This document shows positions 1 to 39,339 of a stretch of DNA of 39,339 nt, piece by piece. The DNA is from Campylobacterales bacterium (lineage in GTDB: Bacteria; Campylobacterota; Campylobacteria; Campylobacterales; Sulfurospirillaceae), in the NCBI GenBank assembly GCA_016930915.1, contig JAFGFU010000031.1, forward strand, positions 1 through 39,339. The letters run 5' to 3'. The notes below the pieces were generated by a model, which was given only the letters and a program-made list of their open reading frames with translations, did not search any database and was not told the DNA's origin. The first letter of the stretch is position 1. Each line of letters opens with the position of its first letter. The position numbers and the translations under genes are program-made.

Positions 1-102
1 AATTTAAAGAAATATAATATTAATACAGAAAAAATTATCCAAGATGATGAACTTAAAGTTTATACAAGTAAGATTTCTATAGGACTATTCAATGAACAAT
101 AG
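1..102 (+). CDS. 3' end of an upstream pilus-operon gene (partial)
   Basis: An open frame runs from the first base of the window to a TAG at 100-102 and gives a 33-residue tail ending GLFNEQ. It overlaps the ATG of the next gene (92) by 11 bases, which is the tight coupling seen throughout this operon. No domain can be recognised from so short a tail. By position, a MshI/PilM-PilN-like inner-membrane assembly protein would be expected just before the MshJ/PilO-like gene, but this is inference from gene order only. Confidence 0.6.
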   Translation, partial: NLKKYNINTEKIIQDDELKVYTSKISIGLFNEQ

Positions 103-742
103 TATTGATACATTTCTAAATAGAGTTGATCTCTTTTTTCAAGGTAAAAAAGAGAGTGAAGTTTATTTGATTTTTGCTATGTTGTTTGCAATAATTGCAT
201 TTATCTCATATTCTTATTTTTCCCCCATTACCGATACGATATTAAAACGAACAATACGAAATGCAAACGAAGTTGAAAAAAAGCTTCGTGATGAACAAGC
301 TTACCTTGCTTCTGTATCAAGAGATGGCGATTCTACTTTTTTAATTAAAAAAGTGAAGTCAGATATTGAAAATTCAAAAATTCTCTTTGAAAAAACGAGT
401 AATACAAATTTGTATATTGATACAAAATTAAAAGAACTCTCTTATTTATTATTTAATAATGAAAATTGGGCAAAATTTCTTGATTCTATCACACAATTAG
501 CACAAAAATATTCGGTTAGAATTAAAGTCATAGAGAGTAAAATAAATGAACCAACTTTACAAAAAATAGAACAAATTCTTAACTTAAAAGTTAATTTTAA
601 TGGCCCATTTGCAAATACAATGAAATTTATGAATGCTATTGAAGAGAGTGAATTGGTTGTTGATATTTATGAATTAAATTGTACAGGGAAAAAGAATATA
701 GAAGGTGAATTCAACATCGCTGTTTGGGGGATGAAATATTGA
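92..742 (+). CDS. MshJ/PilO-like inner-membrane pilus assembly protein
   Basis: This is a 216-residue protein with one hydrophobic segment at about residues 23-43. A charged, coiled-coil-prone stretch (about 55-115) follows, then a mixed alpha/beta C-terminal part. That is the bitopic plan of PilO/MshJ/GspM proteins, which form the inner-membrane alignment complex of type IV pili and type II secretion systems. AGGA lies 7 bases before the ATG. The stop codon TGA (740-742) overlaps the likely TTG start of the next gene. Sequence similarity is weak by eye, so the assignment rests on topology and on its place before PilP-like, secretin and AAA genes. In C. jejuni the equivalent position is within the cts transformation locus. 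Confidence 0.6.
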   Translation: MNNSIDTFLNRVDLFFQGKKESEVYLIFAMLFAIIAFISYSYFSPITDTILKRTIRNANEVEKKLRDEQAYLASVSRDGDSTFLIKKVKSDIENSKILFEKTSNTNLYIDTKLKELSYLLFNNENWAKFLDSITQLAQKYSVRIKVIESKINEPTLQKIEQILNLKVNFNGPFANTMKFMNAIEESELVVDIYELNCTGKKNIEGEFNIAVWGMKY

Positions 743-1167
743 AAACTTTATTAAAAATCGGAGTAAGTCTTTGCTGCCTTTCTTCTGTATTTTACGCAAA
801 AGAGGTGATATCCTTAAACAATAACCTCAAAGAGTATGACAAACTATTTGAAAAAATCGCGGAAAGAAGATTAGGTGCGGATGTCATTATGATTAATGAA
901 CTCAAAAATCCTTTTATTGTCATTATGGAAACGTCACAAGATGGCGATGTCAATCAAACCAATGTTGAACCTCTTTATACTTTGGAAGCCACATTAAATC
1001 AAAAAGCAAAAATAAATGGAGTGTGGTATAAAAAAAATGATTCTATAGGCTTTTTTAAAGTTACTAATATTAGCCATGATCGTGTTATTCTTCAGAATGA
1101 AATTGAAAAAAAAGAACTTGTGATAAGGACAAAAGATGAGAGCAATATCAAAATTTTCTCCAAATAA
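739..1167 (+). CDS. MshK/PilP-like periplasmic pilus protein
   Basis: This is a small exported protein of about 142 residues. I choose TTG at 739 rather than the in-frame TTG at 724. GGGGA (about 727-731) sits at good spacing before 739, and from there the protein begins with a clean signal peptide ending near FYA. The rest contains a short beta-rich domain (about residues 75-135: ATLNQKAKINGVWYKKND onward) of the PilP/GspC homology-region type, which connects the inner-membrane complex to the secretin. The start overlaps the previous stop (TTGA) and the last 32 bases overlap the secretin gene. It may correspond to the ctsR position of Campylobacter, but that is a positional guess. Confidence 0.6.
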   Translation: MKTLLKIGVSLCCLSSVFYAKEVISLNNNLKEYDKLFEKIAERRLGADVIMINELKNPFIVIMETSQDGDVNQTNVEPLYTLEATLNQKAKINGVWYKKNDSIGFFKVTNISHDRVILQNEIEKKELVIRTKDESNIKIFSK

Positions 1168-2656
1168 ATTTATTTCAGTGGTTGCAATAGTAGCTATTGC
1201 ACTGTTGCCTCTTCAAGCTGCTGAAAAAAATAAAAATGCATGCGAATACCGCTCTTTTAATATCAAAACAAATAATAAAGCGACAGGTTCAGAACTTTTG
1301 TCAGAACTTGCAGATGTCTGTGATTTTAGTATTGTTATTAAAGATGCGGAAGCAGAAAAAATACTTGCAAAGAATTTAAATGGAATTAACATTAAGAATC
1401 TTTCTTTAGATGAAGTTTTTCAAATTGTCATTCAAGATAATGATCTTTTTTATACTTATGATAAAAATTATTTAAAAATTTCGGCCTTGAGTACCAAATC
1501 ATTTAAGGTTGATTATATCTCTTCTGTCAGGGAAGGGAAAGCTGTTATTAACGCTTCAGTCGATGCAACACCTACCGAAGATGGAGAAGCAAAAGATAAA
1601 GTAACACAAAGTCAAAACAGTATCTCTTCCAATGAATCTTTTGATTTTTGGAAAACTATTTCAGCAGAGCTAGCTGCAGTTATTAATACTGGAGCAGAAG
1701 GGTACAAAGCACAAGTTCCTATTATTAATGCTAATGCTGGAATGATTACGGTTACAGCGACAAAAAAACAATTAGACAGGGTCTCTGAATATATCGATTT
1801 ATTAAAAGAAAGACTTCATAAACAAGTTTTAATTGATGTTTCTATTATTTCTGTGGCTTTAGATAGTAGTAATAAAACAGGTATTGATTGGAGTAAATTT
1901 CAATTAAATTTAAATAGCACTTCTATGTTTAATAACAGTAATGATAAAGCCAATATGTATCATACGTCGCCCTACTCTGATGTAGGATTAAGTAGTACTC
2001 CTTTATTAAACAATTTGACAGTTGTCAATGATGCTGTTTTTTCTGTTTCTGGACTTATTGACTTTTTAGGTAGCAGTGGTGATGCAAAGGTTGTTTCAAG
2101 TCCAAAAGTTCTTACTATGAACAATCAACAAGCGCTTATTACAGTTGGCGATAACATAAATTACCGTATTCCAGAAGAAACAGATGCTGCAACAACTTCA
2201 GGTACAGCAACTCTTTCTGTAACCTATACAAATTACTCTATTTTTATTGGTGTATTACTTAACATTACACCTGAAATTTCAGAAGACAATGAAATTATTC
2301 TACGAATAAATCCTTCTGTAAGTAGTTTTAAATATACAAGTGATGATGAAAAGACAACTACTCCTAGAGAGATTGCTCCAGATACGCAAGAAAAAAAGCT
2401 TTCTACGGTTGTAAAAGTAAAAGATGGTAGCACAATTATTTTAGGTGGTTTAATTGCTTCTGAAAAAGGTCAAGAAAATTCAAGTGTACCTCTTTTAAGC
2501 AGTATACCTTTATTAGGAGAAGCATTTAAGCATTCTGCAGAAACATTAAAAACAAAAGAACTTGTTTTTGTGATTACACCACATATTATAGGGGCAAAAG
2601 GAACTGATAAAGCAACACTAAAAGATTTAGGGTATAGTCAAAAGATTTATGAATAG
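1136..2656 (+). CDS. mshL: MshL-type secretin (outer-membrane pore of the pilus/DNA-uptake machine)
   Basis: This 506-residue protein belongs to the secretin family (MSHA biogenesis MshL; ctsD in the Campylobacter transformation system). It starts with a signal peptide ending near LQAAEK. A secretin N-terminal/STN-like region follows (about 40-120), then a low-complexity linker, an N-domain (about 190-225) and the C-terminal secretin core. Core landmarks are VVSSPKVLTMNNQQALITVG and the closing GGLIASEKGQ...VPLLSSIPLLGEAFKH block. It should multimerise as a gated channel in the outer membrane. ATG 1136 has AGGA upstream and lies inside the preceding gene. The 3' end overlaps the ATPase gene by 8 bases. 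No lipobox is seen, so a pilotin may be needed. Confidence 0.9.
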   Translation: MRAISKFSPNKFISVVAIVAIALLPLQAAEKNKNACEYRSFNIKTNNKATGSELLSELADVCDFSIVIKDAEAEKILAKNLNGINIKNLSLDEVFQIVIQDNDLFYTYDKNYLKISALSTKSFKVDYISSVREGKAVINASVDATPTEDGEAKDKVTQSQNSISSNESFDFWKTISAELAAVINTGAEGYKAQVPIINANAGMITVTATKKQLDRVSEYIDLLKERLHKQVLIDVSIISVALDSSNKTGIDWSKFQLNLNSTSMFNNSNDKANMYHTSPYSDVGLSSTPLLNNLTVVNDAVFSVSGLIDFLGSSGDAKVVSSPKVLTMNNQQALITVGDNINYRIPEETDAATTSGTATLSVTYTNYSIFIGVLLNITPEISEDNEIILRINPSVSSFKYTSDDEKTTTPREIAPDTQEKKLSTVVKVKDGSTIILGGLIASEKGQENSSVPLLSSIPLLGEAFKHSAETLKTKELVFVITPHIIGAKGTDKATLKDLGYSQKIYE

Positions 2657-3458
2657 CCACTACAGTGCTTTGAAAACCATCTTTGTTGATGGTGAAATTT
2701 TTGATTATATCAATTTAGATAGGTCTGTAGCCACTTATGATAAGTTAGTTCAGTCCTTGGATAAACCGTTAAAATTAATTCTTTTTTATGGAAAGCCTGG
2801 TACAGGTAAAACGTTTTTATTGCAGAAGATATATAATGATTTCAAAAAAAAGAAACGTGTTATTTTTTTTCCAAGACCTTTTTTTGAGGAAAAAGTGTTC
2901 ATTGAAGCGCTTTATGAACATATATTTGGTAAAAAATCTCCAGAATTTTCCAATTATAATGAATTTTTGAGTGTTATGAGTAAGTATATTACGTCAAAAG
3001 ATCAAGCAATTACTGTATTGATTGATGAAGCCCAACTCTATCCTACAGAGTTAATTGAAAAAATTCGACTTATGGCGGATTCAAGATTATTTAAATTTCT
3101 TTTTACTGTTCATAAAACAGAAAAAGAAGATATCCTTGCAAAGGATTATTTTAAAACACGTATTTGGGAAACGATTGAAATTGATAACGCTTCACTAGAA
3201 GAAATTAAAACATATATTGAAAAAAAACTGCTTTTTCATAATCGCTTTGAATATTTAAATCTTTTTTCGAGTAAACATTATAAAATTATTTTGAAATTAA
3301 CCCAAGGTAATTTAAGGACTATTAATAAGTTTATGTACAGGTTGTTTGAAATTTTAGAATATTACGATCACCATAAGCCTTCTTTAATCAAAGCAGATGC
3401 TTTACATGTAAAATATCTTGAAATGGCAGGAATTAGTTTGGGGATGATTGATGCTTAG
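2649..3458 (+). CDS. MshM/ExeA-like AAA ATPase (CtsP-like)
   Basis: This 269-residue P-loop ATPase has Walker A GKPGTGKT at residues 48-55 and Walker B VLIDEAQL at about 123-130. That pattern is typical of the ExeA/MshM AAA group that accompanies secretins. Family members use ATP to place or assemble the secretin or other cell-envelope parts, and the C. jejuni homologue CtsP is needed for natural transformation. It lacks the peptidoglycan-binding tail of ExeA proper. The start overlaps mshL. Near the C terminus (3411-3422) the gene carries the dispersed palindrome TTTACATGTAAA, read as LHVK, the only copy in the pilus operon. Confidence 0.8.
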   Translation: MNSHYSALKTIFVDGEIFDYINLDRSVATYDKLVQSLDKPLKLILFYGKPGTGKTFLLQKIYNDFKKKKRVIFFPRPFFEEKVFIEALYEHIFGKKSPEFSNYNEFLSVMSKYITSKDQAITVLIDEAQLYPTELIEKIRLMADSRLFKFLFTVHKTEKEDILAKDYFKTRIWETIEIDNASLEEIKTYIEKKLLFHNRFEYLNLFSSKHYKIILKLTQGNLRTINKFMYRLFEILEYYDHHKPSLIKADALHVKYLEMAGISLGMIDA

Positions 3459-4266
3459 TGCCAATGAAATAGCAGAACTTGAAAAAAAATTTAGTCGGTA
3501 TCAATTAAAACAAAGAATTCATACTTTGATATTGGCTATTATGGTTTTATTGATTTTTTTCTTAAGTCTGTATCTGTATCCTGATTTTTTCCCTGAAAAA
3601 AAGTCACAAGAATATGAAAATATTTCTTCTATAGTAAGTAAAAATGTAGAGCAAAATCTATCGCAAGAGAATGTAGAAAAAAACACAACTCTTTATAGCC
3701 CACCTCCTGTCGCTACAGAAAGAGAACAAGAAAGATTGGCTTTAAAATTACCAATTATTGAAGATAAGACAGATAAAAAGCAGAGTTATTCTGGCGTTCA
3801 AGAAGAGGAAATAGAATCAAAAATATTTATGAGAAAGCCATCATTATCAGACAATGATTTTTCTTATAAGAGCAAGGAAGAGAGTTTAAATACTTCACTT
3901 TTACCCCCACCATTAATGGAGCCACAAAAAGAAATAGGTATGATTAAGATTGAAACAAAAGATGTTAATTCACTTCAATATCTGAAAGAAAGATTTGACA
4001 AAACACACAATATTGTTTTTGCACTTATGTTAGCAGAAGAGTATTATAAAAATAAAAATTATAATGAAAGTAACAAGTGGGCACTTATTGCGAATAATAT
4101 GGATTCTGAAAATGAAAAAAGTTGGATTTGGTTTGCAAAATCAAAACTAAAACTAGGGCAAAAAGAAGATGCGATTGTTGCGCTTCAAGCATATTTAAAA
4201 AACAATAAATCAAAAGCAGCACAAGGTTTATTACATCAAATTAATAATGGAGCGATGATTGAATAA
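3451..4266 (+). CDS. MshN-like membrane-anchored TPR protein
   Basis: This protein has about 271 residues. The start is taken as ATG 3451, directly after an alternative TTG, with GGGGA upstream; it overlaps the preceding stop by 8 bases. A single membrane anchor lies at about residues 25-45. A long polar, glutamate- and serine-rich linker follows (about 50-165). A C-terminal tetratricopeptide-like region (about 175-265) contains ALMLAEEYYKNKNYNESNKWA and the next repeat with LGQKEDAIVAL. MshN-type proteins occupy the same place between the AAA ATPase and the GspE-like ATPase in MSHA operons and probably serve as periplasmic scaffolds. The exact role is unknown. Confidence 0.6.
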   Translation: MLSANEIAELEKKFSRYQLKQRIHTLILAIMVLLIFFLSLYLYPDFFPEKKSQEYENISSIVSKNVEQNLSQENVEKNTTLYSPPPVATEREQERLALKLPIIEDKTDKKQSYSGVQEEEIESKIFMRKPSLSDNDFSYKSKEESLNTSLLPPPLMEPQKEIGMIKIETKDVNSLQYLKERFDKTHNIVFALMLAEEYYKNKNYNESNKWALIANNMDSENEKSWIWFAKSKLKLGQKEDAIVALQAYLKNNKSKAAQGLLHQINNGAMIE

Positions 4267-4327
4267 AATAAAGTACTTTATTGACAACTTACGTGATACA
4301 ATAACAGAAATTCATATAAACGGATAG
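4259..4327 (+). CDS. possible 22-residue leader/coupling ORF between mshN-like and mshE-like genes
   Basis: A TTG at 4259 is preceded by GGAG at 4249-4252, a good ribosome-binding site. It opens a frame of 22 codons ending in TAG at 4325-4327, three bases before the ATG of the ATPase gene. The start overlaps the end of the mshN-like gene. The peptide ends in ITEIHING, faintly like the N-terminal motif of secretion ATPases of the CpaF/VirB11 type (VTEIMVNG). It could be a leader that couples translation to mshE, whose own ribosome-binding site is weak, or a gene remnant. The evidence is position and spacing only. Confidence 0.3.
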   Translation: MNKIKYFIDNLRDTITEIHING

Positions 4328-4330
4328 TAC

Positions 4331-6082
4331 ATGAGTGATATTGCAACTCCCCTTTTAACCTATCTTATCCATAATCGCATCATCGATGAACTTAGTGCTA
4401 CAAAAATAAAAAATGAAATAAAAGAGAATAGCACTAAAGTTCTTGGTGAAATTCTTATCGAAAATAATTTCTTTACAAAAGAAGATCTTCTAATATTAGT
4501 TATTGAGTTTTTTAAAAAAGGTTATTTAACGCTTGAAGATGTTAATACACATTTTGCTATTGAAAATGAAAATTTTTTAAAAACATTAGCTAAAAATTTA
4601 AACTATGAATATTTAGATCTTGATTCTATTGATATTGACTACCGACTAGCCTCAAAACTACCTTTTATTCAGCTAAAAAAATTTAAAGCACTCCCCATCA
4701 AAGAAGATGAAATTAACATTTATATTGCATTCAAAGATCCTTTAGATATTAATGCTCAAGAAGGTGTCCAGAGAATATTTCCACGAAAATTACTTAAAGT
4801 TGTTATTGCTGATCCTACTCAAATTGATAAATATTTGGTCAAAATGGAGTTGGGTGAAAGCATTAAAGGATTGATTGGTGAAATTCGTAAGGAAATCACT
4901 TCAAGTGCTGCAGAAAATCCTCAAGAATCTTCAGGCATCTTAAAACTGATTGAAATTATTTTAAAAACGTCTATTTTAGCCAGAGCTAGTGATATTCACA
5001 TTGAACCAACAGAAAATAATTGTATTGTTCGTAGTCGTATTGACGGTATGCTAACTGAAACATTTATTTTTGATAAAGATATCTACCCTCCGTTGGGGTC
5101 ACGTATGAAGTTACTTTCTAATATGGATATTGCAGAAAAAAGGAAGCCACAAGATGGTCGCTTTTCAGCAACAATTTTAGGGCGTGAATATGATTTTAGG
5201 ATTTCTGCATTACCTACCATTAATGGTGAATCTATTGTTATTCGTATTTTAGATAAATCAAAAGTCATGATTAAAATAGAAGATTTAGGTATGCATCCTA
5301 AAAATTACGTAAAATTTGAACAAGCCATGCATGCTCCTTATGGTATTATCTTAGTTACGGGACCAACAGGAAGTGGTAAGACGACTACGTTATATGCAGC
5401 GCTTAATGCGATAAAGAGTGTTCAAACTAAAATTATTACAGTTGAAGACCCTGTGGAATATCAACTTAACTTGACACAGCAAGTTCAAGTGAATGAAAAG
5501 GCAAATCTTACGTTTGCTTCGGCATTGCGTTCTATCTTACGACAAGATCCTGATGTCATCATGATTGGTGAAATTCGTGATACAGAAACCCTTCGTATCG
5601 CTGTACAAGCAGCACTTACGGGGCACTTGGTTTTTTCAACACTTCATACAAATGATGCGGTAAGTGCTGTAACTAGGGTTGTTGATATGGGTATTGAACC
5701 CTATCTTATGAGTGGTTCGCTCGTTGCTATTGAAGCGCAAAGGTTGGTTCGAAAATTATGTCCTCATTGTAAAACAAAATATACATTACCTAAAACTGCC
5801 TACGATGAGATCAAAAATATGCTACCTGAAAACTATCAATTTTATAAAAATACTGGATGTGAAAAATGTTCACAAACGGGTTACCTTGGACGCGAAATGA
5901 TTTCTGAAATTTTGGTCATTAGTGAAAAAATATCCAGTATGATTGCGCAAGGTGCTGGGAAAAATGAAATTAAAGAACAGGCACTAAAAGAAGGTTTTAT
6001 AGATATGTATCAAGATGGTCTTATGAGAGCAGCAAACGGTGTTACAACACTGGATGAAATTATAAGGGTGGCAAAAGAATGA
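4331..6082 (+). CDS. MshE/GspE/PilB-type assembly ATPase (CtsE-like)
   Basis: This 583-residue hexameric motor ATPase powers pseudopilus extension. An N-terminal MshEN-like region (about 30-170) is followed by the GspE core. The core shows ASDIHIEP, Walker A GPTGSGKT at about 344-351, the Asp box near VEDPVEYQ, and Walker B DPDVIMIGEIRD at about 405-416. A four-cysteine zinc-binding loop (CPHC near 476, CEKC near 512) is typical of extension ATPases rather than PilT retraction ATPases. It sits after the putative micro-ORF and before its membrane partner, which it overlaps by 4 bases (ATGA). No clear Shine-Dalgarno is seen apart from a weak ACGGA. No PilT-like retraction ATPase is present in the window. 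Confidence 0.9.
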   Translation: MSDIATPLLTYLIHNRIIDELSATKIKNEIKENSTKVLGEILIENNFFTKEDLLILVIEFFKKGYLTLEDVNTHFAIENENFLKTLAKNLNYEYLDLDSIDIDYRLASKLPFIQLKKFKALPIKEDEINIYIAFKDPLDINAQEGVQRIFPRKLLKVVIADPTQIDKYLVKMELGESIKGLIGEIRKEITSSAAENPQESSGILKLIEIILKTSILARASDIHIEPTENNCIVRSRIDGMLTETFIFDKDIYPPLGSRMKLLSNMDIAEKRKPQDGRFSATILGREYDFRISALPTINGESIVIRILDKSKVMIKIEDLGMHPKNYVKFEQAMHAPYGIILVTGPTGSGKTTTLYAALNAIKSVQTKIITVEDPVEYQLNLTQQVQVNEKANLTFASALRSILRQDPDVIMIGEIRDTETLRIAVQAALTGHLVFSTLHTNDAVSAVTRVVDMGIEPYLMSGSLVAIEAQRLVRKLCPHCKTKYTLPKTAYDEIKNMLPENYQFYKNTGCEKCSQTGYLGREMISEILVISEKISSMIAQGAGKNEIKEQALKEGFIDMYQDGLMRAANGVTTLDEIIRVAKE

Positions 6083-7320
6083 AATATTTTGAAGTCAATT
6101 ATCTTTTTAAAGGTCAAAAAACAAAGACTATTATTAAATCACCTGATCGTAAAGATGCTATTGCTATTGCAAAAAACAAAGTTCCTGGAATTATTTTAAA
6201 TATTAAAGAAACATCTGCACCACTTGAGGATCAATTTCGATCATTTAAAAATGAACTCTTAGGAACGTTGGTACGCAAAAAAATAAAAATGACCTCTTTA
6301 ATTGCTGCTATTAGACAGCTTAGCGTTATGACTAATGCAGGGATTTCCATACATGATAGTGTAAAAGAGGTAGCAAATGCTACCGTTGATAAAGCTTTAA
6401 AAACTATTTTCCAAAATGTTAATGATGATTTAAATTCAGGCTTAAGCTTAACACAATCGCTTATGTCTTATAGAGAAGATGTAGGGGATGTTTCTATCGC
6501 AATGGTAGAACTGGGTGAGAGTACAGGTAATATGGCAGAATCTTTAGAAAAGCTGGCAGAAATCCTTGAAGAAATTGAAGAAAATAGACAAAAATTCAAA
6601 AAAGCATTACGCTACCCGATTACCGTTGTTATTGCTATTGCTATTGCTTTTACCATTTTGATGGTTTATGTTGTTCCAAAATTCAAAGATATCTTTTCCA
6701 AACTTAAAGCAGAGCTCCCTCTTCCTACAAAAATTCTTCTTTTTATGGAAAATATCATTAATAATTATGGATTTTATTTACTAGGTGGCATTATTTTAAC
6801 GATTGTACTCATTAAGTATTTACTCAATAACAATGAGGAATTTAAGAAAAATTTTGATCAATATATTCTAAAAGTATATTTAATTGGGGATATTATTTTT
6901 TATGCAACGCTTAGTCGTTTCTGCCTTGTTTTTACAGAACTTATTCGTGCAGGTATTCCTATTGCAGATGCTCTTGATACGTCTCTTTTAACGCTAGAAA
7001 ACACTCATCTTAAAAAAAGACTCTCTGCTGTTAAAATTTCAGTACAGCGTGGTGTTTCACTTACAGAATCTTTTCGTGATACAGGTTTATTTGAAGGCAT
7101 GCTTGTTCAAATGATTCAAGCAGGTGAACAAAGTGGTACATTAGATAAAATGCTTGAAAAAGTAACGTTGTATTTCAAATCACGCTTTAATCAAATTATT
7201 GACAATATTGCGAGCTATATTGAGCCAATTTTATTAGGTTTTATTGCAGCAATGGTACTTTTAATGGCACTGGGTATTTTTATGCCTATGTGGGATATGG
7301 CAAAAGCGGTTAAATCATAG
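6079..7320 (+). CDS. MshG/GspF/PilC-type inner-membrane platform protein (CtsF-like)
   Basis: This 413-residue protein has two tandem GspF domains (about 70-195 and 275-400). Each starts with a soluble helical bundle (first: IAAIRQLSVMTNAGISI; second: YATLSRFCLVFTELIRAGI) and ends in membrane segments near residues 180-205, 225-250 and 385-405. The conserved glycine/glutamate signatures ELGESTGN and QAGEQSGTLD are present. It is the cytoplasmic-membrane platform that couples the ATPase to pilin assembly. It is the last gene of the operon and is followed by a strong hairpin. No pilin or pseudopilin gene lies downstream, so these must be upstream of the window or elsewhere. Confidence 0.9.
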   Translation: MKYFEVNYLFKGQKTKTIIKSPDRKDAIAIAKNKVPGIILNIKETSAPLEDQFRSFKNELLGTLVRKKIKMTSLIAAIRQLSVMTNAGISIHDSVKEVANATVDKALKTIFQNVNDDLNSGLSLTQSLMSYREDVGDVSIAMVELGESTGNMAESLEKLAEILEEIEENRQKFKKALRYPITVVIAIAIAFTILMVYVVPKFKDIFSKLKAELPLPTKILLFMENIINNYGFYLLGGIILTIVLIKYLLNNNEEFKKNFDQYILKVYLIGDIIFYATLSRFCLVFTELIRAGIPIADALDTSLLTLENTHLKKRLSAVKISVQRGVSLTESFRDTGLFEGMLVQMIQAGEQSGTLDKMLEKVTLYFKSRFNQIIDNIASYIEPILLGFIAAMVLLMALGIFMPMWDMAKAVKS

Positions 7321-7331
7321 TCTATCAAAAC

Positions 7332-7363
7332 TTGTGCCTTACATCTTTACATGTAAGGCACAA
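7332..7363. terminator. bidirectional terminator built on the ACATGTAA palindrome
   Basis: The arms TTGTGCCTTACAT (7332-7344) and ATGTAAGGCACAA (7351-7363) are perfect reverse complements with a 6-base loop. It lies between the convergent pilus operon and the gene at 7370-7813. The loop plus right arm contains one copy of TTTACATGTAA. The U-tract is weak on both strands, so the termination function is inferred from position and stem strength. Confidence 0.75.
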
Positions 7364-7369
7364 ATAACG

Positions 7370-7813
7370 TTAAAACTCTTTAGGAATACTACAATCTAGC
7401 TGATCTTTAAATGTTTCTTTTGCTAATGCTATGAGTTCTTTTTGTCCTAATTTCCCAATCAAACAAAGTGCACCTAATTTTTTACACCATAATCGTTCAA
7501 TTTTGATCTTATAATCATCCTCTTTAACTTTGGTCGAAATACTCCAACTGCGAATACTTTTCTTTTCTTTGTACTGAAGAACATCTAATATTTCTTTATC
7601 ATTCACATCACGTGTGATAACTAAGCGAAGTTGTGTTTCATTTAACCCTAACTTCCAAGCTTTGTAACCAAGTACGATGGCACGTGCACGTTCTGGTGTA
7701 TTTGTTTTTAACTTATCAAAACTAGCCCCAAAATATTTGAGTGCAACAATAATATCTTTAGCTTTGAAAATTTTATCTCTTTCCATAAATTTAGGTGCGT
7801 TGTTTGTTTCCAA
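7370..7813 (-). CDS. conserved-looking hypothetical protein
   Basis: This is a 147-residue soluble, lysine-rich protein with no signal peptide or membrane segment and no motif I recognise. The start is taken as TTG at 7813, because AAAGGA lies 8 bases upstream. The first ATG (residue 10) has no ribosome-binding site. Two cysteines (LWCKKLGALCLIG) fall in a hydrophobic C-terminal stretch. It follows flgH on the same strand with a 38-base gap and may be co-transcribed with it, but this does not establish a flagellar role. Confidence 0.65.
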   Translation of the reverse strand: METNNAPKFMERDKIFKAKDIIVALKYFGASFDKLKTNTPERARAIVLGYKAWKLGLNETQLRLVITRDVNDKEILDVLQYKEKKSIRSWSISTKVKEDDYKIKIERLWCKKLGALCLIGKLGQKELIALAKETFKDQLDCSIPKEF

Positions 7814-7851
7814 ATGAAATATCCTTTAATAAATTATAATTTGTAACACAA

Positions 7852-8565
7852 TTAAAATGGCCAAATAGTTTCCATGAATTTGCTTCCCCATGGTTTTGTC
7901 GTCGTTTGATCAATATCTCCTTCTGTCTTATAGAGAATTTTTGCATCAGCAATATATTTTGAATCAATATTGTTATACTGATCAATATCATAAGGACGAA
8001 TGACTCCACTCACTTGAATGAGCTGCTTTTCACCATTAATCAATAGTTCACGGCTTCCTTCAATAAAATAATTTCCATTACTTAATACTTTAATAATACG
8101 TGCAGAAATTGTTGTATTGAAACTTTCATTACGGCTTGTACTTCCTGTTCCCGTAAATGAATTAGTTGACCCTGCGCTAAAACCTAAATTTGCAGACTTT
8201 GTAGCAATTTTATCGGCAACATTACCTATCGCACCACCAAAAGGTACTCCTGTAATCATCCCTGCATTTAAGTCGCTGCTACTCTCTTTGGATAAAGCTT
8301 TATTCCCTGAAGATGTTTGAACGGTTTGCTCAGTAATGGTGATTGTCACAATATCATTGACATGCATTGCCTTCAAATCAGCAAATAAAGGATTGTCTCC
8401 TTGTCCAAAAAGACTTCCAGGATTTGAAGCCATATTTTCATTCACACGTGTTGGCATTTCATCAACATACACGGGAGGTTTCATACTTATATCTGGACTA
8501 GCAGGATGATTGGCACAGCCTACTAACGTACAAGCTACAACAAGGCTACATGTAAAAACTCTCAT
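7852..8565 (-). CDS. flgH: flagellar L-ring lipoprotein FlgH
   Basis: This 237-residue protein has a lipoprotein signal (LVGC, lipidated Cys at about 17) and FlgH landmarks: SLFGQGDNPLFADLKAMHVNDIVTI, a Gly/Ser-rich middle, TTISARIIKVLSNGNYFIEGSRELLINGEKQ, and SGVIRPYDID. It forms the outer-membrane ring around the flagellar rod. It is divergent from the YqeY gene across a 77-base region with TATAGTATACT-type AT-rich elements. No convincing sigma-54 or sigma-28 promoter was seen there. No other structural flagellar gene is adjacent. The signal peptide codons carry a one-off palindrome (8546-8556) read as FTC. Confidence 0.95.
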   Translation of the reverse strand: MRVFTCSLVVACTLVGCANHPASPDISMKPPVYVDEMPTRVNENMASNPGSLFGQGDNPLFADLKAMHVNDIVTITITEQTVQTSSGNKALSKESSSDLNAGMITGVPFGGAIGNVADKIATKSANLGFSAGSTNSFTGTGSTSRNESFNTTISARIIKVLSNGNYFIEGSRELLINGEKQLIQVSGVIRPYDIDQYNNIDSKYIADAKILYKTEGDIDQTTTKPWGSKFMETIWPF

Positions 8566-8642
8566 AGCACTCCATTTTATTCTGTTTTACGAAAGTATAC
8601 TATAAAATACCTCGTGAATGAAAATCCAAAATAAAAGGGAAA

Positions 8643-9092
8643 ATGATGTCTGAACTTAAAATAAAGCTTCAAGATGATCTCAAAAATGCAATGAAAAATA
8701 AAGATAATTTTATGCGTGATGCTATTCGTTTTTTAATGAGTGCACTCAAACAAATTGAAGTAGATGAACGTAAAGAACTTAGCGATGCAGATATTGTGAA
8801 GATCATTCAAAAATCGCTTAAACAGCGTGATGATGCTGCTACTGCATTTAAAGAAGCGGGGAGAGAAGATTTATATGAAAAAGAGTGTGCAGAAGCAAAA
8901 ATTCTAAAAGCATATTTACCCGAACAACTTAGCGATGAAGCGCTTAAAGCGATTATTTCTAAACATATTGAAGCGCAAGGTATTTCAAGTCTAAAAGAGA
9001 TAGGAAAATTAATGGCTGCTGTCTTGATAGAATGTGAAGGTGTCGCCGATGGAAAGAGAATCAATACTCTGGCTAAAGATCTTTTATCATAA
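8643..9092 (+). CDS. GatB/YqeY domain-containing protein
   Basis: This 149-residue protein is of YqeY type: a helical N-terminal half (LKIKLQDDLKNAMKNKDNFMRDAIRFLMSALKQIEVDERKE) and a C-terminal half with ILKAYLPEQLSDEAL and DGKRINTLAKDLL. This stand-alone version of the GatB tail domain is thought to act on tRNA or amidotransferase complexes, but the cellular role is not settled. Two ATGs in tandem (8643, 8646) follow AAGGGA. The second gives the more usual spacing. It is monocistronic, ending at a palindromic terminator. Confidence 0.9.
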   Translation: MMSELKIKLQDDLKNAMKNKDNFMRDAIRFLMSALKQIEVDERKELSDADIVKIIQKSLKQRDDAATAFKEAGREDLYEKECAEAKILKAYLPEQLSDEALKAIISKHIEAQGISSLKEIGKLMAAVLIECEGVADGKRINTLAKDLLS

Positions 9093-9093
9093 A

Positions 9094-9124
9094 TTTACAT
9101 GTAGAGAAAATCTCTACATGTAAA
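9094..9124. terminator. bidirectional terminator from two inverted palindrome copies
   Basis: TTTACATGTAGAGA (9094-9107) and TCTCTACATGTAAA (9111-9124) form a perfect 14-bp stem with an AAA loop. It lies between the convergent yqeY and ackA genes. Each arm holds TACATGTA, so two palindrome copies are nested in one hairpin. Confidence 0.75.
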
Positions 9125-9131
9125 ACATAAT

Positions 9132-10340
9132 TTAACAATGTTTTTCTATCATTTCCATTGTTTCAACAGCAATTTCTAACTCTTCGTTGGTTGGAATAAC
9201 CAATACTTTTACAGCGCTATCATCCGTGCTAATTTGTCGAATGCCTTCTGTTCGCGCTGCATTACGGATTGCATCAATTTTAATTCCAAAGTTTTCTAAG
9301 CGGCTACAAGACTCACACCGTACTTCACTATCATTTTCGCCAATACCTCCAGTGAAAATAATACAATCCACACGACCTAAAACAGCACTGTATGCACCAA
9401 TATATTTCTTCAAACGATAATTAAACATATCACGTGCCAGTTGTGCTTGTTCATTTCCTTCGTGTGCCAAGCGGCTAATTTCTCGCATATCATTACTTCC
9501 ACAAATGCCTTTTAAACCACTCTCTTTATTAAGCATACGATCTAATTCATCAAGCGTTAACCCTCGTTTACGTGCCAAATAAAACAAAATAGCTGGATCT
9601 ATATCCCCGCTACGTGTTCCCATAATGAGACCTTCAAGGGGAGTAAGTCCCATAGAAGTGTCGACACTTTTACCATTTTCAATGGCTGCAACACTGGCAC
9701 CATTACCTAAATGAAGCGTAATAGCATTGAGTGTGTTCATATCTTGTTTTAGATAGTTGGCAGCTTCCTTAACAATGTATCGATGTGAGGTTCCATGAAA
9801 ACCATAACGCCTAATTCTTAGTTCTTCATAATATTTATAGGGCAATGCATACATATAGGCATATTTGGGTAAAGTTGAATGAAAGGCTGTATCAAAAATA
9901 GCCACTTGAGGCACATTTGGACTTTGCTCTACCGAAACTTTCATCCCTGAGAGATGCCCTGGATTATGAAGTGGCGCTAGAGGAATAAGCCTCTCTATCT
10001 CCGACATAACATACTCATCTACCATAGCAGGTGCTTGAAAAGATGCACCTCCTTGTACCACACGATGCCCTATTCCATCAAGATCATTGAGATTATGAAT
10101 GACACCTGATTCAATTAAAAGCAGACTCATTTTTTTAAGTGCCTCATGATGGTCAGCAATGGGTGCTGTTTGCTCAATAAGCTGCTCGACCCCAGAAGTA
10201 TCCTTGTACTTCATTCGTGTTCGTGACATTGGCTCACTAATTTGCTCAATCAATCCACTGGCTAAAACTGAATTGTTTGCCATGTTGAAAAGTTGAAATT
10301 TAACAGAAGAACTCCCTGCGTTTAAAACTAAGATTTTCAA
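9132..10340 (-). CDS. ackA: acetate kinase
   Basis: This 402-residue, full-length cytosolic enzyme interconverts acetyl phosphate + ADP and acetate + ATP. Family motifs include MKILVLNAGSSSVKFQLF at the N terminus, GHRVVQGG, FDTAFHSTLP, RRYGFHGTSHRYI, LHLGNGASV, TPLEGLIMGTRSGDIDP, and FTGGIGEND near residue 330. The start is TTG (10338-10340) preceded by GGAG, and it overlaps the TGA of pta (AATTGA), so its translation is probably coupled to pta. Together they form the acetate/acetyl-CoA node that produces ATP or activates acetate. Confidence 0.97.
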   Translation of the reverse strand: MKILVLNAGSSSVKFQLFNMANNSVLASGLIEQISEPMSRTRMKYKDTSGVEQLIEQTAPIADHHEALKKMSLLLIESGVIHNLNDLDGIGHRVVQGGASFQAPAMVDEYVMSEIERLIPLAPLHNPGHLSGMKVSVEQSPNVPQVAIFDTAFHSTLPKYAYMYALPYKYYEELRIRRYGFHGTSHRYIVKEAANYLKQDMNTLNAITLHLGNGASVAAIENGKSVDTSMGLTPLEGLIMGTRSGDIDPAILFYLARKRGLTLDELDRMLNKESGLKGICGSNDMREISRLAHEGNEQAQLARDMFNYRLKKYIGAYSAVLGRVDCIIFTGGIGENDSEVRCESCSRLENFGIKIDAIRNAARTEGIRQISTDDSAVKVLVIPTNEELEIAVETMEMIEKHC

Positions 10341-12445
10341 TTGCTTACTCCATCGTTGGTTTGTGCTTGAATAGCAGTAATGGCTACGGTGTTGACAATA
10401 TCAGGAACTAAACATCCACGACTAAGGTCATTGACTGGTTTACGAAGACCTTGAAGCACTGGACCAATGGCAACAGCACCTGAGCTTCTTTGAACCGCTT
10501 TGTAGGTATTATTACCTGTATTTAAATCTGGAAAAATAAAGATAGTTGCTTCCCCTGCAACTTTACTATTAGGGAGTTTTGTTTTAGCAACCGTTGGATC
10601 AATGGCAGCATCATATTGAATAGGCCCTTCCACCATTAAATCAGGTCGCATTTCTTTGACAATTTTAGTGGCAAGACGAACTTTTTCAACCTCTTCTCCT
10701 TTGCCAGAATCGCCTGTTGAGTAAGAAAGCATCGCAATTTTTGGCTCAATGCCAAACATGCTTGCTGTATCTGCGGAAGAGATAGCAATTTGTGCCAATT
10801 CTTCTGCATTAGGGTCTTGATTGACGGCACAATCACCATAAACAAGCACACGAGTATCTAAACACATAAAGAAAAGGCTTGAAACGATAGAAATATTTGG
10901 TTTAGTTTTAATAATTTGAAGGGCTGGACGAATGGTCTCTTGTGTGGTATGAATCGCCCCTGAAACCATACCATCAGCATAACCCAATGCAACCATCATC
11001 GTTGCAAAATAATTGGTGAGCATCATGCTATCACGAGCTACTTCCAAAGAGAGTCCTTTGGCCTTACGCATTTCATAAAAGGAGTTCACAAAATCATCCA
11101 TTAGCGGAGACGTAGCAGGATTAATGATCGTTGCTTTGCTAATATCTAATCCTAATGAAGCACTTTTTCGAAAAACTTCTTCTGCATCGCCTAACAATAT
11201 AATATCAGCAACATTTCGACGTAATAAAATTTCTGTTGCCCGTAAGATACGCTCATCACCGCTTTCAGGAAGCACAATTTTTTTACGATTACTTCGTGCT
11301 CGCTCAAAAAGTGCGTATTCAAACATAACAGGGGTAATAGACGAATGAGATGATTCAGCATTAATCATCGTTTCAATCTCTTTGATATTCACATTAGAAG
11401 AAAAAAGTCCCATGGCTAACGCAATTTTACGTACACTTTGCGCAGTAATAGTTGCGGGGACATTTGCAACATTTACGGCAGTATGATAGGTATCTGTATC
11501 GACACTTAAAATAGGAATGGAAAAATCATTAAATCCTAAAAAAAGCTTATTAATTGCTTTATGAGGCAGCAATCCTCCTGTCAGCAAAATACCAGAAATA
11601 TTAGGATAATTTTTTGATAGTACAGCACTTAGGCACCCTAAAATTACATCAGACCTATCACCTGGAGTAATAATAAAATCACCCTCTTCAATATGTTCTA
11701 AAAAATTTTCTAGTCGCATTGCCGCAATTTTACTCTGTTTGACCACACGCCTCAAATCTTTTTCTTCACCATGAATGTGCATACATCCTAATTTTTTATG
11801 GATCTCTGCAACCGTTGGTGTGTCAAGTTCTGGCACCTCAGGCAAAAAATAGATAGGACTGTTTTGAAGGGAAATAGAAGAAGCAAGCTCTTTGAGCGCT
11901 TCTGACTCAGCTTGACCTAAACGATTGACGAATGTTGCAAAATGCTGACAGCCTGCTGTTTTAATAGCTTCTGCTTCAATATGAATTTCATCAACCACTT
12001 CCTTAACACTTTTGCCTTTACCCTTTAATACACTAATAAAAGGCGCGCTAAGGTTTTTTGCGATAGAAAGGTTAATGTCGAAATCAAGTGTATTGGAAAA
12101 AATAGATTGGTTCAATCCTTCGATCAGTACAAAATCGTATTGATTTTCTAAGGTTTTAAATTTTTCAATGAGTGTTTCTAAAACTTCATTGTATTTATTC
12201 TCTGCAATTAAGCTTTCAACCTGATGCACCGTATACCCGTATGCTTTTTCATATGGCATTTTAAGAGCATAATGTTCCAATATAAAACCAATATCTTGAT
12301 CAGATTCATTATTATCTACAATAACAGGTCTAAAAAAAGCAACTCTACCAAGACGACCTTTTAGCAACTCCATAATACCCATCGTAACAATCAGACTGCC
12401 CGCGGCTGATTCTAGCGATGAGATATATAAGCTTTTAGTTTGCAT
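10337..12445 (-). CDS. pta: phosphate acetyltransferase, long form
   Basis: About 702 residues. The start is placed at ATG 12445 because AAAGGAG lies just before it; a longer TTG frame (12472) would run through that site. The order is an N-terminal dethiobiotin-synthetase-like P-loop domain (about 1-210), a DRTGG middle domain (GDRSDVILG near 263), and the catalytic PTA domain (about 375-700). The last shows RKKIVLPESGDERILRA, SMFGIEPKIAMLSYSTGDSGKG and VAGEATIFIFPDLNTGN. It converts acetyl-CoA + phosphate to acetyl phosphate. The three-domain layout is the Escherichia coli type, where the N-terminal part is regulatory. It is upstream of and overlaps ackA. Confidence 0.97.
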   Translation of the reverse strand: MQTKSLYISSLESAAGSLIVTMGIMELLKGRLGRVAFFRPVIVDNNESDQDIGFILEHYALKMPYEKAYGYTVHQVESLIAENKYNEVLETLIEKFKTLENQYDFVLIEGLNQSIFSNTLDFDINLSIAKNLSAPFISVLKGKGKSVKEVVDEIHIEAEAIKTAGCQHFATFVNRLGQAESEALKELASSISLQNSPIYFLPEVPELDTPTVAEIHKKLGCMHIHGEEKDLRRVVKQSKIAAMRLENFLEHIEEGDFIITPGDRSDVILGCLSAVLSKNYPNISGILLTGGLLPHKAINKLFLGFNDFSIPILSVDTDTYHTAVNVANVPATITAQSVRKIALAMGLFSSNVNIKEIETMINAESSHSSITPVMFEYALFERARSNRKKIVLPESGDERILRATEILLRRNVADIILLGDAEEVFRKSASLGLDISKATIINPATSPLMDDFVNSFYEMRKAKGLSLEVARDSMMLTNYFATMMVALGYADGMVSGAIHTTQETIRPALQIIKTKPNISIVSSLFFMCLDTRVLVYGDCAVNQDPNAEELAQIAISSADTASMFGIEPKIAMLSYSTGDSGKGEEVEKVRLATKIVKEMRPDLMVEGPIQYDAAIDPTVAKTKLPNSKVAGEATIFIFPDLNTGNNTYKAVQRSSGAVAIGPVLQGLRKPVNDLSRGCLVPDIVNTVAITAIQAQTNDGVSN

Positions 12446-12547
12446 CTCGCTCCTTTGTATTAACTTCTGCAAATTCTTTCATCATACGTATAATCATTTA
12501 ACAATCATCTAATAATTACAATCTAACATAAAATATTTACATCTTTT

Positions 12548-13987
12548 TTAGATAAAACCAGGAGCATCATTGGAAAATAAAATTAAATCTCCCATATGCG
12601 TTTGTTCTGCTAAAACTTTTTGCAAAAGGGATTTATCTGCTAAAAGAATCTTCTGTGCTTTTCTTACATGTAAATCCAAAATAGATGCATTACTTTTTCC
12701 TGTAATAATCACTACATCAAAAATTTCATCTATGGTTTGCGCTAAAAGTGTATTGGCCTCTTCTGTACTTTCAACAATACCAGGTGTCACAATCACTTTA
12801 CGTCCCTTATAGCTAGAAGCTAATTGATACGAACTTAACATACCTTCTAAATTACCATTAAAACTATCGTCAATAATTAATTTTCCACCTGCTTCAATTT
12901 TTTGAAGTCGATGCTCAACGCCTTGAAGATTTTGAATGGCTTGTTTAATTTCATCTAAAGACATCCCTAATTCCCTAGCGACATGAATAGAAGCTGCTAG
13001 ATTAATAGCATTAAAATCACCCAACAGATTACATGTAAAGTGTTCTTCTACGCCATCAATGATCAGGTCAAACTCAAGCCCCTCTAGTGTAGCAACAACG
13101 TGTGTTATATCGCTACCAAAGGAGACTATCTCCAAACGTGGCTGTACATGTGCACTTTCATGCACAAACGCTTTTTGTAGTCTGTTAGAGTGAATAATTT
13201 CCATTTTCGTATTGCGAATATTCTCTAAGGTTTTAAAATACTCAATGTGCTGTTCTCCCACTCGACCTACAATGGCAATGTGAGGATTCACGAGTTTTGC
13301 GATTTCATCAATATCTCCACGAGCACGGGCACCCGCTTCTACAATATAAACTTCACAATTTTTCGGTAAATCAGTGTTAATATCTTTAATAATACCCCCT
13401 AAGGTATTTACACTGCGTGGTGTTTTGTAGACAGAAAATTTTTTAGAAAGTATTTGAGCTAGAAAATTTTTGATACTTGTTTTACCATAACTTGCGGTAA
13501 TAGCAATTACTTTTAGTTCTGGTCGGTGCATCAATGTTTGGCTTGCTTCTTTTTTATAACTTTCAAAAAGTATTTTCTCAAAAACCATACTGAGAAGTTG
13601 TGCAATCGCTAAAGGAATAATAATAATACCAAACTTTTGGCATGTATCATAAACAAAACACAAAAGATCTTGAAAAAGTGTTGCTAAAATTAAAAAAAGA
13701 AAAAATCGTTTAATACGCGCTGTCCAAACCAGTTTTTTATCATTTTTTTGGTACCAAAAAGTAAGCAACGCAATAAACACGATAGCTAAAAGATGTAAGA
13801 AGATACCTTCTAAAAGGTAATATCCTATCAAAGGAAGGAGAAAAAAATAAAGATGCCAATCGTAACGATTGTAATGAAATACCACCCGTTCCAATCGATA
13901 ATTGTACCACTGCATCGCTGTTATAAAATAATATCCTATACCCAGAAGCAAACAAATATGCACAACGCTATTGATAAATAATTCCAT
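12548..13987 (-). CDS. murF: MurF-like UDP-MurNAc-tripeptide–D-Ala-D-Ala ligase with membrane N-terminus
   Basis: This 479-residue Mur ligase makes the pentapeptide precursor of peptidoglycan. The ATP loop is ITASYGKTS (about 163-171). Central-domain motifs are VEAGARARGDIDEI, GRVGEQHIEYFKTLENI and the C-terminal GVEHRLQ...IDDSFNGN. In place of the usual soluble UDP-binding first domain, residues 1-140 look like about five hydrophobic segments (8-24, 46-60, 62-77, 93-111, 118-136). The enzyme may therefore be membrane-tethered. It is last in the minus-strand operon, 2 bases after the acylphosphatase gene. Two palindrome copies lie inside it (12666-12676, LHVR; 13029-13039, FTCN). Confidence 0.88.
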   Translation of the reverse strand: MELFINSVVHICLLLGIGYYFITAMQWYNYRLERVVFHYNRYDWHLYFFLLPLIGYYLLEGIFLHLLAIVFIALLTFWYQKNDKKLVWTARIKRFFLFLILATLFQDLLCFVYDTCQKFGIIIIPLAIAQLLSMVFEKILFESYKKEASQTLMHRPELKVIAITASYGKTSIKNFLAQILSKKFSVYKTPRSVNTLGGIIKDINTDLPKNCEVYIVEAGARARGDIDEIAKLVNPHIAIVGRVGEQHIEYFKTLENIRNTKMEIIHSNRLQKAFVHESAHVQPRLEIVSFGSDITHVVATLEGLEFDLIIDGVEEHFTCNLLGDFNAINLAASIHVARELGMSLDEIKQAIQNLQGVEHRLQKIEAGGKLIIDDSFNGNLEGMLSSYQLASSYKGRKVIVTPGIVESTEEANTLLAQTIDEIFDVVIITGKSNASILDLHVRKAQKILLADKSLLQKVLAEQTHMGDLILFSNDAPGFI

Positions 13988-13989
13988 GA

Positions 13990-14259
13990 TTATCTCTTTT
14001 CAAAATGAATAAACGAACAAGACTCTATTTTTTGACAACTCACGTCTTGCACATTTGAAAACATTGAACCATCATAGAGCTTTGAAATAAAAAATTCTAA
14101 ATCTTCTTCATAGGCCGTATTAACAACAACTTCAACGCTTCCGTCACTTAAATTTTTAACATAACCACCATAACCTAAAGTTTCTGCCATTTCCACTACA
14201 AAACGCCGATAATTAACCCCTTGAACACGCCCAGTCACAATCAATCTATAAGTATTCAA
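13990..14259 (-). CDS. acyP: acylphosphatase
   Basis: This 89-residue cytosolic enzyme of usual family length hydrolyses carboxyl-phosphate bonds. The phosphate-binding loop is GRVQGVNYRRF (about 11-21; Arg at about 19 as the catalytic arginine), and GYVKNLSDGSVEV (about 32-44) carries the catalytic Asn. The loop has Asn-Tyr where Gly-Phe/Tyr is commoner, a mild variant. It overlaps the hydrolase gene by 4 bases, which suggests co-transcription with cell-wall genes. A physiological substrate such as acetyl phosphate is possible but not shown. Confidence 0.92.
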   Translation of the reverse strand: MNTYRLIVTGRVQGVNYRRFVVEMAETLGYGGYVKNLSDGSVEVVVNTAYEEDLEFFISKLYDGSMFSNVQDVSCQKIESCSFIHFEKR

Positions 14260-14975
14260 AAGACAAACTCCATAAGCAATTTTTCAATAGTTTTCCCTTT
14301 TTTCACAAAGAAAAAATGATCTCCCTCAAAAACATTAAAATGACTGTTTGGAATCAAGGCATGAATTTTTTCACCACTGCTCAGCGGTGTAGCACAATCA
14401 TCCTTACCCCAAAAAATAAATGTTTGAGCTTTACATGTAAAGAATTTTGAGCTGAAATCTTCATTGACGACACGTTTTAAAATTTCATACATTGTTTGGC
14501 TCATTCCTTCAATATCCTTGGTTGCAAAAAAGCGATAAAACTGTTGCGGAAAGAAAGGTTTAAAGAGCTTAAAAAGAGCTATTTTCGCACGTACCTTAAA
14601 TGATTTAGGAACGACGATACCTGCACTTGAAAGCAAAACTAAAACATTAGGTTCCAAAAGTGTAGCTACTTTTCCACCAAAAGAGTGTCCAAAAACCATA
14701 ACAGGTTTTACATGTAAAGCCTCTAAAAAAGCCTCAACAATTTTTGCATACATTGCAGTATCAATCACGCTATGAAGAGGAGAACTCCCAAATCCAGGCA
14801 AATCCAAATAAAGATGTTGATACTCCATAAACGTATTGCCAAAAGCCTGTTTCATAATTTCTTTATTACTACCCCATCCATGCAAAAAAAGGATGGTTTT
14901 GGGCTGATGAAGATGAAGAATCTCATAACTGAGTGCGTAAGTATTTCCTTGAAAAACAATCTCTTTCTTAGCCAT
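14256..14975 (-). CDS. alpha/beta hydrolase
   Basis: About 239 residues from ATG 14975, which overlaps the preceding stop. An in-frame upstream ATG at 14999 exists but has no clear ribosome-binding site. The single-domain alpha/beta-hydrolase fold is shown by the oxyanion segment LFLHGWGSN, nucleophile elbow GHSFGG (about 93-98), acid in FWGKDDCATPL and histidine in EGDHFFFV. The substrate cannot be told from sequence; BioH-like or lipase/esterase roles are possible. An equivalent hydrolase sits in this operon in Campylobacter as I recall. Two exact palindromes lie in the gene (14430-14441, FTCK; 14707-14718, LHVK). Confidence 0.85.
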   Translation of the reverse strand: MAKKEIVFQGNTYALSYEILHLHQPKTILFLHGWGSNKEIMKQAFGNTFMEYQHLYLDLPGFGSSPLHSVIDTAMYAKIVEAFLEALHVKPVMVFGHSFGGKVATLLEPNVLVLLSSAGIVVPKSFKVRAKIALFKLFKPFFPQQFYRFFATKDIEGMSQTMYEILKRVVNEDFSSKFFTCKAQTFIFWGKDDCATPLSSGEKIHALIPNSHFNVFEGDHFFFVKKGKTIEKLLMEFVF

Positions 14976-15192
14976 CACTCTTCTTTTTCGTGTTGGCATA
15001 AATTTTTTCTAAAATATTGACTGCCTCACTCATTTTTTCGTATTCATCAACCGTAACCATGACCGCTTCAAAACGGTTATTCTTTACGATAACAATACGC
15101 TTGGCCTCACCCTTACTGAGACTTCCTAATACAGAACTAAAATTACGCACCATATCTGTTGCGGTCATGATTTCATTTTTGGTATAGGTCAT
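14968..15192 (-). CDS. Phd/YefM-family antitoxin-like protein without a visible toxin
   Basis: About 74 residues. The start is ATG 15192 with AAAAAAGG about 9 bases upstream, preferred over a TTG at 15213 that lies in front of that site. MTATDMVRNFSSVLGSLSKGEAKRIVIVKNNRFEAVMVTVDEYEKM matches the DNA-binding N-terminal fold of Phd/YefM antitoxins. The C-terminal toxin-neutralising tail is short and lysine-rich (EKIYANTKKKSDG). The neighbours are ddl and an alpha/beta hydrolase, with no RelE, Doc or PIN toxin. It may be a solitary regulator. A possible operator overlaps its promoter (15202-15243). Confidence 0.85.
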   Translation of the reverse strand: MTYTKNEIMTATDMVRNFSSVLGSLSKGEAKRIVIVKNNRFEAVMVTVDEYEKMSEAVNILEKIYANTKKKSDG

Positions 15193-15201
15193 ACGCGAAA
15201 A

Positions 15202-15243
15202 CCTTTTTTGCAAAATTTTATGTATTATATTATGTAAAAAAGG
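15202..15243 (-). promoter_or_regulatory. candidate promoter and operator of the Phd/YefM-like gene
   Basis: On the minus strand CCTTTTTTACA and TGCAAAAAAGG (window 15233-15243 and 15202-15212) form an inverted repeat, 11 positions with one mismatch. It flanks a TATAAT hexamer (window 15224-15229). The right arm holds the AAAAAAGG ribosome-binding site. This could be an autoregulatory operator or an RNA hairpin that hides the ribosome-binding site. Neither is shown. Confidence 0.45.
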
Positions 15244-15246
15244 CTT

Positions 15247-16281
15247 TTATTTGCCTTTGGCTGCTTGAATAGAATTAATGTATCGATATGCTTTGGTAAC
15301 AGGCGTTGTGCTCGGTAAGTAATTTGCTAATTCAGTCATAATACGATCAAAATCATCGAAAAGATAGTTTGCCATACTTCCTGGAATTGGATTAATTTCA
15401 TTGAGATAAATTTTTTCATCAATGACAAAGAAATCACAACGAATCAAAGCCCCTAGAAAAAGAGGATCATAGAGTTTCATAAACGCTTGACGAATCCCCT
15501 CTTCCACGTGTGCTCCTAAGGTTGCTTCATTCACCCTTTTTGTACGTGAAAAATCTAAATACTTTTTATCAAAATCTAAAAAGTCCTCTTTCTGAGGCTC
15601 TTCAATAATAGAAAATTTAAAGGTATCTGTTTTACACCCTGCAAGGTTATACTCTTTAACACTACATACAAAAGGCTCAATTAAAACCGTATCGTCAAAT
15701 TCAAAAGCAACATCTAAGGCATAGGCTAGTTCTTTCTCTTCTTTGACAATACCAATGCCAATAGAACTGCCCAATCGAATAGGCTTTACAATAAAAGGAT
15801 AAGCAAGAGTAATTGGCTCATTGCTTCCCTTGTGAATCACTTGGTAATCAAGTACATTTACACCCACTTCTTTAGCATAGAGTTTTGTCAAAAGCTTGTT
15901 ATAGCTGATACAACTTCCTTCAATTCGAGGTCCAATATAAGGAATAGCAAAAAACTCGAGTAAAGAACTTAACTTTCCATCTTCTCCATCGCGTCCATGC
16001 ACCAAATTAATTATAACATCAAAGCTAAGATGCTCTTCTCCCAGCATTTTTTTTGCATAAAAACCACCTTGTTTTAAATACAAAGCTTTGTCTTTTTTAT
16101 ATTCACCACTACTAAAACGTTTTGAAGTAATTTTATCGGTTGGAATGAGGTAAAAATTACGCTCATAATCACAAAAAATATAGATAATCTCCTGCTTCAA
16201 GACTTTTTTTAAAGCAATAGCACTCACAATGCTAATCTCATGTTCAAAACTTTGTGCGCCAAATAAAACGGCTATTTTCAT
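15247..16281 (-). CDS. ddl: D-alanine–D-alanine ligase
   Basis: This 344-residue ATP-grasp enzyme makes D-Ala-D-Ala for peptidoglycan precursors and so feeds MurF, encoded in the same operon. Motifs are VLFGAQSFEHEISIVSA at the N terminus, VHGRDGEDGKLSSLLEF, PFIVKPIRLGSSIGI, and the metal-binding end YLNEINPIPGSMANYLF. AAAGGA precedes the ATG. It follows ruvA by 12 bases. The length and all core motifs look normal. Confidence 0.97.
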   Translation of the reverse strand: MKIAVLFGAQSFEHEISIVSAIALKKVLKQEIIYIFCDYERNFYLIPTDKITSKRFSSGEYKKDKALYLKQGGFYAKKMLGEEHLSFDVIINLVHGRDGEDGKLSSLLEFFAIPYIGPRIEGSCISYNKLLTKLYAKEVGVNVLDYQVIHKGSNEPITLAYPFIVKPIRLGSSIGIGIVKEEKELAYALDVAFEFDDTVLIEPFVCSVKEYNLAGCKTDTFKFSIIEEPQKEDFLDFDKKYLDFSRTKRVNEATLGAHVEEGIRQAFMKLYDPLFLGALIRCDFFVIDEKIYLNEINPIPGSMANYLFDDFDRIMTELANYLPSTTPVTKAYRYINSIQAAKGK

Positions 16282-16293
16282 TTTTTTCCTTTA

Positions 16294-16854
16294 TTAACTG
16301 AGCTTTTTTAAAGCGTCTTTAATGATTGTTTGTGTATCGCTTCCTTGAATATTACTCAACACTTTTTTAATGCTCTCTTTTTTAAAGCCTAAGCTTTCAA
16401 GTGCCATAGAAGCTTCTTGAATACTGCTATTGGTATGTTCATCGTTTAAGAGTTGAAGTGAAAAGTCACTTAATTCAACCAAAATTCGCTTAGCACTCTT
16501 TGGTCCAATCCCTGGTACTTTTTGAAAAGCACCAATATTTTGACTGATCAAGGCCTGTGCAAAATCATCTGGGCTTAAGGTTGAGCATACAGCAAGAGCG
16601 GTTGAGGGGCCAATACCATTGAGTTTAATAAGGGTATCGAAGACTTTTTTTTCATTTTCATCTATAAAACCATATAAACTGTGTTGATCTTCACGAATAA
16701 TTTGACTTACATGTAAAGATATAATTTCATTTTTTGTAATTTTTGCGATACTAAAAAGCGAAACAAAAACTTTATAACTTAATCCTGAAGCTGTTTTAAT
16801 GCAAACCGACGTAACTTCTTTTTTAACAACATTTCCTTCAATTCCAACTATCAT
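16294..16854 (-). CDS. ruvA: Holliday junction DNA helicase subunit RuvA
   Basis: This 186-residue protein binds four-way junctions and loads the RuvB motor. The N-terminal OB-like domain starts MIVGIEGNVVKK. Two helix-hairpin-helix motifs follow (LNGIGPSTALAV at about 78-89 and VPGIGPKSAKRI at about 113-124), with a C-terminal RuvB-contact domain (EASMALESLGFKKESIKKVL). The start overlaps the fapA-like stop (ATGA). No ruvB or ruvC is adjacent, which is common in this phylum. One palindrome copy (16707-16717) is read as LHVS. Confidence 0.96.
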   Translation of the reverse strand: MIVGIEGNVVKKEVTSVCIKTASGLSYKVFVSLFSIAKITKNEIISLHVSQIIREDQHSLYGFIDENEKKVFDTLIKLNGIGPSTALAVCSTLSPDDFAQALISQNIGAFQKVPGIGPKSAKRILVELSDFSLQLLNDEHTNSSIQEASMALESLGFKKESIKKVLSNIQGSDTQTIIKDALKKLS

Positions 16855-18779
16855 GAATGGCTATACTCGCTTGAACGCATAATTCTATACTCTCCTCCCA
16901 TATCTTTAAGGCTTATTTCACGACTAATTTCATTTTCTTGCGGATTATAAGTCATATCTCTTGGAGGATAAATGAGTTTAAATCGTACTTCATTAAACTC
17001 TCTCCACGTAGAGTGATTGATAATTTTTGCTAAAAAAACTTTATTTTGAACACCGCTAAGCTCATTTTTGTATTCACGGAATTCTTCTTTTTTCTCTTTA
17101 AATGTTTGTAAAAAAGTATTGTATTCCATGACTTTTTCTTGAAAATCTTTCACTTTTGCAAACAAAGTAACAGGAGGTTCGACGTTATTACGTTTTAACT
17201 CCATAATTTTTTCTTTCACCATTTCTGCCATGGGTTTATTTTTGTCAATATACTCTTTTTTACTACTCAGTTGTCTAGGATAGGCTTTAAGTTCTTCTTC
17301 AAGTTGTTCTATTTTTTTAGTAATAGATTCAATCATTTCATGAAACTCTTTGGTCACGCTAGGATCTATAATTAATTTATTATTACTACCTTTGAGTTCA
17401 ACAATCTCTATTTTTTCTGAAGCTATAATTTTTGCATTAGACATTAAATTATCAATTTTAATCACCTTTGCAATAATTTCTCCGCCTGTCATATGTTTGA
17501 CATAAACAGTATCTGCAATGACTTTACCACTTTCAAGTCTTTCGATTTCCACATCTTGACCATTTGCTTCACCATGATGAACCGTAATGATAATCTTATC
17601 AGCCTCAATGTAAGAGCTCTGATGCGTTTGACCTCCAATTTCAACAATTTTGGCCTTCACTCTCGCTCCACTTCCTACGTTCCCTTGGACATGCACTTCA
17701 GCCGTTTCAACACTCATACCTGCGCCAATAGCATCTTTGAGAATATCTGTTTCTTTGATGTTTATTTTAATATTTGAATCTAAACTTGCATCAATGGAAC
17801 CTGTTGATTTAAAGCTTATTTCATTGATTTCCATATGTTCTTGAATATCATAGAGTCCTTTTTCAAAATTTACGTAGCCTCCACGATTGGCAATATATTT
17901 TATACTCGTTTCACTCTCTTTTTTTGTAAGATTTTCGCTTACATTGATGACTTCTGTATGAGAGATACGAGGCTCAGGAACGGGAATAAACACTCCACGG
18001 CAGTTCCTTCCAGAAGTACCTGTTTGAGGTTTAATATATTCAAGCACACATTCATCTTTTTCAACCGCTAAAATAAATCCTCTCTTAGAATAATCCACTT
18101 TACCATCTGAGCTTTTAGCATTTACTTTCTTCTTATAATGTAAAATAAGGTTATCATTCACTGGAGCTACTTCATCAACACCTGAACATACAATAAATGA
18201 ATGATTTTTATCTAAAAAACCATTCACATGAATAGTGGCGACAAGTTTTTTCACCTCTTTATACATATTCTGATCACGAATACCTACTAAAATTCCTGTT
18301 TTAATTTTTTTCATTTGAATATCATCAATAATATGTTGCTCAAGCTCAGGGCTGTATGCAACATCATGACTCTGCGATATAGTCGCTATAATTTTAGTTA
18401 AATTTTTATTACCACTGAGTGTTATCTCTGGTAAATGAGGAAGAGGTATTGTTTCTGTTCCAATTTTATAAATTTCAACACGATAATTTTGTGTAATTTT
18501 AAGATTAGGATTGAGAAGAAAACTATCATCAAGAAAGAGTGCCATTTCTTCTTGATTCATTGCATGATTTTCATTTTTTTCATCACTGTAGTATGTTGTT
18601 ACACCGAGTAACTTAAACCCTAATTCCAAAGGCTGTAATCGGTTAGCCGTTGCAACATTTTTAATTTCTTTTATAACATTGCTGGTATCAATAACAATTG
18701 ATTTAAATTCAGAAGATGCTTGATTATTTTCTTTTGTTTGGTCTGAATTTTGCCCTTTAATTTTATCGAATATGCCCAA
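16851..18779 (-). CDS. FapA (DUF342) family polymer-forming protein
   Basis: This 642-residue soluble protein of the FapA/DUF342 family has a variable N-terminal region (1-250). A right-handed beta-helix-like repeat region follows (about 255-460), with the typical turns GGYVNFEKGLYDI, DILKDAIGAGMSVETAEVHVQGNVG and GARVKAKIVEIGGQTHQSS. A coiled coil (about 470-580) comes next. Relatives are described as flagellar assembly protein A or as bactofilin-like scaffolds, but the function in this phylum is unclear. It is the first gene of the minus-strand operon, preceded by AAAGG. It is divergent from murJ across 131 bases that hold the promoters of both. Confidence 0.8.
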   Translation of the reverse strand: MGIFDKIKGQNSDQTKENNQASSEFKSIVIDTSNVIKEIKNVATANRLQPLELGFKLLGVTTYYSDEKNENHAMNQEEMALFLDDSFLLNPNLKITQNYRVEIYKIGTETIPLPHLPEITLSGNKNLTKIIATISQSHDVAYSPELEQHIIDDIQMKKIKTGILVGIRDQNMYKEVKKLVATIHVNGFLDKNHSFIVCSGVDEVAPVNDNLILHYKKKVNAKSSDGKVDYSKRGFILAVEKDECVLEYIKPQTGTSGRNCRGVFIPVPEPRISHTEVINVSENLTKKESETSIKYIANRGGYVNFEKGLYDIQEHMEINEISFKSTGSIDASLDSNIKINIKETDILKDAIGAGMSVETAEVHVQGNVGSGARVKAKIVEIGGQTHQSSYIEADKIIITVHHGEANGQDVEIERLESGKVIADTVYVKHMTGGEIIAKVIKIDNLMSNAKIIASEKIEIVELKGSNNKLIIDPSVTKEFHEMIESITKKIEQLEEELKAYPRQLSSKKEYIDKNKPMAEMVKEKIMELKRNNVEPPVTLFAKVKDFQEKVMEYNTFLQTFKEKKEEFREYKNELSGVQNKVFLAKIINHSTWREFNEVRFKLIYPPRDMTYNPQENEISREISLKDMGGEYRIMRSSEYSHS

Positions 18780-18910
18780 GATAACACCTTTACGTGAATA
18801 AACTTTAAATTGTCTGATTTAGATATCGGCGAATACAGCGTATGTATGAAGCCATGGTAGCAAAAATTAGATAAAAATTTTGTTTAAACGATTTTTAGAT
18901 ACCATTTCGC

Positions 18911-20320
18911 ATGCTTATTAAAATTTTTTTTACAAATAGTATTGGAACCTTGGTGTCGCGAATCTTTGGCTTTATTCGTGATATGCTTAGTGCCTCGATT
19001 TTAGGGGCAAATATTTACAGTGATATTTTCTTTGTTGCCTTTAAATTTCCCAATCTTTTTCGTCGTATTTTTGCAGAAGGAGCCTTTACCCAAAGTTTTA
19101 TTCCCAGTTTTATTCAAACCACTAAAAAAGCGCTTTTTACCTATACTATTTTCACACGTTTTTTATTTTTTCTACTCTTCTTTTCCCTTATTGTGACACT
19201 CTTTAGTGAATTTTTTGCTAAGATTATTGCCTTTGGATTTAATGACGAAACGGTGGCACTTAGCGCTCCTTTTGTTGCTATTAATTTTTACTACTTACCA
19301 CTTATTTTTTGTGTGACACTTTTTGGCTCTTTACTCCAATACAAACACCACTTTGCTATTACCGCTTTTTCCACCGCCCTTTTAAATATTGCCATGATAA
19401 GTGCATTACTTTTGTTTCAAAATTATGATAAAGAAACCATCGTTTATGCGTTAAGTTATGGTGTTTTAATTGGTGGTTTATTACAAGTCATTGCACATCT
19501 TCTTGCCCTTAAAAAAAATAATTTTTGTAGACTTTTCACTCTAGGTTTTCGTTACAAAAATAAAAAAGACGCTATAACAAAAGAAAGCAATCAAAAATTC
19601 AACCGAGCTTTTTTTCACTCTATTTTAGGAAATTCAACCCCACAAATTGTCTCTTTTGTGGATACGACACTGGCGAGTTTTCTGGTGACGGGGAGTATTA
19701 GTTATCTCTATTATGGAAACCGTATTTTTCAGCTTCCTCTGGCTTTATTTGCTATTGCCCTTACCACAGGAATTTTTCCAAAAATGACACGCCTTTTAAA
19801 AGCCAACAATGAAATAGAAGCCTCAAGACTTCTCTCACAAGGGTTTTGGATTTTAGCTTTTTTACTCACAACCTCTACACTAGGTGGCTATATGCTTAGC
19901 CATGAGATAGTTTGGCTTTTATTTGAACATGGCTCTTTTAGTAAAAATGATACTTCTAATACAGGATTTGTTTTAGCCATGTATATGATAGGTCTTATTC
20001 CTTTTGGATTAGCAAAACTCTTTTCACTGTGGCTATATGCACGTATGCGCCAAAAAGAAGCTGCAATTATTGCAGCATATGCACTCATCTCAAATCTTAT
20101 TTTCTCATTTGCACTCATTCAGTCAATGGGTGTTGCGGGTTTAGCGTTAGCAGGTTCACTCTCCGGATGTGTCCTTCTGTTTTTTACCCTCCGTTCTTTT
20201 GGCTTCAAAGCCTTTTTTGCTATACTGTATAGTAAAAAGTTGATTGTTTTACTCGCCCTACTTCTTTTAGAATGGGTCATCTTACGTTATGCAAAGGAAC
20301 TTATTCATGGTTATTTATGA
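18911..20320 (+). CDS. murJ: lipid II flippase MurJ
   Basis: This 469-residue polytopic protein of the MVF/MurJ family has about 13-14 membrane segments. It moves lipid II across the inner membrane. The N-terminal signature is TLVSRIFGFIRDMLSASILGAN...DIFFVAFKFPNLFRRIFAEGAF, with conserved arginines in the cavity region. A later block reads FFHSILGNSTPQIVSFVDTTLASFL. The start ATG 18911 has no strong ribosome-binding site. It overlaps cysS by 14 bases. With ddl, murF and msbA nearby, it places this region at the heart of envelope biogenesis. Confidence 0.95.
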   Translation: MLIKIFFTNSIGTLVSRIFGFIRDMLSASILGANIYSDIFFVAFKFPNLFRRIFAEGAFTQSFIPSFIQTTKKALFTYTIFTRFLFFLLFFSLIVTLFSEFFAKIIAFGFNDETVALSAPFVAINFYYLPLIFCVTLFGSLLQYKHHFAITAFSTALLNIAMISALLLFQNYDKETIVYALSYGVLIGGLLQVIAHLLALKKNNFCRLFTLGFRYKNKKDAITKESNQKFNRAFFHSILGNSTPQIVSFVDTTLASFLVTGSISYLYYGNRIFQLPLALFAIALTTGIFPKMTRLLKANNEIEASRLLSQGFWILAFLLTTSTLGGYMLSHEIVWLLFEHGSFSKNDTSNTGFVLAMYMIGLIPFGLAKLFSLWLYARMRQKEAAIIAAYALISNLIFSFALIQSMGVAGLALAGSLSGCVLLFFTLRSFGFKAFFAILYSKKLIVLLALLLLEWVILRYAKELIHGYL

Positions 20321-21707
20321 TTCGGTGCAAAAGAAAAAAGTACCGTTTATTCCCCTTAAAGAAAATGAAGTTAAAATTTATGTCTGTGGACCAACCGTTT
20401 ATGATGATGCTCATTTAGGCCATGCAAGAAGTGCTATTGCTTTTGATTTATTGCGCCGTGTTTTTATTGCATTAAACTATAAGGTAACATTTGTCAAAAA
20501 TTTTACGGATATTGATGATAAAATTATTAAAAAAATGCACGAGAGTGGAAAATCGCTTGAAGCAATTACATCGTACTATATTGAGCGTTATAAAACAGAG
20601 ATGCACGCCTTACATGTAAAAGATGCTGACATTGAACCAAAGGCAACTGAAACCGTAAAAGAGATTATCTCCTTTGTTGCATCCATGCTAGATACAAAGG
20701 TTGCTTATGCGACCAGTGATGGGATTTATTTTGATACGTCAAAAGATAAAAAATACCTCTGCTTAAGTCATCGCCTTGTGGAAGAAGAGGCTTCACAATC
20801 ACGTGTAGAACAAAAAGAAGAGAAAAAAGACCAAAAAGATTTTGCTCTGTGGAAATTTTCAAAAGAGAATGAACCAAGCTACCCTGCCCCTTTTGGAACA
20901 GGTCGGCCAGGATGGCACATTGAATGTTCGGCGATGATTGAAAAACATCTTGCAAGTGAGGGTGATTTTCAGATTGACATTCATGCAGGGGGGGCTGATT
21001 TGCTTTTCCCACACCACGAAAATGAAGCCGCACAAACCAGATGTAAGAGCCATCAGGAGCTCGCAAAATACTGGATGCACAATGGATTTGTCACGATTAA
21101 TGGTGAGAAAATGAGCAAATCTTTAGGTAATAGCTTCTTTTTAAAAGATGCCCTTGCTAATTATAGTGGTGAAGTGCTTCGCTTTTACCTCTTAGCAAGC
21201 CACTATCGAGCCAATTTCAACTTTTCAGAAGAGGATTTGATCAATACAAAAAAACGTTTAGACAAACTCTACCGTCTTAAAAAAAGAGTTTTCGAAACTA
21301 CGCCCAATGAACCTTCTAAAAACTTTAAGGAAGCCATACTTGAAGCGTTAAGCGATGATTTGAATATTTCAAAAGCCTTAGCCAGTTTGGATGAAATGAT
21401 TTCTTATGCCAATGAAATGCTCGATACTTATCCTAAAAATAAAGCTTTTAAAGCAATAACCTATGCAAATCTACAATGGATAGAAGCTGTTCTAGGTATT
21501 GGGCTTTACAATCCTTATAGCTATTTTCAAATAGGTGTAAGTGAAGAAGAAAAAGCAGAAATTGAGGGCTTACTTCACGAAAGAGCTGAAGCAAAAAAAG
21601 CAAAAGATTTTGCCAAAGCAGATGCCATTCGTACTACTTTAGAAGCAAAACATATTCAACTTATGGACACAGCAAATGGTACACAATGGGAAAAGGTAAA
21701 TAGTTAA
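20307..21707 (+). CDS. cysS: cysteinyl-tRNA synthetase
   Basis: This class I aminoacyl-tRNA synthetase has about 466 residues from ATG 20307. That start has AAAGGA at good spacing; an in-frame TTG-type start at 20289 lies upstream of it. It shows the zinc-ligand Cys of YVCGPTVYD, the HIGH-type motif HLGH, the second zinc sites in WHIECSAM and HHENE, and KMSKSLGN. It charges tRNA-Cys. The codons for the ALHVK stretch before DADIEP contain the palindrome (20610-20620). It overlaps the ABC transporter gene by one base (TAATG). Confidence 0.97.
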   Translation: MVIYDSVQKKKVPFIPLKENEVKIYVCGPTVYDDAHLGHARSAIAFDLLRRVFIALNYKVTFVKNFTDIDDKIIKKMHESGKSLEAITSYYIERYKTEMHALHVKDADIEPKATETVKEIISFVASMLDTKVAYATSDGIYFDTSKDKKYLCLSHRLVEEEASQSRVEQKEEKKDQKDFALWKFSKENEPSYPAPFGTGRPGWHIECSAMIEKHLASEGDFQIDIHAGGADLLFPHHENEAAQTRCKSHQELAKYWMHNGFVTINGEKMSKSLGNSFFLKDALANYSGEVLRFYLLASHYRANFNFSEEDLINTKKRLDKLYRLKKRVFETTPNEPSKNFKEAILEALSDDLNISKALASLDEMISYANEMLDTYPKNKAFKAITYANLQWIEAVLGIGLYNPYSYFQIGVSEEEKAEIEGLLHERAEAKKAKDFAKADAIRTTLEAKHIQLMDTANGTQWEKVNS

Positions 21708-23422
21708 TGTATAGCCTTAAAGATGTCCTTAAGCGTTTTACACCTTTTTACAAAGATTATATTCCTTCTTTTATCTTGGTTGTTATTGGTATGGTTTTAG
21801 CCAGCAGTGGAACGGCGGCTTCTGCGTATTTAGTCAAACCACTTCTGGATGAAATTTTTATCAACAAAGACAGAGAAATGCTCTTGTTATTACCTTATGC
21901 CATCATCGTTGTTTATGCGGCTAAAGAGGGAGGTAAATACCTTCAAGCATGTTCCACAGCCTATATTGGACAACACATTATTAAGCGATTGCGTGAAAAT
22001 ATTTTAGAAAATCTGCTCAGACTTGATTTAACATTTTTTCATACCTACCGAACAGGTGAGCTTATTAGCCGTAACACCAGTGATGTAGAACGCATACGAT
22101 CCGTCGTTTCAAGTATGATCCCTGAATTTTTACGAGAATCATTCACCATTATTGGACTGATGGGTGTGGTGATTTATCAAAGTCCTAAACTTGCTTTTTT
22201 TGCGCTCATTATTATGCCTTTAGCTATTTATCCATTACGTAAACTGGCTAAAAAAATGAAGAAAATCTCTAAAGCATCACAAGAAAAAATTTCAGATATT
22301 ACTGCAAAGCTAAGTGAAATTTTCAATAATATTGAAGTCATTCAAGCCAATAATGCACAAAATTATGAACATACCCTTTTTAAAAATGATAACGAACGTT
22401 ACTTTAAACTTACAATGAAATCCGTGCGTGTCAATGAGTTAGTCAGTCCATTAATGGAAACCATTGGAGCTGTTGGTGTGGCTGTTGTTGTCATTGTTGG
22501 TGGCGGAGAAGTCATTGACGGACATATGAGTGTTGGTTCGTTTTTCTCTTTTTTAACAGCCCTTTTTATGCTTTACACTCCCATCAAAAAAATCTCCTCC
22601 TTGTACAATAAAATGCAAGATGCTTTGGTAGCTAGTGATCGTATTTTCTTTTTATTAGATCAAACACCAAGTATTAAAAGTGGAACGCAAAGCGTTCCTG
22701 AAAAAATAGAGAGCATCTCTTTTGAAAATCTTTCCCTTCATTATGGAGAAAAACAAGCACTCCATGATGTTAATTTAGTCGCAAAATCAGGTGAAATGAT
22801 AGCACTTATTGGCGATAGCGGTGGAGGGAAAAGCTCTCTTATGAATATGCTCATGCGCTTTTATGACCCAAGTGTGGGCGCTATTTACATCAATGGAATG
22901 AATATTAAAGATTTTTCACTCGCTAATCTTCGAGAAAATATTGCTATGGTAACACAAAGGGTTTATATTTTTCACGATAGTATTGCTGCTAATGTAGCGT
23001 ACGGCAAAGAAATAGATGAAACGAAAGTGATCGATGCCCTACAAAAAGCCAATGCTTATGATTTTGTTCAAACATTACCTGAGGGTATTTTTACCCATTT
23101 AGATGAATTTGGAACCAATCTTTCAGGAGGACAAAGACAGCGTATTGCTATTGCACGAGCTATTTATACTAATCCTCAAATACTGATTCTCGATGAAGCA
23201 ACATCAGCTCTTGATTCAGAGAGTGAGAAAAAAATAACGGAAGCCATTGAAAACCTTATCAAAGATAAAATTACGTTTGTTATTGCACATCGTCTTTCAA
23301 CCATTAAAAAAGCAAACAAAATTGCACTCCTAAAACATGGTCAAATTTGTGCATTAGGAAGCGATGAAGAGCTTCTTGCAAGCTCAGCAGAATACCACAA
23401 ATTAAAAGGCTTACAACACTAA
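21707..23422 (+). CDS. msbA: MsbA-like lipid A/lipid ABC exporter (fused TM and ATPase)
   Basis: This 571-residue half-transporter is expected to work as a homodimer in the inner membrane. The N-terminal six-helix domain (about 1-310) includes FFHTYRTGELISRNTSDVERIRS. The ATPase domain (about 330-570) has Walker A GDSGGGKSS, the Q-loop VTQRVYIFHDS, signature LSGGQRQRIAIARA, Walker B ILILDEATSALD and switch His in AHRLST. Its place next to murJ and pyrD matches the msbA gene of Campylobacter as I recall. A flippase for other lipid-linked glycans (PglK-like) is the main alternative. Confidence 0.88.
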   Translation: MYSLKDVLKRFTPFYKDYIPSFILVVIGMVLASSGTAASAYLVKPLLDEIFINKDREMLLLLPYAIIVVYAAKEGGKYLQACSTAYIGQHIIKRLRENILENLLRLDLTFFHTYRTGELISRNTSDVERIRSVVSSMIPEFLRESFTIIGLMGVVIYQSPKLAFFALIIMPLAIYPLRKLAKKMKKISKASQEKISDITAKLSEIFNNIEVIQANNAQNYEHTLFKNDNERYFKLTMKSVRVNELVSPLMETIGAVGVAVVVIVGGGEVIDGHMSVGSFFSFLTALFMLYTPIKKISSLYNKMQDALVASDRIFFLLDQTPSIKSGTQSVPEKIESISFENLSLHYGEKQALHDVNLVAKSGEMIALIGDSGGGKSSLMNMLMRFYDPSVGAIYINGMNIKDFSLANLRENIAMVTQRVYIFHDSIAANVAYGKEIDETKVIDALQKANAYDFVQTLPEGIFTHLDEFGTNLSGGQRQRIAIARAIYTNPQILILDEATSALDSESEKKITEAIENLIKDKITFVIAHRLSTIKKANKIALLKHGQICALGSDEELLASSAEYHKLKGLQH

Positions 23423-23461
23423 TAAACGCCCAAAATCAACCATCTTTTATCTTTCATAGAG

Positions 23462-23467
23462 TATAAT
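23462..23467 (+). promoter_or_regulatory. -10 element of a pyrD promoter
   Basis: A perfect TATAAT lies in the 74-base gap after msbA and is followed by CCAAAGGAAATAAAAG and the pyrD ATG. No good -35 hexamer is seen, which is usual for sigma-70 promoters of this phylum. It suggests that the pyrD to yggS genes can be transcribed separately from murJ–cysS–msbA. Confidence 0.6.
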
Positions 23468-23496
23468 CGCATACTTTATACCAAAGGAAATAAAAG

Positions 23497-24561
23497 ATGT
23501 TTGATTGTTATCAAATGATGAAAAAAATGATGTTTAACTTCTCACCTGAGAATGCCCATCATATTGCAGAATTTTTTTTCAAGCATGGCGCAAATTATAC
23601 ACCTTTCATTCTCGCGACGTTGGCAGAACGTTTTTTCATTCACGATAAACGCTTAGAACAAACACTTTTTGATCGCACCTTTCATAATCCTGTAGGCTTA
23701 GCAGCAGGGTTTGATAAAAATGCAACCATGATCAAAATGCTTACAGCCCTTGGATTTGGACATATTGAGTATGGTACCATGACACCTGAGCCCCAAAATG
23801 GTAATGCAAAACCACGTTGTTTTCGTTTTCCTGAACAAGAGTCCATTCAAAATGCTATGGGATTTAACAATGATGGTATGCATAAAATTGCAAAACGCTT
23901 AGAATCACTCTACCCTTTTGCAACACCTTTAGCAGCAAATATTGGAAAAAATAAAACTACCAGTGCTGAGAATGCACTCAGTGATTATGAAAAGCTTATT
24001 AAACGCTTTAAAGATTTAAGTGATTTTTTGGTGATCAATATCTCTTCTCCTAATACTCCAGGACTTCGAGATTTGCAAAATGAACACTTCATTAAAGAGC
24101 TTTTTGTGATGGCAAAAGAACTTACATATAAACCTGTTTTACTGAAAATTGCACCTGATTTAGAAATAAAAGAGGCAATAGAACTTTGTTCTTGTGCCCT
24201 TGACAACGGTGCAAAAGGTATTGTAGCTACCAATACAACGATTGATTATTCGCTACTTCCTAATGCAAAAGATTTTGGTGGTATTAGTGGCAAAGTTTTA
24301 TGCGAAAAAAGTTTTGTTATGTTTGAAGCATTGGCCAAAGAATTTTTTGGAAGAACAACCCTCATTTCAGTAGGGGGTATTGACTCAGCAGATGAAGCCT
24401 ATCGAAGGCTTAAAGCGGGTGCTAGCTTAATTCAAATTTACTCAGCTTTTATTTTTAAAGGTCCATCTCTAAATCGTGAAATCAATTTGGGAATTTTAGA
24501 GCGCATGAAACGTGATGGTTTTAATCATATTAGTGAAGTTATAGGAAGCGATAGGAGATGA
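23497..24561 (+). CDS. pyrD: dihydroorotate dehydrogenase (quinone), class 2
   Basis: This 354-residue FMN enzyme of pyrimidine synthesis oxidises dihydroorotate with the quinone pool. The N-terminal membrane-associating extension (FNFSPENAHHIAEFFFKHG) marks class 2. Core motifs are NPVGLAAGFDKNA, ANIGKNKTT, ISSPNTPGLRDLQ with the catalytic Ser, the PVLLKIAPD lysine segment and ATNTT. AAAGGA precedes the ATG. It is six bases before the M16 peptidase gene. Confidence 0.97.
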   Translation: MFDCYQMMKKMMFNFSPENAHHIAEFFFKHGANYTPFILATLAERFFIHDKRLEQTLFDRTFHNPVGLAAGFDKNATMIKMLTALGFGHIEYGTMTPEPQNGNAKPRCFRFPEQESIQNAMGFNNDGMHKIAKRLESLYPFATPLAANIGKNKTTSAENALSDYEKLIKRFKDLSDFLVINISSPNTPGLRDLQNEHFIKELFVMAKELTYKPVLLKIAPDLEIKEAIELCSCALDNGAKGIVATNTTIDYSLLPNAKDFGGISGKVLCEKSFVMFEALAKEFFGRTTLISVGGIDSADEAYRRLKAGASLIQIYSAFIFKGPSLNREINLGILERMKRDGFNHISEVIGSDRR

Positions 24562-24567
24562 CACACA

Positions 24568-25869
24568 ATGAAAATTTTACTATTTTTTTTAACATTTTTA
24601 GGAGCATTAATGGCTAACTCTCTTCCCCAGCACGTCACGAAAACCTTAGAGAATGGTTTACAAATTGTCGTTATTCCCATGAATAACAAAAGTGATGTTA
24701 TTACAACAGATATTTTTTATAAAGTAGGCAGTGGCAATGAAATTATGGGTAAAAGCGGTATTGCCCATATGCTTGAACACCTGAATTTTAAATCAACTAA
24801 AAATTTAAAATCGGGTGAATTTGATGAAATCGTAAAAGGTTTTGGTGGCGTAAATAATGCTTCAACAGGTTTTGATTACACGCATTATTTCATTAAAAGT
24901 TCTTCAAAAAACCTTTCAAAATCTTTAGAGCTTTTTGCAGAACTTATGCAAAATTTAAGACTCGCAGATGAAGAGTTCCAACCTGAACGTAATGTGGTCT
25001 TAGAAGAGCGTTTATGGCGAACAGATAATTCACCGATTGGTTATTTATACTTTAGACTTTTCAATAATGCATTTACGTATCATCCCTACCATTGGACGCC
25101 TATTGGTTTTAAAGATGATATTAAAAATTGGAGCATTGAAGATATTCGTAGCTTTCATTCAAAATTTTATCAGCCCTCTAATGCCATTGTTGTTGTTGCT
25201 GGGGATATTACACCAGAAGCTGTCTTTAGTAATGTTGAAAAATATTTTGCAGAAATTAAAAATAGCACACCACTTCCTGCGCCTCATCATCAAATAGAAC
25301 CCCAACAAGATGGTGCAAAACGCATACTCCTTAAAAAAGAGAGTGAAGTGGAAATGGTGGCTATTGCCTATAAAATTCCTAACTTTACGCATGAAGACCA
25401 AGTTGCCCTTTCCGCACTAAGTGAACTTTTAAGCAGTGGGAAAAGCAGTAAATTACAACGTGTTTTGGTTGATGAAAAACAGTTGGTGAACCAAATCTAT
25501 GGCTATGCTATGCAAACCAAAGATCCTTCTGTTTTTCTCTTTTTAGCCGTATGTAATCCTGGTGTTAAAGCAGAAAACGTTGAAACAGAGATTTTAAATA
25601 TTATTGAAGAGATTAAAAAAGGTAATGTGAACGATAAAGAAATTGAGAAGATAAAGATTAACACGAAAGCGGATTTTATTCATAATTTAGAAAGTTCTAG
25701 TGAGCTGGCAAGTCTTTTTGGCTCTTACTATGCAAAAGGAGATATCACGCCATTGCTTACATATGAAGAGCAGATCAATCAGCTTAAAAAAGAAGATATT
25801 ATTAATGCGGTAACTCGTTATTTAGTACCACAATCATCCACGACAGTGATCTTACGAAAGGATTATTAA
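24568..25869 (+). CDS. M16 family zinc metallopeptidase (exported)
   Basis: This 433-residue protein starts with a short signal peptide ([18 protein letters not shown]) and so should act in the periplasm. The inverted zinc motif HMLEH is at residues 67-71, with a further acidic ligand region near [10 protein letters not shown]. An M16 C-terminal-type domain follows from about 190 ([11 protein letters not shown]). It is a PqqL/insulinase-like peptidase of the single-subunit size that often pairs with an inactive partner, though no partner gene is adjacent. The substrate is unknown. It lies between pyrD and dapA, the same neighbours as in C. jejuni as I recall. Confidence 0.92.
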
Positions 25870-25870
25870 G

Positions 25871-26764
25871 ATGCAACACAGTTTACAAGGAGCAATGACT
25901 GCTCTGGTTACACCATTTAAAAATGGTAAATTAGATGAAATACAATATGCCAAACTCATAGAAAGACAAATTAAAAACAATATTGATGTAGTTGTACCTG
26001 TTGGTACCACAGGTGAAAGTGCAACGCTTGATCATGAAGAACATCGACGTTGTATAGAAATAGCCGTTGATGTGTGTTCTAAAAGTAATGTTAAGGTACT
26101 AGCCGGTGCAGGAAGCAATGCAACACATGAAGCCATTGGATTAGCAAAGTTTGCACAAGCTCATGGGGCTCATGGTATTCTTTCTGTCACACCATACTAT
26201 AATAAACCAACGCAAGAAGGTCTCTTTTTGCATTATAAAGCGATTGCTGATTCGGTTGAAATTCCAGTCCTTTTATACAATGTTCCAGGACGTACAGGCT
26301 GTGATTTACTTCCAGAGACCATCTTTAGACTTTTTGATGCGTGTCCAAATATTTTTGGCGTAAAAGAAGCCACTGGTTCGATTGATCGTTGTGTTGATTT
26401 ACTGGCACATAAACCTGCTCTCTCTGTTTTTAGTGGTGATGATGCGATTAATTACCCTATTCTTTCTAATGGTGGCTCAGGGGTTATCTCTGTTACGTCA
26501 AATATATTACCTGACCAAATTGCAGAACTAACACATTTGGCACTTAAAGGTGATTATCATGGAGCAAAAGCCATTAACGATTCACTCTATGAAATCAATA
26601 AAATTCTCTTTTGTGAGAGTAATCCTATTCCTATTAAAGCAGCAATGTACATTGCAGGATTATTAGACACACTAGAGTACCGTTTGCCACTGTGTGCACC
26701 AAGCGGTGAAAATATGAAACGCCTTGAAAATACACTAAAAAAATATACCATTAAAGGATTTTAA
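25871..26764 (+). CDS. dapA: 4-hydroxy-tetrahydrodipicolinate synthase
   Basis: This 297-residue TIM-barrel enzyme condenses pyruvate with aspartate semialdehyde in the lysine/diaminopimelate pathway and so also feeds peptidoglycan. Visible residues are Thr46-Thr47 in GTTGES, Tyr110 in TPYYNKP, Tyr136 and Arg141 ([10 protein letters not shown]), and the Schiff-base Lys165 in GVKEATG. The ATG follows the previous stop by one base; the end overlaps the next ATG by one base. Confidence 0.97.
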
Positions 26765-27531
26765 TGAAGGGAAAAACACTTGTAATTAGCGGCGGTACCA
26801 GAGGTATTGGCAAAGCGATTGTTTATGAATTTGCAAAAGAGGGAGTAAATATTGCTTTTACATACAACTCAAATGAAGAACTGGCAAAAGAACAAGTTAA
26901 AGATTTGGAAACAACATATGGCATTAAAGCCAGAGCTTATTCTTTAAATATTTTAGAACCTGAAACCTATAAAGACCTCTTTTTAGAGATCGATAAAGAG
27001 TTTGATCGTGTAGATTTTTTCATCTCTAATGCGATTATTTCTGGTCGTCCTGTTGTGGGTGGTTACACTAAATTTATGAAGTTAAAACCACGAGGTATTA
27101 ACAATATTTTTACGGCTACCGTTAATGCGTTTGTTGTGGGTGCTCAAGAAGCTGCCAAACGTATGGAAAAAGTAGGAGGAGGAAGTATTATTTCCCTTTC
27201 ATCCACAGGTAATTTAGTTTACATTGAAAATTATGCGGGTCATGGTACGGCAAAAGCAGCAGTTGAGACAATGGTTCGTTACGCCGCAGCAGAACTTGGA
27301 TGCAAGGGTATTCGTGTTAATGCCGTCAGTGGTGGACCTATTGAAACGGATGCTTTACGTGCTTTTACTAATTATGAGGAAGTCCGTGATGTCACAGCTA
27401 AACTTTCACCACTAGGTCGCATGGGACAACCACAAGATTTAGCAGGTGCGTGTTTATTTCTCTGTTCTGAGAAAGCCTCCTGGATTACGGGACATACCAT
27501 GCTCATTGATGGTGGAACCACATTTAAATGA
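26764..27531 (+). CDS. fabL: FabL-like enoyl-ACP reductase (SDR family)
   Basis: This 255-residue short-chain dehydrogenase has NAD(P)-binding GGTRGIG (10-16). The active site is Tyr157 with Lys164 spaced Y-x6-K (YAGHGTAK), the spacing of enoyl-ACP reductases and not the Y-x3-K of classical SDRs. The block RVNAVSGGPIETDAL and the C-terminal ITGHTMLIDGG resemble Bacillus subtilis FabL. FabL reduces enoyl-ACP in fatty acid elongation and resists triclosan. The next gene, pgsA, also works on phospholipids. Many genomes of the phylum also have FabI, so this may be a second reductase. The alternative is an SDR of unknown substrate. Confidence 0.78.
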   Translation: MKGKTLVISGGTRGIGKAIVYEFAKEGVNIAFTYNSNEELAKEQVKDLETTYGIKARAYSLNILEPETYKDLFLEIDKEFDRVDFFISNAIISGRPVVGGYTKFMKLKPRGINNIFTATVNAFVVGAQEAAKRMEKVGGGSIISLSSTGNLVYIENYAGHGTAKAAVETMVRYAAAELGCKGIRVNAVSGGPIETDALRAFTNYEEVRDVTAKLSPLGRMGQPQDLAGACLFLCSEKASWITGHTMLIDGGTTFK

Positions 27532-28070
27532 TGAATCTTCCAAACCTTTTAGCCTCCCTTCGTATTGGGATGGCTCCTTTAATGTTTATCTTTCTTGTCA
27601 ATCGTGATTTGGCTTTTTTTGAAGGATTACATGTAAGTTGGTTGGACTATTTTGCAGCGCTTATTTTTGTACTTGCAAGTGCAACCGATTTTTTTGATGG
27701 CTATATTGCTCGTAGTTGGAATCAAAAAACACAATTAGGCGCTATTTTAGATCCTTTGGCTGATAAAATGCTTACTTTAGCTGCGTTTATTGGTTTGATG
27801 ATGATTGATAGAGCGAGTCCATGGGCAATTTTCTTAATTCTGACCCGTGAATTTTTTATCACAGGACTTCGTGTTGCGGCAGTAAGTGAAGGTAAAGATA
27901 TTGCAGCATCCATGGCAGGAAAAGTCAAAACGGTTCTTCAAATGATAGCCATTGGTTTTTTACTTATGAATTGGCCATTTGCGGAGCTTCTTTTATGGGT
28001 AGCAGTCATTCTTACCCTCTATTCTGGTTATGAATATATTATAGGTTATACGAAAAAAGAGGTCAAATAA
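27528..28070 (+). CDS. pgsA: CDP-diacylglycerol–glycerol-3-phosphate 3-phosphatidyltransferase
   Basis: This 180-residue integral membrane enzyme makes phosphatidylglycerol phosphate. The CDP-alcohol phosphotransferase signature is complete: ATDFFDGYIARSWNQKTQLG, then ILDPLADKM, giving the D-x2-DG-x2-AR-x8-G-x3-D-x3-D pattern. About four to five membrane segments surround it. It overlaps the previous gene (ATGATGA) and the next gene by one base. One palindrome copy (27627-27636) is read as LHVS. Confidence 0.94.
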   Translation: MMNLPNLLASLRIGMAPLMFIFLVNRDLAFFEGLHVSWLDYFAALIFVLASATDFFDGYIARSWNQKTQLGAILDPLADKMLTLAAFIGLMMIDRASPWAIFLILTREFFITGLRVAAVSEGKDIAASMAGKVKTVLQMIAIGFLLMNWPFAELLLWVAVILTLYSGYEYIIGYTKKEVK

Positions 28071-29128
28071 TGGGTACACTTACATCTCTTCTCGTCCTCT
28101 CTTTTTTGATTTTTTTTCATGAATTAGGACATTTTTTAGCAGCACGTTTTTTTGGTGTCCATGTGGAAGTTTTTAGTATTGGGTTTGGAAAAAAAGTCTT
28201 CTCTAAAATTATTGGAAAAACAGAATATTGTTTTTCTATGATTCCTCTTGGTGGGTATGTTCAAATGAAAGGACAAGACGACAAAGATCCTACTAAAATG
28301 AGTTTTGATACAGATAGTTATAACACCAAAGCTCCATGGAAACGGATTATCATCCTTTTTGCTGGTCCTTTTGCAAACTTTTTACTTGCATTTTTACTCT
28401 ATATGGCTATTGGGAATATGGGCGTTACGAAGCTCTCTCCTATTATTGGTCAAATCAGCGAAAACTCTGCCGCGCTTGAAGCTGGAATTTTGAGTAATGA
28501 TCGTATCGTAATGATTGATGGTATTTTGATTCAAACATGGGATGAAGTAAGCGCTTTAATTCAAAAAAGTTCAGATGCGTTACACGTTAAAATTGAGCGT
28601 GAGGGCAACGTTCTTACATTTGTGCTAACCCCAAAGATTAGCCAATACAAAAATATGTTTGGTGAAGTTTTGGAAAAAAGAATGCTAGGCATTGCCCCTA
28701 GTGGAAAAACGTTAGAGATACACTATGGTATCAGTGAGCTTCCACAATTTGCATGGGAACAAACAGCCAAAGCCACCACATTGATTCTCACAGGACTTCA
28801 AAAGCTGATTGAAGGTGTTGTCTCACCCAAAGAGATGGGTGGAATTATCAGCATCGTCAAAGTCACTTCGGATGCAAGTGACGCGGGTATTATCGCACTT
28901 TTTGCACTCACTGCGCTTATTTCTGTTAATTTAGGTGTTTTCAATCTCTTGCCTATTCCCGCTCTTGATGGGGGGCACATTATGTTTAATGCCTATGAAA
29001 TGCTAACAAAAAAAGCGCCCAATGAGAAAATTCTTACAAGCCTTACTATGGCAGGGTGGGGATTGCTTTTGAGCCTTATGGCATTTACAATTATTAACGA
29101 TATTTACAGGTTAGCCAATGGAAACTAA
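28070..29128 (+). CDS. rseP: site-2 intramembrane metalloprotease RseP
   Basis: This 352-residue M50 protease has HELGH at residues 17-21 in the first membrane helix, a single PDZ domain (about 115-190; SENSAALEAGILSNDRIVMIDG) and the third zinc ligand in NLLPIPALDGGH near 300. The last membrane segments follow. It cleaves membrane anchors, for example of anti-sigma factors or signal peptides. No anti-sigma or sigma gene is nearby. It has one PDZ domain where E. coli RseP has two. It overlaps yggS by 11 bases. Confidence 0.95.
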   Translation: MGTLTSLLVLSFLIFFHELGHFLAARFFGVHVEVFSIGFGKKVFSKIIGKTEYCFSMIPLGGYVQMKGQDDKDPTKMSFDTDSYNTKAPWKRIIILFAGPFANFLLAFLLYMAIGNMGVTKLSPIIGQISENSAALEAGILSNDRIVMIDGILIQTWDEVSALIQKSSDALHVKIEREGNVLTFVLTPKISQYKNMFGEVLEKRMLGIAPSGKTLEIHYGISELPQFAWEQTAKATTLILTGLQKLIEGVVSPKEMGGIISIVKVTSDASDAGIIALFALTALISVNLGVFNLLPIPALDGGHIMFNAYEMLTKKAPNEKILTSLTMAGWGLLLSLMAFTIINDIYRLANGN

Positions 29129-29795
29129 AGATTTTGTAACAACGATGGATGCGATTCTTACCCGTATTGAAAAAGCACGTTTAGGCGTGAGTGGACATCA
29201 CATCGTCAAAATTGTCGCAGCGAGTAAAAGCGCAACGCCACAGATGATTGAAGCCATGTATAACATAGGGCAACGTAGTTTTGGTGAAAATAAAATCCAA
29301 GATATGAGTGAAAAAGTCCATGAACTCGCACATCTTCCTTTAGAGTGGCACTTTATCGGGCGTTTGCAAACCAACAAAATCAATCAACTCATTGACCTTA
29401 ACCCCTTTTTAATGCACTCACTCAGCTCACTAGAACTTGCTCAAGAACTTGATAAACGTTTACATGTAAAAGGTAAAAGTATGCAAGCCCTTTTACAAAT
29501 CAACAGTGCTTACGAAGAGCAAAAAGCGGGTGTGCTTCCTGAAGAAGCTTTGGCAATTTACGAGCAAATCAGCCTTACATGTAAAAACATTCAGCTCAAA
29601 GGTGTCATGAGTATTGGTGCGCACAGTGACGATACAAAGGTTATTCAAAAAAGCTTTGAAGCTACCCATAAACTCTTTGAATCCTTACAAGACAAAGGGG
29701 CAAAATATTGTTCTATGGGGATGAGTGGGGATTTTGAACTTGCTATTGCGTGTGGATCAAATATGGTTCGATTGGGAAGTATTTTATTTAAATAG
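29118..29795 (+). CDS. yggS: YggS-family PLP homeostasis protein
   Basis: This 225-residue fold-type III PLP-binding protein is like the N-terminal barrel of alanine racemase. The PLP lysine is in IVAASKSATP (about residue 36). Other signatures are GENKIQDMSEK, WHFIGRLQTNKI, MGMSGDFELAIACGSNMVRLGS. It helps keep pyridoxal-phosphate and amino-acid pools in balance and has no known enzyme activity. It is the last gene of the plus operon. Two palindrome copies lie inside (29459-29470, LHVK; 29575-29585, TCK). Confidence 0.95.
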   Translation: METKDFVTTMDAILTRIEKARLGVSGHHIVKIVAASKSATPQMIEAMYNIGQRSFGENKIQDMSEKVHELAHLPLEWHFIGRLQTNKINQLIDLNPFLMHSLSSLELAQELDKRLHVKGKSMQALLQINSAYEEQKAGVLPEEALAIYEQISLTCKNIQLKGVMSIGAHSDDTKVIQKSFEATHKLFESLQDKGAKYCSMGMSGDFELAIACGSNMVRLGSILFK

Positions 29796-29797
29796 AG

Positions 29798-29842
29798 TAC
29801 TTATCAGCAAGGTAGGCTCACGCTTACCTTATCACGAAGTAC
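29798..29842. terminator. bipartite hairpin between convergent yggS and the GGDEF gene
   Basis: The outer arms GTACTT (29798-29802 and preceding base) and AAGTAC (29837-29842) pair. The inner arms AAGGTA (29809-29814) and TACCTT (29825-29830) also pair, with unpaired segments between them. It reaches into the last codons of the GGDEF gene. There is no clear U-tract, so terminator function is tentative. Confidence 0.4.
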
Positions 29843-31205
29843 AAACTGTATTTCTGCCACTCTTTTTCGCATTGTATAAAGCTTTATCCACACGAACAAT
29901 TAAGTCATATGCTGTTTCATCTCTAATTAATGATGCGATACCAATACTCAATGTATGGTGTTGATGTGTTGGAAAATCTATTTTTTCCAACAAGCTTTGA
30001 ATACGTTTAGCAATCGTATATGCCTCCTGCAATGATGCTTTAGGACATATAATTAAAAATTCTTCGCCACCCCAACGCCCTACACAATCATTTTCTCGTA
30101 ATGAAACCTTTAATAATGAAGCTATCTGGATTAAAATCTGATCACCTACTGGATGACCAAATGTATCATTAACGCTCTTAAAGTGGTCAATATCTAAAAG
30201 CAAAATAGAAAGAGGTGCTCCATGGAGATGAGCATTTTTGGTATGCGAGAGTAATAATTTTTCAATTTTCATACGATTATAGATCTGTGTCAAGATATCT
30301 GTTTCAGAGAGATAAACTAACTCTTTAGTGTATTTTTTAAGCTCAAGATAACGCCACAAAAGAATAATTCCAAGAGCAATAAATCCTAAAATAATCTTAA
30401 AAACTAAACTATAATCATGAACTGTTTGTGCTTTAATAGAGACATATTTATTCACAATTTCTCTGCGCTCATCTTCACTGATTGTTGCAATCGCTTTATC
30501 TAAAATATCACGCAAAAGAGGTTCACTCTTGATGACACCTATCCGTAATTCATTGATATAATCAGGAAATTGTCCCGCAATTTTAAGATTAAACATCCCT
30601 TCATTTTTAATTGTGTACGCAGAGACAATTAAAGAACGCATCGCAATATCTGCTTTTTTTGATGAAACCATCTCAAAAGCTTCAGCTTCTGAGTGAACGG
30701 TAATGACCTTAAGATTTGGGTACGTTTTTCGTATGAGCTCTTCCATCGCCGTTCCCAGAGGGAATACGATACGCTCTGCTTTTAAAGCATGAAGGTCGGA
30801 GATAAAATCATGCTCTTCTCGTGTAATAAAAACATTAGGATCACGAAAATGAGGTTTTGTAAATAAAAGCCATGCATCACGAAGGGGTGTTTGATTAAGA
30901 AAGCTTACAATATCACATTTCCCTTCCCTAGAAGCTCGCATACTCTCTGCCCAATCACTTGTTGGAACTACTTTTACGCTGATATTAAGGCGCTTTGCGA
31001 TGAGATATAAAAGATCAGCGCCGATTCCTGTGTAATGATGGTGCTCATCCATCATCTCAAAAGGCGCCCAATCAGGATCAACACACACCCGAATGCTCTT
31101 ATGGTGTTGGAGGTACTCTTTTTCGACATCCAAAAGCTCAATACCTAAAAGTGAGAAAGGTAACCAGAATATTCCTAGTATGCCACACCATCGTAACTTT
31201 CTCAC
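29832..31205 (-). CDS. periplasmic solute-binding sensor with GGDEF diguanylate cyclase
   Basis: This is a 457-residue membrane protein. It has a signal/anchor segment at about 4-22, a periplasmic SBP_bac_3-type domain (about 35-255; IRVCVDPDWAPFEM, YTGIGADLLYLIAKRL, GKCDIVSF) and a membrane helix near 270-288. The cytoplasmic GGDEF domain (about 300-455) has the active motif GGEEF and an RxxD inhibitory site (REND) five residues before it. It should make cyclic di-GMP in response to a small ligand such as an amino acid. The start is GTG at 31205. A hairpin and a -10 element lie just upstream. Confidence 0.9.
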   Translation of the reverse strand: MRKLRWCGILGIFWLPFSLLGIELLDVEKEYLQHHKSIRVCVDPDWAPFEMMDEHHHYTGIGADLLYLIAKRLNISVKVVPTSDWAESMRASREGKCDIVSFLNQTPLRDAWLLFTKPHFRDPNVFITREEHDFISDLHALKAERIVFPLGTAMEELIRKTYPNLKVITVHSEAEAFEMVSSKKADIAMRSLIVSAYTIKNEGMFNLKIAGQFPDYINELRIGVIKSEPLLRDILDKAIATISEDERREIVNKYVSIKAQTVHDYSLVFKIILGFIALGIILLWRYLELKKYTKELVYLSETDILTQIYNRMKIEKLLLSHTKNAHLHGAPLSILLLDIDHFKSVNDTFGHPVGDQILIQIASLLKVSLRENDCVGRWGGEEFLIICPKASLQEAYTIAKRIQSLLEKIDFPTHQHHTLSIGIASLIRDETAYDLIVRVDKALYNAKKSGRNTVCTS

Positions 31206-31212
31206 CTGCGCC

Positions 31213-31241
31213 CCATATACTTAAGATATGGAGCTATTATA
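31213..31241 (-). promoter_or_regulatory. promoter -10 and 5' hairpin of the GGDEF gene
   Basis: On the minus strand TATAAT (window 31236-31241) is followed by a 6-bp hairpin CCATAT-CTTAAGT-ATATGG (31213-31231). The stem runs directly into the GG of the only Shine-Dalgarno-like sequence (GGGG) before the GTG. The hairpin could limit translation. Position is the only support. Confidence 0.4.
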
Positions 31242-31246
31242 ACCGA

Positions 31247-31906
31247 TTAATACTCATTTGGTGTCATCATTTTCTTATAATAAGAGCCACTTAAATAAAG
31301 TGCTGCTGCTGGATTGTGACCTAAAACACGGTCTTTGACAATCAGATACGTTGTAGGTGCTTGGGCATATTTCATAAACTGCGAATCGTGTCCAACACAA
31401 AGTCCTATAATGACGTTTAAATCCGTCTTAACTTTATTAAGGTATTTGGCTTGCAGGATAGGATTGCACATCGGTTCAAACGTTCCTGGACGAATCTTTT
31501 CTTCATCTTTTAGCCCAATTTCCGTTTTATCTCGTGAGCCTACTTTACAAATAACCATAAAAGGATCGAAGCCATTAATTTTTAAAATTTTTGTAAAAAG
31601 TTTGGCTTCGCTGACCAATCCTACACAACAAGCAATACCAATTTTCTTTGCATCAATGCGCCTTGCAAATGCCATGATTTCTTCAACACGGGTGAGTTTA
31701 CCATAGTATTTTCCCTCAATTTGAGCAGAAGCAATGGCAATATTTCTATCCATTCCCTCCGCTTTATAACAGGCAATAGACTCTTCAAGCATCGCTTCAT
31801 CCACATTGGTCGTCAAACAAAATTTTGGATAAGTACTCTCTTGTTTATGGCAGTTAATCGTACCACAGTCAGCACAACTTAACATTTTTTCTTCTTCTTG
31901 ATTCAT
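31247..31906 (-). CDS. DUF1847-family cysteine-rich (metal-binding-like) protein
   Basis: This 219-residue soluble protein opens with CADCGTINC (Cys11, Cys14, Cys19), the likely zinc- or cluster-binding motif of the DUF1847 family. It has further conserved cysteines in IACCVGLVSEA, MVICKVGSRDK, FEPMCNP and IIGLCVGHD. Family function is not known; the pattern suggests a metal- or redox-related role in anaerobic metabolism. The ATG has AAAGGA five bases upstream and an AT-rich promoter with TATAAT- and TATATT-like boxes. The GGDEF gene follows 41 bases downstream but has its own -10 element. Confidence 0.85.
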   Translation of the reverse strand: MNQEEEKMLSCADCGTINCHKQESTYPKFCLTTNVDEAMLEESIACYKAEGMDRNIAIASAQIEGKYYGKLTRVEEIMAFARRIDAKKIGIACCVGLVSEAKLFTKILKINGFDPFMVICKVGSRDKTEIGLKDEEKIRPGTFEPMCNPILQAKYLNKVKTDLNVIIGLCVGHDSQFMKYAQAPTTYLIVKDRVLGHNPAAALYLSGSYYKKMMTPNEY

Positions 31907-31973
31907 GGTTATCCTTTATAAAATATAATAAAAATTATAATCCAATCAAAAGACAAAAAAAGGATGATTTTCC

Positions 31974-31985
31974 TTTACATGTAAA
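31974..31985. repeat. TTTACATGTAAA palindrome forming a stop codon
   Basis: This is an exact copy (extended CTTTACATGTAAAG) at the 3' end of the minus-strand gene 31975-32571. On that strand it reads TAC ATG TAA, so the palindrome supplies the last two codons and the stop. This is the only copy in the third reading frame, the one that contains TAA. Confidence 0.85.
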
Positions 31986-32571
31986 GATATTTGCCATAAA
32001 GTGTCAAATAAACACCCAATAACTCTTTGAGTCCTTTTTCTAGAAAGTTTTTTTCTTCATTATTAAAAATAAGCTCACGCAACTTTACATGTAAATGTTC
32101 TCCAAAATGTACAAAACTCTCTGGAGTAAAGGTTTGAGGTTCTTCTTTAGCGAAAACAAAAAAGAGTGCTAGTGCACGATTGAGTCCTGAAATATAGGCT
32201 AAAAGGTTCTCATAAATGCTCTTTTCCACAGGTTCAAGCTGAGAAAGAAAAAGCTCTAAAGAGATTTTTAAAAAACCTTTTTTCTTAGGAAAATTAACCT
32301 CTAAAAGAGTCATAAAAAGGGCTTTCTTTCCTTCATTTAGTGCCTCGGGCAAATAGGCTTCTAAGCATTTTTCAAGCTGAGCCATCCCTTCTTGTGGATT
32401 TTTTGGAAGAAGAAGAGAATGATGCTCCATTAAAGCGATGATTTGAGCAGGCGTAAATCGGGTAGGTGTATAAAGCATCATTTCATTTAGGCTCTCTAGT
32501 AAGAGCACATAAAATGGATTTTCCTTGCTTTTTGCAAGGTATTCAATAAGGTAAAGTATCTCTTTTTTCAT
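31975..32571 (-). CDS. hypothetical helical protein
   Basis: This 198-residue, leucine-rich, apparently all-helical cytosolic protein has no signal peptide and no motif I can name. It ends KYLYM with the stop inside a palindrome copy, and holds a second copy at 32084-32095 (LHVK). It has one cysteine. The ATG at 32571 lacks a clear ribosome-binding site. It is divergent from the marC-family gene across 64 bases. The size and helical content recall small assembly chaperones such as the TorD group, but no signature supports that. Confidence 0.7.
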   Translation of the reverse strand: MKKEILYLIEYLAKSKENPFYVLLLESLNEMMLYTPTRFTPAQIIALMEHHSLLLPKNPQEGMAQLEKCLEAYLPEALNEGKKALFMTLLEVNFPKKKGFLKISLELFLSQLEPVEKSIYENLLAYISGLNRALALFFVFAKEEPQTFTPESFVHFGEHLHVKLRELIFNNEEKNFLEKGLKELLGVYLTLYGKYLYM

Positions 32572-32603
32572 ACGTACATTCTGCCAAAGTAGAACTGAAA
32601 AAG

Positions 32604-32612
32604 TGCTATAAT
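32604..32612 (+). promoter_or_regulatory. extended -10 promoter of the marC-family gene
   Basis: TGCTATAAT is a perfect extended -10 element (TGnTATAAT). It is followed by TTAAGGAG and the ATG at 32636. The predicted leader is about 17 bases. An extended -10 compensates for the absent -35 box. Confidence 0.7.
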
Positions 32613-32635
32613 ACCCATTTTTTAAGGAGTAAACA

Positions 32636-33241
32636 ATGATTCACCTCTCGGCATTTTTTGCCATTTATGTCAAATTCTTTTTTATTATGACACCTTTTTT
32701 TGTGACTACTATTTTTTTATCCATGACTAAAGGCGTTGAAGAGAGTGATAAAAAACGCCTTGCTATGAAAGTCACTTTGGCCATTTCCGTGACGTGTTTA
32801 ATTATTCTCTTTTTTGGTAAGTATATTTTTGAACTTTTTGGTATTACACTGGATGCTTTTCGTATTGGAGCGGGTGCACTCTTGTTTTTAACCGCTGTTG
32901 ATTTGGTACAAAAAGAGATTAATGATATTCCTACATGTAAAGCTGATATTTTAAAACATGCTGTCGTACCTCTAGCCATTCCTGTAACGGTTGGACCAGG
33001 AACGGTGGGTGCATTGATGGTTATGGGTGCAGATATTGATACGCTTCACGATATGCTTTTAGGTTCAGGTGCACTCTTAAGTGCTATTGGAAGTATTGGC
33101 TTATTGCTTTATCTCTCAGGTCATATTGAAAAATTAATTGGTCGAACAGGGCTTATTGTCCTTAGTAAAGTAACCGGTCTTGTCCTTGCAGCATTAGCCG
33201 CTCAACTTATTTTCACAGGGATTAAAAATTTTCTTGCCTAA
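32636..33241 (+). CDS. MarC family (UPF0056) integral membrane protein
   Basis: This 201-residue inner-membrane protein has six hydrophobic segments, with MTPFFVTTIFLSMTKG near the N terminus and AIPVTVGPGTVGALMVMG in the middle, typical of MarC/YchE/YhgN proteins. The function is unknown; the name comes from the mar locus, but a drug-resistance role has not held up. Strong AAGGAG lies six bases before ATG. One palindrome variant (32932-32941) is read as TCK. A palindrome follows directly after the stop. Confidence 0.92.
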   Translation: MIHLSAFFAIYVKFFFIMTPFFVTTIFLSMTKGVEESDKKRLAMKVTLAISVTCLIILFFGKYIFELFGITLDAFRIGAGALLFLTAVDLVQKEINDIPTCKADILKHAVVPLAIPVTVGPGTVGALMVMGADIDTLHDMLLGSGALLSAIGSIGLLLYLSGHIEKLIGRTGLIVLSKVTGLVLAALAAQLIFTGIKNFLA

Positions 33242-33242
33242 T

Positions 33243-33256
33243 CTTTACATGTAAAG
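33243..33256. repeat. single palindrome after the marC-family stop codon
   Basis: CTTTACATGTAAAG begins two bases after the TAA at 33239-33241. Unlike the convergent-gene hairpins it is a single copy, too short for a normal looped stem, so a terminator role is doubtful. Confidence 0.8.
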
Positions 33257-33342
33257 CATTGCTTAGCTTAACACTTAAGTACAGATTAATTAGAGTGAGA
33301 CTACCATTTGTTTGATTATCCTTCGAATTTAAGGACTTACAG

Positions 33343-34542
33343 ATGCAAATTCATGAGTTTTTTTTATCGCTTTTTCTTATTTTAATTGTTGCACGTTTTT
33401 TAAGTGAACTCTTTGCAAAATATGGAATCCCTTCAGTTTTAGGAGAACTCTTAGCAGGCGTTCTTCTAGGCTCTTCTGTCTTTGGTATCATTAGCCCTAA
33501 TGAAGTTTTAAAAGTTTTAGCAGAAATTGGTATTATCCTACTTTTATTTGAAGTGGGCTTAGAAACAGACTTTCATAGGCTTAAAGATGCGGGATTTAAG
33601 TCCTTTACCGTTGCAGTACTCGGAGTTATTTTACCGCTGATTTTTGGCTTTTTTGTAGCGTATTATCTGTTTAATCTCTCTTTTGATATTTCACTTTTTA
33701 TTGGGGGAACGCTGACTGCTACGAGTATTGGTATTACATTACGAGTGCTTCGAGACATTCATATGGAGCAAACCAACATTGCTCAAATCGTCATTGGGGC
33801 AGCGGTTATTGATGATATTATTGGCATTATTTTATTGGTTTTTATTTACGATTTTTCTATTGCGCAAGAGGTGAGTTTTAAACACACTTTTTCTGTCACA
33901 ACGATGGTTGTCTCTTTTCTTATTTTAGCGCCGATCCTCGCCAAAGTGCTCTCATTCCTTATTCATAAATTTCATGCCAAAATGCTTGTTCCTGGATACA
34001 TTCCAACCATTATTATCTCTTTAATTCTTATTTTTTCTTATTTCTCTCATATGGTGGGAGCTCCTGCAATTTTAGGCTCATTTGCCGCAGGCGTTGCTTT
34101 GTCTCGCCGTTTTTTTCTTCCTTTTGGAACCGCTCTGGGAACCAATGAACAACTTTTAAATGATGTCAAAGTGAATATGACCCCTATTATTCAAATCTTT
34201 ACCCCTATTTTCTTTGTTATGGTTGGGCTTTCCTTAGATTTAAGAGTGATTGACTTTAGTTCTAGCACATTTTGGATCATGAGCTTAAGCTTTATTATTC
34301 TTGCTTTTGTGACAAAATTTGCAGGTGCTTTTTTCATTTTTCAAAAATCAATTCGCAATAATGCGCTCATTGGTGTTTCCATGATTCCAAGGGGTGAAGT
34401 GGGACTTATTTTTGCGGAGATGGGGCGAATTAATGGCGTTTTACCTAATGAAATTTATGCGATGCTTATTTTTGTTATTGTAATGACAACCGTCATTCCG
34501 CCATTTATTTTAAAACACTATTTTAAAGTAGAATGTGTCTAA
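33343..34542 (+). CDS. CPA2-family cation:proton antiporter
   Basis: This 399-residue, 12-13-helix membrane protein is of the Kef/NapA monovalent cation:proton antiporter-2 group. It shows YGIPSVLGELLAGVLLG, LLLFEVGLETDF, the discontinuous-helix region GGTLTATSIGITLRVL and the paired-acid motif AAVIDDIIGIILL, where the Asp-Asp pair binds ions. There is no C-terminal TrkA-N (RCK) domain, so it is not a full KefB/C. It exchanges Na+ or K+ for H+. AAGGA is eight bases upstream of ATG. It ends at a strong palindromic terminator. Confidence 0.92.
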   Translation: MQIHEFFLSLFLILIVARFLSELFAKYGIPSVLGELLAGVLLGSSVFGIISPNEVLKVLAEIGIILLLFEVGLETDFHRLKDAGFKSFTVAVLGVILPLIFGFFVAYYLFNLSFDISLFIGGTLTATSIGITLRVLRDIHMEQTNIAQIVIGAAVIDDIIGIILLVFIYDFSIAQEVSFKHTFSVTTMVVSFLILAPILAKVLSFLIHKFHAKMLVPGYIPTIIISLILIFSYFSHMVGAPAILGSFAAGVALSRRFFLPFGTALGTNEQLLNDVKVNMTPIIQIFTPIFFVMVGLSLDLRVIDFSSSTFWIMSLSFIILAFVTKFAGAFFIFQKSIRNNALIGVSMIPRGEVGLIFAEMGRINGVLPNEIYAMLIFVIVMTTVIPPFILKHYFKVECV

Positions 34543-34549
34543 TAGAGTA

Positions 34550-34583
34550 TTTACATGTAAGGCATAAAATCCTTACATGTAAA
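34550..34583. terminator. bidirectional terminator from two inverted palindrome copies
   Basis: TTTACATGTAAGG (34550-34562) pairs perfectly with CCTTACATGTAAA (34571-34583) around an 8-base loop and is followed by an A-rich run that gives Us on the minus strand. It lies between the convergent antiporter and symporter genes. Confidence 0.8.
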
Positions 34584-34591
34584 AAAGAGAT

Positions 34592-35824
34592 TTATTCAAT
34601 ATTGTCTTGATTATAAATTTTTTCGTCTAACTCACCTTCACTCTTAGCCACTAAAACCGCAACCATCGCATCGCCTGTTACGTTAACAGTGGTTCGTGCC
34701 ATATCTAAAATTCTATCAATTCCTGCAATAATCGCAACACCCTCTAAAGGAAGACCAACGGAGGTTAAAACCAATGAAAGCATGATAAGTCCAGCACCAG
34801 GAACACCTGCCGTTCCAATAGATGCTAAAGTAGCAGTTACAATAATAGTCATATAATTTGCAAAACTCAAATCAATACCAAATGCTTGAGCAACGAACAT
34901 CACACACACACCTTGATAGATGGCTGTTCCATCCATATTAATGGTAGCACCTAAAGGCAGAACAAAACTCGCAATGGGTTTAGAAACACCTAAATTGTGA
35001 ATGGTATTGCTTGTAGTTACAGGCAATGTTCCTGAACTACTGGTGGTTGTAAAGGCAACACTTTGTGCCGATAAAACACCTTTAAAAAACTTAATAGGAT
35101 TGAGTTTTGCAAAAACCGCAATACCTCCACCCATCGTAAAAGCCATATGAATCAATGAAGCAACATAGACACATGCAATGACTTTTGCAAGACTCATAAG
35201 CACATCAATACCATACGAAGCCGAAACCCATGCCATCAAACCAAAAACACCAATCGGTGCAAAAGAGATGACAATTTCAGTCATTTTAAACATTGCTTCT
35301 GAAAAAGATTCAAAAAATGCAGCAACGGGTTTCCCTTTATCGCCTGCGAGGTTAATAGAAATACCTAAAAAGACTGCAAACACAATGATTTGTAAAATAT
35401 CACCTTTAACTAAACTATCCATTGGATTGGACGGTATAAGGGCTAAAAGCGTATCAATAAGCGGTGGTGCTTTTTTAGCTGCCACAGTTGCATTATCCAC
35501 CAGTGCTACGCCTGAACCTGGTTCAAAAATCAGACCAAAAGCTAAACCAATTGCAACTGCAATTGCTGTAGTAACCAAATAGATAGAAAACGTCTTAAGA
35601 CCAATACGACGCATCTTACTGATATCTTCCATAGAAGTAATGCCCGTAACCAATGTGACAAAAATCAAAGGAACAATCAACATCTTAATCATATTAATAA
35701 ATAACGTTCCTAAAGGCTTTAACATTAACGCAGTTTCTTTAAATAAAAGACCCATTGCCAAACCTAAACAAAGACCAATAAAGATCTTCTTCCATAAAGC
35801 TAAGTGTTTCCACCATGCAATCAT
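34592..35824 (-). CDS. dicarboxylate/amino acid:cation symporter (DAACS family)
   Basis: About 410 residues from ATG 35824, chosen because GGAAG lies just upstream; the in-frame extension to 35905 is unlikely. The GltP/DctA fold is shown by IKMLIVPLIFVTLVTGI, the serine-rich hairpin AFTTTSSSGTLPVTTSN and the substrate/cation site NMDGTAIYQ, then AGVPGAGLIM near the end. It takes up C4-dicarboxylates or glutamate/aspartate with Na+ or H+; sequence alone does not separate these. It is monocistronic, with a 217-base upstream region and a palindromic terminator downstream. Confidence 0.92.
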   Translation of the reverse strand: MIAWWKHLALWKKIFIGLCLGLAMGLLFKETALMLKPLGTLFINMIKMLIVPLIFVTLVTGITSMEDISKMRRIGLKTFSIYLVTTAIAVAIGLAFGLIFEPGSGVALVDNATVAAKKAPPLIDTLLALIPSNPMDSLVKGDILQIIVFAVFLGISINLAGDKGKPVAAFFESFSEAMFKMTEIVISFAPIGVFGLMAWVSASYGIDVLMSLAKVIACVYVASLIHMAFTMGGGIAVFAKLNPIKFFKGVLSAQSVAFTTTSSSGTLPVTTSNTIHNLGVSKPIASFVLPLGATINMDGTAIYQGVCVMFVAQAFGIDLSFANYMTIIVTATLASIGTAGVPGAGLIMLSLVLTSVGLPLEGVAIIAGIDRILDMARTTVNVTGDAMVAVLVAKSEGELDEKIYNQDNIE

Positions 35825-36041
35825 TTTTTCTTCCTTTTTATAAGATAAATTTATTTTAAAAATCCAAAGTGACCCGAAAGAGACTTTTTCTCTTTTGAAA
35901 CCCAAAAAGTACCACTAAAAAACACTCCTGTGTATATCTGCTACATTTTTTGAGAAGAAACGTTACAGTGTGAAATATCTAAACATAAAATTGTTAAGTA
36001 ACGTTACATATATATGAATCATCTTTACATGTAAAAACATA
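35825..36041. other. 217-base intergenic region with symporter promoter and palindromes
   Basis: This region separates two minus-strand transporter genes. It holds a perfect 10-base palindrome GTAACGTTAC (35998-36007) with a second half-like CGTTAC at about 35961. A 7-bp inverted repeat AAAGAGA/TCTCTTT lies near 35878-35896, and one TTTACATGTAAA copy is present. The CGTTAC repeats might be regulator-binding sites. No ORF is seen. Confidence 0.4.
36024..36035. repeat. single TTTACATGTAAA after the Na+/H+ antiporter-family gene
   Basis: An exact copy lies six bases beyond the stop codon of the minus-strand antiporter-family gene ending at 36042. It is single, as after the marC-family gene, and shows no longer stem. 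Confidence 0.8.
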
Positions 36042-37364
36042 CTAAAGTACCATCGCCGCAATCCATCCAAAGAGAATTAATGGAATATTATAGTGAAGGA
36101 AGGTAGGAACAACCGTGTCCCAAATGTGGTCATGTTGACCATCGACATTCAAACCTGATGTAGGTCCTAACGTTGTATCGGATGCTGGAGAACCTGCATC
36201 ACCTAAAGCAGCGGCTGCGCCAACTAAAGCAATGGTTGCTAAAGGTGAAAATCCAAACTCCACACACAACGGTACATAAATGGTCGCAATAATAGGAATG
36301 GTTGAAAAAGACGAACCAATACCCATCGTAATAAAAAGTCCCACTAAAAGCATTAATAAAGCAACCAGCGCTTTATTATCCCCAATTAAAAATGAAACCG
36401 AATGCACTAAGGAAGTAACACCCTGTGTGGCTTTCATCACTTCAGCAAAACCACTCGCTGCAATCATAATAAAACCTATCATGCCCATCATATAAACACC
36501 TTTGGTAAAGACATCTTGCGTTTGATTGGCTTTGACAACGCCCCCTAAAATAAAGATGATTAACCCTGCTAGAGAACCCAAAATAATAGAATCGGTATAG
36601 AGTTGTAAAGAGAGCGCTAAGACAATAGCCACACATGCAATCAAAACATGAAACAGACTCAACGTCCGTGCTTCAGGTTCTGTGGCAAGGATTTTAGAGA
36701 GAGAGTATTCACGTGGTTTTCTATACGTGAAAAAAATGGCGACTAAAAGACCTAAAAACATCCCAAAAACAGGAATCATCATACCTAAAGGCATTTGAGC
36801 TGATGTTACCATCATGCCATTTTCAACAATATTTTTCATTAAAATATTATTAAGAAAAATGCCACCAAAACCCACAGGAAGTAACATATACGTAGCCGTT
36901 AAACCAAACGCGATAACACACGCCACCATACGCCTGTCAATTTTAAGTTGCGCCATCGTATGTAAAAGAGGTGGAATTAAAATAGGAATAAATGCAATAT
37001 GAACAGGAATAAGGTTTTGAGAGCTAATAGCAATCAGTAAAATGACACTTAGCAGTATTGCTTTAAAATAAATTCGTTGAGTAGGTGTTGACTCTTTTCC
37101 CATCTTTTTAATGACATAACGTGCCAAAACATCTGTAATTCCTGAATGAGAAATAGCCACAGCAAAAGCACCAAGCATCGCATAGCTTAAAGCAATGGTT
37201 GCGCCTCCGCCCAACCCTTTGTTAAAAATTTCAATCGTCTCGCCTATAGGTAAGCCCGCCATCAAGCCACCCGCAAGGGCACTGAGGGTTAATGCTATTA
37301 CCACATTCACACGCATTAGGCTTAGTGCCAACATTAAAAAGACAGCAAAAACGACTGGATTCAT
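36042..37364 (-). CDS. Na+/H+ antiporter family (NhaC/YuiF-like) membrane protein
   Basis: This 440-residue polytopic protein has about 11-12 membrane segments. It has the two-part layout of the Na+/H+ antiporter superfamily (N-terminal [49 protein letters not shown]-terminal [20 protein letters not shown] and [29 protein letters not shown]). It resembles Bacillus YuiF-like proteins. Amino-acid or carboxylate exchange is an alternative for this superfamily. It is separate from the neighbouring symporter gene and preceded by a hairpin-rich gap. Confidence 0.87.
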
Positions 37365-37460
37365 CCAACTCCCTTAAAAAATTCTAAATATATACAATAA
37401 AACGTAAAGTTATAGCTAAATGGCTCTAAAAGAGCAATTAACGAGCAAAACTATACCATT

Positions 37461-37525
37461 TTTTCGTAGGTTACCAAAGAATTTAACGCTTAAATTTTCA
37501 TCAGTGCCACTTCTCGTAACGAAAA
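37461..37525. other. nested inverted repeats between nagZ-like and antiporter genes
   Basis: The outer arms TTTTCGT (37461-37467) and ACGAAAA (37519-37525) enclose a perfect inner hairpin AATTTAA-CGC-TTAAATT (37480-37496). GTTAC/GTAAC extends the outer stem imperfectly. A separate small stem GCTCT/AGAGC lies at 37423-37435. The 187-base gap has no ORF. The hairpins may terminate the nagZ-like transcript or regulate the antiporter gene downstream on the minus strand. Confidence 0.4.
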
Positions 37526-37551
37526 AGATTTATACTCTATCTTTCATTATT

Positions 37552-38643
37552 TTAACGTCTATTTTTTTGGATACGCTCATTGGCTTCTTCAATACGTTCC
37601 CATGAAATCATTCCATTTTTCACTTGTGAAAAAATGGTCTCAACAATTTCACTGGTCTGTGTTTTTGAGAGCTGATTACCAAAAAGAAGCATATCAATTC
37701 CAGAATTAATCGCTAAACTCAGAGCTTCTTTTAACGTATAATGGTTTGCAATGGCTTGCATTTGCATATCATCACTCACCAATACACCTTCAAAACCTAG
37801 TTTTTCTCTTAGCAAAGTTGTATTGATGGCATATGAGAGTGTTGCGGGATATTTTGCATCAAGATGTGCATTAAAAACATGAGCAGACATAATCATGGCA
37901 ACTTTATTGTTATCAATCAGTCGTTTATACGGTTCTAATTCAACCTCACCCCACGTTTGTGTCACATCCACAAACCCCAAATGCGAATCGCCCAAAGAAG
38001 AGCCATGCCCAGGAAAATGTTTCAATACACTGACAATATGATAAGAAGAGAGAGCATCAATAAAAGCAGTTGCATACGCACTCACAACATTGACATCTGT
38101 TCCATAAGAGCGTTCTAAGCCTACGATAACACTATTTTTTGGATTACGTGCGAGGTCAACATCAGGTGCAAAATTGCAATTAATGCCATTCTCTAAGAGC
38201 ATCTGTGCCATTGCATTATAGGTTAGAAGGGCATTTTGCAATGAATCTTCTGCAACCTTATGGGCAGAAGGTGTTTGTATAAATCCAGCTGAAGGCTTGA
38301 GTCGTGCGACATTTCCACCCTCTTGATCAACACAAATAAGTAAAGGATTTTTAGCAGAAGCCTTAAGAGAGTGTGTCAAGTTACGAAGTTGCATTGAAGA
38401 TCGAATATTTTTTACACGGGTTTTATCCGAATAAAAACGATCAAATAAAATCACACCGCCTAACTCATACCGCGCTATTTCTTCAACAACAACAGAGGTG
38501 CTAGTGAGACTTTCTTCATCAAACCCAACAATAAGCATATGCCCTATCATCTTTTTTAAAACATCATCATTAGGCATGGCATGAAGCGGAAGTAGGTAGA
38601 GCCAAAAAAATATACACAAAAGAACACTATTTCGCAAAATCAT
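37552..38643 (-). CDS. nagZ: glycoside hydrolase family 3 (NagZ-like beta-N-acetylhexosaminidase), exported
   Basis: This 363-residue GH3 barrel enzyme has VDQEGGNVARLKP, NFAPDVDLARNPKNSVIVGLERSYG, the conserved LKHFPGHGSSLGDSHLGF loop with the catalytic-dyad His, and the nucleophile Asp in GVLVSDDMQM. It removes N-acetylglucosamine from cell-wall fragments during recycling. It has a hydrophobic N-terminal signal (LLCIFFWLYLLPLHA), whereas enteric NagZ is cytosolic. The ATG at 38643 sits too close to AAAGG. A TTG two codons on (38637) has better spacing and may be the true start. Confidence 0.88.
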   Translation of the reverse strand: MILRNSVLLCIFFWLYLLPLHAMPNDDVLKKMIGHMLIVGFDEESLTSTSVVVEEIARYELGGVILFDRFYSDKTRVKNIRSSMQLRNLTHSLKASAKNPLLICVDQEGGNVARLKPSAGFIQTPSAHKVAEDSLQNALLTYNAMAQMLLENGINCNFAPDVDLARNPKNSVIVGLERSYGTDVNVVSAYATAFIDALSSYHIVSVLKHFPGHGSSLGDSHLGFVDVTQTWGEVELEPYKRLIDNNKVAMIMSAHVFNAHLDAKYPATLSYAINTTLLREKLGFEGVLVSDDMQMQAIANHYTLKEALSLAINSGIDMLLFGNQLSKTQTSEIVETIFSQVKNGMISWERIEEANERIQKNRR

Positions 38644-38660
38644 CCTTTCATTCTCAAAAA

Positions 38661-38678
38661 ATCTTTACATGTAAAGAT
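38661..38678. repeat. 18-base perfect palindrome ATCTTTACATGTAAAGAT
   Basis: This is the longest single copy of the dispersed palindrome in the window. It lies in the 44-base gap between the HxlR-type regulator and the nagZ-like gene, both on the minus strand. It could be a terminator for the regulator or a protein-binding site. Confidence 0.8.
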
Positions 38679-38687
38679 AACATCACT

Positions 38688-39065
38688 CTAATGTTTCTCA
38701 CTATTTTTACTATCACAAACATCCTCTTTTGTAAACGTACCACACGCTTTGACGTACTCTATTCCCCAATCAAACATCTCTTTAAGCACGGGACGTAATT
38801 TCTCGCCAATGGGAGTCAGCGAATAAACAACTTTAGGTGGAATTTCAGCAAAAACTTCTCGTTTGATGAGCTTTTTTTCTTCCAAATCTCGCAATTTAAT
38901 TGTCAATGTCTTTTGGGTAATTTCAGAGACTTCTTCAAATAAATCTTTATAGCGCTTTTCACCATCCATCAAATGCCAGATAATACCCAATTTCCATTTA
39001 TCGTTGAAAATGTCTTGTACAATTAAAACAGAGCACTTGTACTCTTTATCGTTCACAATATACAC
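38688..39065 (-). CDS. HxlR-family winged-helix transcriptional regulator
   Basis: This 125-residue protein has the HxlR core: an N-terminal Cys at about 11, then DKWKLGIIWHLMDGEKRYKDLFEEV, SEITQKTLTIKLRDLEEKKLIKREVFAEIPPKVVYSLTPIGEKLRPVL. Members bind DNA as dimers and often sense reactive electrophiles or redox stress through that cysteine. The start is GTG at 39065 with AAGGA upstream. These regulators usually control a divergent gene. Here the upstream side holds an inverted-repeat element and then the window ends, so the target is not visible. Confidence 0.92.
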   Translation of the reverse strand: MYIVNDKEYKCSVLIVQDIFNDKWKLGIIWHLMDGEKRYKDLFEEVSEITQKTLTIKLRDLEEKKLIKREVFAEIPPKVVYSLTPIGEKLRPVLKEMFDWGIEYVKACGTFTKEDVCDSKNSEKH

Positions 39066-39197
39066 GCTCTTCCTTTATCACTTTGAAAAACTATTTGAAG
39101 GATTATAGCGTGATTTAGATATTTTTATCATTACATTACAAAAGTATCGTAAGGATATATTAAGTACACTCATTTTATACTTCATTAGACTTTTTGC

Positions 39198-39339
39198 ATA
39201 ACTCTTGGAAAGGTGAAGAGTTTGCTTAGAGTGCGTTAATTTTGAAAACTCAAAAGTGAGTCATAGCCAAAGCTATGGCGATTTTTTTAGTTTTCAAAAG
39301 TGATGTGCTATGAGCGATACTCTTTTTTCAATGGGTTAT
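39198..39339. mobile_element. MITE-like long imperfect inverted repeat (cut by window end)
   Basis: The last 142 bases fold back on themselves. The left end ATAACTCTTGGAAAGG pairs imperfectly with the right end CAATGGGTTAT. The middle arms TTTTGAAAACT (39240-39250) and AGTTTTCAAAA (39289-39299) pair perfectly. The centre CATAGC-CAAA-GCTATG (39262-39277) closes the hairpin. AAGAGT/ACTCTT and GCT/AGC blocks match between. There is no ORF. This is the structure of a miniature inverted-repeat element or a structured RNA. Target-site duplication cannot be judged because the right flank is missing. Confidence 0.5.

Follow-up and report, generated by a model that had tools for sequence, protein, structure and literature searches.

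The contig studied here ends in a long fold-back next to a gene for an HxlR-family regulator, and this raises the question of whether such a structure is a fixed control element of the neighboring genes, a mobile element, a structured RNA, or more than one of these. The window (the whole stretch of 39,339 nucleotides that was analyzed) is the entire contig C7, with hxlR (125 aa, GTG start; PF01638, E 3.4e-29) at 38688–39065 on the minus strand. A sequence-only reading had described an ORF-free fold-back from 39198 onward, placed where the operator of the regulator or its divergent target would be expected, and proposed either a non-autonomous mobile element or a structured RNA. The fold-back was confirmed, with a stability far outside what chance produces: folded as RNA, 39186–39339 reaches -59.9 kcal/mol (z -8.5), its shuffled versions averaging -31.1 and none of 200 being as stable. 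Folded as DNA, the window-end element gives z -6.0, and here too none of 200 shuffles is as stable. Its arms (39224–39267 and 39272–39315) are 70% complementary, and both the perfect 11-bp middle stem and the central four-base loop reported earlier are found in their places, the former as 39240–39250 paired with 39289–39299 and the latter as CAAA (39268–39271), closed by 39260–39267/39272–39279. The 11-bp stem bounds the inner part of a plus-strand rod hairpin (39240–39299) topped by the apical hairpin GAGTCATAGC-CAAA-GCTATGGCGA (39257–39282, plus strand), which has a tandem G-A mismatch at its base and recurs in other element classes (see below). A terminator scan detected two sites, one per strand (0.2 expected), namely an 8-pair stem followed by GATTTTTTTA on the plus strand (39260–39289) and a weaker site on the opposite strand (39277–39262).

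The last bases of the element are missing from C7 because the window is a whole contig, the end of which falls inside the fold-back. The final 87 bases of the window also open two other contigs of the source genome, C15 and C16, contig C18 opens with the left end of another copy, and the empty sites observed in a close relative (described below) pair C7 with C15 and C18 with C16. The reconstructed element extends from window position 39187 to position 98 of C15 (164 bp, or 166 when the flanking T and A are counted); the window holds its first 153 bp on the plus strand (39187–39339), and the remainder corresponds to positions 88–98 of C15, the right end being read on locus L003. The start proposed earlier, 39198, was wrong and is to be replaced by 39187, or by 39186 if the duplicated T is counted. 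The element ends are nearly symmetrical and begin with AGACTT: end comparison places the left terminal inverted repeat AGACTTTTTGCATAACTC at 39187–39204 (plus strand) and the inner part of the right one, truncated by the contig end, at 39327–39339 (minus strand). The absence of an ORF was borne out for closed frames, none of at least 60 aa overlapping the window part of the element (frames open at the contig end lie outside this listing). The element accounts for the assembly break at this point and reveals what follows the window, i.e., a Flavodoxin_2 gene on C15, divergent from hxlR. Comparison with other loci confirmed the suggested placement in the operator or divergent target region of the regulator, as hxlR adjoins the flavodoxin-like gene at 17 of the 21 further loci inspected. 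The second copy (C18 with C16) has a FUR-family gene on one side and znuA on the other, so that it too separates a regulator from a divergent gene; these two genes are adjacent in 18 of 19 other loci.

Application of an intact copy (L087) as a query yielded matches in 19 of 60 genomes and in 16 of 24 within the genus (the source genome is counted in both), with 1 to 26 matches per genome among those 16, fragments and reverse self-matches included. From 13 further genomes of the genus, we sampled 59 copies of nearly full length, leaving further partial copies (e.g., in G003, G015, and G007) out of the count, so that the multiplicity for which the sequence-only reading had advised a search is present at the level of at least 59 copies. 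Together with the two copies of the source genome they occupy 48 distinct sites, 13 of the 61 elements having been set aside as shared sites; the second copy of the source genome is included in the flank count and stands outside the 60 aligned copies analyzed below. The end sequence (at most one mismatch) occurs in 24 of the 60 genomes, often in facing pairs, while control matches numbered 0 in each of the 60. Exact matches of the 26-base end pattern in named records were assigned to Sulfurospirillum in 8 of 10 cases (SCADC, 7; UBA1314, 1), and the other 2 are in a MAG titled Proteobacteria. The part of the literature covered by our search describes no MITE for Sulfurospirillum or its phylum; a large, recently moved MITE family is now documented in this genus.

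The flanks and the empty sites indicate how these copies were inserted. Identical 3-mers are found immediately outside AGAC...GTCT at 26 of the 48 distinct sites, and 25 of these 26 have the form ANT (ATT at 12 sites, AAT at 11, ACT and AGT at one each; the remaining one is CTT), as compared with a mean of 11.0 and a maximum of 22 in 20,000 shuffled flank pairings. When the boundary was set at AGAC...GTCT or farther out, a range that stops short of the inner boundary GAC...GTC, every alternative to the 3-bp duplication of 2 or more bases fit at most 9 of the 48 sites. Both insertion sites of the source genome are empty in the close relative G022. At the FUR-family/znuA site (L245), TTTTTTATTAAGTCAC is observed in G022 vs. 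TTTTTTATT-element-ATTAAGTCAC in the source genome, an exact match to the prediction for a duplicated ATT. The same site is one base shorter than a TA duplication predicts, and TA was rejected as the target duplication. The hxlR site (L215), TACTTCATTCAATTAAATC vs. TACTTCATT-element-ATTAAATTAAATC, has the length that ATT predicts, and this empty site is the basis for placing the left copy of the duplication at 39184–39186 and the right copy on C15 from position 99. A target duplication in the range anticipated earlier (2–9 bases) is therefore present, of 3 bp, at 26 of 48 sites and at the two empty sites. Two observations speak against the MITE explanation, the hxlR empty site being one base away from the exact prediction and 22 of the 48 sites having non-identical 3-bp flanks, which we attribute to decay.

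The distribution of the element also bears on the idea that the fold-back is a regulatory RNA or operator fixed in the hxlR region as a single copy. Such a role would suit a structured stretch placed between a regulator and a divergent gene; however, at E 1e-4 the element has matches in 0 of 21 other flavodoxin-gene loci and in 0 of 19 other znuA loci, only the two loci of the source genome being positive, and its copies occupy 48 distinct sites. With relatives lacking the element at the site, we rejected this explanation, the probability of which we consider negligible.

A plausible source of the mobilizing enzyme is provided by parent-type elements in relatives, four of 909 bp in G019 (delimited by their ends) and one of 910 bp in G032. 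They comprise two overlapping frames, the first with an HTH_Tnp_4 domain (free of internal stops in three of the four G019 copies) and the second with a DDE_Tnp_4 domain. Read as one, the frames of L068 score 167.9 bits to the IS5-family transposase model NF033581 (cut-off 140), and each of them taken singly is under this cut-off. The ends of L068 or L069 are matched by 56 of the 60 MITE copies at E 0.01 or better, with an inner match in none. L068 is flanked by AAT on both sides, and L069, the other complete insertion sequence, by ACT and AAT, which are not identical. More distant first-frame elements occur in G007, G010, G014, and G016, where the end match spans only 13 bases. ANT is the target rule of the ISL2 group, and on this basis the parent is tentatively placed in that group. 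Neither frame has a relative in the source genome (searched over its 37 contigs), so that the parent is deduced from relatives; this counts against the explanation, and the enzyme source of this genome has accordingly been lost, is missing from the 37-contig assembly, or is a different one. The earlier expectation of a parent transposase with similar ends was thus borne out in relatives but not in the source genome. Overall, the best explanation as a whole is that the window-end fold-back represents most of one copy of a MITE without an enzyme of its own, and we hold it with high confidence. The many copies, the 3-bp duplication, and the parent-type transposase ends in relatives agree with the mobile alternative of the sequence-only reading.

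Several other repeats with related ends were observed. A second family of ~138 bp (ends TAGACTTCTTGCAAAACT / TAGAGTTCTTGCAGAACT, several hairpins), exemplified in the source genome by L073:501-638 (C11:46457-46594) with AAT on both sides, has matches in all 24 genomes of the genus, 3 to 42 in each; stretches resembling it by eye are found in the hxlR-flavodoxin intergenic region of other species at L218, L219 (twice), and L222 (G009, G010, and G011). Two shorter sequences, both with ATT on both sides, are a 48-bp stretch consisting almost purely of two facing ends (L070:501-548, C13:38026-38073) and a relative of the window element shortened to 84 bp (L071:501-584, C25:28746-28829).

Whether the body of this MITE is merely carried or is also maintained for its structure can be approached by comparing the copies. 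The 61 pairs predicted by RNAalifold for the 60 aligned copies comprise 3345 unchanged, 144 one-sided, 104 compensatory, and 62 broken cells; with the partner slid by 1–3 columns, compensatory cells drop to 2–14 and broken cells rise to 852–1097, in a comparison that favors pairing since the structure was taken from the same alignment. The plus strand is the more stable one in all 60 copies (mean -75.3 vs. -52.2). At 78 facing positions, G-T accounts for 494 cells, A-C for 53, and other mismatches for 448; G-T predominates at seven positions and A-C at none. The tandem mismatch below the head is nearly invariant (G-A in 60/60 and A-G in 59/60), and two more mismatches are kept (A-G in 59/60 and G-A in 56/60). 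On a parsimony tree, single changes from Watson-Crick pairs led to G-T in 75 cases, to A-C in 36, and to other mismatches in 52 (p 0.0003 for G-T vs. A-C, with changes treated as independent), the overall substitution spectrum being free of strand bias (A->G 66, G->A 65, T->C 55, C->T 50).

Comparison with a more distant element extends this picture. G043, a genome from a different taxonomic family, has a 163-bp element that shares 75% identity with the consensus and retains the rod; at 61 shared pairs (chosen as those pairing in both), this element differs by 10 double and 3 single changes, as compared with 2.2 and 18.7 expected. Its strands fold with -87.4 vs. -54.4, and of the 10 G043 loci, the 6 in which both ends are present have the same strand as much the more stable one (L284, L286, L287, and L288, which do not have both, are outside the folding).

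These observations, along with the identical head in other element classes, argue that selection maintains the body of the mobile element as a structured RNA (or as one specific single strand of DNA), a proposition that supplements rather than replaces the MITE explanation and that we consider evenly balanced between right and wrong. On this view, the plus-strand transcript would form a rod that contains G-U pairs and a tandem G-A mismatch and ends in a fixed head, and an RNase or some other protein may bind or cut it. Several results weigh against it. Orientation of flanking genes is unbiased, with both flanks on the plus strand at 13 and both on the minus strand at 13 of 46 sites (the 48 distinct sites excluding the two of the source genome), although by a crude call based on the longest open frame in flanks of 179–501 bases (mostly 300), with short frames at 2 of the 46. 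No promoter-like site on the plus strand was seen inside the element in the scan, and Rfam yielded 0 matches at the gathering score for window positions 38600–39339 and eight loci with related elements, and a known RNA family was rejected. Five of the seven consensus G-U pairs are common to G043, and they may reflect one inheritance; moreover, the pair structures derive from the same sequences, and the p values assume independent changes. Compensatory changes had been named beforehand as a sign pointing away from a MITE: the arms do co-vary, but the element is multicopy and mobile rather than single-copy.

A further explanation is that the arms are kept alike by quasi-palindrome correction, one arm templating the other, without any selection on RNA. 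It would account for the higher agreement of the two ends within the same copy (0.870) than between different copies (0.785, with 0.814 as the highest value among 5000 shuffles), and for the excess of double over single changes relative to G043. Nevertheless, correction should erase mismatches, so that those kept at fixed places in nearly all copies count against it, and it predicts no strand preference, whereas a preference is observed; we regard it as unlikely. Returning to the structured body, there is moderate evidence that the plus strand, either as RNA or as single-stranded DNA, is under selection. A MITE body kept also as an RNA hairpin would be unusual, yet not unprecedented; the moderately supported novelty here is the strand-specific RNA constraint, the rest being a new MITE family. 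The combination of many copies, empty sites, and a candidate transposase makes this family well suited to testing whether the bodies of bacterial MITEs are under selection as RNA or are merely carried.

The apical hairpin is shared more widely than the body. In the form GAGTCATAGC-YNWA-GCTATGGCGA, with at most one mismatch, it occurs in 18 of 60 relatives, including G032 (exact) and G035 (one mismatch) of the same family, while the exact head pattern was found in 11 of 298 sampled genomes of the phylum, all of them of the genus. It is also present, on different bodies, in elements of 266–267 bp (G003, G006, and G019) and of 266–272 bp (G032). These elements (L289, L086, L298, L290, and L291) have related ends, and the four that were folded form an end stem bearing two rods and a small hairpin (the one of G019 was not folded whole). 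Their strand gaps are small (-140.0/-131.0, -111.7/-109.2, -138.5/-132.6, and -128.7/-128.0), which speaks against the RNA reading. In G006, G012, and G020 (L300, L301, L321, and L322), this head tops rods that precede a small hairpin of the CCCC/GGGG type; the IS5-type ends in the form searched are absent from these four loci, which possibly represent another element class. We tentatively suggest that several element classes of Sulfurospirillum and its relatives have in common an RNA head, GAGUCAUAGC-YNWA-GCUAUGGCGA, set on a tandem G-A mismatch, that the 163–166 bp rod is selected as a one-strand RNA, and that the head is a recognition site for a host protein, a combination that seems to us doubtful rather than probable. 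If it is true, the head-binding protein could be, e.g., an RNase or an RNA chaperone, through which the element would control the mRNAs into which it inserts or shield itself from them.

The position of the window copy allows some prediction of its effect on neighboring genes. A candidate -10 box of the flavodoxin-like gene, TATACT (39176–39181, plus strand), was identified by eye from its conservation upstream of this gene in the nine relatives compared, and the insertion is a few bases downstream of it. A promoter-like site facing hxlR (10/12 matches) is located at 39102–39131 on the minus strand, in a scan that found 1 site vs. 1.4 expected by chance. A stretch close in sequence to ATTACATTACAAAAGTATCGTAAGGATATTTTAAGT (39128–39165), which in the nine relatives compared is conserved in front of the flavodoxin-like gene, is a candidate HxlR operator, and the element is downstream of it. 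Since the element inserted immediately after the candidate -10 box, neither candidate promoter is disrupted, nor is the conserved upstream region. The plus strand of the element is the coding strand of the flavodoxin-like gene, so that the transcript would start within or just before the rod and then proceed through the terminator-like head; the window copy would accordingly sit at the start of this transcript. The insertion duplicated the 3-bp target ATT, and the proposed history is that a two-frame IS5-family DDE transposase, such as those of relatives, moved the element in trans. Transcription from the candidate promoter would then place nearly the whole element, as its stable strand, in the mRNA leader, where it may form the rod hairpin with its terminator-like head. 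The predicted outcome is a flavodoxin-like gene that is expressed at a lower level or whose transcript is processed, with the control of hxlR unchanged. Against such an effect, the TATACT box of the window went uncalled in the promoter scan, which in the relative with the empty site (L215) picked another plus-strand site (1 found vs. 1.4 expected); with each call within chance expectation, the scans speak neither for nor against the box.

A side-by-side comparison with known systems reveals both likenesses and differences. The window element resembles insertion-sequence-derived MITEs of bacteria in being short and without an ORF, in having the ends of an autonomous element, and in its short duplication, whereas here the whole body, and not the ends alone, forms a rod with a strand preference. 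In the account of PMC10969869, MITEs are AT-rich, mostly intergenic, and thought to derive mainly from insertion sequences, and their transcripts form stable stem-loops. The inferred parent is similar to ISL2-like insertion sequences of the IS5 family with respect to its length (~910 bp), its two overlapping frames, its IS5-type DDE transposase, and its ANT duplication, the last of these being consistent with what is described for bacterial IS5 (PMC4482050). Among the ISL2-group elements described in PMC3196728, two have two frames and lengths of 914 and 916 bp, no direct repeats being listed there for either, and the transposases of the group are given as typically one ORF. The window element differs from these insertion sequences in having no transposase. 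Correia elements (CREE/NEMIS) of Neisseria have ends that probably differ from those of the window element, and membership in that family was rejected as the empty sites fit a 3-bp ATT duplication and not TA. TA is the Correia target as described in PMC2649163, according to which the longer class measures ~155 bp and these elements can become part of mRNA leaders, where RNase III can bind or cut them. RNase III action is described for the Correia elements, and the window element is like them in its possible action, as a mobile hairpin that may enter an mRNA leader.
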